DNA from: Jatrophihabitans sp. GAS493
Lineage (GTDB): Bacteria; Actinomycetota; Actinomycetes; Mycobacteriales; Jatrophihabitantaceae
Assembly (NCBI RefSeq): GCF_900230215.1
Contig: NZ_LT907982.1
Location: 2,666,001-2,730,000 of the forward strand
Direction of reading: 5' to 3'
DNA length: 64,000 bases
This document shows, in pieces, positions 1-64,000 of this stretch. Numbering within the stretch: position 1 is the first letter of the stretch; every line of letters starts with the position of its first letter. The notes under the pieces are model-generated. The model ran no database searches. It worked only from the letters and a program-made list of their open reading frames with translations, and was not told the DNA's origin. A program made the translations under genes and the position numbers.

Positions 1-1
1 G

Positions 2-481
2 GGTGCGTCGTCGTTTCTGCAGTTGGCCGCTGTCGCCCAGCAGGCCTTCGTAGCTGGGAAGGAACTCGGCGACACGTCCTACCACCGAGTGCTGGAGTTG
101 GTGACGGCAGAGCACGCAATCACCACCAAACCTGGTTGGACCGCGCCGATGATCTCCTACGTCGACGTTCGGAAGCTTCCGGGGGAGGAGGAGTTGGCGG
201 CGGCTCGGGTCGGCCTCGTCGGCCTCTTCGGTAGCCGGGGCAGCTCGGAGGACGTTTTCATGTGGATCAACCGGTTCACCGATCACACCGGCGCCGTCTT
301 CCTCTACCCGGACACCGAGCAGGCGGCGCGATCCATCGACGTCTACTTCGCCAAGATCAACGAGATCTTTCAGACGGTTGTCGATGAGGGTGACTATCGC
401 CCCACAATTCCCGATGCGGCGGGCGTGGACCCTCTCAGCGGATCGGGGCTGGATCGATTCGAGCCGGCGGCGCGCCGATAG
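2..481 (+). CDS. hypothetical protein, 5' end outside the window
   Basis: The reading frame is open to the left edge of the window, so the true start is not visible; the first internal start codon is a TTG at 23. About 160 residues can be read. I do not recognise the family. The visible part is soluble, has no membrane segment, and mixes acidic and aromatic residues, including VFMWINRF near the middle. It ends in TAG only 2 nt before the ATG of the following exporter gene, so the two are probably cotranscribed and translationally coupled. Codon use is typical of the neighbouring genes. Confidence 0.55.
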   Translation, partial: GASSFLQLAAVAQQAFVAGKELGDTSYHRVLELVTAEHAITTKPGWTAPMISYVDVRKLPGEEELAAARVGLVGLFGSRGSSEDVFMWINRFTDHTGAVFLYPDTEQAARSIDVYFAKINEIFQTVVDEGDYRPTIPDAAGVDPLSGSGLDRFEPAARR

Positions 482-483
482 CG

Positions 484-1971
484 ATGGCCACTCCGGAGGC
501 GGCGGTGTCGGCGATCTCGGTCCCGCCGAGCGCCGCGCGGACGACCCACAGCGAGCACAGCGAGTGGCTTGCCCTCGGCGTCTGCCTGATCGCCGTCTTC
601 ATGCAGATGCTCGACGTCACCGGCGTGAACATCGCGTTGCCGGCGATCGGGGCCGGACTGCAGGCCCCGCCCAAGTCGCTTCAGCTCATCCCGATCGCCT
701 ACACGCTGACCTTCGCCTGCTCGCTGTTGACCGCGGCGCGCATCGGCGACCGCTACGGTCGCCGTCGAATGTTCCTCGTTGGTCTGGCCGCGTTCGCCCT
801 CATGTCGGTCGCCTGCGGCTGTGCCACGGACGTGCCGATGCTGGTCGGGTTCCGGCTCGGTCAGGGGGTAGCCGGCGCGCTGATGGCGGCGCAGACGGTC
901 GCGGTCATCGCGAATGCCTTCGCTCCGCTCAGTCGCCCGGCGGCCTTTGCCATCTATGGTGCGACGGCCGGGATCGCCAGCCTCGTCGGTCCGAACGTCG
1001 GCGCCGCACTACTGGTGCTCAACCCGGGTGGTCTCGGCTGGCGGCTAATCTTCTTCGTCAATGTCCCACTCGCCCTCGTCGCCGTTCTGATCGGGCGGCG
1101 CTGCATCGCTGAGTCCAGGATCATGCCGCAGCCACGACTCGATCTGCCCGGAGCGGCACTGTCGTGCGGCGGCTTGCTTCTGTTCGTGGGGGCCCTGACC
1201 GTTGGCAGCACGACCGGTTGGGGGCCTGTCGCACTGGTGGCCCTGGCCGTCGCACCACTCCTGCTGCTGCTCTTCGTGATCGTCGAGGTGAGGCGGGAGA
1301 ACCGCGGTGGCGATCCGCTCTTCCGGGTCGCGCTGCTCCTGCGGCCGAGCTTCGGCTGGGGAGCGCTGCTGGCCCTGCTTGTCTACGGTATTTTCACCGG
1401 TCTGGTCTTCACCCTGTCACTCACCCTGCAGTTCGGCGTCGGACTATCCGCGGCGCAGACGGGCGCCGTCTCGTTGCCCCTGGCGTTGGGCGCCATCGGA
1501 TTCGCCGCCGTCTCACCGCGGCTGTTCCGGCGATTCGGCGCGCGCCTGCTCGTTGCCGGGACAGCCGGCCTGGCGCTGGCCCTCCTCGTGATGGCCCTAT
1601 TCGTCGATGGGCTTGATGGCTGGAGCTCGGCTTTTCGGCTCGGCCTGCCGTTGCTGCTGGCCGGGGCCGGCGTCGGCGTCTTCATCGCGCCGCTACCGGT
1701 GACGCTGCTTCGGGACGTGGCACAGCGTGATCTCGGCTCGGCCTCCGGGGCCCTTCCGACGATCCAGCAGATCGGGTGTGCCCTCGGGTTCGCAGTCGCG
1801 GCGGGCATCTATTTCGGGCGGATGGATGCCTCGCCGTCGACCTCGGAGGTCTATCTGCACGCGCAGCAGACGGTGCTAGTGGTGCTTGCTGCGGCGGCCA
1901 TTGTTGCCGCCGCCGTCGCGGCTCGGATTCCGCGCGATGACACGCGCCTCAGCGCGGCGATGACTTCATGA
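484..1971 (+). CDS. MFS transporter, DHA2 (EmrB/QacA) family drug exporter
   Basis: This 495-residue, very hydrophobic protein has the spacing of about 14 membrane segments expected for proton-coupled DHA2 exporters. Visible family motifs are LDVTGVNIALP in TM1, the loop 2-3 motif A (RIGDRYGRRRMF, about residues 85-97), motif C in TM5 (LVGPNVGAAL) and GWRLIFFVNVP before TM6. Such proteins expel toxic hydrophobic compounds or antibiotics; the substrate cannot be read from sequence. The ATG lies 2 nt after the upstream stop. Its 3' end overlaps that of the convergent second exporter gene by 6 nt. Confidence 0.9.
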   Translation: MATPEAAVSAISVPPSAARTTHSEHSEWLALGVCLIAVFMQMLDVTGVNIALPAIGAGLQAPPKSLQLIPIAYTLTFACSLLTAARIGDRYGRRRMFLVGLAAFALMSVACGCATDVPMLVGFRLGQGVAGALMAAQTVAVIANAFAPLSRPAAFAIYGATAGIASLVGPNVGAALLVLNPGGLGWRLIFFVNVPLALVAVLIGRRCIAESRIMPQPRLDLPGAALSCGGLLLFVGALTVGSTTGWGPVALVALAVAPLLLLLFVIVEVRRENRGGDPLFRVALLLRPSFGWGALLALLVYGIFTGLVFTLSLTLQFGVGLSAAQTGAVSLPLALGAIGFAAVSPRLFRRFGARLLVAGTAGLALALLVMALFVDGLDGWSSAFRLGLPLLLAGAGVGVFIAPLPVTLLRDVAQRDLGSASGALPTIQQIGCALGFAVAAGIYFGRMDASPSTSEVYLHAQQTVLVVLAAAAIVAAAVAARIPRDDTRLSAAMTS

Positions 1972-3606
1972 TGTGGTCGCCGGTTCCGGCGTCTCCTCAT
2001 CCTCCTCCGTCCCGGGTTGCCGCCTCGGAATCCGCCCGGTGAGCAGCAGCGCCCCGGCCGCTAGCAGGGCGGTGACGCCGAAGGCGTTCTGCAGAGCGCC
2101 GAGGCGGGCGTCCGCGTTGATCGACACGATCGTGTCGATACTCGCCGGCGGGACGTTGGCCTTCTCCAGTGCACTCCTGAGCTGTGTGTCGGAGATGAAG
2201 GGGACTCCGCTGACAAGCTCGGTCGAGGCCTGGGTCTTCACTGAACTGGGAATTGAGGGGTTGCTCTGAATCTCGCTCGTGACAGCCGTGCTGAGACTGG
2301 CCAGCAGGACCGATCCGATTAGCGCCGTGCCGAGCGATGCCCCGAGATTCGTGGCTGTGTTCTGAAGTCCACCGACCTCGGCCGACTCCGAATCGGGGAC
2401 GGCCGACACGGTGACATTCCCCAGCTGCGAGGAGAGCGCACCCAGACCCGCCCCGATCAGCAGCATCGGAATCGCCACCACGGCCGCGTTGGCCCCGGGG
2501 TCCATGCCGGCGACTAGAACGAGAATTCCGGCGAGGAGTGAGAAGAGCCCCAAGCGCACGACCCGGCGTGGGTTCGCCCGTGGCGCGATCTTGGGGATGC
2601 CACCGGCCGCGAGCAGGAGTGCGACGGAGAGCGGGAAGATCCGCAACCCCGTCTGAAGCGCATTCAGCTGCAGCACCACGGAGAGGAAGAGGGGGACCGC
2701 GAAGAAGACGCCGGCCTGCACCAGGTACTGCGAGAAGAACATGCTGAGGCCACCGGCGAGCTGACGGTTGCTGAGCAGTTCGGTGCGCAGCAGTGCGGCG
2801 GCGCCCCGGCGTTCGCGACTGCGCTCCCAGCTCAGGAAGAAGTAGACGATCACCAACCCGCCGACGATCAGCCAGATAGTCGGTGAGACTCCGAACCAGG
2901 ACGGGGCGCCCGGCTTCGACTCGACCCAGCCCCACTCACTGGAGCGCAGGACGCCGAAGACGATGCTGCCCAGACCGGCGATTGAAAGCAGCGATCCCAC
3001 CAGGTCCAGCTTGCCCGGGGTCGCTGGGACGTCGGCGATTCGTTTCAGGAAGACCAGGATCACCGCGACGATGACGACCTCGCCGGCGAAGACGTATCGC
3101 CAAGAGGCGAAGGTGGTGACGGTACCGCCGATCAGCGGCCCGGCCGCGACCGCCATCGCGCCGGCTGCAGCCACGAGCCCGTAGGCACCGGAGCGCTGGG
3201 CCGGGGCAAAGTTCGCCGCCACCAGTGCCACGATCGCGGGCATGATCAGCGACGCCCCGACGCCCTCCAGCACCGACCAGCCCAAGAGCAGCACACCCAG
3301 ATTCGGGGCCACGGCGGTTAAGCCGGAGCCGGCGGCGTAGATGACCAGACCGATACCGAAGGCCCGTTTGCGCCCGAGGATGGTCCCCAGTTTGCCGCCG
3401 GTGATCATCAGGGTGGCCATCACGAGCGTGTAGAGGGTGATGGCCGTCTGGATCCCGCTGATCGTCGTCCCGAGGTCGGAGGCCACCGTGGCCATCGACA
3501 CGTTCATGACCGAACTGTCCAGGGTCATCAGGAACTGGCCTGCCGCCAGCACCGCGAGCACCAGGCTCGCTCCGGACCGCACAGTTGGCGCGTTTGATGC
3601 ACTCAT
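1966..3606 (-). CDS. MFS transporter, DHA2 family drug exporter
   Basis: A 546-residue integral membrane protein with about 14 predicted segments and the DHA2 signatures LDSSVMNVSMATV in TM1, LGRKRAF in the loop 2-3, GPLIGG in TM5 and SWRYVFAGE before TM6. I chose the ATG at 3606 because GAAGGTGAG sits a few bases upstream; a longer frame starting at 3636 lacks this. There is a soluble insertion of about 60 residues (rich in Ser, Thr, Ala) before the last segment, which is common in the actinobacterial members. It is convergent with, and only distantly similar to, the neighbouring exporter, so the two are not a recent duplication. Confidence 0.88.
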   Translation of the reverse strand: MSASNAPTVRSGASLVLAVLAAGQFLMTLDSSVMNVSMATVASDLGTTISGIQTAITLYTLVMATLMITGGKLGTILGRKRAFGIGLVIYAAGSGLTAVAPNLGVLLLGWSVLEGVGASLIMPAIVALVAANFAPAQRSGAYGLVAAAGAMAVAAGPLIGGTVTTFASWRYVFAGEVVIVAVILVFLKRIADVPATPGKLDLVGSLLSIAGLGSIVFGVLRSSEWGWVESKPGAPSWFGVSPTIWLIVGGLVIVYFFLSWERSRERRGAAALLRTELLSNRQLAGGLSMFFSQYLVQAGVFFAVPLFLSVVLQLNALQTGLRIFPLSVALLLAAGGIPKIAPRANPRRVVRLGLFSLLAGILVLVAGMDPGANAAVVAIPMLLIGAGLGALSSQLGNVTVSAVPDSESAEVGGLQNTATNLGASLGTALIGSVLLASLSTAVTSEIQSNPSIPSSVKTQASTELVSGVPFISDTQLRSALEKANVPPASIDTIVSINADARLGALQNAFGVTALLAAGALLLTGRIPRRQPGTEEDEETPEPATTS

Positions 3607-3793
3607 CGAGATCTCACCTTCGCCGAGCAAGGGCACAGGCAGCCCGATGCGGCCCGAGCTGGCCCAGTGGGGCCAGTGCTACAACTCGCATCGAATGATC
3701 TATCGGGCCTCTTCGCTTCGCAAGGATGTCGGGCTGCGACGGCGCGTCTGCATCGCCGGACCGGCGCGCAGTAGGGCGGCGGATACTCGTGGG

Positions 3794-4177
3794 GTGCCCA
3801 GGATCGGACGGCTGCATCACACGATCATCGACTGCCCGGATCCGCCTGCGCTGGCGGCCTTCTACAGCGCACTGCTCGGGCAGCCGATCACCTATGCCGA
3901 CGACGAGTTCGTGGTCGTCGCACACGACGACACGAGCTCGGGGCTGGCGTTTCAGTTGGCCCCAGATCTGGTGGCGCCCACCTGGCCGGATCCACAAGTG
4001 CCTCAGCAGTTTCATCTCGACGTGATGGTCGACGATCTCGCCACCGCGGCGGAGCTGGTCGAGCTGTTGGGCGCGCGGCGACTCAACGGCGAGTGGGTCT
4101 TCGCCGACCCGGCCGGACATCCGTTCTGTCTGATCCCTCGACCCGGTTGGGCGGCGCCGGTGAGCGAAGCGCAGTGA
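3794..4177 (+). CDS. VOC (glyoxalase-like) superfamily protein
   Basis: The 127-residue product has the two beta-alpha-beta-beta-beta halves of a vicinal-oxygen-chelate fold: the N-terminal RLHHTIIDCPDP followed by LAAFYSALLG, and the second half with QFHLDVMVDD and DPAGHPFCLI at the C-terminus. Members are metal-dependent lyases, dioxygenases or resistance proteins; this one resembles the broad group of uncharacterised glyoxalase-like proteins and its substrate is unknown. I take the GTG at 3794 because it begins exactly at the domain edge. The frame stays open a further 119 codons upstream, but that stretch reads antisense into the exporter gene and is not credible coding sequence. Confidence 0.85.
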   Translation: MPRIGRLHHTIIDCPDPPALAAFYSALLGQPITYADDEFVVVAHDDTSSGLAFQLAPDLVAPTWPDPQVPQQFHLDVMVDDLATAAELVELLGARRLNGEWVFADPAGHPFCLIPRPGWAAPVSEAQ

Positions 4178-4376
4178 TCGCTGCCTGTAGTTGCTGAACT
4201 GCAGGAAGTAGTAACTAATTGTTTCGTGGCTGGGCGCTTTCGGTATTCGTGTGGTGCATAATCCAACCGAGGGTAATTGCTCTTCGCGGCGAGTTTGGTT
4301 GAATTCGCAACTCTCGCAGGATTGGTCTCGACATTTCGAATATCACCCCGACGGCCCTGTCGAAAGGTTGCCCCCG

Positions 4377-5669
4377 GTGCCTACGAGTTGCAGCGTGATG
4401 AAGGCTCCGTCGGAGTTGGCACCTGCGGTCGCTCGTGTCGCAGTGGCCTTCATTGAATCTCTCGTAACCGCGGCCGGTGCCTCTGGTGGCATGTTGAAAA
4501 TGCGCGGGCACGGTGAATTATTTGCCGATGGGCCGGAGATCGGTGTTACTTCGGTGTACACCGTCCTTCACGACTGCCTGCTCGCCGCGGAACGATCAGC
4601 GACCGGAACGGGCACCGAAATCGTCGGGGGTGGCGATTCGGCGCTCCACATCTTGTCAGTGGGGTGCGCGCGCGGAGCGGTTGTGCTGAGCCGCCGAGAC
4701 GCAACGTGGACCGAACGCGAAGTTACCCTGGTCGAACTGGTGATCCAGACCAGCAGCGAACTCACCTTCACTTCGGCCAGGGGTCGGACCGGGTCGACGG
4801 CGAACGGATCCGAGGGTCGGGCGGCGGCTCCGAGCGTCGATGTGCTGCGACAGGCGATTGCCGACGCCGTCGCCGACGAACAGATGCACCTGGAGTTCCA
4901 ACCGGAGCTGAATCTGGTCTCGGGGGAGTTGCTCGGCTTGGAGGCGCTGCTGCGCTGGGACGAGCCCACCGTGCGGGGCCAGGGGCGTGACGAGGTGATC
5001 GCACTGGCCGAGGAGAGCGGGCTGATGCCGGTCCTCGGTGACTGGGTCTTCGATGCGGCCTGTGACCAACTCGCCCAGTGGGTGGCCGACCTGCCGACCT
5101 TTGCCTGGCCGGTGCGGGTGAACGTATCGGCACTGCAGCTCACCGACCAGTTCGTGGACCGTATCGAGAAGCGGCTGCGGCAGGGGGATGTGCGCGCCGA
5201 GTTGCTCTGCATCGAGCTGACCGAACATGTGGCGCTCGCTGATCAGGGCCGCTTCGACGGCGTGAACTCCACTGACGACGGCGCTAATCGCGACGTGCTG
5301 CAGCGGATCCGCGCGCTCGGAGTGAAGCTCGCACTCGACGACGTCGGCACCGGGCACAACTCGTTGAGCCGCATCAAAGACACCCCACTGGACATCCTCA
5401 AGATCGACCGCAGTTTCATCACCGATCTCGACTCCCACCCCTTCAACCACGCCATCGTCGATGCGATTGTGCTGCTCGGACGCGAACTCGACCTCGAAGT
5501 GGTCGCCGAGGGCGTCGAGACGGCAGCCGTGGCCCGAGCGCTGTTGAAGGCAGGCTGCTGGCGCGCGCAGGGGCACCTGCTCAGCGCGGCGGCCTCGGCT
5601 CAGTCGTTGCGTCCGCTGCTCGCCTCGGGACGGCTGATCGATCCGTCACTTCCGTTCGGTGACTGGTAG
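4377..5669 (+). CDS. EAL-domain cyclic-di-GMP phosphodiesterase with an N-terminal GAF-like sensor
   Basis: The protein of about 430 residues hydrolyses the second messenger c-di-GMP if active. The N-terminal ~150 residues look like a GAF fold; the C-terminal ~250 residues are an EAL domain. Catalytic and metal-binding features are present: LEALLRW (the EAL motif), NVSALQL, ELTE, the DDVGTG loop, KIDRSFI, AEGVET and QGHLLS, so it should be catalytically competent. Start is uncertain. I use GTG 4377, preceded by GAAAGG; ATG 4398 is possible, and the frame runs open to a GTG at 4251, but that upstream stretch is A+T-rich and reads like leader DNA. The neighbours do not reveal its input signal. 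Confidence 0.88.
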   Translation: MPTSCSVMKAPSELAPAVARVAVAFIESLVTAAGASGGMLKMRGHGELFADGPEIGVTSVYTVLHDCLLAAERSATGTGTEIVGGGDSALHILSVGCARGAVVLSRRDATWTEREVTLVELVIQTSSELTFTSARGRTGSTANGSEGRAAAPSVDVLRQAIADAVADEQMHLEFQPELNLVSGELLGLEALLRWDEPTVRGQGRDEVIALAEESGLMPVLGDWVFDAACDQLAQWVADLPTFAWPVRVNVSALQLTDQFVDRIEKRLRQGDVRAELLCIELTEHVALADQGRFDGVNSTDDGANRDVLQRIRALGVKLALDDVGTGHNSLSRIKDTPLDILKIDRSFITDLDSHPFNHAIVDAIVLLGRELDLEVVAEGVETAAVARALLKAGCWRAQGHLLSAAASAQSLRPLLASGRLIDPSLPFGDW

Positions 5670-6209
5670 CTAACGTCCGTAGGTTGCCAGCAGCTGCGCC
5701 CGGGCCAGCGTGTGATAGGCCAGATTGAACGAAAGCACGGCGGGCGAGACGTCGGAGTCGATCTCCAGCGCGTCCGTATCAACGGCGTGCACCACGAAGT
5801 AATAGCGATGATCCCGGTCGCCCTCCGGTGGCTGCGGGCCCCCGTACTCCTTCGTTCCCCAATCGGTGCGCAGCGAGATTGCCGCGCCGAGGTCCGGCAG
5901 ATTTGACCCGGCGCCGGTGGCCAGTTCGGTGACCTCGACCGGCAGGTTGGCCACCGCCCAGTGCCAGAAGCCCGACGGTGTCGGCGCGTCCGGGTCGAAG
6001 CAGGTCACCGCGAAGCTGCGCGTGCCCTCCGGAAACCCGGACCAGCTCAGCTGGGGCGATAGATTCTGCGCACCCTCCGCGGTGCCGGGGTAGAGAAACT
6101 TCGCCCCGATCGGCTCACTTTCGCTGATGTCGCTGCTGGTCAGCTGGAAAGTGGGGACAGCGGGAAGGTAGTCGTAGGGGTTGGGTGTGACGGCGCGGTC
6201 GAGGCTCAT
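5670..6209 (-). CDS. PEBP / YbhB-YbcL family protein (Raf kinase inhibitor-like)
   Basis: The 179-residue protein belongs to the phosphatidylethanolamine-binding protein family. It shows the conserved ligand-site sequence CFDPDAPTPSGFWHWAVANL at about residues 75-95, and the later segment TDWGTKEYGGPQPPEGDRDH, followed by HRYYFVVHAVD. Bacterial members bind small anions or phospholipid head groups and their biological role is poorly known. The ATG at 6209 is preceded by AGGAGA at good distance. The stop directly abuts the stop of the convergent EAL gene. Confidence 0.9.
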   Translation of the reverse strand: MSLDRAVTPNPYDYLPAVPTFQLTSSDISESEPIGAKFLYPGTAEGAQNLSPQLSWSGFPEGTRSFAVTCFDPDAPTPSGFWHWAVANLPVEVTELATGAGSNLPDLGAAISLRTDWGTKEYGGPQPPEGDRDHRYYFVVHAVDTDALEIDSDVSPAVLSFNLAYHTLARAQLLATYGR

Positions 6210-6316
6210 GGACTCTCCTTGGTAGCGATTCCGGACCTGAACATAAACTCTATTCACCCCTGGTTGACGACTGCGGCCGACCGCCCCTGACCAGCAACGG
6301 ACGTGACTCACACGCA

Positions 6317-6949
6317 ATGGCTAATTCCATCGACAGCACCGAATCCATCGACAGCATTGGCAACATCGAAGATACTGCTGACCCCACTGACTCGAGACCT
6401 CTCATCGTGGGCATCGGTGGGTCCAACCGCCCCGGGTCGAGTACGGACCGCCTCCTGCACTTCGCACTCGAGCAGGCCGAGCGGCAGGGGGCACGGATCA
6501 GCCTCTTCACCGGTGCCGCGCTGGGTGCACTCCCGATCTACGGCACGGCTGAACTGCCGCAGGAGAGCGACTTCACCGACACCGTGGCCCGCGCCCGCGG
6601 GATCATCGTCGCCACCCCCGGCTATCACGGTGGGATGTCGGGCCTGCTGAAGAACGCCCTCGATCATCTGGAGGGGCTGCGCGGCGGCGACGCGCCGTAC
6701 CTGGACGGTCGGGCCGTGGGGCTCATCGTCACAGCTGCCGGCTGGCAGGCCGGGGGGACGACCCTGGTGTCGCTTCGTTCGACGGTCCACGCGCTGCGTG
6801 GGTGGCCGACGCCCTTCGCCGCGACGCTGAACTCGGTGGAGCCGATCTTCGATGATGCCGGTCAACCGTTGGAGCAGGTGGCGCAGGCACTGAAGATCGT
6901 GGCCGGCCAGGTGATGGACTTCGCCCGGTGGCGCGCCGCCGGGCGGTAG
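6317..6949 (+). CDS. NADPH-dependent FMN reductase family protein
   Basis: A 210-residue flavodoxin-like protein. The FMN phosphate loop GIGGSNRPGSSTDR follows a disordered, acidic N-terminus of about 27 residues in which an SIDSxESIDSIG sequence is repeated at DNA level. Further motifs are ALPIYG and the flavin-binding loop ATPGYHGGMSGLLKNALD. Relatives reduce FMN, quinones or chromate with NAD(P)H; the physiological substrate is unknown. The gene starts 107 nt from the divergent PEBP gene and is followed by a tandem repeat that separates it from a convergent gene. Confidence 0.88.
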   Translation: MANSIDSTESIDSIGNIEDTADPTDSRPLIVGIGGSNRPGSSTDRLLHFALEQAERQGARISLFTGAALGALPIYGTAELPQESDFTDTVARARGIIVATPGYHGGMSGLLKNALDHLEGLRGGDAPYLDGRAVGLIVTAAGWQAGGTTLVSLRSTVHALRGWPTPFAATLNSVEPIFDDAGQPLEQVAQALKIVAGQVMDFARWRAAGR

Positions 6950-6956
6950 TGGCTGC

Positions 6957-7039
6957 GTCCTAGGCTAATTTTCTGGTGCCTCGAGTCCTAGGCTGGTTTT
7001 TGGTGCCTCGAGTCCTAGGCTAATTTTCTGGTGCCTCGA
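6957..7039. repeat. short tandem repeat, three 27-28 bp units in a convergent intergenic gap
   Basis: Three near-identical units run from 6957-6984, 6985-7011 and 7012-7039, and a fourth begins at 7040. Each unit carries the palindromes CCTAGG and CTCGAG. The middle unit differs by a few bases and is one base shorter. The array fills nearly the whole gap between the stop of the FMN reductase (6949) and the stop of the convergent CoA-binding gene (7041-7043), and the partial fourth copy contains that second stop codon. Confidence 0.9.
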
Positions 7040-7040
7040 G

Positions 7041-7442
7041 TCATAGGCGGCGCTGCTCGACGAGCAGGCAGCGATCCTCCACGTAGATCAGTCCGGCCGA
7101 ATGGGCGATCTCGCGAGCCTCGGCCGAGTAGATATCCAGCTGCAGCCACACTGCCTTCGCGCCGATTGCCACTGCCTGCCGCACCACATCCGGCGTCTGG
7201 GCGGACGGGCGGAAGACGTTGACGAACTCGACCGGCTCCTCCACCTCGTCCAGGCTGGCGTACGCGGTGGTGCCGAAGATCTCCGGTCGTCGCGGATTGA
7301 CGGGCAGGATTCGCCACCCATGACGCTGCATGTGAGCCGGAACGTAATGCGCCGCCTTGGCCGGGTCGGCACTCGCGCCGACCACGGTGATGGTGGCGAA
7401 CGACCCGAGAATCTCGGCGATGGAGGTGTTCATCTCGGTCAT
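7041..7442 (-). CDS. CoA-binding domain protein (YccU-like)
   Basis: This 133-residue protein is a stand-alone Rossmann-type CoA-binding domain: ITVVGASADPAKAAHYVPAHM at the N-terminus, the RRPEIFGTTAYASLDEV segment and GAKAVWLQLDIYS, in the order known from the CoA_binding_2 family related to succinyl-CoA synthetase alpha subunits. Its role is unknown; it may sense acyl-CoA. The ATG at 7442 is preceded by AGGGG at 8 nt and lies 2 nt after the stop of the antiporter gene, so it is the third gene of the khtT-khtU-like operon. Confidence 0.85.
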   Translation of the reverse strand: MTEMNTSIAEILGSFATITVVGASADPAKAAHYVPAHMQRHGWRILPVNPRRPEIFGTTAYASLDEVEEPVEFVNVFRPSAQTPDVVRQAVAIGAKAVWLQLDIYSAEAREIAHSAGLIYVEDRCLLVEQRRL

Positions 7443-7444
7443 TG

Positions 7445-8680
7445 TCAATTCCCCTGGGTGGTCGCATGAGATCCGACCAGCAGCTCTGGTGGCGGCCGGC
7501 GTGGTGGTCTTTCAGCCTTCAATCGGTCCGGAAGCTTGTTGACGGCGGCGCCGAGGATGATCGTCAGCAGCACATAACACGCAGTCAAGGGTCCCACCTT
7601 CGGCTCGATCCCGGCTCCGACGGCAAGCGTCGCGATGACGACGGAGAACTCGCCGCGCGGGATCAGCGTGACCGCCGCCCGCCACCGTCCGCGTCGCTTG
7701 ATCCGCGCCCGCCGCGCCGCGACGTAACCGGTGCCGAGCTTCGTCACCGAGGTGACCACGAGCAGAGCCACGGCCAGCGGCAGGACCGGAAGAAGTGTGC
7801 CGGGCGCGGTCGATAGGCCGAAGAAGACGAAGAATGCCGCGGCGAAGACGTCGCGCAGCGGCCCCAGCACCTCGATTGCCGTGTGGGCCACTGTGCCGGA
7901 GACTGCGATGCCGACGAGAAACGCGCCTACGGCGGCCGAGACCTTCAGTGCGTCGGCGATACCGGCGACGAGCAAAGTAAGCCCGAGCACGCCGAGCAGC
8001 AGCGACTCCTTGTCGTCGGCCGAGACGAGCTTGGTGACCTGGTCGCCGTACCGGGTGGCCAGGATCAGCACGATCGTCACGGTGACGGTGGCTACGCTGA
8101 CGGCGATGACGATCTTGCTCGCGCCACCGCCGGCCAGCAGCGCGGTGAGCAGCGGCAGGAAGAGCGCCATCGCCAGGTCTTCCATCACCAGGACCCCAAG
8201 AATTGCCGGTGTTTCCCGGTTTCCCAGGCGCCCGGAGTCACCGAGCATCTTGGCGATCACGCCCGAAGAGGAGACCCAGGTGACGCCGGCCAGGGTCACC
8301 GCGGCGATCGGACCCCACCCGGCGATGAGGGCGAGTCCGGCGCCGGGCAGCGCGTTCAGCGCCGCATCCAGTGCGCCGATCGGGTACTGCGTACGCAGGC
8401 TGCTGCGCAGCTCGTCGGCCGAATACTCCAACCCGAGCATCACCAGCAGGAGAATGACCCCGATCTCGGACGCGGTCTGAAAGAAGTCGTGGCTGGCGGT
8501 GAGCGAGATGAAGCCGCCCTGCCCGAAACAGAGGCCGGCGAGCAGATAGAGCGGGATAACCGGGATCTTGAGGCGGCGGGCGACGCGTCCGAGAACGCCG
8601 AGGCTGAAGAGCACGGCGCCGAGTTCGATGAGCAGGACCGCAGCATGGGACGTCGGTGAGTGCTCGGCCGCCGAAAGCAT
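7445..8680 (-). CDS. cation:proton antiporter, CPA2/KhtU-like membrane subunit
   Basis: A 411-residue membrane protein with about 11-12 hydrophobic segments of the Na+/H+ exchanger (KefB/CPA2) type. Segments such as IPVIPLYLLAGLCFGQGG, GVILLLVMLGLEYS, GVTWVSSSGVIAKML (unwound helix) and GILVMEDLAMALFLPLL-like sequence are typical of the family; there is no C-terminal TrkA-N domain. The gene directly upstream encodes a separate TrkA-C regulator, the arrangement of the KhtTU K+/H+ antiporter. Start ATG 8680 lies 2 nt after the stop of that regulator. Expected role: K+ efflux and pH homeostasis. Confidence 0.88.
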   Translation of the reverse strand: MLSAAEHSPTSHAAVLLIELGAVLFSLGVLGRVARRLKIPVIPLYLLAGLCFGQGGFISLTASHDFFQTASEIGVILLLVMLGLEYSADELRSSLRTQYPIGALDAALNALPGAGLALIAGWGPIAAVTLAGVTWVSSSGVIAKMLGDSGRLGNRETPAILGVLVMEDLAMALFLPLLTALLAGGGASKIVIAVSVATVTVTIVLILATRYGDQVTKLVSADDKESLLLGVLGLTLLVAGIADALKVSAAVGAFLVGIAVSGTVAHTAIEVLGPLRDVFAAAFFVFFGLSTAPGTLLPVLPLAVALLVVTSVTKLGTGYVAARRARIKRRGRWRAAVTLIPRGEFSVVIATLAVGAGIEPKVGPLTACYVLLTIILGAAVNKLPDRLKAERPPRRPPPELLVGSHATTQGN

Positions 8681-8682
8681 GA

Positions 8683-9237
8683 TCAGCCGCTCGGTCGGTG
8701 ATCGGTGCCTGGGGGCGGCGCCGGATTGGTCGCCGGATTGGTCGCCGGATTCAGCGTTCCGGCCAGGATGTGGGCGACCTGATCCACCGCGTCCTGGGTG
8801 CCGACGGTCACCACCAGGTCGCCGGGCATCAGCACGAAATCGGGCGTGGGCGACGGGATGGCGGCGCTGCGGCGCAGCACCGCCACGATCGACGCCCCGG
8901 TGAGGGTGCGCACCTGCGTGTCGCCCAACGGCCGGCGGGCGTACGGCGAGTCGTGGGGGATCGGCAGTTGCTCGACGATCAGACCCTCCGCCTGCATCTG
9001 AAGGGCGGCCAGCCGCGAGGTAAGTTGCGGGGCGCCGAGAATCTCGGCCACCGCATTCGCCTCATCGTCGGTCAGCGCGATGCTGAGCGCCGAGCCGTCG
9101 CCGTCCTCGTCGTAGATGACCAGGTCACGCAGACCGGTGCGGCGGGTGACGATGCCGATGCGGTGCTCGTCCCGGAGCTCGATCTCCTGGCACACACCGA
9201 TGCCCGGGAGCACCCGGCTGCTGATCTCCACGTTCAT
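8683..9237 (-). CDS. TrkA-C domain regulatory subunit of the antiporter (KhtT-like)
   Basis: The 184-residue soluble protein has an N-terminal segment (VLPGIGVCQEIELRD) seen in KhtT-like subunits and a C-terminal TrkA-C domain (about residues 90-165: LTGASIVAVLRR, PDFVLMPGDLVVTVGTQDAV). TrkA-C domains bind nucleotides and gate the partner channel or antiporter. I chose ATG 9237 because the domain starts there; no clear ribosome-binding site is visible, so a leaderless message is possible. A 12-bp unit is repeated near the 3' end, giving NPATNPATNPAP. It is the first gene of a tightly packed three-gene operon. Confidence 0.85.
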   Translation of the reverse strand: MNVEISSRVLPGIGVCQEIELRDEHRIGIVTRRTGLRDLVIYDEDGDGSALSIALTDDEANAVAEILGAPQLTSRLAALQMQAEGLIVEQLPIPHDSPYARRPLGDTQVRTLTGASIVAVLRRSAAIPSPTPDFVLMPGDLVVTVGTQDAVDQVAHILAGTLNPATNPATNPAPPPGTDHRPSG

Positions 9238-9332
9238 CTGAAGAAGCTTACAGAAATGCGGCAATCGGCCGGGTTGCTCAGGGGTTGATCAAGCGCCGGT
9301 CAAGCGCACAGCGCTCGCCGATTGCTCGTCCA

Positions 9333-10136
9333 TTACTCGCCCAGCCGAGCCAGCAGCGCCTCGTGCAGAAGGCCATTACTGGCCGCGGCGTTGCCGTGCA
9401 GCACACCATCGCGTCCGTTCAATCCGGTGAAGCGGCCGCCGGCCTCGGTCACGATCGGAGCGAGAGCGGCCATATCCCACAGCGACAGTTCAGGCTCAGC
9501 CGCGAGGTCCACCGCGCCCTCGGCCACCAGCATGTACGACCAGAAATCGCCGTATCCGCGGGTGCGCCAGACGACATCGGTGAGCTCCACGAAAGCCGCG
9601 CGGCGATCCAGTTCGGCCCATCCACCGAGCGAGGCATACGAGAGGCTGGCGTCGGCGAGGTCAGCCACCTTGGAGACGGCCAGCCGCCGGGGCTCGGCAC
9701 CGAGCGCGGTCATCCAGGCGCCGGCGCCCTTGGCCGCCCACCAACGCCGGGCCAATGCCGGGGCGGACACCACGCCGACCACCGCCTCATCGCCGTCCAT
9801 CAGCGAGATGAGGGTGGCCCAGACCGGCACGCCGCGCACGTAGTTCTTGGTGCCGTCGATCGGGTCGATGACCCAGCGCCGGGCGGAGTTGCCGATCGAT
9901 CCGAACTCCTCGCCCGACACGGCATCGTCTGGCCGCTCTTCGTTGATGAGCGCCCTCAGCTGGGTCTCTACGGCACGGTCGGCGTCACTGACCGGCGTCA
10001 GATCGGGCTTCGTCTCGACGGCCAGGTCCAGGGCACCGAAGCGCCGCATCGAGTGGGTGTCGGCGGCATCGGCCAGCCTGAGCGCCAGTTCCAGATCGGG
10101 CGCTAGATCCGCGCCGTAGGGGTGTGGTTGGACCAT
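9333..10136 (-). CDS. hisN: histidinol-phosphatase, inositol-monophosphatase type
   Basis: The 267-residue protein has the Mg2+-dependent inositol monophosphatase fold: the metal-site motifs GEEFG and [15 protein letters not shown], and the second signature [16 protein letters not shown] near the C-terminus. The actinobacterial HisN subgroup dephosphorylates L-histidinol phosphate in histidine synthesis. In related actinobacteria hisN lies beside aroA and rsgA; here it is separated from them by the aminotransferase and MOSC genes but still points the same way. Inositol or fructose-bisphosphate phosphatase activity is the main alternative. Confidence 0.85.
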
Positions 10137-10153
10137 GTGGGCAGGCTACCGTC

Positions 10154-11407
10154 GTGGACGTGAACGTCGATACGGCAGGCATTCAGCCACCAGTTGGCAC
10201 CGACGGCGCCTCACCTCCGGGCCTATCGCAGCCGGGCCTATCTCAGCGGGGCGTATCTCAGCGGGGTGCGGTCGAGCCGTTCCACGTCATGCGGACCATG
10301 GAACTGGCCGCGGCACGCCGCGCCGCCGGTCTGGCCGTCTACGACCTCTCGGTCGGACAACCGCTCACCCCGGCACCCGCGTCGGTGCTCGCCGCGGCGC
10401 ACCGTGCCCTGCACTCCGACCGCATCGGCTACACCCCCGCCCTCGGCTTACCGCAGCTGCGTGAGGCGATCTGCGAGCACTATCGACGTACCTATGGCGT
10501 CGACGTCGCCAGCAGTCAGGTCGCGCTCACGACGGGATCCTCGGGGGGCTTCCTGCTGTCCTTCCTCGCCGCCTTCGACGCCGGGGATAGCGTCGTGGTC
10601 ACTCGTCCGGGCTACCCGGCCTACCGGAATCTGCTCTATTCATTGGGTTGTCAGGTGGTCGAACTGCCTTGTGCGGCCGAAGCCGGCTTTCAGCCGACGA
10701 TTGAGCAGCTTCGGGCACTCGATCCGGTGCCGGCCGGCCTGGTGCTGGCGAGCCCGGCCAATCCGACCGGCACGATGCTCGCGGCCGATGCGCTGCGGGA
10801 GATCGCCGAGTGGTGTGAGCAGGCGGGCGTCCGGCTGATCAGCGACGAGATCTATCACGGCATCACCTACGGAGATCCGGCGACGACGGCCTGGGGCCTT
10901 GGCCGGTCGGCCATCTGTGTCGGCTCCTTCTCCAAGTACTTCTCGATGACCGGGTGGCGACTGGGCTGGCTGCTGCTGCCCGAGGAGCTCGTCGATTCAG
11001 TCGACCGGTTGGCCGGCAACTTTGCCCTCTGTCCGCCGACGCTGTCGCAGCACGCGGCCCTGGGAGCCTTCGATGCCTACTCCGAGCTCGATGACAACGT
11101 GGCGCGGTACCGGGCGAATCGCGATTTCATGCTGGGCCGTCTCCCCCACTGCGGGTTGGATCGGCTGGCCCCAGCCGATGGCGCGTTCTACATCTACGCC
11201 GACGTCTCCCGCTGGACCGCCGACTCGCTGGCCTTCGGCGCCCGACTGCTGGCCGAGACCGGAGTGGCGGTGGCCTCGGGGATCGACTTCGATCCCGTCG
11301 ACGGTGGGCGCTTCATCCGGATGTGCTTCGCCGGGGACGCCGGCGAGATAGCGACGGCGACATCTCTGCTGCAGGAGTGGCTGGGGCGGCAGCCGGCGAT
11401 CAGCTAA
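10154..11407 (+). CDS. PLP-dependent class I/II aminotransferase
   Basis: A fold-type I aminotransferase of about 417 residues. It shows the N-terminal DLSVGQP, YTPALGLPQLREA, the ASPANPTGT loop, the SDEIYHGITYG segment and the PLP-lysine motif SFSKYFSMTGWRLGW, and ends with a C-terminal domain containing the substrate-binding Arg region RFIRMCFAG. Substrate is not certain; aspartate/tyrosine-like or a valine-pyruvate type is possible. Start is uncertain: GTG 10154 or GTG 10160. The N-terminal tail contains three copies of a 15-bp tandem unit (10222-10266) coding for LSQxG. It is divergent from hisN with only 17 nt between the starts. Confidence 0.88.
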   Translation: MDVNVDTAGIQPPVGTDGASPPGLSQPGLSQRGVSQRGAVEPFHVMRTMELAAARRAAGLAVYDLSVGQPLTPAPASVLAAAHRALHSDRIGYTPALGLPQLREAICEHYRRTYGVDVASSQVALTTGSSGGFLLSFLAAFDAGDSVVVTRPGYPAYRNLLYSLGCQVVELPCAAEAGFQPTIEQLRALDPVPAGLVLASPANPTGTMLAADALREIAEWCEQAGVRLISDEIYHGITYGDPATTAWGLGRSAICVGSFSKYFSMTGWRLGWLLLPEELVDSVDRLAGNFALCPPTLSQHAALGAFDAYSELDDNVARYRANRDFMLGRLPHCGLDRLAPADGAFYIYADVSRWTADSLAFGARLLAETGVAVASGIDFDPVDGGRFIRMCFAGDAGEIATATSLLQEWLGRQPAIS

Positions 11408-12296
11408 CCGCCTCCGGCTCACGCAGCGGTTCGGCCACGTCGCTCATCTGCAGTACCTCGACCGGGTCGCCGACGCGGATCTGAGACTGTGCACTGTCGG
11501 CGGTCTGATCGCTGAACTCGGCCACCGAGAGATCGGGAATGAGGTTGACGCCAAACCAGGTCGCGCCATCCCAGCGCCGCCGACTGGCCAGTGTGGTGAT
11601 CGGCTCCTTCCCCTTCTCGGCGGTCTCGGGGTTGATCGTGGTCAGCACGCAGCGATCGCAGGCCTTCACTGCCCGGAAGGTCGAGGAACCGATCCGGATG
11701 TGCCTCCACTGATCCTCGACGAACGGTTCGCCCCCACGCACCACCACGTTGGGACGGAAGCGAGTGATCGGCACCGGGCCCTCGTCGCTGCGCGGGCCGT
11801 CGGCGATCCACTCGTTCAGCTGCGCCAGTGACTCCTCGCTGGCCAGCAGCAGCGGGTAGCCGTCGGCAAAGGAGACCCGGTCGGCGCTGTCGCTGAAGAG
11901 GGGATTGGGGGAGCGACGGGTCGGATCGTCCAGATACACCAAGCGCACCCGGCGGCCGAGGAATGAGCTGAGCCAGGCGTGCGCGGAGTCAGCGGCGCTG
12001 GTGGCAACGACTTCGCTTCGCCAGATCTGCACGGGCAGCCGGACACCGGCTGGAATCGCGACCTCGAGATCGTCCATCTCGGGAGCGTTGAAGCGCAGCC
12101 CGCTGCCGTTCTCCCGCGCCGTGATGAGCAGCAGCCGTGGCACCTCGCGGGCGGTGACGACCTTGCCCGCCTCGTCGACCAGCATCCAGCGACGGTCACC
12201 GGCCAGCCCCCAGGGCTGCACCAGCGCGACGCTCAACTCCTCCCGGCGGGTCGACTTCACCGGATAGCGGAAGATCTGACTCAGCTCGATCGGCAC
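11400..12296 (-). CDS. MOSC domain protein with N-terminal MOSC beta-barrel
   Basis: The 298-residue protein has the MOSC_N domain (IFRYPVKSTRREELSVALV, WGLAGDRRWMLVD) followed by the MOSC domain with FRPNVVVRGGEPFVEDQW and the conserved cysteine region AVKACDRCVLTTINPETAEKG. MOSC proteins bind the molybdenum cofactor; relatives include the mARC and YcbX N-hydroxylamine reductases. No ferredoxin domain is fused, so electrons must come from a partner. Start is GTG 12296. The 3' end overlaps the aminotransferase 3' end by 8 nt. Confidence 0.9.
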   Translation of the reverse strand: MPIELSQIFRYPVKSTRREELSVALVQPWGLAGDRRWMLVDEAGKVVTAREVPRLLLITARENGSGLRFNAPEMDDLEVAIPAGVRLPVQIWRSEVVATSAADSAHAWLSSFLGRRVRLVYLDDPTRRSPNPLFSDSADRVSFADGYPLLLASEESLAQLNEWIADGPRSDEGPVPITRFRPNVVVRGGEPFVEDQWRHIRIGSSTFRAVKACDRCVLTTINPETAEKGKEPITTLASRRRWDGATWFGVNLIPDLSVAEFSDQTADSAQSQIRVGDPVEVLQMSDVAEPLREPEAVS

Positions 12297-12316
12297 CCAC
12301 CCAGGCTAGCGAAGGC

Positions 12317-13348
12317 CTACTCGGAGCGCGTCATCTCCGGCGCGGCCGACCGGGTTGCGACCAGCCGGCGGAAGGCGGCCAGCCGCTGCGGCGTCGACTC
12401 GCCGGAGGCCACCCAGGTGTCGAGGTAGCAGCCATCGGCGGCCGAAAGGTGTTCACAACCGGGCGGGCATTTGTTCACGCCGTCTTCCAGATCCGGGAAG
12501 GCCCAGAGCAGGTCCTCGACCCCGACGTGGGCCAGGCCGAAGGAACGGACGCCCGGCGTATCGATGACCCAGCCGGCTGAATCCGGAAGCGGCAGCGCGA
12601 TCGCCGAACTGGAGGTGTGCCGCCCCTTCCCGATGGCGCTGACGACCCCGGTACTGCGCATCGCATCGGGCACCAGAGCGTTGATGAGCGTCGACTTGCC
12701 GACACCGGAGTGACCGACGAAGACGGACCGATGTCCGACCAGCCGCTCCAGCAACGGGGCCAGGTCGCCGCCGCGCTGCGTGATCACCGCGGGGACGTCC
12801 AGTGGTTCGTAACGGGCCAGCACCTCATCGGCCGGTGCCAGATCGGCTTTGGTGAGACAGAGGATCGGCTCCATTCCGGCCGACAGCGCAGCCACCACAC
12901 AGCGGTCGATGAGCCCGTAGCGCGGTCCCGGCTCGGCCAGGGCGGTGACGATGATCATCTGGTCGGCGTTGGCCACGACCACCCGCTCGAAGGGGTCGGT
13001 GTCATCAGCGGTGCGGCGCAGTACTGTGCTGCGCTCGGCGATTCGAACGATCCGGGCCAGCGCGTCGACCTCACCCGAGAGGTCACCGACCACGCTCACC
13101 TCATCGCCGACGGCGATGCCCTTACGGCCCAGTTCACGGGCCCGCATGGCGACCACCGTCTCTTGCTGAGCGGAGTTCTCCAGCAGCACCCCATAGCGGC
13201 CACGGTCGACCGTGAGCACCATCGCCTGCTGCGCCTCGTCGTGGGCCGGCCGCTGCTTGGAGCGGGGCCGGGTACCCCGACTGGGGCGTACCCGGACGTC
13301 GTCCTCGTCCAGATCTCGGACGTCCGGGCGTCGGCGGGTGGGGGGCAT
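12317..13348 (-). CDS. rsgA: ribosome small subunit-dependent GTPase A
   Basis: RsgA (YjeQ) is a circularly permuted GTPase that helps maturation of the 30S subunit. This 343-residue copy has an OB-fold N-terminal part after a basic 40-residue tail, the permuted GTPase motifs in order G4 (LTKADL), G1 (GHSGVGKSTLINAL) and G3 (DTPGV), and the C-terminal zinc-binding module CPPGCEHLSAADGC. It is 13 nt downstream of aroA and coexpressed with it, as in other actinobacteria. Confidence 0.96.
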   Translation of the reverse strand: MPPTRRRPDVRDLDEDDVRVRPSRGTRPRSKQRPAHDEAQQAMVLTVDRGRYGVLLENSAQQETVVAMRARELGRKGIAVGDEVSVVGDLSGEVDALARIVRIAERSTVLRRTADDTDPFERVVVANADQMIIVTALAEPGPRYGLIDRCVVAALSAGMEPILCLTKADLAPADEVLARYEPLDVPAVITQRGGDLAPLLERLVGHRSVFVGHSGVGKSTLINALVPDAMRSTGVVSAIGKGRHTSSSAIALPLPDSAGWVIDTPGVRSFGLAHVGVEDLLWAFPDLEDGVNKCPPGCEHLSAADGCYLDTWVASGESTPQRLAAFRRLVATRSAAPEMTRSE

Positions 13349-13361
13349 CAGCCGGTAATCC

Positions 13362-14654
13362 TCACGGCGTCAGCAACCGTGTCCAGAGCCCGACGAAGTC
13401 CGGCAGCGTCTTCGAGGTGCAGGCGATGTCGTCGATCTCGACGCCGGGCACGCTCAGCCCGAGTAGGGCGCCGGCTGTGGCCATGCGGTGATCGGCGTGC
13501 GCCCTCCAGAGACCGGCGTGCAGCGGTTTGGGGGTGATCGTGAGTCCGTCGTGGTGTTCGTGAACCCCACAACCGAGGGCGGCCAGATCGGCGTGCAGCG
13601 CGGCCAGCCGATCGGTCTCGTGGCCCCGGGTATGGGCGAGCCCAGTCAGGTGCGACGGCGAATCGGCCAGGGCAGCCAGCGCGGCGATGACCGTACTCAA
13701 TTCGGAGACGGCGGTGAGGTCGACATCGATCCCCCTTATTTTCCCGGTGCCCTGGACGGTGAGTGTGCCGTCCTCGAGGGTGACGTCGGCGCCGAGTCGC
13801 TCCAACAGTTCGCGCAGTTCGTCGCCGCCCTGGTTGGTCGTGGTCGGCCAGTCCGGGACGCTCACTCGGCCCCCGGTCACCAGCGCCGCGGCCAGGAACG
13901 GGGCTGCGTTGGAGAGATCCGGTTCGATGAGCACGTCCGGGGCGAGGATCCGTCCCGGCGCCACCCGCCACGAGGTGGCCGAGGTGGCCCGTGCGTCGAC
14001 GCCGGCTGCCCGCAGCGCCTGCAGGGTCATCTCGATATGCGGCGCCGAGGGAACCGGATCGTGGCCGATGTGGAGCACCTCGATACCCGCGTCGTAGCGG
14101 GCACCGCTGAGCAGTAGTCCGGAGACGAACTGCGAGGAGGCCGAGGAATCGAGGAGAACCCGTCCGCCGGCTACGTGGCCGATGCCGTAGACGGCGAAGG
14201 GGAGGCGGCCGCGGCTCTGGTCGTCGACGGTGATGCCAGCCATCCGCATCCCGTCGAGCAGCGTGCTCATCGGCCGCTCGCGCGCGTAGAGGTCGCCGTC
14301 GAAGTGCACCACGCCGTGGGCCAGCGCGGCGAGCGGCGGAAGGAAGCGCATCACCGTGCCGGCCAGGCCGGTGTTGATGTTCGCGCTGCCGAAGGGGCCG
14401 GGGTTCACCTGCCAGCGATCCGGGTGGATGTCGATTCCCACCCCGAGCCCGCGCAGGGCGTCGATCATCAGCTCGGTGTCGCGGGCCATCAGGCCGCCTC
14501 TGATCGTCGACGGTGCTGCGCTCAGGGCGGCGATCACGAGCGCCCGGTTGGTCTGCGACTTCGATCCGGGAAGCCTGATCTGCGCATCGACCGGCCCGTC
14601 GGCGTGCGGCGCCTTCCAGGTGGGGTGCGTGCTGTGTGCGGTCTCGGTACTCAC
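13362..14654 (-). CDS. aroA: 3-phosphoshikimate 1-carboxyvinyltransferase (EPSP synthase)
   Basis: AroA joins shikimate-3-phosphate with phosphoenolpyruvate in the pathway to aromatic amino acids. The 430-residue protein shows LPGSKSQTNRALVIAALS (substrate loop), GLAGTVMRFLPPLAAL (PEP and phosphate binding), RPMSTLLDGMRMAG, the DSSASSQFVSGLLL segment and HADHRMATAGALLGL near the end, all expected for the enzyme. It leads the aroA-rsgA pair. The sequence carries NTGLAGTVMRF where class I enzymes have NAGTAMRPL; this is the usual actinobacterial form. Confidence 0.96.
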   Translation of the reverse strand: MSTETAHSTHPTWKAPHADGPVDAQIRLPGSKSQTNRALVIAALSAAPSTIRGGLMARDTELMIDALRGLGVGIDIHPDRWQVNPGPFGSANINTGLAGTVMRFLPPLAALAHGVVHFDGDLYARERPMSTLLDGMRMAGITVDDQSRGRLPFAVYGIGHVAGGRVLLDSSASSQFVSGLLLSGARYDAGIEVLHIGHDPVPSAPHIEMTLQALRAAGVDARATSATSWRVAPGRILAPDVLIEPDLSNAAPFLAAALVTGGRVSVPDWPTTTNQGGDELRELLERLGADVTLEDGTLTVQGTGKIRGIDVDLTAVSELSTVIAALAALADSPSHLTGLAHTRGHETDRLAALHADLAALGCGVHEHHDGLTITPKPLHAGLWRAHADHRMATAGALLGLSVPGVEIDDIACTSKTLPDFVGLWTRLLTP

Positions 14655-14696
14655 GCGTGCCAGTCTGCCAGTCGCCGCAATGGTGTCTGCGGCAAT

Positions 14697-15458
14697 TCAG
14701 AGCTCGAGTGTCGGCTGAGTAGCCGATGCCACAGGCTCGATGAGCTGCGGACCGTTGTTCTTCACGTTTCCGACCGCCGCCGACACGATGTAGGGCTCAA
14801 GACGAGCCGGCGGCAGTTCAGCGAGCAGTCGTTCGGCGACGGCTAGGTCTTCGCTCGAGCAGTCCAACCATTCGGCCCGCCGATGCGGTGGCACGATGAC
14901 CGGGTTGCGGTCGTGAATCTCGCCGAGCAGATCGGTCGCTTCCTGCGTGATGATCGTGCACGTCACCAGCCAGCGGTCGGGGTCGTCATCGGCCAGCGAC
15001 GCGTCCCGCCAGAATTCGTAGAGCCCGGCCATCGCCAGCAGGTGCCCATCAGGATCGTGCAGGAAATGCGGGATCTTCGCGGCGCCGTTCTTCTGCCACT
15101 CGTAGTACCCCAGCGCCGGAACCAGGCAGCGCCGTTTGGCGGCGGCCGCTTTGAAGGCCGACTTCTGCGTGACCGTCTCGATGCGGGCGTTGATCATCCT
15201 GGCCCCGCCTCTGCGGTCACGCGACCAGCTCGGCACCAGGCCCCAGCGCGCGGTCTGCAGCTGACGCACCGCCCGGGCCTGAGCGCCGTCCGGATCGGCT
15301 TCTGAGGCGGGCCGCGGTCGGCGCTGCACGACGATGCGAACCGGATCGGTCGGAGCGACGTTCCAGGACGGAGCCAGATCGTCGTCGGGCGGCTCCTGGA
15401 CCTCGAACTCGAGCATCAGGTCGGAGTCGGCGGCAACACTCACGTAGCGACCACACAT
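14697..15458 (-). CDS. SOS response-associated peptidase-like protein (SRAP, HMCES/YedK family)
   Basis: SRAP proteins crosslink covalently to abasic sites in single-stranded DNA through their cysteine 2, protecting them. The 253-residue protein begins MCGRYVS at ATG 15458, which supplies Cys2 after removal of Met; a longer open frame up to 15638 would bury that cysteine and is therefore wrong. Other active-site parts are PSWNVAPTDPV, ARSWNARIET-like sequence (MINARIETV), CLVPALGYYEWQ and the HDRNPVIVPPHRRAEWL segment with the catalytic His. It is next to aroA, the same position as in Mycobacterium. Confidence 0.95.
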   Translation of the reverse strand: MCGRYVSVAADSDLMLEFEVQEPPDDDLAPSWNVAPTDPVRIVVQRRPRPASEADPDGAQARAVRQLQTARWGLVPSWSRDRRGGARMINARIETVTQKSAFKAAAAKRRCLVPALGYYEWQKNGAAKIPHFLHDPDGHLLAMAGLYEFWRDASLADDDPDRWLVTCTIITQEATDLLGEIHDRNPVIVPPHRRAEWLDCSSEDLAVAERLLAELPPARLEPYIVSAAVGNVKNNGPQLIEPVASATQPTLEL

Positions 15459-15510
15459 GCCATCCAGGCTACGGAACTTCACGTCTGACGTTGGCTCTAG
15501 CCTGTAGACC

Positions 15511-16137
15511 ATGGCTAGAACAGTGGCGTCGACGACCCAGGGCGAGGCGTGGGTCGATCTTAAGCGGCCGGTCGGCGATGCGCGGTCGATCGCCTTCATC
15601 GGGCACGGCGCCGGTGGCGGGGTCGAAGCGCCCGACATCCTGGTGGTGACCCGGGCGCTGCTGGCCCACGGGGTGGTGGTGGCCCGAGTGACTCAGCCTT
15701 ACCGGGTCGCGGGTAAACGCGCGCCGGTTCCGGCTCCCCGCCTGGACTCCGCATGGCTGGAGGTGGTGTCCGCGGTGCGACGGCGCCGCGGACTGAGCGC
15801 CCTGCCGCTGGTCTTCTCCGGACGTTCTAGTGGGGCGCGAGTCGCCTGCCGGACGTCAGCCGGGCTCGCCGACGCTGTCGTCGCGCTCGCCTTTCCGCTG
15901 CATCCGCCGGGGAGGCCGGAGAAGACACGTCTCGACGAGCTGGACGGGGTCACCGTGCCGACACTGGTCGTGCAGGGTGACCGCGACGCCTTCGGCCAGC
16001 CCCCGCCCCGCCTGAGCGGCGGGGCGCCTCGCGCGGTGCTGGTGATCGAAGGAGCGGATCACTCACTGAAGCGGGACGCGGCCACCATCGCGAGCGGTGT
16101 CATCGAATTCCTGCAGGCCCTCGAGCTGGCTACCTGA
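15511..16137 (+). CDS. alpha/beta-hydrolase of the KANL3/Tex30-like type
   Basis: A 208-residue small alpha/beta hydrolase. The N-terminal FIGHGAGGGVEAPDI forms the oxyanion region, VFSGRSSGARVACR holds the nucleophile serine elbow, VVQGDRDAFG the acid and EGADHSLK the histidine, so the triad Ser-Asp-His is complete. Relatives are uncharacterised dienelactone-hydrolase-like esterases. It is divergent from the SRAP gene with a 52-nt spacer. The substrate cannot be inferred. Confidence 0.85.
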   Translation: MARTVASTTQGEAWVDLKRPVGDARSIAFIGHGAGGGVEAPDILVVTRALLAHGVVVARVTQPYRVAGKRAPVPAPRLDSAWLEVVSAVRRRRGLSALPLVFSGRSSGARVACRTSAGLADAVVALAFPLHPPGRPEKTRLDELDGVTVPTLVVQGDRDAFGQPPPRLSGGAPRAVLVIEGADHSLKRDAATIASGVIEFLQALELAT

Positions 16138-16162
16138 TCGAGCGCGCCGGGGAGGTGTTCGG

Positions 16163-16639
16163 TCAGCTCGCCGAGATGGCGGCGACCCGGGCCTGGGTCA
16201 CCGCGATGAGATCAGCCGGGGTCAGTTCGACCTGCAGCCCTCGTTTGCCGGCGGAGACGTAGATGGTCGCCAACTCCTGAGCCGAGGCGTCGATGACTAC
16301 GTCGATGCGACCCTTCTGCCCGATCGGCGAGATGCCTCCGACGACGTAACCGGTGGCCCGGGCGGCGGCCGCCGGGTCGGCCATCTGCGCCCGCTTACCG
16401 CCGACCGCGGCCGCCAGTTGCTTCAGATCCAGCCGACCGGCCACCGGCACCACGCCGCAGACCAGTCTCTGGTCCACGTTGGCGATCAGCGTCTTGAAGA
16501 TCTGGGTCGCGGGGACGCCGAGCGCGTCGGCCGCCTCGTCGCCGAAGGCTTCGGCCCGCGGATCGTGGGTGTACGGATGCAGGGTGTGCGCGATCTTCAG
16601 CTTCGTCAGCAGTGCTGTCGCGGGAGTTCCGGTGGCCAC
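16163..16639 (-). CDS. ybaK: Cys-tRNA(Pro)/Cys-tRNA(Cys) deacylase, YbaK/EbsC family
   Basis: YbaK-type editing proteins hydrolyse Cys-tRNA(Pro) made in error by prolyl-tRNA synthetase. The 158-residue protein matches the whole family length and shows the conserved lysine in ATQIFKTLI, the VPVAGRLDLKQLAAAVGGKRA block and the GGISPIGQKG loop. Start GTG 16639. Its 5' end faces the sigR promoter region about 60 nt away. Confidence 0.92.
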   Translation of the reverse strand: MATGTPATALLTKLKIAHTLHPYTHDPRAEAFGDEAADALGVPATQIFKTLIANVDQRLVCGVVPVAGRLDLKQLAAAVGGKRAQMADPAAAARATGYVVGGISPIGQKGRIDVVIDASAQELATIYVSAGKRGLQVELTPADLIAVTQARVAAISAS

Positions 16640-16696
16640 GTCGCACGATGCTACGCAGACGGTCGGCGCCCACCTCGGAATCCAGGCGTGGCTGCG

Positions 16697-16724
16697 GGAA
16701 TCAGTCGCCGTGTCTCTGACGTTT
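16697..16724 (+). promoter_or_regulatory. probable SigR-type autoregulatory promoter of sigR
   Basis: The sequence contains GGAATC (16697-16702), 18 bases, then GTTT (16721-16724). This matches the established consensus of sigma-R/sigma-H promoters, GGAAT about 18-19 nt from GTT. It lies about 50 nt before the upstream in-frame ATG at 16774 and about 325 nt before the usual sigR start. In Streptomyces and Mycobacterium the orthologous sigma factor transcribes its own gene from such a site, so autoregulation is likely. The start point has not been determined here. Confidence 0.75.
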
Positions 16725-17049
16725 CACCCTCACAGAGCAGGAATGACCCAGATCGAGGGAAGAGGCAGGCCCAATGGCGGCAATGGTGGTGACGAGCAGG
16801 CGCACTCCGACTACGGAGTTCGCCCCAGTCGATGCGCGGGCTGCCTCGCGGGCCGCGGTCGAAGTGGCGGAGCAGTCTCTCGCGGCGAGTGCCGGTATCG
16901 CGGCGCTCGGATCGCTGGCCCACCGTCCACCGTCGCCGGCAGCCTCGCTTCAGGAGCAGCCGGTGGTGGGTGCTGATAGGAGAGTCGAGGGCGCGCACGT
17001 ATCCTCGCTAGGGCAGGTCATTCACGACCAGCCAGAGGAGAGGTCGATA

Positions 17050-17634
17050 GTGCGCGAGGAGACGGTAGAAGAGCGTAGGGCGCGCTTTGAGCGTGACGCG
17101 CTGCCGTTCCTTGATCAGCTTTACGCGGCGGCCATGCGGATGACGCGCAACCCCACCGATGCCGAGGATCTGGTTCAGGAGACCTTCGTCCGGGCGTTCT
17201 CGGCGTTCCATCAGTTCACCGAGGGAACGAACCTCAAGGCGTGGCTGTACCGCATCCTCACGAACACGTTCATCAACACGTACCGCAAGAAGCAGCGCCA
17301 GCCCCTGCAGTCGAACAGCGACAGCGTCGAGGACTGGCAGTTGGCCCGGGCCGAGTCGCACATGTCGACGGGTCTGCGCTCGGCCGAGATGGAGGCGCTG
17401 GATCACCTCCCGGACAGTGACGTGAAAGAGGCGCTCCAGGCCCTTCCCGAGGACTTCCGGCTGGCGGTATTTTTAGCCGACGTCGAGGGTTTCGCTTACA
17501 AGGAGATCGCCGAGATCATGGACACGCCGATCGGCACGGTGATGTCGCGTCTGCACCGTGGGCGCCGGCAACTGCAGGTTCTGCTGGCCGACTACGCCCG
17601 CGACCGCGGCCTCATCTCCGTGGACGCCTCATGA
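17050..17634 (+). CDS. sigR: ECF sigma factor SigR/SigH, thiol-oxidative stress
   Basis: This ECF sigma factor directs RNA polymerase to genes for disulfide-stress repair. From GTG 17050 it is 194 residues: region 2 ([31 protein letters not shown], beyond which [17 protein letters not shown]) and region 4 ([43 protein letters not shown]). AGAGGAGAGG lies 6-7 nt before the GTG. The frame continues 92 codons upstream to ATG 16774, which has its own GAAGAGG 8 nt ahead and lies just downstream of the SigR-type promoter; this would yield an extended form like SigR' of Streptomyces. The stop overlaps the rsrA start in ATGA. Confidence 0.95.
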
Positions 17635-17924
17635 GCGCGCCGATGGGATTCGGTCCCGGTGGGATCAACTGCGACGACGTGATCAAGGACGTCTTCCTCT
17701 ATCTCGACGACGAGTCCGACGCCGCCATGCGCAACCGGATTCGCGACCATCTTGACGATTGCGGGCCCTGCCTTCGCCAGTTCGGAATCGAGCAGGACGT
17801 CAAGTCGCTCATCGCCCGTTGCTGCGGGGCGGACGTTGCGCCGTCGGGCCTACGTAACCGGATTCGGGTCCGGATCACCGAGATCTCGGTGGAGATCGCC
17901 CACAGCGAATACCTGCCCGAGTAG
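17631..17924 (+). CDS. rsrA: zinc-binding anti-sigma factor RsrA/RshA
   Basis: RsrA holds SigR inactive until oxidation of its cysteines releases it with loss of zinc. The 97-residue protein shows the ZAS signature HLDDCGPC (H-x3-C-x2-C), an N-terminal cysteine in INCDDVIKD, and the terminal block [19 protein letters not shown] that closely follows Streptomyces RsrA. Start ATG 17631 overlaps the sigR stop by 4 nt, so the pair is translationally coupled, giving near equal amounts of both. Confidence 0.95.
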
Positions 17925-17940
17925 GGGCGCGAGCTGACCG

Positions 17941-19443
17941 ATGGCAGCTCTGGGGGACCTGCTTGCCCAGCGCAGTTCGCTCTCCGTTGAGCAGACCCTG
18001 CACGTGCAGCGTCTCGTCGGCCAGTGGCAGTTGCTGGCCGACCTCTCCTTCGCCGATCTGCTGCTGTGGCTGCCGATCGATGTCGACTCCGACGGGCGTC
18101 CAGCGGCATTCCTCTGCGTGGCCCAGTGCCGTCCCACCACCGGCCAGACGGCCTACCTGCATGACGAAGTGGGGTCGACCATCACCGGCGCGCGAGCGAT
18201 GCCGCTGCAGGTGGCCTTTGCTGAGGGGCGAATCTTCCGGGAGGGTGATCCGGACTGGGACGGTGACCTTCCGATCCGCCGGGAGGCCATCCCGATTCGG
18301 GTAGGTAGCGACGTGGTTGCCGTGCTCGGTCGAGACAGCAATCTCGCCAGTGTGCGGAGCCCGAGCCAACTGGAACTGGTCTATCTGCAGAGCGCCGCCG
18401 ATCTCGCGATCATGGTCGCCGACGGAACCTTCCCGGGCGACGACAGCGGTCCGGAGCAGGCGAGCGGCCCGCGGGCCGGCGACGGGCTGATCCGGGTAGA
18501 ACGCGATTCGACGATCATCTACGCGAGCCCCAACGCCATCTCGGCCCTGCGTCGCCTGGGGATCGGCGGCAACGTGCTGGGCGAACCGATCGGAGCGCTG
18601 GCCAGCTCGATCGCCAATGACCCCTTTGACGCCGGTGATCTCGCCGCGGCGGTCGATGCGGCACTTGCCGGGGGGAGCCCAACTCACGTCGAGCTGGACG
18701 GCGGCGGGGCGACCGTGCTCTTCCGGGCGCTCCCACTGCGCCCGGCCGGGGAGCCGCTCGGTGCACTGGTACTGCTGCAGGACAACACCGAACTGCGCCG
18801 CCGCGATCTCGCGCTACTGAGCAAGGACGCGACCATCCGCGAGATTCACCACCGGGTCAAGAACAATCTGCAGACGGTGGCTGCCCTGCTGCGGCTGCAG
18901 GCGCGCCGGGTGGTCGCTCCGGAGGCGCGGCTGGCGCTGCAGGAGTCGATGCGTCGGATCGCCTCGATCGCCTTGGTACACGAGACACTCTCGGTGTCGC
19001 TGGACGAGTCGGTTCCCTTCGACGACATCGTCGATCGGTTGCTGGTGATGCTCAGCGATGTAACCGGCGCGGGGGAGCGGATTCGGCTCTCCCGCGATGG
19101 ATCCTTCGGCGCGATCGCTGCCGAGATCGCCACCTCGTTGGTACTGGTGCTCACCGAACTCATCCAGAATGCGACCGAACATGCCTTCACCGACACCGAG
19201 TCGGGGGCAATCGTGGTCCAGGCAGCCCGCCGAGGCGGAATGCTCGTGGTGATGGTGATTGACGACGGCGTCGGGCTGCCCGACGGATTCACCGCCGACG
19301 GGAGCGATCGCCTGGGGCTTCAGATAGTCCAGACCCTGGTCTCAGCGGAGCTGGGTGGCACCTTCGAGATCCATCCGCGTTCGGACGGGCTGCGCGGGAC
19401 TGAGGTGCGGGTTACGGCGAACCTGCAGCCGGACCGGCGGTGA
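17941..19443 (+). CDS. pdtaS: sensor histidine kinase PdtaS (GAF-PAS-HisKA_2-HATPase)
   Basis: PdtaS is the cytosolic kinase that phosphorylates the RNA-binding antiterminator PdtaR in actinobacteria. The 500-residue protein has an N-terminal GAF region (about 1-150), a PAS region (about 180-285) and a HisKA_2 box with phosphoacceptor IHHRVKNNLQTVAALLRLQ (His about 303), followed by a HATPase domain with ELIQNATEHAF (N box), IDDGVGLP (G1) and DRLGLQIVQTLV (G2). No membrane segment is present. It lies 16 nt after rsrA, as in Mycobacterium, where an extra small gene intervenes. PdtaR is not in this window. Confidence 0.94.
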   Translation: MAALGDLLAQRSSLSVEQTLHVQRLVGQWQLLADLSFADLLLWLPIDVDSDGRPAAFLCVAQCRPTTGQTAYLHDEVGSTITGARAMPLQVAFAEGRIFREGDPDWDGDLPIRREAIPIRVGSDVVAVLGRDSNLASVRSPSQLELVYLQSAADLAIMVADGTFPGDDSGPEQASGPRAGDGLIRVERDSTIIYASPNAISALRRLGIGGNVLGEPIGALASSIANDPFDAGDLAAAVDAALAGGSPTHVELDGGGATVLFRALPLRPAGEPLGALVLLQDNTELRRRDLALLSKDATIREIHHRVKNNLQTVAALLRLQARRVVAPEARLALQESMRRIASIALVHETLSVSLDESVPFDDIVDRLLVMLSDVTGAGERIRLSRDGSFGAIAAEIATSLVLVLTELIQNATEHAFTDTESGAIVVQAARRGGMLVVMVIDDGVGLPDGFTADGSDRLGLQIVQTLVSAELGGTFEIHPRSDGLRGTEVRVTANLQPDRR

Positions 19444-19489
19444 ATCCCGCCGGGTCCGGCTAGCTGGTTGCGATGCGTTCTGCTACTTG

Positions 19490-19741
19490 TCAGGCCATCC
19501 GAGCGCGAGCTCGGGCATTTCGCCGTTTCAATGCGCGACGTTCGTCCTCCGAAAGGGCGCCCCAAATTCCTGCATCCTGCCCGCTCTCAAGTGCCCAGGC
19601 CAGGCAATCCTGGGTCACCGGGCAGCGGCGGCAGACGGTCTTGGCCTGCTCGATTTGAAGTAACGCCGGCCCGGTATTCCCAATCGGGAAGAACAGCTCG
19701 GGGTCTTCGTCACGGCAGATCGCGCGGTGACGCCAGTCCAT
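19490..19741 (-). CDS. whiB1: WhiB-family iron-sulfur transcription factor WhiB1
   Basis: WhiB1 is a nitric-oxide-sensitive [4Fe-4S] protein that binds region 4 of the principal sigma factor. The 83-residue product has cluster cysteines at 9, 37, 40 and 46 (C-x27-C-x2-C-x5-C), the GIWGALSEDER turn and a basic tail RRALKRRNARARAR. The cysteine positions and the neighbourhood beside pdtaS agree with WhiB1 of Mycobacterium. Start ATG 19741 is preceded by GAGGAG; an upstream in-frame extension to 19810 lacks this and overlaps a CRP-like site. Confidence 0.95.
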   Translation of the reverse strand: MDWRHRAICRDEDPELFFPIGNTGPALLQIEQAKTVCRRCPVTQDCLAWALESGQDAGIWGALSEDERRALKRRNARARARMA

Positions 19742-20066
19742 GAAATTACGCTCCTCAGGTAGCCGGCGAGGATGATGAGTTTCCTCTGCCGTGCTTGTGA
19801 ATTCTTTCACGAGCTCGGGTCAGCGGCAAGCGTTTCGCCGTTCGCTGCGGGCGATGTCACGTTGAGGCGCCGGATACACACCGTAAGCGCTTCACGACCC
19901 GTACTAAGCGTTACGGAAATTTGGACGATCGGCAAGGGTATTTGTCAGAAACTCGCCAGATCCCGTTGCTGCTCTTAGGAATTAAACGGACATATGCCGC
20001 CAAAGTTCAACGAAGCGAGTTGGTCGCTTAGGTGCCGGTGACCGTCTGAATCGATCGACCTGCGAG
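19742..20066 (-). other. whiB1 upstream region, no gene
   Basis: This 325-nt stretch lies between the stop of the lipid-kinase gene and the start of whiB1, both on the minus strand. It is richer in A+T than its neighbours and open frames across it are short and have poor codon use. It holds the CRP-like palindrome at 19796-19811. I could not assign -35 and -10 boxes with confidence. I see no tRNA or structured RNA in it. Confidence 0.6.
19796..19811. promoter_or_regulatory. CRP-type operator upstream of whiB1
   Basis: The sequence is TGTGA, six bases, TCACG, differing from the CRP consensus TGTGA-N6-TCACA at one position. It lies about 55 nt before the whiB1 start codon. In M. tuberculosis the cAMP receptor protein Rv3676 is known to bind upstream of whiB1, so a conserved cAMP control of this gene is plausible. 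Binding itself is inferred. Confidence 0.65.
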
Positions 20067-21023
20067 TCAGATAAGCACCGAGACGGCCCGCGGAACGGAC
20101 CAGACGCTGATCAGCTCGCGAGGCTCGAGTAGGTCGCCGTCCACCTGTACCGGCATGGGCTCGCTGGCCCGCAGCACCATGGCGCTCACGTCGTTGCGCG
20201 TCACGGCGCCCCAGCGAACCTGCCGAGGGTTCGCACGGGCCATCTGGGCCACACCGTGGAGCACGCTCAGCGAGTTCATGCTGGTGCGCGCGTAGAGGCC
20301 GAGACCGGTGTCGAAGGTGGTTTTGGGGGTTGGGCGTAGCGGCCGGTTGCCGGCGAAGGTCCACGGGTCGGCGTTGGTGATGATCGCGTTGTGCAGTCCC
20401 TCGATCGTTGAGCCGTCAGCGAGTTCGACACTCAACTTCGGATGACGTCGGTCGGAGCCGAAGAACTCTCGCAGCGCCACCCGCGCGTAGAGGGAGTGGG
20501 TGGAGCGTTTACCGCGGCGGCGGTTGCGCTCCACACCCTCCACGATCGCCGCGTCGAACCCGATTCCGGCGGCGAAGATGAACCAGCGGCTGTCGATGCG
20601 CCCCAGGCTGATGCTGCGGCGCGACTGCGTCCGCATGGCCTCCAGCAACGCGCCGGTCGCCTCGACGGGATCGTTCGGGATTCCGAGCGCGCGAGCGAAG
20701 ACGTTCGTCGAGCCGGCGGGCACGACCCCCAGTGCGGGTACATCCTCATGGACGCCGTCAGTGAGCAGGCCGTTGACGATCTCATTTATCGTCCCGTCGC
20801 CGCCCAGCCCGACGACCGCGTCGACCCGGTCGCGCATCGCCCGGCAGGCTAGCGCGGCGGCGTGTCCGCGGTTGGCCGTCTGCTCGATCTCAACCTCGGC
20901 GCTGTTGCCGATTGCGTGGGCCAGGACATCGCGGACCAGGTTGGAGGTGCCGGTTGCCCGCGGGTTAACAATCACCAGCACGCGCACGTTGGGCAGCGTA
21001 CCCGCCTGGGTAGGCTCGGTCAT
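20067..21023 (-). CDS. diacylglycerol kinase family lipid kinase (YegS/DgkB type)
   Basis: The protein of about 318 residues has the DAGK catalytic domain: VIVNPRATGT, the nucleotide loop VVGLGGDGTINEIVNGLL, PAGSTNVFARALGIP and FAAGIGFDAAIVE, and the C-terminal part PVQVDGDLLEP of the family. It probably phosphorylates diacylglycerol or a related lipid. Start is ATG 21023 or 21026 (ATGATG); a longer frame to 21314 reads through the divergent gene and is rejected. The start codons overlap those of the opposite-strand gene. Confidence 0.9.
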   Translation of the reverse strand: MTEPTQAGTLPNVRVLVIVNPRATGTSNLVRDVLAHAIGNSAEVEIEQTANRGHAAALACRAMRDRVDAVVGLGGDGTINEIVNGLLTDGVHEDVPALGVVPAGSTNVFARALGIPNDPVEATGALLEAMRTQSRRSISLGRIDSRWFIFAAGIGFDAAIVEGVERNRRRGKRSTHSLYARVALREFFGSDRRHPKLSVELADGSTIEGLHNAIITNADPWTFAGNRPLRPTPKTTFDTGLGLYARTSMNSLSVLHGVAQMARANPRQVRWGAVTRNDVSAMVLRASEPMPVQVDGDLLEPRELISVWSVPRAVSVLI

Positions 21024-21024
21024 C

Positions 21025-21477
21025 ATGAGCGAGCCCGTCCCGACCGATCCCGAACCGGACATCGACGTTTCAGTCGACCCGGGTGGCGCCGCCGCCGGAG
21101 AGGTGCCCAATGCGCTGCGGTTGGCCGCCGCGGTACTGCTGCTGCAGGCGTTGGGCCTGGTCGTGGCAGCCGCGGTGCTGGTTGTGAAGACCGTCGTCGG
21201 CGACCCGGACAGCATCGGTCGTTCGCTCTTCGGTGCTGCGATGGCGGTGCTGACCGCTCTGGTTCTGGTCGGCTGCGCGCGCGGGCTGATGCGGCTGCGC
21301 CCGGCGGCTCGCACGCCGATCGTGGTGCTGGAGCTGCTTGCGCTTCCGGTTGCCTACAGCCTCGCCTTCCAGAGCGGGCGCATCGGTTACGGCGCACCGA
21401 TACTGCTGAGTGCGCTCGGCATCCTGTACCTGCTCTTCACCCCACCGGCCCGCGAGGCGCTCGACCGGGAGATGTAA
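21025..21477 (+). CDS. small integral membrane protein of unknown function
   Basis: The 150-residue protein has an acidic, Pro-rich N-terminal tail of about 30 residues and then four hydrophobic segments (around LAAAVLLLQALGLVVAAAVL, FGAAMAVLTALVLVGCA, VLELLALPVAYSLAF and GAPILLSALGILYLLF). I do not recognise a family function; similar small membrane proteins beside the lipid kinase are common in actinobacteria. ATG 21025 lies within the first codons of the divergent lipid kinase. It ends 1 nt before the stop of the convergent sigma factor gene. Confidence 0.8.
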   Translation: MSEPVPTDPEPDIDVSVDPGGAAAGEVPNALRLAAAVLLLQALGLVVAAAVLVVKTVVGDPDSIGRSLFGAAMAVLTALVLVGCARGLMRLRPAARTPIVVLELLALPVAYSLAFQSGRIGYGAPILLSALGILYLLFTPPAREALDREM

Positions 21478-21478
21478 C

Positions 21479-22294
21479 TCAGGCCCGGTCGGTCGGCTCG
21501 GCCGGCGGTGCGGCCACAGGTGCAGCGAGCTCTCCGCGCAGTTTCGTCAGGCTGCGGCTGACCAGTCGCGACACCTGCATCTGAGATACGCCGACGAGCT
21601 CCGCGATCTCGGTCTGGGTGCGGCCGGCGACGAATCGCAGCATCAGCACTTCGCGCTCCTGCGGATCGAGCCGGTCGAGCGCTGGGCGCAGTACCGCCCG
21701 CTGCTCCACCCGGTCCAACCCGTCATCGATGGTCGCGAGCAACGGATGATCCGAACGGCCACCGCCGGTCTCGGTGAGCACCTCCAACGGCGCGGCCGAA
21801 TAGGCCCGCGCGGCGTCCAGCGCTTCGAGCACCTCCTCCTCACTGGCCTCGATCCGCACGGCCAGTTCGGCGACGGTCGGCGCCCGGCCGAGTTGCTGAC
21901 TCAGCTCCGAGCGTGCGCTGTTCAACGTTGTCTGCAGCTCCTGGGCCCGACGCGGGACCTTGATCAGCCATCCCGAATCCCGGAAGTAACGCTTGATCTC
22001 CCCGAGGATCGTCGGTGTGGCATAGGTCGAGAACTCCAGACCGCGCTCAGGCTCGAAGCGATCGATCGACTTGATGAGGCCGATGGTGCCGACTTGGACA
22101 AGGTCGTGCAGCGGTTCGCCGCGGTCCTTGAAGCGGCGCGCCAGGTACTCGACCAGCGGGAGGTGCAACTCCACCAACTCATCGCGCAGCCGGCGCCGTT
22201 CGGCGTCGTTGTCGCTGGCCTGCATCGCCAGCAGCAGCTGATTGGAGCGTTCCTTCGTGATCGCAGACCTGCTGCGGGTGTCTGGCTCGCTCAC
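21479..22294 (-). CDS. sigF: SigB/SigF-family stress and sporulation-type sigma factor
   Basis: A sigma-70 group 3 factor of 271 residues with region 2 (PLVEYLARRFKDRGEPLHDLV, then GTIGLIKSIDRFEPERGLEFSTYA), region 3 (RRAQELQTTLNSARSELSQQLGRAPTVAELA) and region 4 (LDPQEREVLMLRFVAGRTQTEIAELVGVSQMQVSRLVSR, C-terminal). It lacks region 1.1 as expected. Start GTG 22294 overlaps the rsbW stop by 4 nt (GTGA). The longer frame reaching 22480 overlaps rsbW fully and is not credible. It is controlled by partner switching through RsbW. Confidence 0.93.
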   Translation of the reverse strand: MSEPDTRSRSAITKERSNQLLLAMQASDNDAERRRLRDELVELHLPLVEYLARRFKDRGEPLHDLVQVGTIGLIKSIDRFEPERGLEFSTYATPTILGEIKRYFRDSGWLIKVPRRAQELQTTLNSARSELSQQLGRAPTVAELAVRIEASEEEVLEALDAARAYSAAPLEVLTETGGGRSDHPLLATIDDGLDRVEQRAVLRPALDRLDPQEREVLMLRFVAGRTQTEIAELVGVSQMQVSRLVSRSLTKLRGELAAPVAAPPAEPTDRA

Positions 22295-22686
22295 GGGGTC
22301 AGGATCTGGCGACGCTTGGTGAGACGGATCGTGAGCTCCTCGCCCTGGTGCTCGACGTCCAGTTCGTCGGAGACGGCCTCCAACACCGTCCAGGCGAACC
22401 CAACCCGATCCGGCTCGGCTCCAGGCTCCGCGCAGACGCTGGTGGTGATCTCGATGCCACCCGAGCTGACCCGGAACCACGACTTGAGCGGGGTGTCGCC
22501 GCTGGCATGGGGCAGCAGCAACCCGACCGCCTCATCGACGGCGATCCGCAGGTCGTCGATCTCGTCCACCGTCAGATCGCAGCGGGCGGCGAGGGTAGCG
22601 GTGAGCGAGCGAAGCACGGAGATGTACTCCGGCTTGGCGGGGAGGGTCAGCTCCACCTCGTCCGGCAGGGTTTGCGACTCGGTCAT
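22291..22686 (-). CDS. rsbW: anti-sigma factor RsbW (serine kinase)
   Basis: The 131-residue GHKL ATPase binds the sigma factor of the next gene and phosphorylates STAS antagonists. It shows the N-box region DDLRIAVDEAVGLLL; the later G boxes are weak, and the expected NAxxHA is replaced by VGLLLPHA, as in UsfX-type RsbW proteins of mycobacteria. No antagonist gene is adjacent; a STAS protein occurs about 17 kb away at 39.8-40.2 kb. Translational coupling with sigF keeps the pair balanced. Confidence 0.9.
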   Translation of the reverse strand: MTESQTLPDEVELTLPAKPEYISVLRSLTATLAARCDLTVDEIDDLRIAVDEAVGLLLPHASGDTPLKSWFRVSSGGIEITTSVCAEPGAEPDRVGFAWTVLEAVSDELDVEHQGEELTIRLTKRRQILTP

Positions 22687-22695
22687 GATCTGCTC

Positions 22696-23394
22696 CTACT
22701 CGCGAACTGGGTTCGGGATGTTCCAATGCATGATGACAGGGACCTCGTGCTGGGCTCCCAGCATCGAGGGCGCCGCCGTGTCGAGGGCGAAGCTGGCACC
22801 GGCGGTGATCGGCAGGCCGATCCACCTGATGCCCAGTACGCGGCTCATGTGTCCGTGCGCGACGAGAACCACCGGTCCGTCGACTGCGTGCTGTGCCGCG
22901 ACCGCCAGCACCCGATCGGCCCGGGCCGCAACCTGGGCACCGGTCTCGCCGCCCGGACATCCGTGCGTCCAGACCGTCCAGTCGGGATCCCGTTGGTGAA
23001 TCTGCTGGCTGGTCAGACCCTCGTAGTCACCGTAGTCCCACTCGGCGAGGTCATCGTCGACGGCGTCGACCCGCAACCCGGCTAGTTCGGCCGTGCGAAG
23101 CGCCCGCTGTCGCGGGCTGCTCAGCACCAGGCTGGGCTTGAGATGGCCGACGATGTCACGGACGGCCCGGGCTTGCCGTTCACCCAGCTCGGTGAGCGGC
23201 AGGTCGGTCTTGCCGGTGTGCTGTCCGGATCGACTCCACTCGGTCTCGCCATGACGGATCAGCCACACCTCGCTGCTGTCACTGAGTCGACCGCCCCGAG
23301 CATGATCGGTGGGTGTGGCCGGGGCCGGCTCCGATTCCTCGGAGCCGGCCCCAGTCAGCGTGGCTTCCTGCGACTTCACGGAACGCGACGTCAC
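22696..23394 (-). CDS. histidine phosphatase family protein (phosphoglycerate mutase-like, Gpm2 type)
   Basis: The catalytic signature IRHGETEWSRSGQHTGKTDL is complete, with the phosphohistidine in RHGE, a second arginine in SSPRQRALRTAEL, the GDYEGLT acid region and the final LVAHGHMSRVL histidine. The core is about 190 residues; about 40 disordered residues precede it from GTG 23394, so the start is uncertain. The M. tuberculosis relative near whiB1 (Rv3214) is an acid phosphatase rather than a mutase; that may hold here. The stop is 9 nt before rsbW. Confidence 0.87.
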   Translation of the reverse strand: MTSRSVKSQEATLTGAGSEESEPAPATPTDHARGGRLSDSSEVWLIRHGETEWSRSGQHTGKTDLPLTELGERQARAVRDIVGHLKPSLVLSSPRQRALRTAELAGLRVDAVDDDLAEWDYGDYEGLTSQQIHQRDPDWTVWTHGCPGGETGAQVAARADRVLAVAAQHAVDGPVVLVAHGHMSRVLGIRWIGLPITAGASFALDTAAPSMLGAQHEVPVIMHWNIPNPVRE

Positions 23395-23408
23395 CGATGG
23401 GAGGGTGC

Positions 23409-23819
23409 TCAGGCCGCCTTCTTCGTCTCCCAGAAGATCGTGTCGATCTCGGCGATCAGGTCAAGCAGCTTCTGCCCCTCGGCCGGGTCGACCGAGCCCT
23501 TGCCGGCGGCGGCGCCGGCCTGCTTGGTGGCCTTGTTGAAGAGCTCGTGCAGCTGCGGGTACTTCTCAAAGTGCGGCGGCTTGAAGTAGTCGGTCCACAG
23601 CACCCAGAGGTGGTGCTTGACGAGCTCGGCTCGCTGCTCCTTGATGATGAGGGCCCGGGTGCGGAACACCGGGTCGTCGTTTCCGGCGTACTTCTCCATG
23701 ATCGCCTTGACCGATTCGGCCTCGATCCGCGCCTGGGCGGGGTCGTACACGCCGCAGGGAAGATCGCAGTGGGCGTGAGCGGTAACGGTCGAACTGCGGA
23801 AAGTTTGGAACAAACGCAT
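23409..23819 (-). CDS. sodN: nickel superoxide dismutase
   Basis: Ni-SOD converts superoxide to oxygen and peroxide with a nickel held by an N-terminal hook. The preprotein is 136 residues: a 16-residue leader (MRLFQTFRSSTVTAHA) and then the hook HCDLPCGVYDP, with His1, Cys2 and Cys6 of the mature protein all present, followed by the four-helix domain (IEAESVKAIMEKY and later). Start ATG 23819 has a perfect AGGAGG 7 nt ahead. Leader removal needs the protease encoded divergently 79 nt away. Confidence 0.97.
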   Translation of the reverse strand: MRLFQTFRSSTVTAHAHCDLPCGVYDPAQARIEAESVKAIMEKYAGNDDPVFRTRALIIKEQRAELVKHHLWVLWTDYFKPPHFEKYPQLHELFNKATKQAGAAAGKGSVDPAEGQKLLDLIAEIDTIFWETKKAA

Positions 23820-23898
23820 CAGCGTGCCTCCTGCTTGTACTGGTGATTTCCTTCTTGCGATCGACCCTACTCTGAGCCCGTAACGGCCAGCAGGCAGC

Positions 23899-24300
23899 AT
23901 GTGGCATGTGGAATTCCGCGGTGCCCGGCGTGTGCGATGGGGACGAGTACGGGTCAGTGGCCCGTCGATGGTGCCCACGCTGCACTCAGACGACCTCGTG
24001 TTGGTCCGCTACCGAGCAGCGATCCGACCGGGAGACGTCGTAGTCGCGCGATTTCATTTGATGCCGGATCGTCTGGTCATCAAGCGTGCGCAGCGTCTGG
24101 AAGAAGATGGCTGGTGGTTGGTCAGCGACAATGTGTTTGCCGGCGGTGACAGCGAAGTGCACGGCGTGGCCGAGGTGCTCGGCCGGGCCGCGTTCTACCT
24201 GCCGGCGGCCACCCGCGGTTGGAGGCGCTGGCTACCTCATCGGCTGCATCGTGATTGGCCGCCCGGCCCGGCGACGGATCAACCGCGCAGTTCGGCGTAG
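23899..24300 (+). CDS. sodX: nickel-type superoxide dismutase maturation protease SodX
   Basis: SodX trims the leader from Ni-SOD so that the nickel hook is exposed. The 133-residue protein is a short S26-type peptidase with the serine motif SGPSMVPTL (Ser23) and the lysine in RLVIKRAQ (Lys62), followed by the SDNVFAGGDSEVHG box. It lacks a convincing membrane anchor, as do other SodX proteins. It is divergent from sodN. Its 3' end overlaps that of rfbC by 22 nt on the opposite strand. Confidence 0.94.
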   Translation: MWHVEFRGARRVRWGRVRVSGPSMVPTLHSDDLVLVRYRAAIRPGDVVVARFHLMPDRLVIKRAQRLEEDGWWLVSDNVFAGGDSEVHGVAEVLGRAAFYLPAATRGWRRWLPHRLHRDWPPGPATDQPRSSA

Positions 24301-24878
24301 AACTGCTGGCACTCCTTGATCGTCGGCAGTAGCCCGAGTTCGGCGGCCTCGCTCAGCGACGGAGCCGCGGCGTCCTTGTCAGAGAGGATCGGCGTGAGCT
24401 CCGACGGCCAGGGCAGCCCCAGCTCCGGGTCGAGCGGATTGATGCCGAACTCAGCCCCCGGGGTGTAGCCGGTCGAGCAGAGGTAGGTGACGTTGCTGCC
24501 CTCTTCCAAGCTGACGAATGCGTGCCCTAGGCCCTCACTGATGTAGACCGCGCGACGGTCCCGGCCGTCCAGCAGCACGCTGTCCCACTCACCGAACGTG
24601 GGGGAGCCGACCCGAATGTCAACGATGACGTCGAGGACACTCCCTTTCGGGCAGTAGACGTATTTCCCCTGGCTCGGCGGCACCTTGGCGAAGTGAACAC
24701 CGCGCAGCACGCCGGTCGCCGAGCTGGAGTGATTGGCTTGGGCAATGGTGAGTGGATGTCCGACCGTCTCGGCGAACACCTCCGCTTTGAACCACTCGAG
24801 GAAGAAGCCACGGTCATCGGCGAAGGTGTTGGGAGTGAACTCCCACGCGCCATCGATTTTCAAGGGACGAGTCTGCAC
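24279..24878 (-). CDS. rfbC: dTDP-4-dehydrorhamnose 3,5-epimerase family protein
   Basis: RfbC epimerises dTDP-4-keto-6-deoxyglucose in dTDP-rhamnose synthesis. The 199-residue cupin shows FADDRGFFLEWFK, the catalytic-His segment GVLRGVHFAKVPPSQGK, DVIVDIRVGSPTFGEW and the GLGHAFVSL block. The HFQ.PPxxQ motif is HFAKVPPSQ here, a common variant. The other rml genes are not nearby. Start is GTG 24878. The following 265 nt up to the malic-enzyme gene contain no gene and are A+T-rich, probably divergent promoters. Confidence 0.9.
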   Translation of the reverse strand: MQTRPLKIDGAWEFTPNTFADDRGFFLEWFKAEVFAETVGHPLTIAQANHSSSATGVLRGVHFAKVPPSQGKYVYCPKGSVLDVIVDIRVGSPTFGEWDSVLLDGRDRRAVYISEGLGHAFVSLEEGSNVTYLCSTGYTPGAEFGINPLDPELGLPWPSELTPILSDKDAAAPSLSEAAELGLLPTIKECQQFYAELRG

Positions 24879-25143
24879 CTGACGAAGCTAGCAAACCGAA
24901 CGGTGACCACTGGGCGACCACAACGCATATTGAGTCGCAATTCTCCCAATACGGGCGCATCCTGAACAGATGGGGTGGCTGGTGTCACGCCGAATTTTCT
25001 ATCGGTCTTCCACCAGTACGTGACAAACTCAAATGCCCGGGTCGGACCCGAGCATATCTATCCGGCCTATCGAGGCTCGACGACGAGCTAGACGCGATCT
25101 AGATGCGCTGTCGTGCCTTGCCATCGAATGTGGGGCGACCGCA

Positions 25144-26307
25144 GTGCCGTTCGATCCGTCCAGCCCAGTGTTTCGTGCCCACGAGGGTGGGAAGCTCGTC
25201 GTGAACTCGACGATCGCGCTCACCGATCGGGAGGCGCTGTCGCTGGCGTACACACCGGGCGTAGCAGAGGTCTGTACGGCCATCGCGGGAGACGAATCGC
25301 TCGCGCGCGACTACACCTGGCGTTCACGGTTGGTCGCCGTGGTCAGTGATGGCACCGCGGTGCTGGGCCTCGGAAACCTGGGACCGGCTGCCTCGCTGCC
25401 GGTGATGGAGGGTAAGTCAGCGCTCTTTCGCGAGTTCGCGGGGCTGAACTCCGTTCCGATCGTGCTCGCCACCACCGACGTCGACCAGATCGTCGCGACG
25501 ATCGTGAACATCGCTCCCTCGTTCGGCGGGATCAACCTGGAGGACATCTCGGCGCCGCGCTGCTTCGAGATCGAGGAGCGGCTGCGCAAGCTGCTGCCGA
25601 TCCCGGTCTTCCACGACGACCAGCACGGCACCGCCATCGTCACCCTGGCGGCATTGCGCAACGCCGCGCGGGTCACCGGACGGGAACTCTCCCAGCTGCG
25701 GGTCGTCGTCTCCGGCGCAGGGGCGGCCGGTGTGGCCTGTACCAAGATCCTCCTGGCCGCGGGTATCGGCGACATCGCCGTGGCCGACTCAAAGGGAATC
25801 CTCTACAAGGGCCGGGACGGCCTGAACGCGACTAAGCAGGAACTGGCTGAGATCACCAACTTCAGCGGCCTCACCGGCACCCTGGAGGAGGCCCTGGCCG
25901 GAGCCGACGTCTTCCTGGGCGTGAGTGCCGGTCGGGTGTCGGAGGAGGCGGTCGCCACGATGGCGCCGGGCGCGTTCATCTTCGCGCTCGCCAATCCGGA
26001 GCCCGAGGTCGCTCCGGAGATCGCGCTGAGGTACGCGGCGGTCTACGCGACCGGACGTAGCGACTACCCGAACCAGATCAACAACGTGCTGGCATTCCCG
26101 GGCATCTTCGCCGGGGCCTTCGACGCCGGGGCCGGTGCGATCACCGAGAACATGAAGCTCGCCGCCGCCAGCGCGCTGGCCGACGTGGTCGAGCATGAAC
26201 TCGCCCCCGATCGAATCGTGCCGACGCCGTTCGATCCTCGCGTCGCTCCGGCGGTGGCGGCCGCAGTGGCCGAGCAGGCCCGACACGACGGCATCGCGAC
26301 GCTGTAA
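25144..26307 (+). CDS. NAD(P)-dependent malic enzyme
   Basis: Malic enzyme decarboxylates malate to pyruvate, supplying reducing power. The 387-residue protein has the short bacterial architecture without a phosphotransacetylase domain: YTPGVAEVC, VVSDGTAVLGLGNLG, metal-site EDISAPRCFEIE, HDDQHGTAIV, the Rossmann loop VVSGAGAAGVA and ALANPEPEV. I chose GTG 25144 because the 37 codons from ATG 25033 contain many rare codons (ATA, AGA, CTA, three CGA) and do not belong to the family. No malate dehydrogenase is nearby. Confidence 0.93.
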   Translation: MPFDPSSPVFRAHEGGKLVVNSTIALTDREALSLAYTPGVAEVCTAIAGDESLARDYTWRSRLVAVVSDGTAVLGLGNLGPAASLPVMEGKSALFREFAGLNSVPIVLATTDVDQIVATIVNIAPSFGGINLEDISAPRCFEIEERLRKLLPIPVFHDDQHGTAIVTLAALRNAARVTGRELSQLRVVVSGAGAAGVACTKILLAAGIGDIAVADSKGILYKGRDGLNATKQELAEITNFSGLTGTLEEALAGADVFLGVSAGRVSEEAVATMAPGAFIFALANPEPEVAPEIALRYAAVYATGRSDYPNQINNVLAFPGIFAGAFDAGAGAITENMKLAAASALADVVEHELAPDRIVPTPFDPRVAPAVAAAVAEQARHDGIATL

Positions 26308-26416
26308 CGCGCCATCGGTCGCGCGTGCGACCAATGAATACGGTTTCGTGCTCTGCTGCTCACGGCGTGGCTTCAGGGGGCGAAATTGGCTTCCCGGCCC
26401 GTGACAGAGTGGGGGA

Positions 26417-27157
26417 GTGAAGCGCCGCCCGGTCAAGGAGACACTCCCTAGGTTGATTCCCCGGCTCGGCCAGTTGTATGTGGGCCTCGCGCTCTACGGC
26501 CTCTCCAGCGCGTTACTGGTGCGATCGAAACTCGGACTCGACCCCTGGGACGTCTTCCACCAGGGCATCTCGCGGCGCACTCACGTGTCGATCGGTGTCG
26601 TGGTCATCCTGGTCGGCGCGTTGGTGCTGCTGCTCTGGATACCACTCGGCCAGCGGCCCGGCCTGGGCACGGTCAGCAATGTGCTGATCGTCGGCAGCGC
26701 GCTGAATCTGGCGATCTGGCTGCTTCCCGATCCGCATGCGCTGCCGCTGCGACTGCTCTATCTGTCGGCCGGAATACTGCTCTGCGGGGCCGCGACCGGC
26801 CTCTATATCGGTGCCCGCTTCGGTGCCGGACCTCGTGACGGGCTGATGACCGGCATCGCGAAACGCCTCGGCTGCTCGATCCGGCTCGCTCGCACCTGCA
26901 TCGAGCTCACTGTGCTCGCGGTCGGCTGGTTGCTGGGCGGAACCGTCGGTCTGGGGACGGTGGCCTTCGCGCTCTGCATCGGCCCGCTGAGCCAGCTGTT
27001 CCTCGGAATCTTCGCGCCGGCCACCGTCACATCCGAGCCCGTCACATCCGAGCCCGTCACATCCGAGCCCGTCATGGCCGAGGCGAGCCCCTCGCCGGCC
27101 CCGTCCAGCCACTCGTCGCGGAGAACTCGTCTGCGGCAAATGTTTACGAAACTCTGA
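26417..27157 (+). CDS. YczE/YyaS/YitT-type membrane protein
   Basis: The 246-residue protein has five or six hydrophobic segments and the features of the YczE group: the N-terminal LGLDPWDVFHQGIS and the paralogous second GAGPRDGLMTGIAKRLG, typical of the internal duplication in this family. Function is unknown; a transport role has been suggested for the family. The C-terminal tail has a 15-bp unit repeated three times (27026-27070), giving VTSEP repeats, then a basic end RRTRLRQMF. Start GTG 26417. Confidence 0.85.
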   Translation: MKRRPVKETLPRLIPRLGQLYVGLALYGLSSALLVRSKLGLDPWDVFHQGISRRTHVSIGVVVILVGALVLLLWIPLGQRPGLGTVSNVLIVGSALNLAIWLLPDPHALPLRLLYLSAGILLCGAATGLYIGARFGAGPRDGLMTGIAKRLGCSIRLARTCIELTVLAVGWLLGGTVGLGTVAFALCIGPLSQLFLGIFAPATVTSEPVTSEPVTSEPVMAEASPSPAPSSHSSRRTRLRQMFTKL

Positions 27158-27203
27158 TTACCGGATACTTTTACCGAACCAACAGAAGGGCCGGTAAGCG
27201 GAG

Positions 27204-27305
27204 ATGGCAGGAACGGGAACGATCGGCGTTGTACTCATCGTCATCGCGGCGGGGGCGTTGCTGCTGATCGCGCTGCGCCAGGGTCGCAACAAGCGGGACG
27301 AGTAG
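27204..27305 (+). CDS. single-span small membrane peptide, 33 residues
   Basis: ATG 27204 begins a 33-codon frame whose product has one hydrophobic helix (IGVVLIVIAAGALLLIALR) followed by a basic RQGRNKRDE tail, the charge pattern of an inner-membrane peptide with the tail in the cytosol. G/C dominate third positions as in real genes here. The ribosome-binding site is weak: GGAG abuts the ATG, with a further GAAGGG upstream. It ends 2 nt from the stop of the convergent DUF6104-like gene. Confidence 0.55.
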   Translation: MAGTGTIGVVLIVIAAGALLLIALRQGRNKRDE

Positions 27306-27307
27306 GG

Positions 27308-27487
27308 CTACTCGTCGAGTTCGTCGTCGGCCCGGGCCAGCCAGGTCGCGAATCGGTCGACGGCGATCTCGAAGTCAGGGTGCTCGTCGACGAAGGTCTG
27401 CAATCGATCGGCCAGCCAGGCCAGCGTGACCTCCTCCTCGCCGCGGCGACTGCTCAGCTCTTCGATGCCCCGGTCGGTGAAATACAT
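27308..27487 (-). CDS. DUF6104-type small protein, 59 residues
   Basis: The frame from ATG 27487 encodes a 59-residue acidic protein starting MYFTDRGIEEL and containing RRGEEEVTLAWLADRL, then a helix-rich remainder ending in acidic residues. I recognise this as the actinobacterial DUF6104 family from its N-terminus; its function is unknown. It lies 12 nt after the oxidoreductase stop and is the last gene of a probable kgd - oxidoreductase - DUF6104 operon. In other actinobacteria the family is, from memory, also close to the kgd gene. Confidence 0.82.
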   Translation of the reverse strand: MYFTDRGIEELSSRRGEEEVTLAWLADRLQTFVDEHPDFEIAVDRFATWLARADDELDE

Positions 27488-27499
27488 GGATCCGATCTC

Positions 27500-28501
27500 C
27501 TACTCGTCGTCTGCGGCGTACCGGGCACCGAGTTCGTGGCGCACGCCGTCGATGACCTCCAGAATGTCGACCGTGTCGCTCAGCGGCATGATCTCGCTCT
27601 GGGTGGCTCCCTCGCGTAGGCAGCGCTGCACCTCGACCAACTCCGGCTGGTAGCCGTTGCCCTGCGTCTGGGCTTCGTGGGTCACCTCGCCGGCGCTGTT
27701 GTGAATGACGATCTTGGTGGGGCGATGCACAGATCCGTGGGCCTGGATCCAGCCGTCGCTGCCGACGATGAGGGAGATCGGGTCGGTGCGCGCCTGCGTG
27801 CTGCAGGAGAGCTGCGCGTACACACCGTGCGGGTAGCTGAACTGCATGGCCGCCGTGGCGTCGGAGCCGGTGGGGGAGAGACTGCCGCTGGCGAAGACGG
27901 CCTCCGGCTGGCCGAGCATCATCCAGACGAAGTTGATCGGGTACACACCAAGGTCGAGCAGGGCGCCCCCGCCGGCCTCGAGATCGAAGAGGCGGTGCGA
28001 CGGGTCGAACGGGAAGTGGCGGCAGAGTTCGGCCCGCACGCTGTGCACGTCGCCGATGGCCCCGTTGTGCAGGGCGTGGGCGGCGATTCTGAGTAGCGGG
28101 TTGAAGCGCAGCCACATCGCCTCCATACAGAAGACGTCAGCCCGCCGGGCCGCCTCGACGACCTCCCGAGCCTGCCGTGCGTTGAGGGTGAACGCCTTCT
28201 CGACGAGCACTGATTTACCGGCGTGGATGCAGAGCAGCGCCTGCTCGTGATGCTGGCCGTGGGTGGTGGCGACGTAGACGACATCCACCTCGTCGTCGGC
28301 CACCAGCTCGGCGTATGAGCCGTAGGAGCGAGTGACCCCGAACCGTTCAGCGAAGTCAGCGGCGCGCGAGGCATCGCGCGCTGCAACTGCGACGATCTCA
28401 TGTCCGGGCAGGGCCAGAATGTCGGCGCTCACGGTCGCGGCGATCCCGCCGGCCCCGAGAATGCCCCAGCGGATCGGAGCATCTGCAGCTATTGGCCTCA
28501 T
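27500..28501 (-). CDS. Gfo/Idh/MocA family oxidoreductase
   Basis: A 333-residue NAD(P)-dependent dehydrogenase. The Rossmann loop is WGILGAGGIAATVSADI, followed by the family motif VLVEKAFTLNARQAREV (EKPxxxN variant EKAFTLN) and the C-terminal domain with GGGALLDLGVYPINFVWMMLG. Such enzymes act on sugars, inositols or related compounds; the substrate is unknown. It starts 9 nt after the kgd stop and is probably cotranscribed. The closest recognised type is the trans-1,2-dihydrobenzenediol dehydrogenase-like subgroup. Confidence 0.88.
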   Translation of the reverse strand: MRPIAADAPIRWGILGAGGIAATVSADILALPGHEIVAVAARDASRAADFAERFGVTRSYGSYAELVADDEVDVVYVATTHGQHHEQALLCIHAGKSVLVEKAFTLNARQAREVVEAARRADVFCMEAMWLRFNPLLRIAAHALHNGAIGDVHSVRAELCRHFPFDPSHRLFDLEAGGGALLDLGVYPINFVWMMLGQPEAVFASGSLSPTGSDATAAMQFSYPHGVYAQLSCSTQARTDPISLIVGSDGWIQAHGSVHRPTKIVIHNSAGEVTHEAQTQGNGYQPELVEVQRCLREGATQSEIMPLSDTVDILEVIDGVRHELGARYAADDE

Positions 28502-28510
28502 CCGGACAGG

Positions 28511-32242
<3,732 letters not shown>

Positions 32243-32435
32243 GTTCGTCCGGCCGCCTTGGGTGATAAATCCGTTGGATAGATTGAGTTGGAGGCCGCAT
32301 TTCTGCGGCTGAACCATCCAAAAGCTTACGCCGGAGTAGGCCCTTCCTCAGGTTGACTTCGCCACTAGCCGAAGTGACTTTGCTCGAATTCCAACGTTGG
32401 GCGCAGGCCCCGGCGAGTCCGAACTGGTGGGTATC

Positions 32436-33203
32436 TCAGGTGATGTCCCGATTCATCGACAGCGTGGCACCGATGATCGACAGTCCGAGCGCCCACGCCA
32501 GCAGTACGAGGCAGCCGAGCGCCGGCGAGAGGAGCGTGTACGCGTTGTCGTTTCCGGCGGACGTGCGCGAGGTGGTGTCGAGGATCGCCGCTGAGGCCCC
32601 GCCGGGCAGGTAGGGGTACACGTTTCGGACGTAGGGGATCAGCGACAGGATCGGCTCGACGATGATCACGTAGATGATCGCCACCACCATCGCGACGATC
32701 TGGTTGCGCACCAGCGCCCCGAAGCCGAGGCCGACCAGCCCCCAGAGCGTCACCGCGAAGAGCACCCCGGCGAAGGCACTGATCAGGTGGTCGTCGGTGA
32801 GCGAGACCGGGACGTTCTTCGCGCTCAGCCACGGCAGCGCGATGGCGCAGGAGACCACGATGGCGATAGCGCTGTAAGCGGCCCCGACGAGGGCGTAGGC
32901 GCCGAGCTTCGCCGCCACCACCTTCACTCGCGATGGCGTCGCGAGCAGCGTGGGGGTGATGGTCTGATAGCGGAACTCGGCCGTCACCGCGAGCACTCCG
33001 AGCACCAGCGAACCGATGAAGGCCGACTGCCCGGAGAGAAAGATGTCCCGGATATTGCTCGGATCGAAGGTTCCGTCGTGGGTGTCGCCGATGATCCGTC
33101 CAACGACCGACAGCGACGTGAGTGCGATGACCGCGATGAGCATCCAGAACCACAGCTGCGTGCTCCGCAGCTTGCGTCCTTCGGCGCGGATCAGACGGCC
33201 CAT
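32436..33203 (-). CDS. ABC transporter permease (ABC-2 type)
   Basis: The 255-residue protein begins with the amphipathic RLIRAEGRKLRSTQLW typical of ABC-2 permeases and has six hydrophobic segments, with a periplasmic loop after the first. It pairs with the ATPase of the preceding gene, whose 3' end overlaps its start by 13 nt. The 193-nt gap between its stop and the kgd start has no gene and should hold the kgd promoter. The exported substrate is unknown. Confidence 0.87.
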   Translation of the reverse strand: MGRLIRAEGRKLRSTQLWFWMLIAVIALTSLSVVGRIIGDTHDGTFDPSNIRDIFLSGQSAFIGSLVLGVLAVTAEFRYQTITPTLLATPSRVKVVAAKLGAYALVGAAYSAIAIVVSCAIALPWLSAKNVPVSLTDDHLISAFAGVLFAVTLWGLVGLGFGALVRNQIVAMVVAIIYVIIVEPILSLIPYVRNVYPYLPGGASAAILDTTSRTSAGNDNAYTLLSPALGCLVLLAWALGLSIIGATLSMNRDIT

Positions 33204-34336
33204 GGGTCACCCCCGGCCGGACCGGCGGGCGGCTGGTTCCCCGGCGGTGGTTGGTAACCCGGCGGTGCTTGATTGCCGGGCGGTGCTTGATTGCCGGGCG
33301 GTGCTAGGTAACCCGGCGGCGGCTGGTAGTACACCTGAGGTGGCCCCGCTGGCTGGCCGGATGGGTACTGCCCGGCGCCCGGGGTCAGGTCGTTCGCGGC
33401 GAAGGCCCCCTGGGTGAGGGAGAAGAAGAGCTTCTCCAGGTCGAAGCGCTCCAAGCTCAGCTCGTGCAGTTCGATGTTGTTGACGAAGGCGATGTGGCCG
33501 ACCCGGGCCTGATTGCCGCCGGGGACCCGGACGTGGGTCGGGTCGTGCAGTTCGACGGCGATTCCCTCCCGTCGCAGCGCCTCGGACAGTTGCGGTGCCG
33601 ACGGCGATCGGACGACCACGGTGTCTCCGTTCTCGGCCAGTTCGGCGATCGAACCCTGTCGTACCAGACGGCCCTGATTGAGGATCACCACCCGGTCGGC
33701 CACCGCCTGGACCTCAGCGAGCTGATGGCTGGAGACCAGGATGGTGCGCCCCTCGGATGCGAGATGGCGGAAGAAGCCGCGTAGCCAGCGGATGCCCTCC
33801 GGATCGAGGCCGTTGGCCGGCTCGTCCAGAATCAGCACCCTCGGGTTGCCGAGCAGCGTCGCGGCCAGACCGAGCCGCTGCCGCATGCCCATCGAGTAGC
33901 CGCGCACCTTCTTGCGACCGACCGGCCCCAGACCCACGAGGTCGAGCACCTCGTCGGCCCGGTTGTCCGGGAGACCGGCCGCGGCGCAGTAGACCCGCAG
34001 ATGATTACGTCCAGAACGTGCGGGGTGAAAGCTCGACGCCTCCAGCGCCGCACCGACGACCCGCAGCGGGTTCTCGATGTCGTGATAGCGCAGGCCACCG
34101 ATCGTCGCGCTGCCACCGGACGGGCGTACCAGGCCGAGGAGCATGCGCAGCGTGGTGGTCTTGCCGGCGCCATTGGGGCCGAGGAACCCGGTGACCGACC
34201 CGGGCTCGACCGTGAAGCTCAGCGAGTCCACCGCTCGTGTCGACCCAAACGTCTTGGTGAGGTCCTGAACGACGATGCGGCCGTCGGCCGGGGGTGTCGG
34301 TGGGGGCTGGAGCGACGCATTGGCTGTGTCGGTCAT
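33191..34336 (-). CDS. ABC transporter ATP-binding protein with Pro/Gly/Gln-rich tail
   Basis: The ATPase domain is complete: Walker A GPNGAGKTT, Q-loop region, signature YSMGMRQRLGLAATLLG, Walker B VLILDEPANGLDP and the H-loop SSHQLAEV. It is followed by about 100 residues similar to the daunorubicin/DrrA-like C-terminal part and then a disordered tail built from PPGNQAPPGNQ-type repeats (18-bp DNA unit, around 33241-33320). ATG 34336 is preceded by GGATGG; ATG 34345 is an alternative. Total about 381 residues. Confidence 0.9.
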   Translation of the reverse strand: MTDTANASLQPPPTPPADGRIVVQDLTKTFGSTRAVDSLSFTVEPGSVTGFLGPNGAGKTTTLRMLLGLVRPSGGSATIGGLRYHDIENPLRVVGAALEASSFHPARSGRNHLRVYCAAAGLPDNRADEVLDLVGLGPVGRKKVRGYSMGMRQRLGLAATLLGNPRVLILDEPANGLDPEGIRWLRGFFRHLASEGRTILVSSHQLAEVQAVADRVVILNQGRLVRQGSIAELAENGDTVVVRSPSAPQLSEALRREGIAVELHDPTHVRVPGGNQARVGHIAFVNNIELHELSLERFDLEKLFFSLTQGAFAANDLTPGAGQYPSGQPAGPPQVYYQPPPGYLAPPGNQAPPGNQAPPGYQPPPGNQPPAGPAGGDPWAV

Positions 34337-34505
34337 GAACGCCATCCAACCACGGTCGGTGACCGGGTGGAACAGGTTGGCCGGCCAGGATTTCCCGTCG
34401 TCCATATTTTTATTGCTGGTCCGGGGCGCCGTCGCCGTCCGGTTGCAGAACGTGCTCTCGGCCGGGCGTATCGGAAGTGCCGGGGTGCTGTGCACCCTTT
34501 AGGCT

Positions 34506-36635
34506 GTGCCGGTGCTAGCCAGCCTCTACCTCATCGCCGCGACGATCGCCGGCTTCTCGGTGGTGACCCGTTTGATGCCGGCCGCGCCGACGATCGTGCG
34601 CCTTCCGGGCGGCATGCTGGTGGGCATCGTCGTCACTGCCTGGACGACCTTCGGCGTGGCTTACGTGCTCTCTCCCCACACCGGCCGGGCGCTGTACTAC
34701 GGGCTGATCACCTCGCTGGTGCTGAGTCTCGCCGTCATCGGGATCTTCGGTCGTAACCTCCGACCGCGGCATCTGCGCGTCGGCTGGTTCGAGGCGATCT
34801 TCGCGCTGCTCTCCTTCATCTTCTCCTACTGGATGATCGGCAACCGGCTCAGCTACGACCCGACCGGCAAGCACTACCTGCAGGTGTCGGCCAACACCTG
34901 GGGAGACTTCGGGCTGCACATCGCGCTCTCCCGATCCTTCTCGCTGGGCTCCAACTACGCCCCCACCGAGTACCCGTTCTTCGCCGGCGAGCCGATTCGC
35001 TACCACTTCGGCTACGACTTCTTCGCCGGTGCGCTGCAGAGCGGCGGGATGTCGGTTCTCAATTCCTTCAACGTGCCGGCCACGCTCGGCTTCACCACCG
35101 TGATGCTGATGCTCTTCGCCACCGCCCGGATGCTCTTCGGGCCGAAGCCCGAGGCACAGGTTCGCTGGTGGCGGGACAAGGGCATCGGTGCCGGCCTGAT
35201 CGCGGCGCTGCTGGTGATGACCAACCAGTCGCTGGAGTGGCTGCGGTTCATCTCCGACGACGCCCACGGCAGCATCTCGGCGGCCCTGCACCCGAGTCTG
35301 CTCTGGGCGCACAAGGGTTATCTGTCGGGCGGCCCGTACACCAATGACCGCATCTCGATGTTCAACACGATCAACGTCTACATGACACAGACGCATTTGA
35401 TCGTGGCGATGGGTTTCGTTCTCTTCATCGTCTACGCGCTGCTGGATCAGCTCCGCAACGGTGTCTGCATGGACCGTCGGTTGCTGCTGTTCTTGGGCGT
35501 GACCTTCGGGATGTCGTTCTGGCTCAACGGTGTCCTCTGGATCGCCGCCTCGGTCTTCTTCGGATCGTTGTTGGCCATCTACGCGATCTGCGCCTGCTGG
35601 CGGCAGCGGCAGAATGCCAAACCCAACCGAAGGCGGGAAGTGGTCCGGTTCGAGGCGCTGAGCTGGATCAAGGTCGCCGCCTGCTTCCTGGTACCGGCCC
35701 TGCTGATCGGCGTCCCGCAGGCGGTCTGGCTCAACGGCGGGAGCACCGACGGCGGCTCGCTGACCCTGCACATCGGCTACTTGGTCTGCTCCTCGACAAC
35801 CGCACCCTGTCACGTCCGCGGTGAGATGAATCTGCTCTCGCTGACCGACTGGAGTTCCTTCCTGCAGTATTGGTGGCTCAACGAGGGGCTGCTCATCCCG
35901 CTGCTGATCCTGGCTTTCGTGCTCGGAAACCGCCGGGACAAGAAGATCATCACGGCGATCACGGCGATCTTCATCTGGGGGAGCCTCTTCCAGCTCGGAC
36001 GTGACCTGGGTGGGCAGAACCACAAGGTCATCAATCTGTGGGAGAACCTGAGCGGCCTCTTCGTCGGATTCGTTCTGGTGGAGCTCTGGACCATCGGCGC
36101 TCGGGTTGCCAAGGAGCAGCACGCCAAGCGGCGCCTGGTGGGGATCGCGGCCAAGGTCGGCGTTGTATTCATGCTGATTTTCCTCACCGTCTCCGGCCTG
36201 CCGGACTTCATGGCAGCGAAGAACGACTTCAAGGTGAGCGTCTTCGGCGACGACAACGAGCACGAGATCATCCACTGGATCGATGCGAACACCCCGGGTA
36301 AATCGGTGTTCCTGGTCGACTTCGATCAGCTCTACACCGCGCCGACGATGGCCGGGCGGGGCATCGTGCTCGGCTACTCCTCCTGGGCGTCGAGTGCCGG
36401 CTACGACATCGCGCCGCGCGAGGCGCTGATCAAGGCCGTCTACGAGGCCGCCGATCGCGCCACTGCGTGCAAACTACTCACCGCGAACGGGGTCGACTAT
36501 GTGGTCGTTGGGCCGGAGGAGCGGTCGACGCACAACTTCAAGTTGAACGCGGCGCTCTTCGACCAGTTCGTCCTGGCCAAGAACGCCGGCGGCCCTGACG
36601 GTTACAGCGTGTACGACGTCAGCAAGTCCTGCTGA
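34506..36635 (+). CDS. large integral membrane protein, GT-C glycosyltransferase-like
   Basis: The 709-residue protein has about 13-14 hydrophobic segments and one large extracytoplasmic loop (about residues 110-175) with SANTWGDFGLHIALSRSFS and YHFGYDFFAGAL, followed near the C-terminus by a soluble domain of about 110 residues (after SGLPDFMAAKN). An acidic motif in the first loop and a C-terminal outer domain are the general plan of GT-C transferases that use polyprenyl-phosphate sugars. I do not recognise the exact family; a mannosyl- or arabinosyltransferase role is an inference. Start GTG 34506. Confidence 0.7.
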   Translation: MPVLASLYLIAATIAGFSVVTRLMPAAPTIVRLPGGMLVGIVVTAWTTFGVAYVLSPHTGRALYYGLITSLVLSLAVIGIFGRNLRPRHLRVGWFEAIFALLSFIFSYWMIGNRLSYDPTGKHYLQVSANTWGDFGLHIALSRSFSLGSNYAPTEYPFFAGEPIRYHFGYDFFAGALQSGGMSVLNSFNVPATLGFTTVMLMLFATARMLFGPKPEAQVRWWRDKGIGAGLIAALLVMTNQSLEWLRFISDDAHGSISAALHPSLLWAHKGYLSGGPYTNDRISMFNTINVYMTQTHLIVAMGFVLFIVYALLDQLRNGVCMDRRLLLFLGVTFGMSFWLNGVLWIAASVFFGSLLAIYAICACWRQRQNAKPNRRREVVRFEALSWIKVAACFLVPALLIGVPQAVWLNGGSTDGGSLTLHIGYLVCSSTTAPCHVRGEMNLLSLTDWSSFLQYWWLNEGLLIPLLILAFVLGNRRDKKIITAITAIFIWGSLFQLGRDLGGQNHKVINLWENLSGLFVGFVLVELWTIGARVAKEQHAKRRLVGIAAKVGVVFMLIFLTVSGLPDFMAAKNDFKVSVFGDDNEHEIIHWIDANTPGKSVFLVDFDQLYTAPTMAGRGIVLGYSSWASSAGYDIAPREALIKAVYEAADRATACKLLTANGVDYVVVGPEERSTHNFKLNAALFDQFVLAKNAGGPDGYSVYDVSKSC

Positions 36636-36660
36636 CGCCGACTGACCGCGGCCGATCGCT

Positions 36661-36702
36661 GCCGGTAGGCAGTGGCCGGTAGACAGTGGCCGGTAGGCAG
36701 CG
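36661..36702. repeat. 14-bp tandem repeat, three units at convergent gene ends
   Basis: Three copies of GCCGGTAGGCAGTG-like sequence run at 36661-36674, 36675-36688 and 36689-36702, with a decayed further copy just after, which contains the stop codon (36704-36706) of the convergent minus-strand gene. The position and the overlap with a stop codon repeat the situation at 6957-7039, although the repeat units are unrelated. Confidence 0.88.
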
Positions 36703-36703
36703 G

Positions 36704-37936
36704 CTAGTAGGCCCATTGCCCGATGGCGAACAGCGATGTGAAGAGCCCCAGAAAGAGGATCGACCAGACACTCACCAGCATCGCGACGATACGATTGCGG
36801 CCGACCTTCGCCAGCAGAATGAAGATCGGGAAGAGGGTGAGGGTGTAGCGCGGCGTCGAGAGAATGTAGCTGGTGCTGGTGAAGAGCAGCCAGTTTCCGG
36901 TCATCCAGATGGCGTACGAGGGGCGCAGCCAGATCCAGGTGGCGATCGTCGCCACCGCTCCGATCACGATGTAGAGCAATTCTTGGTCGACGAGCATCTG
37001 CTTGTCACCCGGCTTGGCGCCGTGGCCCGCCTCGATCTTGGAGTGGATGCCGGTCCATGGCCACTGCAGGGTCTTGTACCAGTGCTCCCGCTGTACCGTC
37101 ATGAACGCGAACGGGCGCCCGTAGACGTGATAATTCATGTAGAGGTAGACCGCGACTCCGAGGCCGGCCAGCGCGATCCAGAGCCACTGCAACCGGATAC
37201 GCCCGGTCGCCCGGTACTGGCTGTAGGCCTCGACGGCGAGTGCGGGCAGCAGCACCAGACCGTTGATGCGGGTCAGAGTGGCGAGCGCGCCGGCGATGCC
37301 GGCCAGCAGCCACTTGTCCATACGGGCGGCCAGGAAGGTGCCGAGGATGCAGGCCATGAAGAGGCTCTCGGTGTACGGCAGGTGCAGAAAGTAACTCGTC
37401 GGAAAAATAAGGAAGAACCAGACGGCGCGCAGCGCTAGTTCGCTGTCGCCGCTATCACCTCGGACCAGGTAGCCGAGTAGCAGCGCCGCGGCGATCGACG
37501 CGACCGTAGAGACCGCGAAGGCGGCGAGCAGGTAGTTGCCGCCGAGGGGGACGGCAAAGATTCGGACCATCCACGGATAGCCGGGGAAGAACACCACGAA
37601 GTTGGCCGGATCGCCGCTGGTCTGGTATCCGTACTGGGCGATCGATAGGTAGTGGGGCGCGTCCCATCGGTTCCAGATGTCGAACCGCGCGCTCATTGAG
37701 TTGAAGCCGGTGTTACTGAACACCTCGTTGGCGATGACGCCGATCATGTAGATGAAGAGCTTCACACCCAGGACGAGGGCGACGATCGGCCCGGCGAACG
37801 CGCGGAACTCAGACGGCGCCTCAGCGGTGCCCCAGAACCTGGCCAGCCAATCGGGAGGGGTGGATCCGACCGGCGCCGTCACCTTCTTGCCGGGCCGTTT
37901 GCTCGCTGCCTTCTTGTTCAAAGTGCTCGTTCCCAC
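36704..37936 (-). CDS. PIG-V-like mannosyltransferase family membrane protein
   Basis: The 410-residue protein has about 10-11 hydrophobic segments. Motifs include RFDIWNRWDAPHYLSIAQYGY in the first outer loop, FFPGYPWMVR, FPTSYFLHLPYTESLF and TRINGLVLLPALAVEAY, which match the bacterial relatives of the GPI mannosyltransferase PIG-V. Such enzymes transfer mannose from a polyprenyl carrier outside the cell. Start GTG 37936 after a G-rich site (GGGAGCGGACA). It converges with another GT-C-like gene, so the two may act on the same wall glycan. Confidence 0.8.
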   Translation of the reverse strand: MGTSTLNKKAASKRPGKKVTAPVGSTPPDWLARFWGTAEAPSEFRAFAGPIVALVLGVKLFIYMIGVIANEVFSNTGFNSMSARFDIWNRWDAPHYLSIAQYGYQTSGDPANFVVFFPGYPWMVRIFAVPLGGNYLLAAFAVSTVASIAAALLLGYLVRGDSGDSELALRAVWFFLIFPTSYFLHLPYTESLFMACILGTFLAARMDKWLLAGIAGALATLTRINGLVLLPALAVEAYSQYRATGRIRLQWLWIALAGLGVAVYLYMNYHVYGRPFAFMTVQREHWYKTLQWPWTGIHSKIEAGHGAKPGDKQMLVDQELLYIVIGAVATIATWIWLRPSYAIWMTGNWLLFTSTSYILSTPRYTLTLFPIFILLAKVGRNRIVAMLVSVWSILFLGLFTSLFAIGQWAY

Positions 37937-38016
37937 TGTCCGCTCCCTCGCTCGGTCGCCAAAATCTAGCAGGCCCCGTTACCGACGGGTAGGTTTCGCC
38001 GGTCGGCGGGACAGCC

Positions 38017-38553
38017 TCAAGTAAGTAGCTCAGCGGTCGAACGGACGGCGGCGCCGGCGTCGCCCAATGCGGCCATGAACGCCCCATGAACGGTGCGTCC
38101 GGGGATCGTCTCGCCCGCGAACTCCAGATCCGGAGCAGCACAGGCATCGTGCACGACGGTGACGGCCAGGCCTCGGTCCAGGGCGGCCCGAGTGGTGGCG
38201 TCGACGCACATGCTGCTCATCATTCCGGCGACGACCAGATCGTCGACCCCGGCCAGTGCGCCGGCGAGTTCAGTGCCTTGAAATCCGTTCGGCTCGGCCT
38301 TCTGCAGTACCGTCTCGCCAGTGCGTGGTGCGACCAGCGGGTGGATCTCGACCCCGTCGGTGCCCGGAATCATGAACTGGGCGTCCGGGGCGTCCCAGAC
38401 ATGTTGAAGGTGGATCACCAGCTCGCCGCTGGCCCGGAAGAGGGCCAGCAGCTCGGCCGCCTTCCCGGCGGCCGCCTCCGGGGCGACCAGTGGGTAGGCA
38501 CCGCCCGGAAAATAGTCGCGCTGGATGTCGATGATCAACAGGCCACGGCTCAC
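38017..38553 (-). CDS. isochorismatase-family cysteine hydrolase
   Basis: The 178-residue protein has the catalytic triad of the family: Asp in LLIIDIQRDYF, Lys in VLQKAEPNGFQGTEL and Cys in GMMSSMCVDATTR, the last also including the cis-peptide segment. Members hydrolyse amides such as nicotinamide or N-carbamoyl compounds, or isochorismate; the substrate is unknown. I chose GTG 38553, preceded by GAGGAGAG; the longer frame to 38658 lacks a matching site. Confidence 0.9.
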   Translation of the reverse strand: MSRGLLIIDIQRDYFPGGAYPLVAPEAAAGKAAELLALFRASGELVIHLQHVWDAPDAQFMIPGTDGVEIHPLVAPRTGETVLQKAEPNGFQGTELAGALAGVDDLVVAGMMSSMCVDATTRAALDRGLAVTVVHDACAAPDLEFAGETIPGRTVHGAFMAALGDAGAAVRSTAELLT

Positions 38554-38732
38554 TGATGCTCTCCTCACCGGCCGGAACGTCCCCGGCTGTGCTGCAAGTA
38601 CATCAGAGGCCACCTGCCATCGACGAGAACGCCTCGGACGGCGTATGCGCCCGATCATCTCGTTTGAGGCACGGGCGATGCGGGTACCTGAATCGAGTCA
38701 GAGTTGACCGCACCCAGAGAAAGCGACATCGC

Positions 38733-39308
38733 ATGCCACCCACAACTCGAAAGTCCAACGTCAAGACCCTCAAGTTCACCGTGCCGGGGATGGCTCAGGC
38801 GGACGCGAAGTCGGTGGTCGCGATCCTGCAGGAGCGCCTCGATGCCCTGAACGACCTGGCGTTGACGCTGAAGCACGTTCACTGGAACGTGGTCGGACCG
38901 AACTTCATCGGCGTGCACACGATGATCGATCCCCAGGTCGAGGCGGTGCGGCTGATGGCCGACGCCACCGCCGAGCGGATCGCTGCGTTGGGTGGTTCCC
39001 CGGCCGGCACTCCGGGTGGCTTGGTCTCCCGGCGCACCTGGGACGACTACAGCATCGACCGGGCCGACGCGATCGCCCACCTGGGCGCGCTGGATGTCGT
39101 CTATGACGGCTTGGTGAAGGCGCATCGTAAGGCGATTGCCGACACTGAGGAGCCGGACCCCGTTACCCAGGACATGCTTATCGGCCAGTCCCACCAGCTC
39201 GAGCAGTTCCACTGGTTTGTCCGAGCGCACCTGGAGAACTCCTCGGGCGTTCTCTCCACGGCCGGTGCCGTGGCCGAGAAGCCGGCGGCCCGTCGCGCCC
39301 GACGGTGA
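38733..39308 (+). CDS. dps: Dps family DNA-binding ferritin-like protein
   Basis: Dps oxidises and stores iron and coats DNA during stress. The 191-residue protein has the inter-subunit ferroxidase site LKHVHWNVVGPNFIGVH and MIDPQVEAVRLMADATAERI, with the expected His, Asp and Glu. A short basic C-terminal tail (KPAARRARR) and an N-terminal Lys/Arg tail may bind DNA. It is divergent from the isochorismatase with 179 nt between; that gap has no gene. Start ATG 38733. Confidence 0.93.
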   Translation: MPPTTRKSNVKTLKFTVPGMAQADAKSVVAILQERLDALNDLALTLKHVHWNVVGPNFIGVHTMIDPQVEAVRLMADATAERIAALGGSPAGTPGGLVSRRTWDDYSIDRADAIAHLGALDVVYDGLVKAHRKAIADTEEPDPVTQDMLIGQSHQLEQFHWFVRAHLENSSGVLSTAGAVAEKPAARRARR

Positions 39309-39395
39309 CCCGGTAGTTCCTCTAGTCAGTCGCGAGAGTCAGCGATGGGGACCTCGTCCGAAGATGGACGGGGTCCGCATTGCATTCGGTCTTCG

Positions 39396-39737
39396 CTATT
39401 CGTCGGTTTGCAGCGGCACGTCGAATGAGACGCAGACGCCGTTGCCGGTCGAGGCTGCGTCTCGAACCCGCAGTGTCACGCCGCGTCGCTGCATCTCCAC
39501 GATGAGCTCCACCCGGCGTCCGGTCTGCGCGATCAGGTTGGCGATCATGCCGCTCGCGGCTTGGGTCGCGGCATCGACGATGGGCTGGGGGAGTTCGTAG
39601 GGCAGGCAGAGGTCGCGAACGAGCTTTGCCGCCGTGAACGGCGCTGCGTCCGAGGGGCGGAAGGCCATGGTGCCCCGGAGGACGACTTCATGGGTGACGT
39701 AGGTCGTAGGGCGAGTCGTCACGCCGATTTCGGTCAT
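39396..39737 (-). CDS. degenerate RsbW-like (HATPase_c) protein
   Basis: A 113-residue protein ending the partner-switching cluster. Its length, the helix around ASGMIANLIAQ, the strand VELIVEMQRRGVTLRVRD and the final NGVCVSFDVPL match the order of an RsbW-type ATPase domain, but the N-box asparagines and the G1 and G2 glycine motifs are changed or absent. It therefore probably cannot hydrolyse ATP and may only bind partners. Assignment by fold is inferred from order and neighbours. ATG 39737; an upstream extension to 39794 is unlikely. Confidence 0.6.
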   Translation of the reverse strand: MTEIGVTTRPTTYVTHEVVLRGTMAFRPSDAAPFTAAKLVRDLCLPYELPQPIVDAATQAASGMIANLIAQTGRRVELIVEMQRRGVTLRVRDAASTGNGVCVSFDVPLQTDE

Positions 39738-39821
39738 CGCATTCCTCACACGCCGGGTTAGTGAGGGATAGATGCCCAGATTTACGCTTTCCAAACATGA
39801 GCCCGAACAGGCGCCCCGGTG

Positions 39822-40151
39822 CTATTCGACCGGCAGCTTCTCCACAGGCCACGCGTCGATCAATCCCGTGAGGTCGAGAATCCGGGTGACGCGCGGGGAC
39901 AGCGACTGCAGGACGAAGTCGACATCCGCATCGGAGGCATTGCCGGCCAACTCGACGACGGCGCCGATGCCGGTCGAATCGATGAAATCGATCTCTGCCA
40001 TGTTCAGCACCAAGGCCGTGGTGGAGGCGTCGCTGATGGTCTGCCGTGCCTGATCGAGCAGCGAGCTCCGTGTGGCCAGGTCGAGTGCTCCGACAAGGTG
40101 CAGCACGCTGCGATTCGTCTCGTCGGTGCTGCTGGTGATCGTGAGGTCCAT
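39822..40151 (-). CDS. STAS-domain anti-anti-sigma factor
   Basis: A 109-residue protein with the SpoIIAA/RsbV signature FIDSTGIGAVVEL, in which the serine of DSTG is the usual phosphorylation site, after LNMAEIDF. When unphosphorylated such proteins bind RsbW-type kinases and so free the sigma factor. The gene lies 23 nt after an RsbW-like kinase gene. It is the only STAS protein in the window and could also serve the SigF/RsbW pair at 21-23 kb. Confidence 0.92.
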   Translation of the reverse strand: MDLTITSSTDETNRSVLHLVGALDLATRSSLLDQARQTISDASTTALVLNMAEIDFIDSTGIGAVVELAGNASDADVDFVLQSLSPRVTRILDLTGLIDAWPVEKLPVE

Positions 40152-40174
40152 GCGCAGAGTGTACGAGGCCGTCG

Positions 40175-40558
40175 TCAGGCGCTGCGGAGTTCGAACCAGA
40201 CGGTCTTACCGGGTGGCGGGTCCGCCGGGATGACGCCCCAGTCGGCGGCGACTGCGTCGACGATGAGCAGCCCCCGCCCATTCGGCACGCTGGAGTGCGA
40301 TTTGACTCGGCTCGCTGGGATCGGATCGCCCTCGTCGCTGACTGCGAGCGTCATGCCGGAGGTTGAGAGGCGGATCTGCAGGGTGATCGTTGGACGGCCG
40401 TGCAGGAGCGCATTGGTTACCAACTCGGAGACCAGCAATTCGGCGTCGGCCACCAACGAGGGTGCCAACCGCCCAAGGTGTTCGGCGACGAAGGCGCGCG
40501 CGATCGCCGGGGCGTCACGGGTCTGAGGCAGTGAGATGACCACCGGGGATTGAGTCAT
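40175..40558 (-). CDS. RsbW-like anti-sigma serine kinase (HATPase_c)
   Basis: The 127-residue GHKL ATPase has intact motifs: N box ELVTNALLHG, G1 AVSDEGDP and G2 NGRGLLIVDAVAADWG, ending in KTVWFEL. It resembles the many short RsbW-like proteins of streptomycetes. The next gene codes for its likely STAS substrate. No sigma factor is beside it, so the target may be SigF or an effector other than a sigma factor. Its ATG overlaps a small upstream frame in ATGA. Confidence 0.9.
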   Translation of the reverse strand: MTQSPVVISLPQTRDAPAIARAFVAEHLGRLAPSLVADAELLVSELVTNALLHGRPTITLQIRLSTSGMTLAVSDEGDPIPASRVKSHSSVPNGRGLLIVDAVAADWGVIPADPPPGKTVWFELRSA

Positions 40559-40677
40559 CCGGCCGACCTCGCGTCGGCATCGGTGGCCTGACCAGCCCGC
40601 TCTCGGACATCCGCCAGCGGCGCGGGGTCGAAGACGGCGGTCTCGACGCCGACGGGGGTCGCACCGCCTTCGCTCAC
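40555..40677 (-). CDS. possible 40-residue small protein upstream of the RsbW-like gene
   Basis: GTG 40677 begins a 40-codon frame that ends in TGA overlapping the ATG of the RsbW-like kinase (ATGA). Third positions are mostly G or C as in real genes here, and the product is acidic with no membrane segment (SEGGATPVGVETAVFDPAPL at the N-terminus). No good ribosome-binding site is seen, and the frame remains open a further 26 codons upstream without a start. It may be a coupling leader peptide or a remnant. The remaining 185 nt up to glgX show no gene. Confidence 0.4.
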   Translation of the reverse strand: MSEGGATPVGVETAVFDPAPLADVRERAGQATDADARSAG

Positions 40678-40862
40678 TCCGTCATCATGCCTGCCTGCGA
40701 CCTCATCGGCTAATAGGTGGTCGCCGGTGGCGTGCCTCGACCGGTCACGGGGCGGCGTCGGGGATCACAGTTCCGATCGGATTGCCACTGGCCGGTTCTG
40801 GGTATCGGGGAGGACAAGCAAGCCAGCACAACCAGTTGCCCGGCGGAGACGAAGGATCAACC

Positions 40863-43022
40863 ATGACCCACGCAGATGTGACTCTGCCGCAGCCTGAAGA
40901 CCGCCCAGCCGTCCAGGTGTGGCCCGGGAAGGCGTTTCCCCTCGGTGCCACCTACGACGGCTCCGGCACCAATTTCGCACTCTTCAGCGAGGTCGCGGAG
41001 CGGGTACAACTCTGCCTCTTCGATGCCGACGGCAACGAGACCTGTGTCGACCTTCCGGAGATCGACGGTTTCGTCTGGCACGGGTTCCTGCCGGCGATTG
41101 AGCCTGGGCAGCGCTACGGCTATCGGGTTCATGGCCCGTACGAACCGGCGAACGGGCATCGTTGCAATCCGGCGAAGCTCCTGCTCGATCCGTATGCGAA
41201 GGCAATCGACGGCAGTTTCGAGTGGGATCAGTCCCTCTTCAGCTACAACTTCGGGGATCCGCAGAGCCGCAACGACGACGACTCGGCCGCGCACATGCCG
41301 AAGTCGGTCGTCATCAACCCGTACTTCGACTGGGGCACCGACCGGCCGCCGAAGCACGGCTACGCCGACTCGGTGATCTACGAGGCGCATGTCAAGGGAC
41401 TGACCCAGCTGCACCCGGACATCCCGGAGGAGATCCGCGGAACTTATGCCGCTATCGCCCACCCGGCGATCATTGACCACCTGACCCGGCTCGGGGTCAC
41501 CGCCATCGAGCTGATGCCGGTGCATCACTTCGCGAACGACTCGACGCTTGTCGACAAGGGCCTGTCGAACTACTGGGGGTACAACACGATCGGCTTCTTC
41601 GCGCCCGATCACAAGTACACCTCCAGCCGCAGCGCGGGCGGGCAGGTGCAGGAGTTCAAGGCGATGGTGCGCGCGCTGCACGAAGCGGGCATCGAAGTGA
41701 TCCTGGATGTCGTGTACAACCACACGGCCGAGGGGAATCACCTCGGGCCGACTCTGTCGATGCGTGGTATCGACAATGCCGCCTATTACCGGGTGGTCGA
41801 GGACGACAAGCAGTACTACATGGACTACACGGGGACTGGCAACAGTCTCAATGTGCGACACCCGAACAGCCTGCAATTGATTATGGATTCCCTGCGTTAC
41901 TGGATCACCGAGATGCACGTCGACGGCTTCCGCTTCGACCTCGCGGCCACCCTGGCCCGGGAGTTCTACGACGTGGATCGCCTCTCCAGCTTCTTCGAAC
42001 TCGTCCAGCAGGACCCGACGGTGAGCCAGGTGAAACTCATCGCCGAACCGTGGGACGTCGGCCCCGGCGGCTATCAGGTCGGGAACTTCCCACCCCAGTG
42101 GACCGAGTGGAACGGGAAGTATCGCGACACGGTGCGCGACTACTGGCGCGGTGAGGATTCGACGCTGGGGGAGTTTGCCGAGCGACTGACCGGGTCGCCG
42201 GATCTCTACGAGCACTCGACCCGTCGGCCGGTGGCCAGCATCAACTTCGTCACCGCCCACGACGGCTTCACCCTGCTGGATCTTGTCTCCTACAACGAGA
42301 AGCACAACGAGGCCAACGGCGAAGGTAATAACGACGGCGAGAGCAACAACCGTTCGTGGAACTGTGGCATCGAAGGGCCGACGGATGACGCCGAGGTGCT
42401 GCGACTGCGCGGCCGCCAGCAGCGGAACTTCATCGCGACACTCCTGCTTTCACAGGGGGTTCCGATGATCTGCCACGGCGATGAGCTCGGCCGCACGCAG
42501 GGCGGCAACAACAACGGCTTCTGCCAGGACGACGAGATCACCTGGGTCAACTGGGAGAAGGTCGACGAGGACCTGATCAGCTTCACCAGCCAGGTGGCGG
42601 CGCTTCGAGCCAAGCACCCGGTCTTTCGGCGGCACCGATTCTTCGACGGCAAGCCGATTCGCCGTCGCGGGAGCGAGGGTATCCCGGACATATCCTGGTT
42701 CACCCCGGACGGTGTCGAGATGACCGATGAACACTGGGACTCCGGTTTCGGCAAGTCGGTCGGCGTGTACCTCAACGGCCTGGGCATCTCCGGACGGAAC
42801 AGTCGTGGCGAGCGAATCGTCGACGATTCGTTCGTCCTCTGTTTCAATGCGCACTTCGACGACATCGACTTCGTGCTGCCGCCCTCGGAGTACGGACTGA
42901 GCTGGGAGGTGGTCGTCGACACGGACGAGACCCACCTCGACGAGCAGTCGCCGGTGGCCGCCGGTGGGACGACTACGGTCGGTGGCCGCTCGGTCGTCGT
43001 CTTGAAGAGCGTCGCTGACTGA
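40863..43022 (+). CDS. glgX: glycogen debranching enzyme GlgX (isoamylase type)
   Basis: The 719-residue GH13 enzyme removes alpha-1,6 branches from glycogen or trims maltooligosaccharide chains. It has a CBM48 domain (FPLGATYDGSGTNFALFSE), then the GH13 barrel with DVVYNHTAEG, DGFRFDLAATL (nucleophile Asp), KLIAEPWDVGPGG (acid Glu) and NFVTAHDGFTLLDLVSY. ATG 40863 follows AAGGA by 6 nt. Other glycogen genes are not in the window. Confidence 0.94.
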   Translation: MTHADVTLPQPEDRPAVQVWPGKAFPLGATYDGSGTNFALFSEVAERVQLCLFDADGNETCVDLPEIDGFVWHGFLPAIEPGQRYGYRVHGPYEPANGHRCNPAKLLLDPYAKAIDGSFEWDQSLFSYNFGDPQSRNDDDSAAHMPKSVVINPYFDWGTDRPPKHGYADSVIYEAHVKGLTQLHPDIPEEIRGTYAAIAHPAIIDHLTRLGVTAIELMPVHHFANDSTLVDKGLSNYWGYNTIGFFAPDHKYTSSRSAGGQVQEFKAMVRALHEAGIEVILDVVYNHTAEGNHLGPTLSMRGIDNAAYYRVVEDDKQYYMDYTGTGNSLNVRHPNSLQLIMDSLRYWITEMHVDGFRFDLAATLAREFYDVDRLSSFFELVQQDPTVSQVKLIAEPWDVGPGGYQVGNFPPQWTEWNGKYRDTVRDYWRGEDSTLGEFAERLTGSPDLYEHSTRRPVASINFVTAHDGFTLLDLVSYNEKHNEANGEGNNDGESNNRSWNCGIEGPTDDAEVLRLRGRQQRNFIATLLLSQGVPMICHGDELGRTQGGNNNGFCQDDEITWVNWEKVDEDLISFTSQVAALRAKHPVFRRHRFFDGKPIRRRGSEGIPDISWFTPDGVEMTDEHWDSGFGKSVGVYLNGLGISGRNSRGERIVDDSFVLCFNAHFDDIDFVLPPSEYGLSWEVVVDTDETHLDEQSPVAAGGTTTVGGRSVVVLKSVAD

Positions 43023-43289
43023 CGGCTACACTCCGCAGCCTTCCGGGCACTACCTGTGCGTGCCTTGATTGGGTGGCCGTGCAGGGGGTCGCGCGGTTGA
43101 CTACACCAATACTCGGTACTCCTCGCGCTCCGCCGGCTGCCCTCGGTAACGACTTTCGCTTGGCGCAGCATGGGTGCTTGTCGCCGGGTCCGCCATCGCG
43201 TACGTTCCCTGCAGGGTCGCGGTGGGTGGCCTGCGTTGGGTCTGCCGTAGCAGGCGACTCCAGCGACGGGCGCAGACAAAGGACAACAG

Positions 43290-44732
43290 ATGCAACGTCG
43301 GGTTCACAGCCGGATGATCCGGGCCGGGGCGGCTGGACTGGTCATGTTGGGTGTGGCAGGGGGCGTAGCGACGCTCATCAACGGACCCGCTGCGTCGGCG
43401 AGCTCGGGTGACACGCTGACAGTGCAGCCGATTCCCGTCTGTGGCCAGATCGAGTTCGATGTGACGAACACGCTCAGTACGTTCCAAACGGTGGAGATGC
43501 GGTTCGGCTACGCCACCGCAGACGGAACGGAGTGGGAGGGGGAGGATCTCAATACGATCTACTATCACTTCGCACCTGGCACGTCTCGATTGATCCGCTC
43601 CTACAACACGAGCGGCGGTTCGCCCAACGCGGTGGAACTCGTGTGGGACGACCACGTGGTCTCGATGCCGGTGCAGTACTCTTGCGTACGCCCTACGCCT
43701 GAGCCGGTCGAGCCAACTCCCACGGAACCCCTGGTCTCCGTGACCGGCGCCCAGACCGAGTGCGGGCGCATCGCGCTGACGTTCACCAACGCTCAGGCCA
43801 CGTCGCTCAACGCGACGATTGACGACTTGCCCGGCGGTGAAATGCCCATCGGCCCGTTTGACGTGGTCGTGCTTCCGCCGAATAGCTCCGCGGTCTACCT
43901 GTACGACTTACAGTCTCCCGATTACCACCCCGCCCGTACGCCGGACTATTTGGAGGTCCTGGTAAACAACCAGGACCTGGGCGACGGATACATCCCGGCC
44001 GAACGGTGCCCCGCACCGGACGCCACGCCGGATCCCACTCCGACCGTGACGCCGTCGCCGACCGTCCTGCCTTCGCCTTCACCTACTGCTGCTCCGACTC
44101 CAATCGCGGCACCCACACCGTCACCGACCGCTGTGCCGACGCCGACCGCTGTGCCGACGCCGACGCCGACCGCTGTGCCGACGCCGACGCCGACGGCTGT
44201 TCCGACACCGTCGGCCGGCTCAACGGTGAGCTATGCCGCTACCGGGTCGATTCGGATGCCCGCCGTGAACGGTCTCGGCAAGGTGGGTCGTGGCTCATTG
44301 AAGGTGGTCTACAGCGGGAAAGACACCTCGATCGGTGGAACCATGAATCTTCCGAGTTTCACCGTCAACGCCGAACTATTCGGCTTCCTGCCGACCACGA
44401 TCGTCTCGGCACTCTCCGGGGTAGGGCCGCTCGGTGGTCACTTCACTCCGAGTAGCGGCAAGTTGTCCGCTACGGCGCAGGCGACCGTCACGGTCGGATC
44501 GGTGCGAGTTATCGGTCTCCCCGCGGTCAACTTCACCTCTTGTGCGTCGACAGCCGTGAGGACCGTACAGATCGAGACCAGCGGCAAGTTCGCGCGGCTG
44601 AGCGGCGGTGTGCTGAGCGCGACCTACTCGACGGGCACGTTCAAGAACTGCGGGGCACTCACCGGGGTGTTGAATTCGTTGCTCGGCGGATCGACGAATA
44701 GCCTCTCGCTGACTCTGACCGCGACAGACTGA
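43290..44732 (+). CDS. secreted protein with Pro/Thr-rich repeat linker
   Basis: The 480-residue protein has a signal peptide (basic [11 protein letters not shown], hydrophobic [15 protein letters not shown], cleavage near AASA). Two beta-rich modules (about 45-130 and 145-240), each with a pair of cysteines, are followed by a linker of about 80 residues rich in AVPTPT units, and a C-terminal beta-rich domain of about 160 residues. I do not recognise a family; it may be an actinobacterial surface or wall-associated protein. The DNA of the linker is a run of short tandem units (44120-44210). It is the last gene before the mobile element. Confidence 0.8.
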
Positions 44733-44803
44733 GCCGGCTAGAGCAGCGGGTCGCCGCCGACTTGCCGACGGTCGGTTCGAGAAACCCAGCCGACGATTTT
44801 CGA

Positions 44804-44847
44804 TGGTGCCCCCGGCAGGATTCGAACCTGCGCCACCGCCTCCGGAG
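44804..44847. repeat. attachment site copy, left end of the AICE
   Basis: These 44 bases are identical to 57857-57900 and correspond to the tRNA-Arg(CCG) from the anticodon loop to the CCA end. The bases to the right differ from the tRNA, so only the 3' half is present and this copy is not a tRNA gene. It marks the outer left boundary of the element, 71 nt after the stop of the secreted protein gene. Confidence 0.95.
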
Positions 44848-44890
44848 AGAGGCGTACTTCGCGGCGCACAGGAGTCTCAGAGCGGAATGC

Positions 44891-44911
44891 GCCCCAGCCT
44901 TTCTGGGGCTT
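44891..44911. repeat. inner arm repeat, left end (pair with 57808-57827)
   Basis: A short palindromic block with CCCAG and CTGGG arms followed by GCTT. A similar block occurs at 57808-57827 in the same orientation; they share the arms and the TTCTGGGGCTT part. The two lie 43 and 29 nt inside the core repeats, so in the circular form they would flank the core. Probable recombinase or accessory-protein binding sites. Confidence 0.6.
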
Positions 44912-44952
44912 ACAGCTACCCCGGGGCGACATCAATCGGGTACGTGCGGCGC

Positions 44953-44975
44953 ACCGTGGCACGTATATGGCACAG
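44953..44975. repeat. outer arm-type repeat, left end (pair with 57716-57738)
   Basis: A 23-bp block (starting ACCGTGGCACG, ending ATGGCACAG) that is identical to 57716-57738 and in the same orientation. It lies about 105 nt inside the left core repeat; its partner lies about 118 nt inside the right one. Such an arrangement is that of arm-type binding sites for a tyrosine integrase flanking the core of attP. Confidence 0.8.
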
Positions 44976-45092
44976 GCACGTGCAGGCCCATCAACCGACA
45001 CGCCGGGTTCCAGAATCGGTTCGCCGGCGCTAGGAAACGCGATGCGCCAGCCAAAGGCCAGTGATCGCCTTGGGCCGGGGGCGTTACGTGAT

Positions 45093-46964
45093 TTAGTCGC
45101 GCTCGCCGGCACTGCTTCGATCGCTGCCCGGTCGGATCGAATTCTCCGTGGCGGCGTCGCGGTCCTGCTCGTACGCGGGCGAGTTGACATACTGGGCTAT
45201 CGGCAAAAGTGCTAGCCGGAGACACAGCCACCAGACGTACAACGACTGGTAACTCCAGGCCGCTGCGTCGTCAACAAGCCCATGTGCGATCTCGTTGCGT
45301 AGGTTGAATCCGCCCTGTACGACCAGCAACGATCTAAGCTCTATGACGAAACCGGTCCCAAACACGTCCTCCGCTTCCTGCATCTCGAGGAGTGCATTCA
45401 GGCTCTTCTCGCTCTCGACGCCCTGGTCATCGACGAAGAGCGTATGGACGTCCCGACGCTTGAGTAAGGTCCGGACGGAATGCTCCAGTTGGGGGACCAG
45501 GATCGCGACTGCTGATCCGACGTCGCCACTAAGGCCGAATGCGAGGCCAGCACCCCACAGATCACCGTGGCCTTCTGGCACGGTCGGTGAGTCCACGCAT
45601 AGGGCGGTGATGAACTCACGGTCGTATCGATGCAAGGCGGTCAGCAGCTCCCGGGCCGGCGCTATCGCCCCGTGCGCCTTCATGAGCGCGTGGGCCGTGA
45701 CGAGTCGGACAACTTCGCGCTCGATCGCAGGGTTGCTTGATTCGCTCCTGCCTTGCGTCGAGGCGACCTTGCGCCCGTCATACGAGAATGTCGCAGACGG
45801 AAAAAGCTGCCCAATCGTGCCTTGTAGCGCCTCCTCTGCGCCCGCGCGGATCTGGGCCGCGTCGACGAGCGGTACTAGAGTCGCGAACATCGCTAGCGCT
45901 ATCAGTCGATCGCTTTGGCCGGAAACCCTCTCTCGGGCGTACGCGGTCATCTCGGTCAGATCGACTGAGCCCCCCCTGATCGTCTCCATGTTTTCGAGGG
46001 TTATCTCGCGGCTGCCCTGAAGACGTTTCCGTAAGCCGCCGATGAGGTCGTCGATACCATTGGCCTGGCGGTAGCTTCGCGGCAGTCCGACAAAGACAGC
46101 GATGGCCTTCTCAAGATCGAGCCCTTCGACCATGGCTCCGCCGATAGGGTCTGCGGCGACTCGGGCATCGGCCTCAGCCAGGTATGTACGTGCGACCCGT
46201 TCAGTGACCACCCACACTGCCTGCTTGTCTCCAAGCCATTCTGCGGCCTCACGTAGAAGGTGCCGTGACAAGCGTGGTTCGGCCCGCGTGTCCCCCGAAA
46301 GCTTGAGGAGGGCGTCGGCGACCTCGCTTCGCTCCGCCGGCAAGACGCTGGCGGCTTTTCGCATGAGTGACGCCAGGTCCGGGATGAGGAATCGGTCAGA
46401 AGCACTACCCTTCAGGACACGATCTTTGAGGGCCGCGGTCATTTCGCCGAGAACCTTCGTGCCGGGGCTGCCGCGTCGTTTGGCGAGTTCCATGGCGCGC
46501 CGCCATGCGTCTTTGCCGACACTAAACCAGACGTCGGCGGCCAGTGGAGCGGCACGATAGGCGTTGATGGCGGTGTCGAGCAGATCAACATCGGATCGGT
46601 CCCCGTAGAACCACGCAATGTCGGCCACACGCGCCAGCAGATCTGGCCGGTCGAGGAGTGGAGCGATGCGCGCCAATAGCGCCACCTGCTCAGAACTCAA
46701 GTCCTGAGGGATGATCGATCGCCTGTCCGCGAGTTGCATCGCAGGATTGAAAGGGTGGAGCCAGTCGCTCGGGTTCAGCATGGCGGAGGTTGCTTGCGCG
46801 AGCGTGTCGAGCACGACCTCCTGAAACTCGCCTACGCCGTCCCGTTTCGCGAGAGATTCAAGTGCGATGGACAGGAGCTCCGGGGGTTCGTACCCGTCGG
46901 CGCTCGCCTCGACAGCGTCCAGTGCCCACCAACTCGGGTCAATGTCCTCCAGTTGCAGATCCAT
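45093..46964 (-). CDS. DUF4209 domain protein with HEPN-type RNxxxH motif (AICE cargo)
   Basis: The 623-residue, mostly helical soluble protein begins MDLQLEDIDPSWW and has an all-alpha N-terminal part that I do not recognise. The C-terminal portion carries FNLRNEIAHGL (Arg556, His561), the RNxxxHG signature that defines DUF4209 (PF13910) and equals the catalytic Rx4-6H motif of HEPN ribonucleases. HEPN nucleases are typical effectors in toxin and anti-phage systems, so a defence role is plausible but inferred. GAGGA lies before ATG 46964. It faces the left end and has mixed codon use compared with core genes. Confidence 0.8.
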   Translation of the reverse strand: MDLQLEDIDPSWWALDAVEASADGYEPPELLSIALESLAKRDGVGEFQEVVLDTLAQATSAMLNPSDWLHPFNPAMQLADRRSIIPQDLSSEQVALLARIAPLLDRPDLLARVADIAWFYGDRSDVDLLDTAINAYRAAPLAADVWFSVGKDAWRRAMELAKRRGSPGTKVLGEMTAALKDRVLKGSASDRFLIPDLASLMRKAASVLPAERSEVADALLKLSGDTRAEPRLSRHLLREAAEWLGDKQAVWVVTERVARTYLAEADARVAADPIGGAMVEGLDLEKAIAVFVGLPRSYRQANGIDDLIGGLRKRLQGSREITLENMETIRGGSVDLTEMTAYARERVSGQSDRLIALAMFATLVPLVDAAQIRAGAEEALQGTIGQLFPSATFSYDGRKVASTQGRSESSNPAIEREVVRLVTAHALMKAHGAIAPARELLTALHRYDREFITALCVDSPTVPEGHGDLWGAGLAFGLSGDVGSAVAILVPQLEHSVRTLLKRRDVHTLFVDDQGVESEKSLNALLEMQEAEDVFGTGFVIELRSLLVVQGGFNLRNEIAHGLVDDAAAWSYQSLYVWWLCLRLALLPIAQYVNSPAYEQDRDAATENSIRPGSDRSSAGERD

Positions 46965-46977
46965 GTATTGTTCGTCC

Positions 46978-47169
46978 TCAATTCATCTTGGTCGACATCG
47001 CTTTGCCCTTCCCGCTGGCCGCCCGCCTGTCGGCCGGCCAGGTAGGCGGATGGCACTTGAAGCAGAATATGGTGTTTCCAAGGGCCAGGGTTTCTCCGTG
47101 CACCTTCAGTCCGCAGTCCAAGCACAGAATTTCGCATACGCGGTGTTCTCCACCGACTCCCGCCGATCG
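46978..47169 (-). pseudogene. zinc-ribbon-like frame without a start codon
   Basis: A 63-codon open frame ends 13 nt before the DUF4209 gene start, in the same direction. It codes for two CxxC pairs separated by 16 residues (CLDCGLKV and CFKCHPP), a zinc-ribbon pattern, then a basic tail ending KAMSTKMN. No ATG, GTG or TTG precedes the first cysteine pair before an in-frame TAG at 47170-47172. It may be a decayed upstream partner of the DUF4209 gene or use an unusual start such as ATT. Confidence 0.4.
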
Positions 47170-48023
47170 CTACCCCGGTCGGCTGACCGCCCCGCCTGTC
47201 AATCGGCCATTGACGCCCGAGGCCGTTGTTCTGCCGTTGCTCCATCAGACTTGGCTCTCTCCCGTGACCCTGGTTGTGGTGTGTGGGCAGGTGGGTTCCT
47301 ATACCTGCCCGGACACCTCAGGGACCGCGGCGGAGGTACCCGGGTGTCAAGGGCGGCCCGTGCTGTTGGGGCCGTGCATTTCACCCTTGACATCCGGCCC
47401 GAAGGGTCCGCCGTGGTACTACGCGACCGCCTGAATCTGAAGTAGCCCCGTGTCGTGCGAGAAGTGAGCGCGCCGCCGGCGCCCCTCGGTTGATCTCCAC
47501 CGGTCCTGACGGTCATCGCGGTGAACGCTGCGCTTGTCGTCGGATCGCGAATTGGCTCACGCGTTGGGACGGACGACGGCCGGTGCAGGTCGACGGCGTT
47601 GTCCTCGTCGCCCTCGTCGACCTGGTCGTGATGCTGTGTTGGTTGATCTCAGCACCGGTTGCCGCTGACAGGCGGGGCAGGCGGCGGCGGACGAGGACGG
47701 CGCGCCAGCGCCGCCCGCAGGGAGCCGGTGCATGCCCCGTGCGGCCGAAGGCCGCCTTGATCCCACAAGAGCCGAAATCGGCAATTCGAGAACGTTGAGC
47801 CTGGTCAGAACGGGTCGACCAACTGTGCGCCCGCCTCGTCAGACGGGGGACTCGGCAAACGATGTCTTGCGATTGGCAGGCGGCCCGGAGCAAGTTGTCT
47901 AGCACGCGCGAGTTGCAGAATCCGTCGGAAAATCACCTGCGGAACTACTCGGCCAGGGCTTCGACATCTGGGCCACGGGGCTTGGAACGGAAGGCGCAAT
48001 ACACTCGATAGCAGGAGGCTGAC
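47170..48023. other. non-coding 0.85-kb segment of the AICE with inverted repeats
   Basis: I see no convincing gene here; frames across it have poor codon statistics. It contains several inverted repeats: GTCAAT/ATTGAC at 47198-47214; TGTCAAGGG/CCCTTGACA at 47345-47392 with an inner GGCCC/GGGCC pair, forming one 48-nt hairpin; and GCGGCC-GAA-GGCCGC at 47741-47755. TGTCAA recurs. Hairpin-rich non-coding DNA of this size in a rolling-circle AICE could be an origin (single- or double-strand), a transfer locus or an RNA gene; which is unknown. Confidence 0.5.
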
Positions 48024-48410
48024 ATGACAGAAGATGTGAGCGGTCAAGACCTACATGTGCTAAGTGGACCGACATCCATTCGATTCATGATCTGGGGAAC
48101 CTCGATGGTGTTTGCGTCGGGACTGGGAGTCTTTCCGCTCGGTGTCGAAAGCTATCTCGGGAAGTACGAGAATCTGTACATCGCCGTCATCCTCTGCATC
48201 ATTGTTCCTCTTTTTGTTACCGGTATTGCCGTCTGGGGGTGGGGCCTCAGGAAGCAGCACCTGGAAATCTTGGCCGGCTACACAGTATCAACCAAGGTAG
48301 GCGCACAGCACCCCTCGTTGGCCGCCGTCGATGCACGGACGCGGGCCATCATCCGTGTGCCCGAGGAATCTCCGGCCGACGGGTCTCGGATGATCTGGCC
48401 GGAGTCGTAA
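48024..48410 (+). CDS. two-TM membrane protein of unknown function (AICE cargo)
   Basis: The 128-residue protein has a short polar N-terminus, two hydrophobic segments (FMIWGTSMVFASGLGVFPLG and NLYIAVILCIIVPLFVTGIAV) and a cytosolic tail of about 50 residues. ATG 48024 has AGGAGG 6 nt ahead. I do not recognise the family. Its place between two RNxxxH proteins suggests it may be a membrane partner or an immunity or entry-exclusion factor; this is inference. Confidence 0.65.
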   Translation: MTEDVSGQDLHVLSGPTSIRFMIWGTSMVFASGLGVFPLGVESYLGKYENLYIAVILCIIVPLFVTGIAVWGWGLRKQHLEILAGYTVSTKVGAQHPSLAAVDARTRAIIRVPEESPADGSRMIWPES

Positions 48411-48793
48411 TCTTTGCTCACCGAGCTAGGAACTGAAGCGTTCGTCGCCGACTGCTGGTCGCAAGGTCGAGCCCAGACGTCTGCCGGGTCAAGGTGCGGT
48501 GATGGCTGAGATGATCGACCACAACGAACCTGGTGTTGCCGTAAAGATGATCATAGGAATGCTGGCGCCGAGGAGCGTGGCGATGTGATCGCCCACGCTC
48601 CTCGGTCGTGAGTGCTGCCCCGCCACGTCATCCCGCAGCTGCCGCCGAGCGCAGCCGATGCCGTGCGGTCGCTCTACGTACCTGGAGTGGCGATGCTTAC
48701 CGCCGGTGGCAGAACATCGGGACGCGCACTGGAACAATCGCGACCTCGCTAGTCGCACTGGAGGATGTCTAGCCAATCTGGAATGATTGGGCG
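48411..48793. other. intergenic stretch with one strong hairpin
   Basis: This 383-nt gap contains no credible gene; a minus-strand open frame crossing it has atypical codons and overlaps the next gene. The only clear structure is the hairpin at 48568-48605. The part just before 48794 probably holds the promoter of the next gene, but I could not assign boxes. Confidence 0.55.
48568..48605. terminator. long hairpin, possible bidirectional terminator
   Basis: CCGAGGAGCGTGG-CGAT pairs with ATCG-CCCACGCTCCTCGG across a GTG loop, giving a 17-bp stem with a single one-base bulge. No U-tract follows on either strand, so it is an unusual terminator if it is one; it could be a protein-binding or recombination site. 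Confidence 0.5.
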
Positions 48794-49552
48794 ATGGCCA
48801 TGGATTCCGCGAGCATTGCGGGCGGCGACCCTGCGCCTGCCGATGCTGGGTCACCTGCACTAGAAGACCCCGCCATTCGCAATTCTGCGGGTTTCCGCGC
48901 AAATGCGTTGATCGATATGATCGGCCGAATTCATTTCATACTTCAGGGGAACGTTGCCGATTATCGTTCCTTCGTGTCTAGTCTGCAGGATCCTGCAGTA
49001 TCCTTGCCGCTATTGTCCGTCGACAATGCTGTTGGCCACGACCGTATGTTGTCTGAGGCCGAACGGCTCTTGCATAACGTACTAACTGCCATGAGTACGC
49101 GAGTCGATCAGCAAAGGCGCTTCATGAACAAGTATTTTGCAGACGACAGCACACTCACCGTCTCATATAGCGACCGAGTGAAAGCCGTCTTCGCCGCAGA
49201 CCTGCTCGCGGAGTTTCTCAAGAGACTCCGAAATCAGTTGACTCACTATAAGTTCCCCGTCGCTCAGAGCAGGCTGACTATGGGAGCGGAGTCGTACTCC
49301 GTGAGGATGGTGCTTCCCACCTCGGCACTCCTCGCCAACGGCGAATGGAGCAGTGATGTCCGTGAATGGATCGCAAGTCACGGAACTGAGTTGGACATCT
49401 TCGACGCGGCAGACGAATACGCAATCAGAGCCGATCAGTTCGATCTATGGTTGGCTTCTCAGATTCGAGCGAAATATGCCAAAGATATTCTGACGTACGA
49501 GCAAGCTAGAGACGAAGCTGTTCGTCGTCGTCGGATTGCGTTCGGCGTCTAG
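48794..49552 (+). CDS. hypothetical protein with RNxxxH motif, HEPN-like (AICE cargo)
   Basis: The 252-residue soluble protein is predicted mostly helical. It carries KRLRNQLTHYKF with Arg146 and His151, matching the Rx4-6H catalytic motif of HEPN nucleases, here on the likely helix after a long helical region. Codon use is more A+T-rich than in the core genes, a sign of recent acquisition. I do not recognise the family. Start ATG 48794 or 48800. It is not in an obvious operon. Confidence 0.7.
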   Translation: MAMDSASIAGGDPAPADAGSPALEDPAIRNSAGFRANALIDMIGRIHFILQGNVADYRSFVSSLQDPAVSLPLLSVDNAVGHDRMLSEAERLLHNVLTAMSTRVDQQRRFMNKYFADDSTLTVSYSDRVKAVFAADLLAEFLKRLRNQLTHYKFPVAQSRLTMGAESYSVRMVLPTSALLANGEWSSDVREWIASHGTELDIFDAADEYAIRADQFDLWLASQIRAKYAKDILTYEQARDEAVRRRRIAFGV

Positions 49553-49732
49553 CTCCGGCGCGGCGAGCTTTCCGCGAGTTTGGGTGGGCAGACACCGAGG
49601 ACGACCGTCACGTTCGGCCGCACTTCTGGCACGCCCATGTGCGCCCGCTCGATACGAGCTGATCGTGAACTAGATCGCCCAGTCTCACGGGAAACTTATA
49701 CCGATCTAGTAGCAATGTGAGAACCTTCTGTA

Positions 49733-50947
49733 GTGGTTACTGATTCCGTCGGGAAGCGGATCGCGGCGTACCGTCGTCGTCGTGGCCTGAGTCAGGCTGC
49801 GCTGGCGGGGCTCGTAGGTCGATCGGAATCGTGGCTGTCTCAGGTCGAGCGAGGAGTTCGTTCGGTCGACAAGCTGTCCGTGCTTCTCGACATGGCTCGT
49901 GTTTTGCACGTCGATGTCGAGGCATTAACTGGCAAGCCATGGCAGTACGCGCCGAACGGGTCAGCTGTCGCTGACGGCATTGGCGCAGTTCGCCAAGTCT
50001 TCACTCGGTATGACCACCTTCTCGGAGTTCAGGCCGCCGCGTCCCGTGATATTGCTGGGCTGCGGGCGAGTATCGCAGCGCTGCACGGTGACTACCAGGC
50101 GGCGCGCTATGACCGAGTCATCGGCCAGCTGCCCTCGCTGCTCGGTGAGGTCGAGCGTCATCGAGTGGAGCATTCACAACCAGGCGAGGAGCGCGAGACC
50201 TCGCTGGTCTATATATCTGGGTATGTCCTGGCGGCGAAGCTTGTCACAAAGCTTGGCGTCACAGACCTTGCCATGCTGGCGGCCGATCGGGCGGCGAGCG
50301 CCGCGTACACCACCGATTCGCTGACGGCGGTGGGTACGTCGGCCTATCAAGTCGCGTGTGCGTTACTTCGAGCTGATCAGCCACAGGACGCGGAGCATTT
50401 GTCTGTTGGGATGGCGGAGAGGGTTGAGCGGGAAGCGCGCTCAGATTCGCCGGCGGTGGTGTCGGTTGCGGGCGCGTTGTGGCTGATATCGGCGGTGATT
50501 GCGGCCCGCCAGACGAACCGTTCCGATGCTTGGGAGCGGCTGGACCGCGCCAGTCGACTCGCTGGCTTGCTAGGCGAGGACGCCAACCACGCGTGGACCG
50601 GTTTCGGTCCGACGAACGTCGCAATTCACCGCGTCTCGGTGGCAGCTGAGTTAGGTGATCCGGGTGAAGCATTGCGGGCTGCGGCCGACGTCGATGAAGG
50701 CCGCCTACCTCCAGCACTGTTGAGCCGCCGGGCGCAGGTGCATCTCGACCTGGCGTGGGCGCAGAGCCAGCGCAAGCGCGACGCCGAAGCCACCCTGCAT
50801 CTGCTGGAAGCGGAGCGGGTCGCACCGGAGGCGATTCGCCACAACGTCATCGCCCAGGAGCTGGTCCGGGAGATGCTGAGCCGTGGCACTCGGTCTAAGA
50901 CTCGCGCGCTAGCCGATCTCGCCGGGCGGGCAGGCCTGCTCAGCTAG
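49733..50947 (+). CDS. XRE-family regulator with C-terminal TPR-like helices
   Basis: The 404-residue protein has an HTH_3 domain at residues 5-65 (RIAAYRRRRGLSQAALAGLV, SESWLSQVERGVRS) and a long helical C-terminal part with TPR-like repeats. This type is frequent in streptomycete plasmids and AICEs, where it may control excision and transfer, perhaps in response to a peptide or metabolite. GTG 49733; the 180 nt before it hold no gene. The stop is 9 nt before the next gene. Confidence 0.87.
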   Translation: MVTDSVGKRIAAYRRRRGLSQAALAGLVGRSESWLSQVERGVRSVDKLSVLLDMARVLHVDVEALTGKPWQYAPNGSAVADGIGAVRQVFTRYDHLLGVQAAASRDIAGLRASIAALHGDYQAARYDRVIGQLPSLLGEVERHRVEHSQPGEERETSLVYISGYVLAAKLVTKLGVTDLAMLAADRAASAAYTTDSLTAVGTSAYQVACALLRADQPQDAEHLSVGMAERVEREARSDSPAVVSVAGALWLISAVIAARQTNRSDAWERLDRASRLAGLLGEDANHAWTGFGPTNVAIHRVSVAAELGDPGEALRAAADVDEGRLPPALLSRRAQVHLDLAWAQSQRKRDAEATLHLLEAERVAPEAIRHNVIAQELVREMLSRGTRSKTRALADLAGRAGLLS

Positions 50948-50956
50948 TCTTGGTCG

Positions 50957-51499
50957 GTGGCACATTGCACCGTGGTCGTAACAGGTGCGCCGTTGTCTGC
51001 CCGCTGTGCTGACATCGTCTCAGCGCTCCAAACGGCCGAGGTGTCCGTCGACCTGGTGACCACCCCCGCTGCTGGTGAGTGGATCGATACCGAGGCGGTG
51101 ACAGCCGCGACCGGTGCACAGCTTCGTTCTCAGGCCCGAGCTTCGTCTTCGTCGCCTCGGGTGGGCTTGCCCGATCTGATGATCGTCTGTCCGGCCACGT
51201 TCAATACCGTGAACAAGGCTGCCCTGGGGATCGCGGACACGTCTGCGCATGGGTTCATCTGCGAATGCATTGCTTGCCGGGTGCCGACCATCGTCGTGCC
51301 GATGATCAATGACAGGCTTTGGGGGCATCCTGCCCTCGCGTCCCATATCGCTGCGTTGAAGCGGGCGGGCGTGCACTTTCTCAGTCCCCTCACCGGCGAG
51401 CCTGCCCTCGCGCCGGTTGTTTCCGGCACCGGTTCAGCCGTCGTCGCGGCGTTTGACCCCATGTGGCTGGTCGAAGCAATTCCCGCGCTGACCTCCTGA
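50957..51499 (+). CDS. flavoprotein-family protein (PPC decarboxylase-like)
   Basis: A 180-residue Rossmann-type protein with VVVTGAPLSARCADI, LMIVCPATFNTVNKAALGIAD and PMINDRLWGHPA, the sequence order of the HFCD flavoprotein family to which phosphopantothenoylcysteine decarboxylase and LanD enzymes belong. FMN binding is likely; the substrate is unknown. It is next to the XRE gene, a pairing seen in actinobacterial mobile elements, and probably cotranscribed with it. Confidence 0.82.
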   Translation: MAHCTVVVTGAPLSARCADIVSALQTAEVSVDLVTTPAAGEWIDTEAVTAATGAQLRSQARASSSSPRVGLPDLMIVCPATFNTVNKAALGIADTSAHGFICECIACRVPTIVVPMINDRLWGHPALASHIAALKRAGVHFLSPLTGEPALAPVVSGTGSAVVAAFDPMWLVEAIPALTS

Positions 51500-51626
51500 T
51501 TCCTTAGTCGCCGACCCGCACTTTTGTGCGGGTAGTACTCGCATCCCGGATACGGCCCGTGATCGCCGTTTTGATTCTCGTGTTGCCGCGCCACAACGAC
51601 GCGGCCAGACACGAGGAGTCCAACAG

Positions 51627-52022
51627 ATGGCCAGCTATTCAGTCGAGAGCAAGCGTCAGCCAATGGTGGCGACAGGGATCGTCGATGTGTCCGTGGAGTG
51701 GGAGGACAAGCCCGGTGGTGGCCGGCGTCCTTCGGATCGCCAAGCCCGGCACGAGGGAACGGGGATGCCGTTGTGGGGTGTCGAGGTCCTCTACCCGCAG
51801 ACGTCGTTCGGGCGGACGGCGACGGTCACGGCGAAGGTCACGGTCGGGGCGATCGAGCAGCCCAAGCCGGCCCTGTATGCGCCGATCAGCTTCGAGGGGC
51901 TGACCGTGGAGGTCCGCACGAATAAGGCCGGTGGGTTGTCGGAGACCTGGACCGCTGAGGCCATCGCCGACGCCAAGCCAGCCAGCAAGTCGTTCACCCC
52001 GCCTGCCTCGGCTGCGGCCTAG
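51627..52022 (+). CDS. conserved AICE/plasmid hypothetical protein
   Basis: A 131-residue soluble protein beginning MASYSVESKRQPMVATGIVD. The middle (MPLWGVEVLYPQTSFGRTATVTAKVTVGA) is predicted beta-rich. It has no enzymatic motif that I recognise. Its place just before the small membrane protein and TraSA gene is the position of spread (Spd) or accessory transfer proteins in pSAM2-like elements. ATG 51627 is preceded by GAGGAG. The 127 nt before hold no gene. Confidence 0.7.
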   Translation: MASYSVESKRQPMVATGIVDVSVEWEDKPGGGRRPSDRQARHEGTGMPLWGVEVLYPQTSFGRTATVTAKVTVGAIEQPKPALYAPISFEGLTVEVRTNKAGGLSETWTAEAIADAKPASKSFTPPASAAA

Positions 52023-52036
52023 GACCGGGTGACGTG

Positions 52037-52234
52037 ATGAGTGTTGTCGCGGTCGCCCTAATTCTCGGGGTCTTTGTGGTGTTCCTGGTGAGGGTTCGGC
52101 AGGTGAAAGCCGGCGGCGCGGTGGTGTGCGTGGTCTTCGGCCTGGTCCTCGGGGCCACGCCGGCTGGTCCGAATGTGAACCAGTTCCTCGATCAAGCCGG
52201 TTCCTCGGCGTGGGCGTGGGTGAGCCAGCTATGA
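52037..52234 (+). CDS. small transfer-associated membrane protein (Spd-like)
   Basis: The 65-residue protein has two hydrophobic segments (SVVAVALILGVFVVFLVR and GGAVVCVVFGLVLGATP) and a short tail. Small hydrophobic Spd proteins beside tra genes help plasmid spread in streptomycete mycelium; the assignment rests on size, hydrophobicity and position. GTG 52034 directly before ATG 52037 is an alternative start. The stop overlaps the next start in ATGA. Confidence 0.72.
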   Translation: MSVVAVALILGVFVVFLVRVRQVKAGGAVVCVVFGLVLGATPAGPNVNQFLDQAGSSAWAWVSQL

Positions 52235-53784
52235 CCCGGTTCGGGAAGTCCTACGGCGGCACCCGGCGTGACCCGGCCCCGATGCAGGTCCACATGGCCA
52301 AGGTCAAAGTGCCGCTGACGGCGGTGATCGCGGCCTGGGTCGCTCGTCGGGTCTGGGCCGGTGTGGTGGCGTGCGTGAAGCATCCCCTTACCATGCTGTT
52401 CCTGGCGTTGCTGCTGTGGCTGTGGCACCTCGACCTCGAACACGGCCCGCTGCCCATCCTCACTACGGTCGCGCTGGTCCTCGTGGTCGGTGGGGTGTGG
52501 CGGTGGCGGTGGCCGGAGTCCTTCACCCGCCACGTCGCCTGGCGGGTCCGTGGGGTCTGGCGGTCACGTCGGGTGTATCGGTACTACTGGCAGCCGGCGA
52601 TGGTCCTCACCGGCCTGTCAGTCACGATCAACGGCGAAGAACACCTCCCCACGATCACCTCCGTCCGCTCCTCAGCGACGGTGGATGTGGTGACGTTGCG
52701 GATGCTGCCTGGTCAGTGCGTCACCGACTGGGCTGGTGTCGCCGCACGGTTGGCGCAGACGTTCGGGGTGCTGGAAGTGCGGGTCCGCTCCGTCCCGACG
52801 AATCCCCGCAAGGTCCAACTCTGGGCACGCACCTCTGACCCGCTGACAGTCCCGGTGCAGCCGTTCCCGATCGCCGAGCACCCCGACTTCACCGCACTCC
52901 CGGTTGCGTTGTCGGAGGACGGGTTGCCGTACCGGCTGCGGCTGCTCGGCACGCATCTGCTGGTGGTCGGTGAGACGGGGTCGGGGAAGGGCAGTGTGTT
53001 GTGGTCGCTCCTCGCCGCGCTCGCACCGGCGATTCGGGACCGGTGGTGTGAGGTCTGGGCGATCGACCCCAAGGGCGGGATGGAACTGGCCCCCGGCGCG
53101 CAGTTGTTCGCCCGGTTCTCCTACGGCGACCCCGACGATGACGAGGCGTATGAGTACGACTTCGCCCGCATCCTCGAAGCCGCTGTGCTGGTCATGCGCC
53201 GCCGCCAAGCCGCTCTGCGCGGTCACACCCGGCTGCACAGTCCTTCGGTTCTCGAGCCGCTGATCGTGATCGTCGTCGACGAACTCGCGTCGTTAACCGC
53301 GTATGTGAATGACCGGGACGCGAAGAAGCGGATCAGCGCCGCCCTGTCCCTGCTCCTCTCTCAGGGAAGAGCGGTCGGGGTCACGGTGATCGGCGCGGTG
53401 CAAGACCCGAGAAAGGACGTCGTCCCGTTCCGTGACCTGTTCCCCACCCGCATCGCGCTGCGCCTGGCGGAAGCCGATCAGGTCGGGCTGGTCCTCGGTG
53501 CAGGGGCGAGGGATCGGGGTGCCCGTTGCGATGAGATCCCTGAATCGCTGCCCGGGGTCGGGTTTGTCGTCCTCGATGGTGTTGCCGAACCGGTGCGGGT
53601 GCGCTTCACCCACGTGACCGACGAGCACATCGCCGGCCTGGTGCGGGACTACACGCCGGGGACGATCACCGTCACCGCGACCTCGACCCGGATAAACGGC
53701 TACGACCCCGCCCTCACCGACCATCCGATGCTCACGGATGTGTCGGACGTGGTGCCTCACGCGTTGGACGGTGACGCAGCATGA
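52231..53784 (+). CDS. traSA: FtsK/SpoIIIE-type DNA translocase, TraSA/TraB-like
   Basis: The 517-residue protein is the main transfer protein of AICEs, moving double-stranded DNA between cells. Two hydrophobic segments lie at about 55-95, followed by an FtsK ATPase domain with Walker A GETGSGKGS and Walker B LIVIVVDELASL, and VTVIGAVQDPRK and PTRIALRL further on. The DNA-recognition gamma-type wing is not evident. ATG 52231 overlaps the upstream stop by 4 nt and its own stop overlaps the next start by 4 nt. Confidence 0.92.
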   Translation: MTRFGKSYGGTRRDPAPMQVHMAKVKVPLTAVIAAWVARRVWAGVVACVKHPLTMLFLALLLWLWHLDLEHGPLPILTTVALVLVVGGVWRWRWPESFTRHVAWRVRGVWRSRRVYRYYWQPAMVLTGLSVTINGEEHLPTITSVRSSATVDVVTLRMLPGQCVTDWAGVAARLAQTFGVLEVRVRSVPTNPRKVQLWARTSDPLTVPVQPFPIAEHPDFTALPVALSEDGLPYRLRLLGTHLLVVGETGSGKGSVLWSLLAALAPAIRDRWCEVWAIDPKGGMELAPGAQLFARFSYGDPDDDEAYEYDFARILEAAVLVMRRRQAALRGHTRLHSPSVLEPLIVIVVDELASLTAYVNDRDAKKRISAALSLLLSQGRAVGVTVIGAVQDPRKDVVPFRDLFPTRIALRLAEADQVGLVLGAGARDRGARCDEIPESLPGVGFVVLDGVAEPVRVRFTHVTDEHIAGLVRDYTPGTITVTATSTRINGYDPALTDHPMLTDVSDVVPHALDGDAA

Positions 53785-54191
53785 CCACCACTACCGGCAC
53801 GCGCCCGCTGCACGCCAGCGTCGTTGGCGACGACGAGGCCGTGGCCTTGCGGTTGCGCTGCGAGCTTCCCACCGATGATCATGTCGGCGACCCGGCTCTC
53901 CGGGTGTTGGTGCCGGTGGCGTTGTCGCGGCAGGAGCTGGTCACGGCGTTCTACATCGGCATCGACCCCGGCGACAACCCGACCGCCCTCACCGGGCACG
54001 AGGTGGAGGAGTCGCTACTGGTCGCTGTGCTGGGTCGTGGGGTGTGGGAGATCCAAGACGAAGCCCGCGACCTCGCCACCACGATTCCACGGGATCTGGA
54101 CGCGGCCCGGTTCCTACGCGGCTGCCAGCTCCTCGCCGACCAGTACCTGACCCGCGTCACGACAGGGAACCACCCATGGCACACAAGATGA
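53781..54191 (+). CDS. AICE hypothetical protein
   Basis: The 136-residue acidic soluble protein begins MTTTTGTRPLHASVVGDDEA. No catalytic motif is seen. It starts in an ATGA overlap with the TraSA gene and its end overlaps the start of the WhiB-like gene by 16 nt, so it is part of a coupled operon. Proteins of this size occur at the same place in other AICEs; the function is unknown. Confidence 0.7.
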   Translation: MTTTTGTRPLHASVVGDDEAVALRLRCELPTDDHVGDPALRVLVPVALSRQELVTAFYIGIDPGDNPTALTGHEVEESLLVAVLGRGVWEIQDEARDLATTIPRDLDAARFLRGCQLLADQYLTRVTTGNHPWHTR

Positions 54192-54592
54192 TGACCGGCC
54201 AAACGCTGATGCCGTTCGGTGTCCCGGTCGTGTCGGTGGAGCATCGTGGCGAGTTGCTGCGCCTGGTTGCCGACGATTGGCGCGACTCAGCCGCCTGCAC
54301 CTCACCGAACGCAAGCGTCCGTGATTCGCGGGGCGTTGACCCGTTCTACCCTGCCGACCCCGACACCCTGACGGATGTCGCACGGTCGATCTGTGGCCGG
54401 TGCCCGGTCCAGGTCTCCTGCCTCGCGGTCGTGCTGATCAGCAATGAAGACCAGGGCATCTGGGGCGGCACGACACCCCTGGTCCGGGACCGGATTTGCA
54501 TGGACCTGGCCGACGGTGCCCCAGTCTCGGTTGTGTTGGCTGGCGTCAACGCAGCCTTGACAGCCGATTCCGGTGCGGGGGTGGCCGCATGA
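54176..54592 (+). CDS. WhiB-family protein encoded by the AICE
   Basis: The 138-residue protein has a WhiB domain with cluster cysteines at 41, 73, 76 and 82 (AACTSPN, then CGRCPVQVSC) and the GIWGGTT turn. N-terminal and C-terminal extensions are unusual, and the basic DNA-binding tail expected after the turn is weak. It may act with the host sigma factor to control the element, or antagonise host WhiB proteins. ATG 54176; the stop overlaps the repSA start (ATGA). Confidence 0.85.
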   Translation: MAHKMMTGQTLMPFGVPVVSVEHRGELLRLVADDWRDSAACTSPNASVRDSRGVDPFYPADPDTLTDVARSICGRCPVQVSCLAVVLISNEDQGIWGGTTPLVRDRICMDLADGAPVSVVLAGVNAALTADSGAGVAA

Positions 54593-56136
54593 GAACCGCC
54601 CGCAACCCAGGTGTGACGGATCGGCTCGCACATGACCTCGCCGAAGCCGAAGGGGTCTGCGTGCAGCCACTGCTACGCCGGTTGATCGACCGCGACACCG
54701 GCCACGCCACCGTCGTCATCCTGCCCTGCGGCTCGACCAGGGCGTCTCGGTGTGTGCCATGCGCGGAGAAAGCCCGCCGATTGCGGATGCAGCAATGCAC
54801 CGAAGGGTGGCACCTCACCGAAGAACTCCCCGACAAACCAACGGCAACCTCGGACGACGACCAGGGCGACGGTGACGACCTGGTCGACGAGTTGGGCGAG
54901 CGTCGGGTGCGGTCTACCCGTCGGCGGCAAGATGCCCCGGACCTTCCCCGGCTGCCGATCGAGGACCGGACCGTCGGTGCGTCGTTCGACGGGCGGCAGG
55001 GGAAGGTGTTCCGCCCGTCGATGTTCATCACGCTCACCCTGCCCTCCTACGGCAAGATCAGCCCCGGCACCGGAGTGCCGGTCAACCGACGGACGTATGA
55101 CTACCGCCGTGCCGCGCTCGACGCGCTGCTGTTTCCGAAAGTGATCGATCGGTGGGTGCAGAACCTGCGCCGCGCTGCTGGCTTCCAAGTCCAGTACTTC
55201 GCTGCGGTCGAACCGCAGAAGCGGTTGGCGCCGCATTTGCATGCCGCTGTCCGTGGTGCGATCCCGAGAGCGCTGGTCAAGCAAGTCACCGCCGGGACGT
55301 ATCACCAGGTCTGGTGGCCCTCCATCGACGAGCCGGTCTATCAGGACGGGGACGTGATGCCGGTCTGGGACCGCGACCTCGCCGGCTACGTCGACCCGGT
55401 CACCGGCGAAGCACTCCGCACCTGGGGCGATGCGCTCGACGATCTTGATCTCGACCCGGACGCGAAACCGATGCACGTCGTTCGGCTCGGGAAGCAGGTC
55501 GACATCCAGGGCATCATCGCTCCTTCCCCGGACGCGGACCGGGCCGTTCGGTATCTGACGAAGTATTTGGCGAAGTCGATGGCCGACACCTATGACGACC
55601 CCTATGACATGGACACCGCCCGCCAAGCGCACCTGAACCGGTTGCACGCTGAGATCCGGGTGCTGCCGTGCTCGCCGAAATGCGCGAACTGGCTGCGCTA
55701 CGGCATCCAACCCGCTGACCCCGGCCCGGGGCTCACTCCGGGCCGTTGCATCTCGAAGGCCCACGACGCTGAGCACCTGGGCCTCGGTGGGCGGCGTGTT
55801 CTCGTCTCAAGGAAGTGGACGGGGAAGACCCTCGACCAGCACAAGGCCGACCGCTGCGAGATCGTCCGCGCCGTCCTGGCTGAGGCCGGGATGGAGATGC
55901 AAGACCGGGACCGGTGCGCCGCTGACCAGCTCAGTGAAGACGGGCTGCCCCGGTTTCGGTGGGAACCGATCGACGTGACCCAAGCCGACTACCAGACCGT
56001 TATCGGCCACGCCCTCATCCAGCACAGGACGTGGAAAGCCCAATACGAACAAGCGAAAGCGTTGGCTGCGAACGGCCCACCGGGGCCTGTGGACAGTCGT
56101 TCGGCAACCACCCAACCCGCCGCAACAGCGGCCTAA
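54589..56136 (+). CDS. repSA: replication initiator RepSA (rolling-circle type)
   Basis: The 515-residue protein is the AICE replication initiator, which nicks the double-strand origin. A cysteine pair (RCVPCAEKARRLR) near the N-terminus, the beta strand with FITLTLPSYG, the HUH-like LAPHLHAAVRG and the catalytic-tyrosine region RAVRYLTKYLAKS are the family's conserved blocks. PCSPKCANWLRYG may be a zinc site. It is coupled to the WhiB-like gene upstream; the xis gene starts 14 nt after its stop. Confidence 0.9.
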   Translation: MRTARNPGVTDRLAHDLAEAEGVCVQPLLRRLIDRDTGHATVVILPCGSTRASRCVPCAEKARRLRMQQCTEGWHLTEELPDKPTATSDDDQGDGDDLVDELGERRVRSTRRRQDAPDLPRLPIEDRTVGASFDGRQGKVFRPSMFITLTLPSYGKISPGTGVPVNRRTYDYRRAALDALLFPKVIDRWVQNLRRAAGFQVQYFAAVEPQKRLAPHLHAAVRGAIPRALVKQVTAGTYHQVWWPSIDEPVYQDGDVMPVWDRDLAGYVDPVTGEALRTWGDALDDLDLDPDAKPMHVVRLGKQVDIQGIIAPSPDADRAVRYLTKYLAKSMADTYDDPYDMDTARQAHLNRLHAEIRVLPCSPKCANWLRYGIQPADPGPGLTPGRCISKAHDAEHLGLGGRRVLVSRKWTGKTLDQHKADRCEIVRAVLAEAGMEMQDRDRCAADQLSEDGLPRFRWEPIDVTQADYQTVIGHALIQHRTWKAQYEQAKALAANGPPGPVDSRSATTQPAATAA

Positions 56137-56150
56137 CCAGAGGGATTCCC

Positions 56151-56339
56151 ATGTCGCGTCAGCCAGTTCGGCTCACTGTTGCCGAGGTCTGTGAGGAGCT
56201 TGGCGTGTCTCGGTCCACGTTCTATGAATGGCGGGTCAAAGGCCGTGCACCGCGTTGCCTGCGGTTGCCGAATGGCGAGTTGCGTGTGCGCAGGGATGAG
56301 CTGGAGAACTGGCTCGACTCTTGCGAAGAGGTCGCATAG
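56151..56339 (+). CDS. xis: excisionase (MerR/HTH_17-like)
   Basis: The 62-residue winged-helix protein has RLTVAEVCEELGVSRSTFYEW followed by LPNGELRVRRDELENWL, the HTH_17 excisionase pattern. Xis directs the integrase towards excision. ATG 56151 follows AGAGGGA. Its stop overlaps the integrase start by one base, so the two are translated together. (The frame continues upstream in the repSA gene but that part is out of the repSA frame.). Confidence 0.9.
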   Translation: MSRQPVRLTVAEVCEELGVSRSTFYEWRVKGRAPRCLRLPNGELRVRRDELENWLDSCEEVA

Positions 56340-57706
56340 TGGCGACGACGTTTGACGTTCGGGTCTGGCAGATCGAGACCTTCGAGGGGGTGCGGAGCGT
56401 CAGCTACCGAGTTCGTTGGAGGGCTGACGCCCAACGTTTTAAACGGACGTTCCATACGAAGGCCCTCGCCGACGGATTCCGCGCCGACCTGATCGCGTCG
56501 ACTCGGCGAGGCGATGCGTTCGAGGTTTCGACGGGGCTGCCTGCGTCGATGGCCCGTGGTGGCGTTGGTGTGTCGTGGTATTCCTTTGCTTTGGACTACA
56601 CGGACTTGAAGTGGCCTCGCATTGCCGCGACGACGCGGCGTACCCACGCGGAGGCCCTAACCGCTGTGACGGTGCTGTTGCTCTCGTCGATCCGGGGCTG
56701 CCCGGAGGAGCAGCTGCTGCGCCGCGCACTGAAGCGGTGGGCCTTCAACACGACTGGCCGGAATGACCCGTCGTGTCCGCCTGAGGTTCGGCGCGCGCTG
56801 CGGTGGGTTGCGAGTCATACGCGGGACGTGTCGGCGCTCAGTGATCCGGTGGTCCTTCGCGACGTGCTCGACGGCCTGGCGCTTCGTCTCGATGGCACGC
56901 ATCGCTCGGCGAGCGTTGTTCTTCGGTGGCGCAAGATCTTCAACAACGCGCTTGAGTACGCGGTCGATCGGAAACTGCTCGACGCGAACCCGCTCCCTGC
57001 GCTGAAGTGGAAGCCACCGCGCTCTGTCCGAGCGATCGACGCCCGGTCGGTGGTGAACCCGGTACAGGCGCGGACGCTGTTGAATGCCGTGCGAGCGGAG
57101 CTCCCGTCGGGGCCTCGATTCGTCGCGCTGTACGGGTGCCTGTATTTCGCTGCGCTGCGACCTGAGGAGGCGTCCGGGCTGTCTGTGCAGAACCTTGCTC
57201 TGCCGGCGGTGGGCTGGGGCGAGCTCCATTTGGAGCGCGCACGCCCGTTCGCTGGGCGGGAATGGACCAACTCTGGGGAGGCCCGTGATGATCGCGAACT
57301 CAAGCAGCGGGCGGTGGGGGAGCTGCGGGTCGTGCCGTCGCCTCCGGAGTTGACTGCGCTGCTTCGCTGGCATCTGGACGAGTTCGGGACCACACCTGAC
57401 GGGCGCTTGTTCGTGGGGGAGCGCAACCGTGAGCATCTGCCGGCGTCGACCGTGTTCCGGACTTGGCAGCGTGCCCGGTGCAAGGCGTTCACCCCGGAGG
57501 CGGTCGCTTCGCCGTTGGCTCGCACGCCGTATGACCTGCGTCATGCTGCGGTGTCGACGTGGCTGGCTGCGGGCGTTCCACCGACTCAGGTTGCCGCGTG
57601 GGCGGGTCACTCGGTCGAGGTGCTGTTGGGCATCTATGCGAAGTGCCTCGACGGGGGAGCGGCCCAGATGCGGGCTCGTGTTGAGAACGCGCTGGCCGGT
57701 AAGTGA
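56339..57706 (+). CDS. int: tyrosine recombinase (AICE integrase)
   Basis: The 455-residue phage-type integrase catalyses site-specific recombination at the tRNA-Arg site. The catalytic domain has Arg in YFAALRPEEASGL, PYDLRHAAVSTWL, WAGHSVEVLLGIYAKC (His and nucleophile Tyr), giving the full R-H-R-H-Y set; the N-terminal part binds arm and core sites. GTG 56339 overlaps the xis stop. The stop lies about 150 nt from the core, within which the arm repeats lie. Confidence 0.94.
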   Translation: MATTFDVRVWQIETFEGVRSVSYRVRWRADAQRFKRTFHTKALADGFRADLIASTRRGDAFEVSTGLPASMARGGVGVSWYSFALDYTDLKWPRIAATTRRTHAEALTAVTVLLLSSIRGCPEEQLLRRALKRWAFNTTGRNDPSCPPEVRRALRWVASHTRDVSALSDPVVLRDVLDGLALRLDGTHRSASVVLRWRKIFNNALEYAVDRKLLDANPLPALKWKPPRSVRAIDARSVVNPVQARTLLNAVRAELPSGPRFVALYGCLYFAALRPEEASGLSVQNLALPAVGWGELHLERARPFAGREWTNSGEARDDRELKQRAVGELRVVPSPPELTALLRWHLDEFGTTPDGRLFVGERNREHLPASTVFRTWQRARCKAFTPEAVASPLARTPYDLRHAAVSTWLAAGVPPTQVAAWAGHSVEVLLGIYAKCLDGGAAQMRARVENALAGK

Positions 57707-57715
57707 GGCGACGGA

Positions 57716-57738
57716 ACCGTGGCACGTATATGGCACAG
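57716..57738. repeat. outer arm-type repeat, right end
   Basis: Identical to 44953-44975 and in the same orientation, 9 nt after the integrase stop. It is the second member of the pair that would flank the core in the circular element. Confidence 0.8.
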
Positions 57739-57807
57739 ACGGTCGCGGATGGCCGCTGATAGCCGGGCAGAACCGGACATTGCGCTCACGGTGTCAAATG
57801 GCCTCCA

Positions 57808-57827
57808 GCCCAGTGATTCTGGGGCTT
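57808..57827. repeat. inner arm repeat, right end
   Basis: Pairs with 44891-44911: CCCAG, a short spacer, then TTCTGGGGCTT. It lies 29 nt from the core and forms a small palindrome with arms CCAG and CTGG. Confidence 0.6.
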
Positions 57828-57856
57828 GGAGGCCAGGTTTTCCGGTGATTTTGTGG

Positions 57857-57900
57857 TGGTGCCCCCGGCAGGATTCGAACCTGCGCCACCGCCTCCGGAG
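57857..57900. repeat. attachment site copy, right end of the AICE, inside the functional tRNA
   Basis: Identical to 44804-44847 over 44 nt. It forms the 3' half of the complete tRNA-Arg(CCG) gene, from the anticodon loop to CCA, so the insertion rebuilt the tRNA and did not disrupt it. Confidence 0.95.
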
Positions 57901-57931
57901 GGCGGTGCTCTATCCCCTGAGCTACGGGGGC
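57857..57931 (-). tRNA. tRNA-Arg (anticodon CCG)
   Basis: On the minus strand the sequence folds as a complete cloverleaf: acceptor GCCCCCG/CGGGGGC, D stem GCTC/GAGC, anticodon stem CCGCC/GGCGG with loop CTCCGGA (anticodon CCG, reads CGG codons), T arm GCAGG-TTCGAAT-CCTGC, discriminator A and an encoded CCA. The 3' half is the AICE attachment site. argS, which charges it, lies about 5 kb downstream. Confidence 0.97.
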
Positions 57932-58120
57932 CAGCGCCCAAAGTTGCGCGACCACAAACCACTAGATCCTAGCAGCGACCCGAACCGCTTCTCGCCGCAT
58001 GTCTGTCTCCGGCCCGAATCCGCGAACTTACCTCCGCAGCCAACTCTGACCTCGCCCTTGCCTGATCCGAACATTCATCGGCGACGATGGCGGCATGCTC
58101 GGGCGCCCGCAATTGCTGAC

Positions 58121-58126
58121 TACAGT
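58121..58126 (+). promoter_or_regulatory. -10 element TACAGT before a probable leaderless start
   Basis: TACAGT ends 6 nt before the GTG at 58133. A start of transcription about 6-7 nt after a -10 box would fall on the GTG itself, giving a leaderless message; no ribosome-binding site is seen. Leaderless genes are common in actinobacteria. Confidence 0.55.
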
Positions 58127-58132
58127 TCAGGC

Positions 58133-58834
58133 GTGACGCTGAGCGGGGAGCCGGCCCACCGCGGCCTCGTGGTGGTGGCTGAAGATGACGCCTCGATCGC
58201 TGACATCCTGCGCCTCTACCTCGTCAAGGCCGGGTACCGAGTCCAGGTCGAGCGCGACGGTGCGGCCGCCCTGGCGGCGATCCGGTCCCTGAAGCCAGCC
58301 GCAGTGGTGCTGGACGTCGGCCTGCCGTCGATGGACGGGATCGAGGTCTGCCGCCGCCTGCGGGCGGAGCAGAACTGGACCGTCCTGCTCTTCGTCACGG
58401 CGCGCGACGAGGAGATCGACCGGGTGCTCGGGCTCGAACTGGGTGCCGACGACTACATCGTCAAGCCGTTCTCGCCGCGCGAGGTCGTGGCCCGGGTGAA
58501 CAGTGCGCTGCGCCGCGCTGCGGGTGCCTCTAGCGTTAGTTCGTCCCTGACCGTCGGGGCGGTCCGCCTCGAGCCGGGCGCACGTCGGGTGTACGTGGGT
58601 GACTCCGAGGTGTCGCTCACCGCCACCGAGTTCGACCTGCTCGCCTTTCTGATGCGCAGCCCGGGGCAGGTCTTCGACCGTGATCAGCTGCTCAGTCACG
58701 TCTGGGGTTACTCAGCCGGCGCCGGCACCCGGACGGTCGACGTGCACATCGCCCAACTGCGCTCGAAACTTGGTGCGTTGAGCCCGGTGCGTACCGTGCG
58801 TGGTGTCGGCTACTCGGCGGAAGCGCCGCATTGA
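58133..58834 (+). CDS. OmpR/PhoB-family response regulator
   Basis: The 233-residue protein has a receiver domain (VVVAEDDASIADIL with the acid pair; phosphorylated Asp in AVVLDVGLP; Thr in LFVTARDE; Lys in ADDYIVKPFSPRE) and a winged-helix domain (LTATEFDLLAFLMRSPGQVF, WGYSAGAGTRTVDVHIAQLR). It is the partner of the kinase encoded next. GTG 58133 fits the domain start and a leaderless transcript. The targets are unknown. The longer frame to 57719 crosses the tRNA and is rejected. Confidence 0.93.
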   Translation: MTLSGEPAHRGLVVVAEDDASIADILRLYLVKAGYRVQVERDGAAALAAIRSLKPAAVVLDVGLPSMDGIEVCRRLRAEQNWTVLLFVTARDEEIDRVLGLELGADDYIVKPFSPREVVARVNSALRRAAGASSVSSSLTVGAVRLEPGARRVYVGDSEVSLTATEFDLLAFLMRSPGQVFDRDQLLSHVWGYSAGAGTRTVDVHIAQLRSKLGALSPVRTVRGVGYSAEAPH

Positions 58835-60243
58835 GCGCCCGCCCCCGACCACTGGCCTACCGCATCGCACTGCTCGCTGCCGCGGTTTCGGTGCTTACCG
58901 CGGTGGTCGGGGGAGTGATCTCGATCGGGCTCATCCGGCACACGAGCCAGCAGAGTGCGCAGAAGACGTTGGCCAAGCTCGCCGACGCCGCGCAGGCCGC
59001 GGCCAACGAGGGCGCCAGCGCACAGGCCAGCCAGCTGCGCGCTCGCCAGGAACTGCTGGCCGTCAACGTGCAGGTGGCCACCATCAACCAGCGGGGCGTG
59101 GTGGCCGGGCGCGGGAAGCTGGCGGTCGCCGCAGCCACACCGGAGGTCGTCGACGCGCTGCTGGCCGGTGAAACCGTATCGATGACCAAGCGGGTCGGCG
59201 GTCAACTGGTACTGATCGAGGGACGCCCGACCAATGCCGGAGGCCTGGTCCTGGCGCAGCGACGGGCCGACGCCGTCGCGGTCGGGGATCGAGCCGTGCG
59301 GTTGATTCTCGTCGCCCTCGGCGGTGCGGTGGTGCTCTCCATCGGGCTCAGCCTGCTCGTCACCTGGCGGTTGGCCCGCCCACTCAGGCGAACGGCGCAG
59401 GCGGCCCATCAGCTGGCCGTCGGGCGCCGGGACATTCTGGTCGAGCCGGAGGGGCCGGCGGAGATGGTCGACGTGGCGATCGCCCTCAATGTCCTCTCCA
59501 CCAACCTAGCCACTTCAGAGTCCCGCCAGCGCGAGTTTCTCCTTGCCGTATCGCATGATCTGCGCACACCGCTGACGGCGATCTCGGGCTACGCCGAATC
59601 CCTGGTGGACGGAGTCGTGACCGACACCGAGGTGCCGCGGGTCGCCGGCGTCATGCTGGAGGAGGCCCGTCGGTTGGAGCGGATGATCGCCGATCTGCTC
59701 GACCTGGCGCGGCTCGACTCGGCCGAGTTCCAGGTCGACCTCATCGACGTCGATCTCACCGGCTGGGCCCATGCGGCGGCGGAGGTGTGGCGGTCGCGGT
59801 GCGCCGCCAACGGGGTTCGGTTCTCGCTGCAAGCCCCGCCGGCTCCGTTCTGGGTCCGGACCGATCCGGCCCGGCTGCGACAGGCGATAGACGGCCTGCT
59901 CGAGAACGCGCTTCGGGTGACTCCGGTCGACGCCCCTATCCTCCTGGCGCTGGGGTCGTCCGGTCGCGCGGCTGACGGTGCTCCGGTCGTCGCCGTGATC
60001 GAGGTGCGTGACGGCGGGCCGGGGCTGCGTGACGAAGACCTGCCGGTGGCCTTCGACCGGTCAGTGCTCTACGAGCGCTACCGCGGGGTACGCCAGGTGG
60101 GAACCGGTCTCGGCCTGGCGATCGTGAAGGGGCTCGCCACTCGCCTCGGCGCGCAGGTCACCGCCGGGCACGCGCCGGAGGGTGGAGCGCAGTTCACGGT
60201 GTGGTTGCCGATCACCCCCGTGACCGGCACACCCACACCGTGA
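58831..60243 (+). CDS. two-component sensor histidine kinase (HAMP-type)
   Basis: The 470-residue kinase has one TM at about 10-35, a periplasmic sensor of about 115 residues, TM2 (VRLILVALGGAVVLSIGLSL), a HAMP segment, the HisKA box LAVSHDLRTPLTAISGYAESL and the HATPase domain with LLENALRVT (N box), VRDGGPGL (G1) and GTGLGLAIVKGL (G2). TTG 58831 overlaps the response-regulator stop by 4 nt. The signal is unknown; the sensor is rich in Ala and Gln and lacks known domains. Confidence 0.93.
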   Translation: MSARPRPLAYRIALLAAAVSVLTAVVGGVISIGLIRHTSQQSAQKTLAKLADAAQAAANEGASAQASQLRARQELLAVNVQVATINQRGVVAGRGKLAVAAATPEVVDALLAGETVSMTKRVGGQLVLIEGRPTNAGGLVLAQRRADAVAVGDRAVRLILVALGGAVVLSIGLSLLVTWRLARPLRRTAQAAHQLAVGRRDILVEPEGPAEMVDVAIALNVLSTNLATSESRQREFLLAVSHDLRTPLTAISGYAESLVDGVVTDTEVPRVAGVMLEEARRLERMIADLLDLARLDSAEFQVDLIDVDLTGWAHAAAEVWRSRCAANGVRFSLQAPPAPFWVRTDPARLRQAIDGLLENALRVTPVDAPILLALGSSGRAADGAPVVAVIEVRDGGPGLRDEDLPVAFDRSVLYERYRGVRQVGTGLGLAIVKGLATRLGAQVTAGHAPEGGAQFTVWLPITPVTGTPTP

Positions 60244-60267
60244 ACTGCAGATTCAAAAGAGCCTTCG

Positions 60268-60735
60268 CTAGCTGATGTCGACCACTCGGGCCGCGGTCAA
60301 CGAGGAGGTTCCGGTGCCCAGGACAACGACCGAGTCGCCGGACTTCACCGCTGAGATCGACCCGGTCGCGCCCTTGGTCTGCCCCTTCGTGTGCACCTTG
60401 GTGCTCGACGCGACGCGGTAGGTCTGGCTGACCCCGTCGAGGGACTTGACGGAGATCGAGGTCGGGCTGACCGCAGTGACGCTCCCCCGGATCGCGTCGT
60501 GCGTCACCGTCGCTTTGGTCTTGCTGTCTTCGGTGACCCACTGCGCGTGCTGCACGCTGCGCAACTTGGTGAGTGCCCGACCGACATTCTCCCGAGCCGC
60601 GGTGTGGTGTTTGGCGGCACTGGACGGGCGACTTGCGGGTGACGGCGTGGGTGAGCCGCTCGCCGCCATCGCGGCGGTCCCGATTCCCAGTACCGCTGCG
60701 CCGACGCCGCCGGCGATTGCAATCTTCTTCCACAT
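60268..60735 (-). CDS. secreted DUF5666-like small protein
   Basis: The 155-residue protein has a signal peptide (MWKKIAIAGGVGAAVLGIG, cleavage near AMAAS), a Ser/Pro/Thr linker, a His/Ala-rich helix and a beta-rich C-terminal domain (IRGSVTAVSPTSISVKSLDG, then SGDSVVVLGTG), the pattern of the DUF5666 OB-like fold. The function is unknown. It converges with the kinase gene, 24 nt apart, so it is not part of that operon but may be a target of it. ATG 60735; the 170 nt before it have no gene. Confidence 0.75.
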   Translation of the reverse strand: MWKKIAIAGGVGAAVLGIGTAAMAASGSPTPSPASRPSSAAKHHTAARENVGRALTKLRSVQHAQWVTEDSKTKATVTHDAIRGSVTAVSPTSISVKSLDGVSQTYRVASSTKVHTKGQTKGATGSISAVKSGDSVVVLGTGTSSLTAARVVDIS

Positions 60736-60905
60736 GAGGCGCTGCTCCTAGTGACATCGGATGAACTTGACTGTCACGGTCAATCCTGCGGCTGCTAGGT
60801 CAGCCTGCTGCCATATGCACGTAAGGGGAGTGTTCGGGTCTGCTGAGACCGGCCCGGTCGCCTGATCGCCGGTGTCAGTAGAGCGTCAAAGTTCGTGGCA
60901 GAGCT

Positions 60906-61604
60906 TCAGCTGGTGGCCGGCAGCGGCGAGGCGCCCCGCTCGCGGAGCATCTGCTCCATCTCGATGATCTCGTTCTGCTGAGCGCTGACCATGGCCTGCG
61001 CGGTGGTACGCACATAGTCGGTCTCGGCGTGCTCGGCCGCATACTGCGCCATCTGCACCCCGCCCTGATGGTGGCGCAGCATCAGCTGGAGGAAGTAGAT
61101 GTCGAGCGCCTTGCCGGTGAGCGTCTTCAACTTCGCCACCTCGGCCGGAGTGGCGAGGCCGGGCATCAACCCATTTGACTGCATCTGCATCGAGCCCCCC
61201 ATCCACGACATCTCCGGTAGGTCCGATGTCCGTCCGAGCCCCCAGGAGGTGAGCCAACCATCCATCTGCCCGAGCTGAAACTGCTGGGACGTCTCGATGT
61301 CGAAGGCCAGCAGCTTTACCGCAGGGTCGCTGCTGTGGTCGCGGGTGTAGCCGGCCATCGACACGGCCTGAGTGTGATGGGTGGCCATGTCCCGGGAGAA
61401 TCCGGCGTCGACGGAGTCGGCGGCGGGCGTAACAACGGCGGTCGAAGTGCTCTGCGAGTGCAGCAGGTACCCGACGGCCCCGGCCAACACCAGCAGCGCG
61501 ACCGCGCACACAGCGACGAGTGCGATGACCCCGCGACGTCCGGGCTGAACGGATTCGCCCGCCGGTAGCTCCTGCGAAGCGAGCTGCTCGTCGGTCGTGG
61601 TCAT
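60906..61604 (-). CDS. DUF305 family membrane-anchored protein
   Basis: The 232-residue protein has a cytosolic tail of about 30 residues, one TM (GVIALVAVCAVALLVLAGAV) and an outer DUF305 domain with the paired helices DAGFSRDMATHHTQAVSMAG and LRHHQGGVQMAQYAAEHA, rich in His and Met. Family members are found in copper and other metal stress loci; metal binding is likely. ATG 61604 follows AAGGAG. Confidence 0.87.
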   Translation of the reverse strand: MTTTDEQLASQELPAGESVQPGRRGVIALVAVCAVALLVLAGAVGYLLHSQSTSTAVVTPAADSVDAGFSRDMATHHTQAVSMAGYTRDHSSDPAVKLLAFDIETSQQFQLGQMDGWLTSWGLGRTSDLPEMSWMGGSMQMQSNGLMPGLATPAEVAKLKTLTGKALDIYFLQLMLRHHQGGVQMAQYAAEHAETDYVRTTAQAMVSAQQNEIIEMEQMLRERGASPLPATS

Positions 61605-61675
61605 CGGGGACTCCTTATTCATCTTGCCCACTCCCGGCGTCGGGAGCCTCGGCCCGTCATCCGCCGGGCGGACGG

Positions 61676-62464
61676 CTAGGCGAGCGACGCCGGGTGGCCC
61701 GGGTAACTCTGGGACGGAATGAACTGCGGGTTGTCGCAGCTCGCGCCGTACTCGGGAGTGGTGTTCTTGTTCAGCCGGAGGTCCTTGATGAAGACGTCGA
61801 TCTTCGGGTCGTCGACTGACTGGAAGAACATCTGGTAGCCCCAGGCCTGCAACGAGACAGGGGTCTTGAGGCCCGCGTACGGCGTCATCAGCATGTAGTT
61901 GTTGCCACTCACCTTCGCCGCCAGCTTCGCGACGTCGGCCGCGGGCAGGTCAGGGTTGTAGGTCACCCAGATGGCGCCGTGCTCCAGGGTGTGCACCGCG
62001 TTTTCATTGGCGATCTGCTTGGAGTAGACGATCCCGGTGCACTCGGCCCAGTTCTGGTTGTGGTTGCCGCCGAACGGGGGCGAGTCGGCGCCGTAGTCGA
62101 TAACGCCCTCGACGTGGTTGCGGTCGAACGTCTTCACGGTGATACCGGGGAGGTCCTTGAGGATCTGCTCCTTGGACACCGTGGACGCGGCGACGTCCTT
62201 CTTCGGGGCCGAGGAGGTCTCGCCGGACGCGCTGGGGGAGTCCTTGCTGCCGCTGGCGTGAACGGCATAACCGACCACCCCGGCGGCGAAGATGACCAGC
62301 AGAACCGCAACCGAAATCAGGCCCCACGGGGTCTGTCGCTGATTGACGATCGACTTTCCCGGCTTGCGGACGGGTGGCTTGGCAGCAGGCTTGGGGGTGT
62401 TCGGGCCGTCAGTCGGAGACTTTGCTTTGGTCGCCGGACGGACGGGTTGGTTGCGCTGCGCCAT
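61676..62464 (-). CDS. DUF3105 family membrane-anchored protein
   Basis: The 262-residue protein has a basic, Pro/Lys-rich cytosolic tail of about 45 residues, one TM (WGLISVAVLLVIFAAGVVG) and an outer DUF3105 domain with YGADSPPFGGNHNQNWAECTG, HTLEHGAIWVTYNP and the final YGASCDNPQF. The conserved His and Cys residues suggest a metal site. It often lies beside DUF305 genes in actinobacteria; here the two are 71 nt apart on the same strand and probably form an operon. The 5' side (62465-62701) contains no gene but has acidic-type imperfect repeats. Confidence 0.87.
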   Translation of the reverse strand: MAQRNQPVRPATKAKSPTDGPNTPKPAAKPPVRKPGKSIVNQRQTPWGLISVAVLLVIFAAGVVGYAVHASGSKDSPSASGETSSAPKKDVAASTVSKEQILKDLPGITVKTFDRNHVEGVIDYGADSPPFGGNHNQNWAECTGIVYSKQIANENAVHTLEHGAIWVTYNPDLPAADVAKLAAKVSGNNYMLMTPYAGLKTPVSLQAWGYQMFFQSVDDPKIDVFIKDLRLNKNTTPEYGASCDNPQFIPSQSYPGHPASLA

Positions 62465-62688
62465 GGCCTGCCTTTTGGTTGCTGATTGCTGGTGTGTGAT
62501 GTCGTCAAAGTCGTTCGAGTCGTCTGAGCCCTCAAAGTCCTCTGAGTCGTTGCGGCACGCAGAAGCACCGGGCGACATGGTCAAGTGTAGGAGTCGCGCC
62601 TGAGAGGAGCCCGTGAAGACAGCGCAGACCATACCCCGCGCAACGCCTCACCGGGGCCGTCAGAGAGGAATGCGGTCGCTCGCGCCAC

Positions 62689-62694
62689 TAGGAT
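62689..62694 (+). promoter_or_regulatory. -10 element TAGGAT before argS, probable leaderless start
   Basis: TAGGAT ends 7 nt before the GTG start codon of argS at 62702, so transcription would begin at or next to the codon. There is no ribosome-binding site in the seven intervening bases. A -35 box is not clear. Confidence 0.55.
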
Positions 62695-62701
62695 TATACG
62701 A

Positions 62702-64000
62702 GTGAACCCTGCTGAACTCTCTGCCGCTGTGCTCGCGGCCGTCGCCGATTGTCAGAAATCGGGTGATTTCGACGGATTGCTGCCGGATGAGGCGCACGTC
62801 GAACGTCCGAAGAATCGCGACCACGGCGACTACGCGACGAACATCGCCCTCCGGCTGGCCAAGGGAGCAGGGAAGCCGCCACGTCTGATCGCGGAGGCGA
62901 TCGCCATCAGACTGCGTGAAGTTCCCGGGATCGCCTCGGTGGAGGTCGCCGGTGCCGGCTTCCTCAACATCACCCTGGCCGCCGACGTGCTGGCCCAGTT
63001 GGCCCGCGTCATCGTCGACGCCGGCGCCTCCTACGGTCACACCAGCACCTACCAGGGTCGCCGCATCAACCTCGAGTTCGTCTCGGCCAACCCGACGGGG
63101 CCCATCCATCTGGGCGGCACCCGGTGGGCGGCGGTGGGGGATTCGCTGGCCCGGATCCTGCAGGCCAGCGGGGCCGATGTCACCCGCGAGTACTACTTCA
63201 ACGACCACGGTGCGCAGATCGACCGCTTCGCTCGGTCGCTGATGGCACGGGCCAACGGAGACGATGTGCCCGAAGACGGCTATGCCGGGGCCTACATCGA
63301 CGAGGTTGCCGCCGCTGTCGTGGCCCAGTCGCCGCAGGCTCTGACCGCCGAGCCGCCCGTCGCCCAGGAGATCTTCCGCAGTGAGGGCGTCGAGCTGATG
63401 TTCGGCGAGATCAGGGAGTCGATGCACGAGTTCGGGGTCGACTTCGATGTCTACTTCCACGAGAACTCCGTCTATGAGTCGGGCGCCGTCGAGCAGGCCG
63501 TCGCCTATCTGAAGGAGTCGGGCGCGCTCTACTTCTCGGAGAACGCGTGGTGGCTGCGCACCACCGACTACGGCGACGACAAGGACCGGGTGGTCATCAA
63601 GAGCGACGGCAACGCCGCCTACATCGCCGGAGATCTGGCCTACCTGCGGGACAAGCGCAGCCGTGGCTTCGACCTCTGCATCTACATGCTCGGCGCTGAC
63701 CACCACGGCTACATCGCGCGGCTCAAGGCTGCCGCGGCGGCCTTCGGGGACGACCCGGCCGTGGTCGAGGTGCTCATCGGCCAGATGGTGAATCTGGTTC
63801 GTGGCGGCAAGCCGCTAAGGATGAGCAAGCGGTCGGGCACGGTGATCACGATGGAGGATCTCGTCGACGCGGTCGGCGTGGATGCGGCCCGTTACTCGCT
63901 GGCCCGCTCCTCGATCGACACCGTCCTGGACATCGACTTGGACCTGTTGTCGAAGAAGTCGAACGACAACCCGGTGTACTACGTGCAGTACGCGCACGCC
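62702..64000 (+). CDS. argS: arginyl-tRNA synthetase, 3' end outside the window
   Basis: The first 433 codons of argS are present. Visible parts are the N-terminal Add-1 domain (about 1-110: [19 protein letters not shown]), the HIGH-type motif in [19 protein letters not shown], the [13 protein letters not shown] segment, the catalytic core with [18 protein letters not shown], and the KMSKS-like [16 protein letters not shown]. The sequence runs off the right edge in the anticodon-binding part. It is class Ia, charges tRNA-Arg, and its typical length is about 550-580 residues. Confidence 0.96.

Follow-up and report, generated by a model that had tools for sequence, protein, structure and literature searches.

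A probable rolling-circle replication origin upstream of RepSA in an AICE of Jatrophihabitans sp. GAS493

The element and its genes

The window analysed here is a stretch of 64,000 nucleotides of the genome of Jatrophihabitans sp. GAS493, which consists of one contig of 4.88 Mb. A preliminary description of this DNA, made from the sequence alone, placed the segment 47170-48023 in a rolling-circle AICE, and this is confirmed by a RepSA initiator, an FtsK-like Tra protein, an integrase, and tRNA att repeats (Table 1). Just inside the ends of the element, beside the att repeats, is an exact 23-bp direct repeat (44953-44975 and 57716-57738) that could be an arm site of the integrase or of Xis. The cargo includes a gene on the minus strand (45093-46964) for a protein of 623 aa with DUF7380 and DUF4209, possibly a defence-type gene. 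Just upstream of this gene on the same strand lies a likely zinc-ribbon ORF at about 46977-47160, absent from the list of open reading frames, with a CxxC..CxxC pattern (LDCGLKVHGETLALGNTIFCFKCH); it almost touches position 47170.

Structure of the segment between the cargo genes

No convincing gene was found in 47170-48023, in agreement with the preliminary description. The inverted repeats reported there are also genuine and exceed chance, as judged by fold z-scores and by a second genomic copy, but they are concentrated in part of the segment. An inverted-repeat search placed the arms of the reported hairpin at 47340-47353 and 47384-47397 (14-bp arms, 13/14 paired, spacing 30 nt), enclosed by a larger helix formed by 47324-47334 and 47407-47417. 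Folded as single-stranded DNA, 47272-47425 reaches -50.8 kcal/mol, compared with -31.4 +/- 2.8 in dinucleotide shuffles (z = -6.9, 0/200 as low). The stretch 47664-47790 gives z = -3.6, and the remaining 150-nt windows of the segment fold near chance (z about -2 to +1). The repeated TGTCAA word that had also been pointed out is attributable to chance, with nine copies on both strands of the 64 kb and about 12 expected by our own estimate from base composition. A repeat search found no array of short direct repeats in the segment.

The second copy of this region, at 828273-828809 of the same genome, is 82% identical to 47242-47785 and lies 4.7 kb upstream of a RepSA gene whose product is 91.6% identical to the RepSA of the window. 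The two copies are nearly identical in block A (about 47287-47440) and again in block B (about 47688-47765); the intervening stretch has drifted. Their homology ends at both edges, 47170-47241 and 47786-48023 being unlike. Stem-loop 2 of block A consists of an outer helix, ACCGCGGCGGA/TCCGCCGTGGT, around a TGTCAAGGG..CCCTTGACA hairpin plus a CCCGAAGGG hairpin. The neighbours of the second copy are a DprA-like gene and a phosphoribosyltransferase-like gene (2-685 and 682-1449 of locus L002), a pairing that we take to recall predicted conflict systems.

Table 1. Features of the AICE and of its predicted origin region, in positions of the window
Feature	Position	Strand	Basis or remark
Left att repeat, tRNA-Arg part	44795-44848	.	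54 bp, 94% identical to 57847-57900; tRNA-Arg call
Origin region common to second AICE of same genome	47242-47784	+	About 543 bp; 82% identity, 550 columns; two near-invariant blocks
Block A, nested hairpin cluster	47275-47417		z = -6.9
Block A stem-loop 1 (GGTGTGTGGGCAGGT / ACCTGCCCGGACACC)	47275-47320	+	Inverted repeat I5; DNA fold; kept in second copy
Block A stem-loop 2, candidate single-strand origin	47324-47417	+	Repeats I9 + I20; z = -6.9
Block B	47688-47784		Hairpins, then CTTGAT, then 23-nt tail
Block B stem GAGGACGGCGC..GCGCCGCCCGCAG	47693-47720	+	Pattern family; start of RepSA-linked element
Block B nick-side hairpin GCGGCC GAA GGCCGC	47741-47755	+	Covarying in relatives
CTTGAT, predicted RepSA nick between 47759 and 47760	47756-47761	+	Near-invariant CTTGA in type 1; equals pC194 nick core (PMC5037232)
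Type-1 tail with palindrome GCCGAAATCGGC, predicted RepSA recognition element	47762-47784	+	Tail type splits with RepSA clade; conservation stops here
FtsK-like transfer protein TraB	52246-53784	+	PF01580
RepSA, rolling-circle initiator, pMR2-type, predicted origin reader	54586-56136	+	PF20199, E 4e-87; tree
AICE integrase	56345-57706	+	PF00589, weak; adjoins tRNA-Arg attachment site
Right att repeat, in tRNA-Arg	57847-57900	.	Pairs with left repeat; tRNA-Arg call

The block B family and its two tails

The pattern of the block B stem, GAGGACGGCGC..GCGCCGCCCGCAG, matched ten times in 6/399 genomes of the order, and its reversed control gave no match. Among 84,980 species genomes it recovered 72 stretches, nearly all from Actinomycetota; viral contigs and phages gave none. 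A few of the 72 are without the remaining layout and look like chance or coding matches. In the remaining stretches the stem is followed by a second hairpin, then by CTTGA and a tail, and conservation stops at the tail. Most of these relatives were chosen by the exact pattern, so the invariance of the stem reflects selection and is unused as evidence here; the covariance-model matches in the order described below are free of it. The preliminary description had proposed covariation analysis as a check on the hairpins, and the nick-side hairpin of block B does covary, with 79% of cells paired in relatives versus 61% after shuffling (0/500 as high) and far lower values for slid versions. A chimera test of the same stem gave a modest difference, the column-wise pairing count being the clearer of the two.

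Two types of tail follow the second hairpin: type 1 reads roughly CTTGATnnnATAGAGnCAAATTCGGCAR and type 2 roughly CTTGAnnCAGTAnAGAAAGTCCTCACC. CTTGA is replaced by CTTTAACGG, ATTTACGG or CTTAACGG in four type-2 relatives (L033, L036, L080 and L095, mostly Nocardioides), and CTTTAA or ATTTAC stands in its place in some type-2 relatives. In part of the type-2 group, therefore, even the core of the nick site may have altered along with the Rep subclade. One copy, in Actinopolymorpha rutila (L103, about -1498 to +60 of the site), is broken inside the GAGGACGGCGC stem, about 1.3 kb before the next stem.

Linkage of block B to RepSA

The 39 genomes from which the loci came were searched for RepSA genes (PF20199), and the block B sites were mapped alongside. 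Where a RepSA match was no more than 60 kb away, block B was upstream of it and on its strand in 36/36 pairings, at distances of 23 bp to 33 kb and usually 5-15 kb; the 23-bp case is a RepSA fragment. The distance in the window is 6.9 kb, across regulator and tra genes. Two pairings with block B and RepSA on opposite strands were also seen, one of them with a RepSA remnant.

The linkage was recovered by a covariance model (R1) that was built from 23 type-1 sites from outside the order of the window and run on 150 genomes of that order. Matches upstream, on the same strand, and within 25 kb accompany 39/47 pMR2-type versus 2/40 pSAM2-type RepSA matches (Fisher p 3e-14), mostly at 4.6-9.4 kb from the pMR2-type gene, and none of the 47 has R1 downstream. 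Of the eight pMR2-type matches that are without an R1 signal, several are incomplete genes or are situated where a contig begins. The exact pattern had already revealed seven of the 39 supported elements, and the others are new. Predicted sites are also present in records of Nonomuraea gerenzanensis and Nocardia farcinica, and in pMR2 of Micromonospora rosaria, the single plasmid record matched, which carries the AICE gene set. In four further pSAM2-type elements of the order the tail is of type 2 and on the same strand as Rep.

No RepSA is nearby for about 20 exact-pattern sites and for about 60 of 102 model matches, many of the latter weak; we take the cases of this kind to be contig ends, remnants or weak matches. 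Among those inspected, some are beside RepSA fragments (L161, L174, L176) and some are on short contigs; AICE genes were not found around others, for example a Kribbella site near gyrA-gyrB-recF-dnaN-dnaA. Origin-like sites of Kribbella and Actinopolymorpha (L159, L162-L166) are without RepSA within 18 kb downstream, and such sites are possibly remnants of lost AICEs or sites of another initiator.

Block B as the probable double-strand origin

Block B is very probably the double-strand origin (dso) of the AICE, judged from sequence comparison. The pC194 dso reads TATTAT^CAAGATAAGAAAGA, which is TCTTTCTTATCTTG^ATAATA on the other strand (PMC5037232). The CTTGAT at 47756 of the window matches the core CTTG^ATA of this site, and a cut is therefore expected after G47759. 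Rep-binding elements in the pC194 family typically have inverted repeats (PMC5037232), and AICE nick sites were previously said to resemble that of pC194 (PMC3218068). Block B shares with pC194-type origins the nick core (CTTGATCC at 47756), linkage and specificity with respect to Rep, and a hairpin at the nick and binding region. Its distance of several kilobases from rep departs from the position close to or inside rep expected of a pC194-type dso. The dso is beside or in rep in most rolling-circle plasmids and "often positioned upstream of rep" (PMC5703833); since this proximity is usual and not universal, the distance is not taken as decisive. We hold more firmly that block B would work like a pC194-type dso than that it would be a member of the pC194 family.

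The specificity for Rep is seen in the tails. In a phylogeny of 34 RepSA proteins a single change of tail type is needed, as it is in 200/200 bootstrap trees, and 0/500 shuffles gave a count as low. Type 1 goes with the clade that contains pMR2 and the window, and type 2 with the group of proteins that have high scores against the family model based on pSAM2. The genome studied here has three RepSA elements, two of pMR2-type (in the window and at 833 kb) and one of pSAM2-type (at 1255 kb), each with the matching tail. The two outside the window lie at about 828000-835000 and at 1255230-1264200 of the genome; in the latter, RepSA is at 1255230-1256555, and a type-2 tail (E 8e-11) precedes it by about 7.6 kb on its strand. 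RepSA-MR2 proteins were predicted to recognise discrete dso binding regions of their own (PMC3218068), and the two tail types are what this prediction asks for. No description of an origin of RepSA-MR2 type was found in the literature searched.

These observations bear on a reading in which blocks A and B would jointly serve mainly as a single-strand origin (sso), with the dso elsewhere near rep. The strong strand-specific hairpins (z = -6.9 and -3.6) fit such a reading, as does the finding that an sso is orientation-specific and flexible in position relative to rep (PMC5703833). However, the enzymes that read an sso are those of the host, and its type would accordingly be expected to track the host; here one genome has both tails, each with its own Rep; block B also holds a pC194-like nick core. 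We regard this reading as improbable. The preliminary description had itself suggested a single-strand origin: the origin part of that suggestion is strongly supported, but the decisive element is the dso in block B and not the 48-nt hairpin singled out there, which would at most be part of a single-strand origin.

The suggestions made at the outset also included a transfer locus (clt); the FtsK-like TraB would recognise such a locus in the conjugal transfer of double-stranded DNA. An intergenic AICE site of fixed orientation, in an element with TraB, is compatible with it. Yet with the same tail labels the TraB tree requires six changes, a count for which some type-2 rows were labelled by Rep rather than by the tail read; four changes are needed without those rows, three of them forced by well-supported branches. 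A Terrabacter element combines a type-2 tail and a pSAM2-type Rep with a Tra from the type-1 clade. Tail type thus goes with the phylogeny of Rep and not with that of Tra, and the site is more likely read by Rep than by Tra. The segment also has none of the short direct repeat arrays that were searched for, and we consider a clt very unlikely.

The covariation of the nick-side hairpin would be expected if the segment specified a structured RNA of the AICE, a regulator or an antisense RNA, but it fits a DNA hairpin equally well. Rfam gave no match at gathering or relaxed thresholds, and the letters that vary least are those of CTTGA and the tail, which are unpaired and differ from one Rep clade to the other. 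On all the evidence we give the early suggestion of a structured RNA a very slight chance. It is scarcely probable that block B is a non-autonomous transposable element or a gene-cassette recombination site (PATE/IS605-like ends, attC-like), since the copies, although dispersed and in some relatives arranged with one gene between a left and a right block, keep to one side and one strand with respect to RepSA, usually occur once in an element, and have no linked transposase, and searches for empty sites found none. The integron attC, IS200/IS605-like end, and gene-cassette readings were dropped given this fixed strand and side.

For block B as the dso, the following course of replication is proposed. 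RepSA, made about 7 kb downstream, would recognise the tail; the nick-adjacent hairpin would help to expose the site; and Rep would cut the plus strand in CTTG^AT. Copying of the leading strand would go on to traverse the tra-rep-int genes, follow the excised circle round, and return by way of the cargo. Lying just upstream of block B, block A would be single-stranded last and may fold into an sso that starts the second strand.

Block A as a candidate single-strand origin

The sso is upstream of the dso in most rolling-circle plasmids, and is consequently single-stranded only near the end of copying (PMC4595007). The upstream position of block A fits this in the window and in several relatives, and its folding (z = -6.9) supplies the strong secondary structure in the displaced strand that is expected of an sso. 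A GTCAAGG..CCTTGA hairpin like that of block A was found within 1.5 kb upstream in 11/50 relatives and downstream in 1/50. Across the family, folding upstream of block B shows no general excess, and for this reason we give block A about an even chance of being the sso.

Comparison with known systems

Block B and the pC194-group dso have in common the nick core CTTG^AT, a rolling-circle HUH initiator, an inverted repeat by the nick, and a fixed orientation, whereas the recognition tail of pC194 is unlike that of the window and the site in the window is several kilobases from rep. The phiX174 origin is also among the closest known systems. The origin of the AICE pSAM2 belongs to the same kind of element and initiator family, and its nick site was reported to be pC194-like (PMC3218068), but in the window RepSA is of pMR2-type and the tail of type 1. 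In pMR2 the element kind, the RepSA subfamily, the hairpin, CTTGATCTAGTACAGGCCAATTCGGCAAC on the Rep strand, and a long upstream hairpin are the same, while the GAGGACGG stem is not kept and the site is unannotated in the record. Block A resembles known single-strand origins (ssoA/U/T/W; ICEBs1 sso1) in its strong strand-specific hairpins just upstream of the dso (PMC4595007); the likeness is one of structure and place, and the block A structure is absent from some relatives.

The dso-gene-sso segments of staphylococcal rolling-circle plasmids (qacC, lnuA) have a counterpart in three relatives (L035, L065 and L094) with one gene between a block A-like hairpin and block B, unlike the window, which has no gene between the blocks. 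The early idea that the segment is a recombination hotspot for cargo exchange gains slight support from the cargo genes between the two blocks in some relatives. Misfiring of rolling-circle initiation, which has been proposed for qacC, might carry such genes from one AICE to another in cassettes bounded by origins, with origin and Rep kept as a matched pair and tra and cargo genes swapped freely; we consider this unlikely.

The two-type signal offers a site at which Rep specificity, and the way in which AICEs coexist in one cell, can be tested. By means of the block B signal, AICEs or what remains of them could also be recognised in genomes and their orientation read, and small vectors for actinobacteria that are hard to manipulate could be developed from the origin. 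Identical 43-bp repeats flank a related AICE of this family (L063; contig C37 of genome G019, 112564-123831). Three other genomes of its genus each have a single copy of these 43 bp, which is what an attachment site without an integrated element would show.

Follow-up and report, generated by a model that had tools for sequence, protein, structure and literature searches.

Within an integrated AICE of Jatrophihabitans sp. GAS493, the gene lying between the DNA translocase Tra and the replication initiator RepSA encodes a WhiB-like (Wbl) protein whose N-terminal extension, judging from its sequence, contains a conserved segment resembling a sliding-clamp-binding motif and points to the replisome. 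The original prediction for this gene had recorded the extension as a length difference only. An N-terminal hexapeptide of the form Q-[LMT]-x-[LMF]-[PV]-[LFI] was found in all 17 distinct element Wbls identified: the one in the window (i.e. the whole 64,000-nucleotide stretch of DNA analysed here), one in a Frankiales MAG (locus L107), 14 in the genus Kribbella, and one, L315, from a different genome in the order to which K. antiqua belongs. From these comparisons we propose, as a reading that is plausible if still short of probable, that the protein is an AICE-specific adaptor that would dock on the clamp, bind sigma-A and couple transcription of the tra-rep operon to replication of the element.

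The integrated AICE measures 13,053 bp and lies between exact 44-bp direct repeats at a tRNA-Arg(CCG) gene. The left att repeat (44804..44847) and the right att repeat (57857..57900) were assigned no strand, and the latter falls within the tRNA-Arg gene called by ARAGORN at 57857-57931. A further ARAGORN tRNA-Arg call at 44804-44875 shares only its first 44 bp with the att repeat, and for this reason it is read as a remnant of attL rather than as a gene. Assignment to the AICEs was made on these direct repeats at a tRNA gene and on an FtsK-type Tra and a RepSA-type initiator, both of which scored above their Pfam cut-offs. Upstream of Tra are an HTH/XRE regulator of 404 aa (49733-50947) and, following it, a protein with a CoaC-like flavoprotein domain (50957-51499); the right half of the AICE also holds an ORF of 131 aa (51627-52022). 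The forward strand then carries, in order, the FtsK/TraB-type DNA translocase Tra (52126..53784, start provisional; PF01580, 37.1 bits, cut-off 24), a 136-aa ORF termed orf136 (53781..54191), the Wbl coding sequence (54176..54592; 138 aa), the RepSA rolling-circle replication initiator (54589..56136; 515 aa; PF20199, 293.6 bits, cut-off 34) and a putative tyrosine recombinase, or integrase (56321..57706). The recombinase match is weak (PF00589, 19.7 bits, under the cut-off of 27.1), and its position adjoining att fits the assignment. Successive frames overlap, by ATGA between Tra and orf136, by 16 nt between orf136 and the start of Wbl, and again by ATGA (54589..54592) between Wbl and RepSA, where the Wbl stop codon (54590-54592) is interleaved with the RepSA ATG (54589-54591). 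No Pfam, PHROGs or NCBIfam match was obtained for orf136, which has a counterpart of 69% amino acid identity in a sister AICE (L066, described below) and is not present in L107.

The Wbl protein scored 49.9 bits against Pfam Whib (PF02467; cut-off 23.6, E = 4.7e-13) and is one of five Wbl matches in the genome, the remaining four being outside the AICE. The original prediction had described an element-borne Wbl within the tra-rep operon that possessed all four cluster cysteines, an N-terminal extension and a weak basic tail and was translationally coupled to repSA; the ATGA overlap agrees with the last of these, and the protein itself bears out the others. The cysteines C41, C73, C76 and C82 (C-x31-C-x2-C-x5-C; codons spanning 54296..54421, forward strand), taken as the Fe-S ligands, are shared by all 17 element Wbls, as are G94, W96 and G97 of the GIWGG turn (residues 94-98; 54455..54469, forward strand), in which W96 aligns to W60 of WhiB1. 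The conserved Trp W35, equivalent to W3 of WhiB1, is preceded by 34 residues, making the N-terminus 32 residues longer than that of WhiB1, and residues 57-59 read FYP. With regard to the tail the prediction was understated, as the 41 residues that follow the GIWG turn carry a net charge of -2 and do not form a basic tail. A basic C-terminal DNA-binding tail is common among Wbls, although it depends on the subclass and is not found in all of them. Over the first 40 tail residues the mean charge was -1.6 in the 17 element Wbls versus +3.3 in 142 control Wbls, with tails acidic to neutral in most of the element set and L107 (net +4) as the exception.

A sequence search of the PDB with the window Wbl returned WhiB1 at the top (E = 6.5e-7). 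An AF2 model built from the 17-row alignment had a mean pLDDT of 77.3, and its best Foldseek matches were WhiB1:sigma-A4 chains at E values of 0.011-0.013, none falling below 0.001, with TM scores (by target) of 0.70-0.74. In WhiB3, replacement of F31, F32 or W76 by alanine is reported to abolish binding to sigma-A region 4 (PMC10245118), these residues being equivalent to F17, F18 and W60 of WhiB1. By alignment, the corresponding positions in the window Wbl are occupied by F57, Y58 and W96, and W35 is also present. One of the contact aromatics is missing from some element Wbls (L116, for example, reads PAFT), which leaves room for sigma binding to vary within the set.

The hexapeptide of the window Wbl is QTLMPF, beginning at Q9 (54200..54217, forward strand). 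Across the 17-protein alignment 15 columns were invariant (M1, Q9, P17, R24, W35, C41, C73, C76, V78, C82, L83, G94, W96, G97 and R104), which places Q9 on a par with the four cysteines. The hexapeptides recovered were QLELVF (five proteins), QLVLPL and QLALPL (three each), and QLLLPL, QLPLPF, QLQLPI, QMELPI, QLAFPL (L107) and QTLMPF (window). The hexameric clamp-binding motif has been described as Q-aliphatic-x-[L/M]-x-[F/L], with a terminal Ile tolerated and position 2 tolerant (PMC11139829), and a form QLxLxL has also been reported (PMC4564189). Using a strict hexamer derived from the published consensus, Q[AVILM]x[LM]x[FL] (PMC11139829), 13 of the 17 proteins matched and the other four were each off by one position: the window (T at position 2), L107 (F at position 4), and L311 and L312 (I at position 6). 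Among other Wbls in the fetched loci, none of 144 distinct cores had a strict or relaxed match within the 45 aa upstream, nor was the hexapeptide carried by any of 16 further Wbl domains in L348-L361. When extensions were shuffled, a strict match arose in 0.5-4.4% of trials; the 17 proteins fall into approximately five related groups, and therefore no combined probability is given. Codons of the hexapeptide differ at silent positions within close groups. Use of the alternative ATG starts at 54188 and 54191 would still retain the hexapeptide, and the assumed starts of the 16 homologues lie at positions comparable to that of the window Wbl. Residues 9-13 had pLDDT values below 50 in the AF2 models of two members, low pLDDT being only a proxy for disorder, and a helix is predicted at residues 21-30 of the window Wbl, between the hexapeptide and W35.

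Relatives of the element Wbl were collected by several routes, with duplicate loci counted once (L067 = L107; L190 = L271 = L319 = L309; L270 = L127; L272 = L116; L273 = L123). A RepSA search of the order matched 96 of 397 genomes, and among 40 RepSA neighbourhoods taken from the matches listed one had a Wbl in the slot between Tra and RepSA (L067, from the Frankiales MAG and identical to the L107 locus). When RepSA was searched against GTDB species genomes and the best 80 loci were used, element-type Wbls occurred in four (L107 and Kribbella L116, L123 and L127) and Wbls outside the Tra-RepSA slot in two (L137 and L156). Two Nocardioides AICEs have short Wbls in the slot (L113:5732-5965 and L125:5702-5959; 77 and 85 aa, respectively), which lack the extension and read GFWAGRD at the turn. 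A different small cysteine-rich protein (LNFAQVC...) is encoded just upstream of RepSA in L119 (5663-5989), L117, L120, L126 and L122 (two copies), from Jiangella and a related MAG.

A profile of five element Wbls was also run on 391 genomes belonging to the same order as the K. antiqua genome, and yielded 15 matches in 14 genomes at E = 2.6e-25 or better, the next appearing only at 6.2e-17; as this profile contains the extension, the finding of extended proteins was favoured. All 13 regions fetched had Tra upstream and RepSA downstream, one of them being the IMG/VR copy of another. Overall, the comparison with other AICE Wbls that had been suggested for this gene produced 16 further proteins, mostly from Kribbella, and the Tra-RepSA slot holds the Wbl in all 17 element loci. 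In a phylum-wide search of 396 genomes, the window protein alone aligned from profile position 1 among the matches listed. Wbl matches in the plasmid collection (seven records in one search, 21 in another with the K. sindirgiensis query) and in the phage collection (290 records) were all below 60% identity. Among 80 loci taken from IMG/VR the only element-type Wbl was L190, with the same sequence as that of the AICE in genome G784; this record (IMGVR_UViG_2873330523_000001) is filed as a virus and is the Tra-Wbl-RepSA element of that genome. In a tree of Wbl cores the element set needed two changes (none of 500 shuffles was as low) and two other Wbls fell inside it, but the columns are few, the branches long and the support weak, and no weight is placed on this tree.

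To avoid a choice of loci based on the motif, K. turkmenica RepSA was searched against 38 Kribbella genomes, the genus itself having been chosen for its known Wbl matches. Of the 17 distinct RepSA loci recovered, from 15 genomes, 14 were of the Tra-Wbl-RepSA arrangement, all with the hexapeptide, and the remaining three (L385-L387) had no Wbl, no Tra match and a RepSA that was truncated or split. A sister AICE in the window genome (L066:3233-13487, on contig C1 near 833 kb) is located at a tRNA-Ala with a 48-bp att repeat and has a RepSA 92% identical to that in the window. Its orf136 and RepSA are retained, no match to Tra was obtained and the Wbl core is gone; what is left is a 39-aa ORF (10333-10452) that is similar to the C-terminal tail of the Wbl and still overlaps the frames on either side. 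Thus, in both the Kribbella survey and the sister AICE the Wbl travels with Tra, which is compatible with a function while the element is active and transferring but also with simple joint decay.

Polymerases of the host genomes provide a comparison for the hexapeptide. In the window host, a DnaE1-type protein contains QFDLF and the two DinB-type proteins contain QLELPF and QLSFDL, the last with Phe at position 4 as in QLAFPL of L107; no clamp pattern match was found in its second DnaE-type protein (L324). Four Kribbella DinBs have QLALPF, beside QLALPL in Kribbella element Wbls, and DinBs of the MAG carrying L107 have QLALDL and QLELPF. Host Y-family polymerases overall matched the pattern in 12 of 25 loci, several of the matches being apparently incidental, and in four of 25 the ORF was not picked; only matches on the C-terminal side in DinB-type proteins are cited here. 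Mycobacterial ImuB is reported to depend on its clamp motif, QLPLWG, for its foci with the clamp (PMC10421592). Within the elements themselves, the strict pattern occurred in four of 134 RepSA proteins, at scattered places, and in 100 of 123 Tra proteins, where almost every match inspected fell in a single conserved stretch (QVDLVL type). The Tra match was rejected as a clamp motif and judged to be part of the fold. Its frequency indicates that the pattern alone is weak and that context matters.

Under the proposed adaptor role, the host sliding clamp (DnaN), loaded on element DNA as it replicates, would be the docking site of the N-terminal tail, and the [4Fe-4S] core would bind RNA polymerase through region 4 of sigma-A. 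Tethering to DNA, which the basic tail gives other Wbls, could then be supplied by the clamp, and transcription of the tra-rep operon would be expected to rise when, and near where, the element replicates. The sign of the effect (activation versus repression) is the least certain step. A more specific version, which we consider doubtful, would have the clamp serve as a mobile enhancer for tra-rep, with Wbl bringing RNA polymerase that contains sigma-A to the host clamp while the AICE DNA replicates. Several observations count against clamp docking by these proteins: the window copy misses the strict consensus, the 17 relatives amount to far fewer independent cases, the two short slot Wbls of Nocardioides have no extension, the N-terminus of WhiB3 contacts RNA polymerase, the L107 tail is positive, and some members are without sigma-A4 aromatics.

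The contact made by WhiB3 suggests another use for the hexapeptide, namely that it touches RNA polymerase at the beta flap tip and sigma-A4, as the WhiB3 N-terminus does, so that the protein would be a sigma-A-bound Wbl with a different N-terminal arm. L7, P8, I14 and W15 of WhiB3 are reported to pack against sigma-A4 and the beta tip in a hydrophobic core (PMC10245118), and the element motif is likewise hydrophobic and proline-rich, with the invariant P17 after it. However, the WhiB3 contact lies approximately 10 residues before W17 whereas the element motif lies 21-26 residues before W35 with the predicted helix (21-30) between them, and a polymerase arm would leave unexplained both the invariant Gln and the match to clamp motifs of host polymerases. 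We therefore regard this reading as unlikely. An ordinary accessory Wbl unconnected with the clamp, which would act as a redox or NO regulator or as a decoy in the contacts between host Wbls and sigma, appears less likely still; the hexapeptide would then be a chance or ancestral structural feature. In its favour are the conservation of the core ligands and of the types of contact residue, and the WhiB of mycobacteriophage TM4, which is reported to be a dominant negative of host WhiB2. Yet this explanation does not account for the strongest conservation, which is in the extension, and the gene was found in the Kribbella survey alongside intact Tra and RepSA, not as cargo of sporadic occurrence. 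Nor did the earlier suggestion that redox or NO sensing is built into element replication gain ground, as nothing marks the cluster as a sensor as opposed to a structural cofactor.

The least likely of the alternatives weighed is an Hda-like feedback, in which Wbl would sit on the clamp behind the fork and its core would restrain RepSA or sigma-A, limiting copy number per round. The N-terminal PAQLSLPLYL of Hda is reported to dock on the clamp with a KD of 0.38 micromolar, and Hda regulates replication initiation (PMC11139829); in the window there is translational coupling between Wbl and RepSA. The sequence, however, gives no hint of an action of the Wbl core on a Rep protein, and the element that lacks the Wbl core has also lost Tra and is not obviously a copy-number mutant.

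Wbl proteins are known as partners of sigma-A and as genes carried by phages and mobile elements. With the clamp-docked, sigma-A-binding adaptor, transcription in a bacterial mobile element would be tied to the host replisome through a conserved Wbl subfamily that has a clamp-motif-like N-terminus and is encoded in a rolling-circle replication operon, and if the motif works, one invariant Gln would offer a direct handle on the way in which these elements sense that they are replicating. Even without a role at the clamp, this Wbl subfamily accompanies intact Tra and RepSA in Kribbella elements and is not random cargo.

Several known systems bear on this proposal. The element Wbl resembles WhiB1 and WhiB3 (PF02467) in its four-cysteine core, G[VI]WGG turn and sigma-A4-contact aromatics, and differs in its 32 extra N-terminal residues with the clamp-motif-like hexapeptide, its non-basic tail and its location on an AICE. 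An AICE-borne WhiB gene is already in print, as the Frankia FeuI6863 AICE encodes a protein described as 'putative WhiB-like' (PMC3218068). Searches of the open-licence literature, which cannot prove absence, turned up no Wbl described as bearing a clamp motif. The disordered N-terminal hexameric motif of E. coli Hda (PAQLSLPLYL) is similar to GQLVLPLVP of the K. antiqua Wbl, although Hda is an AAA+ protein of unrelated fold that acts on DnaA (PMC11139829). Transposases of IS elements are likewise described as mobile-element proteins that use the host clamp via a short motif, but they are catalytic, their motif is mostly C-terminal and pentameric, and they are not transcription factors (PMC4549789). 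The closest functional analogy, and an analogy only, is with T4 gp33, which is reported to bind the flap of RNA polymerase, its sigma-region-4 part, not to bind DNA alone, and to carry on a linker a clamp motif that it needs to activate late genes (PMC7892883). It is unrelated to the element Wbl in sequence and fold and works with a phage clamp, whereas use of the clamp by the element Wbl is inferred. If the proposed coupling is true, these AICEs would contain a bacterial-element counterpart of T4 late transcription, assembled from an Fe-S transcription factor and the clamp and sigma factor of the host, and a working motif would extend clamp-dependent transcription beyond T4-type phages.
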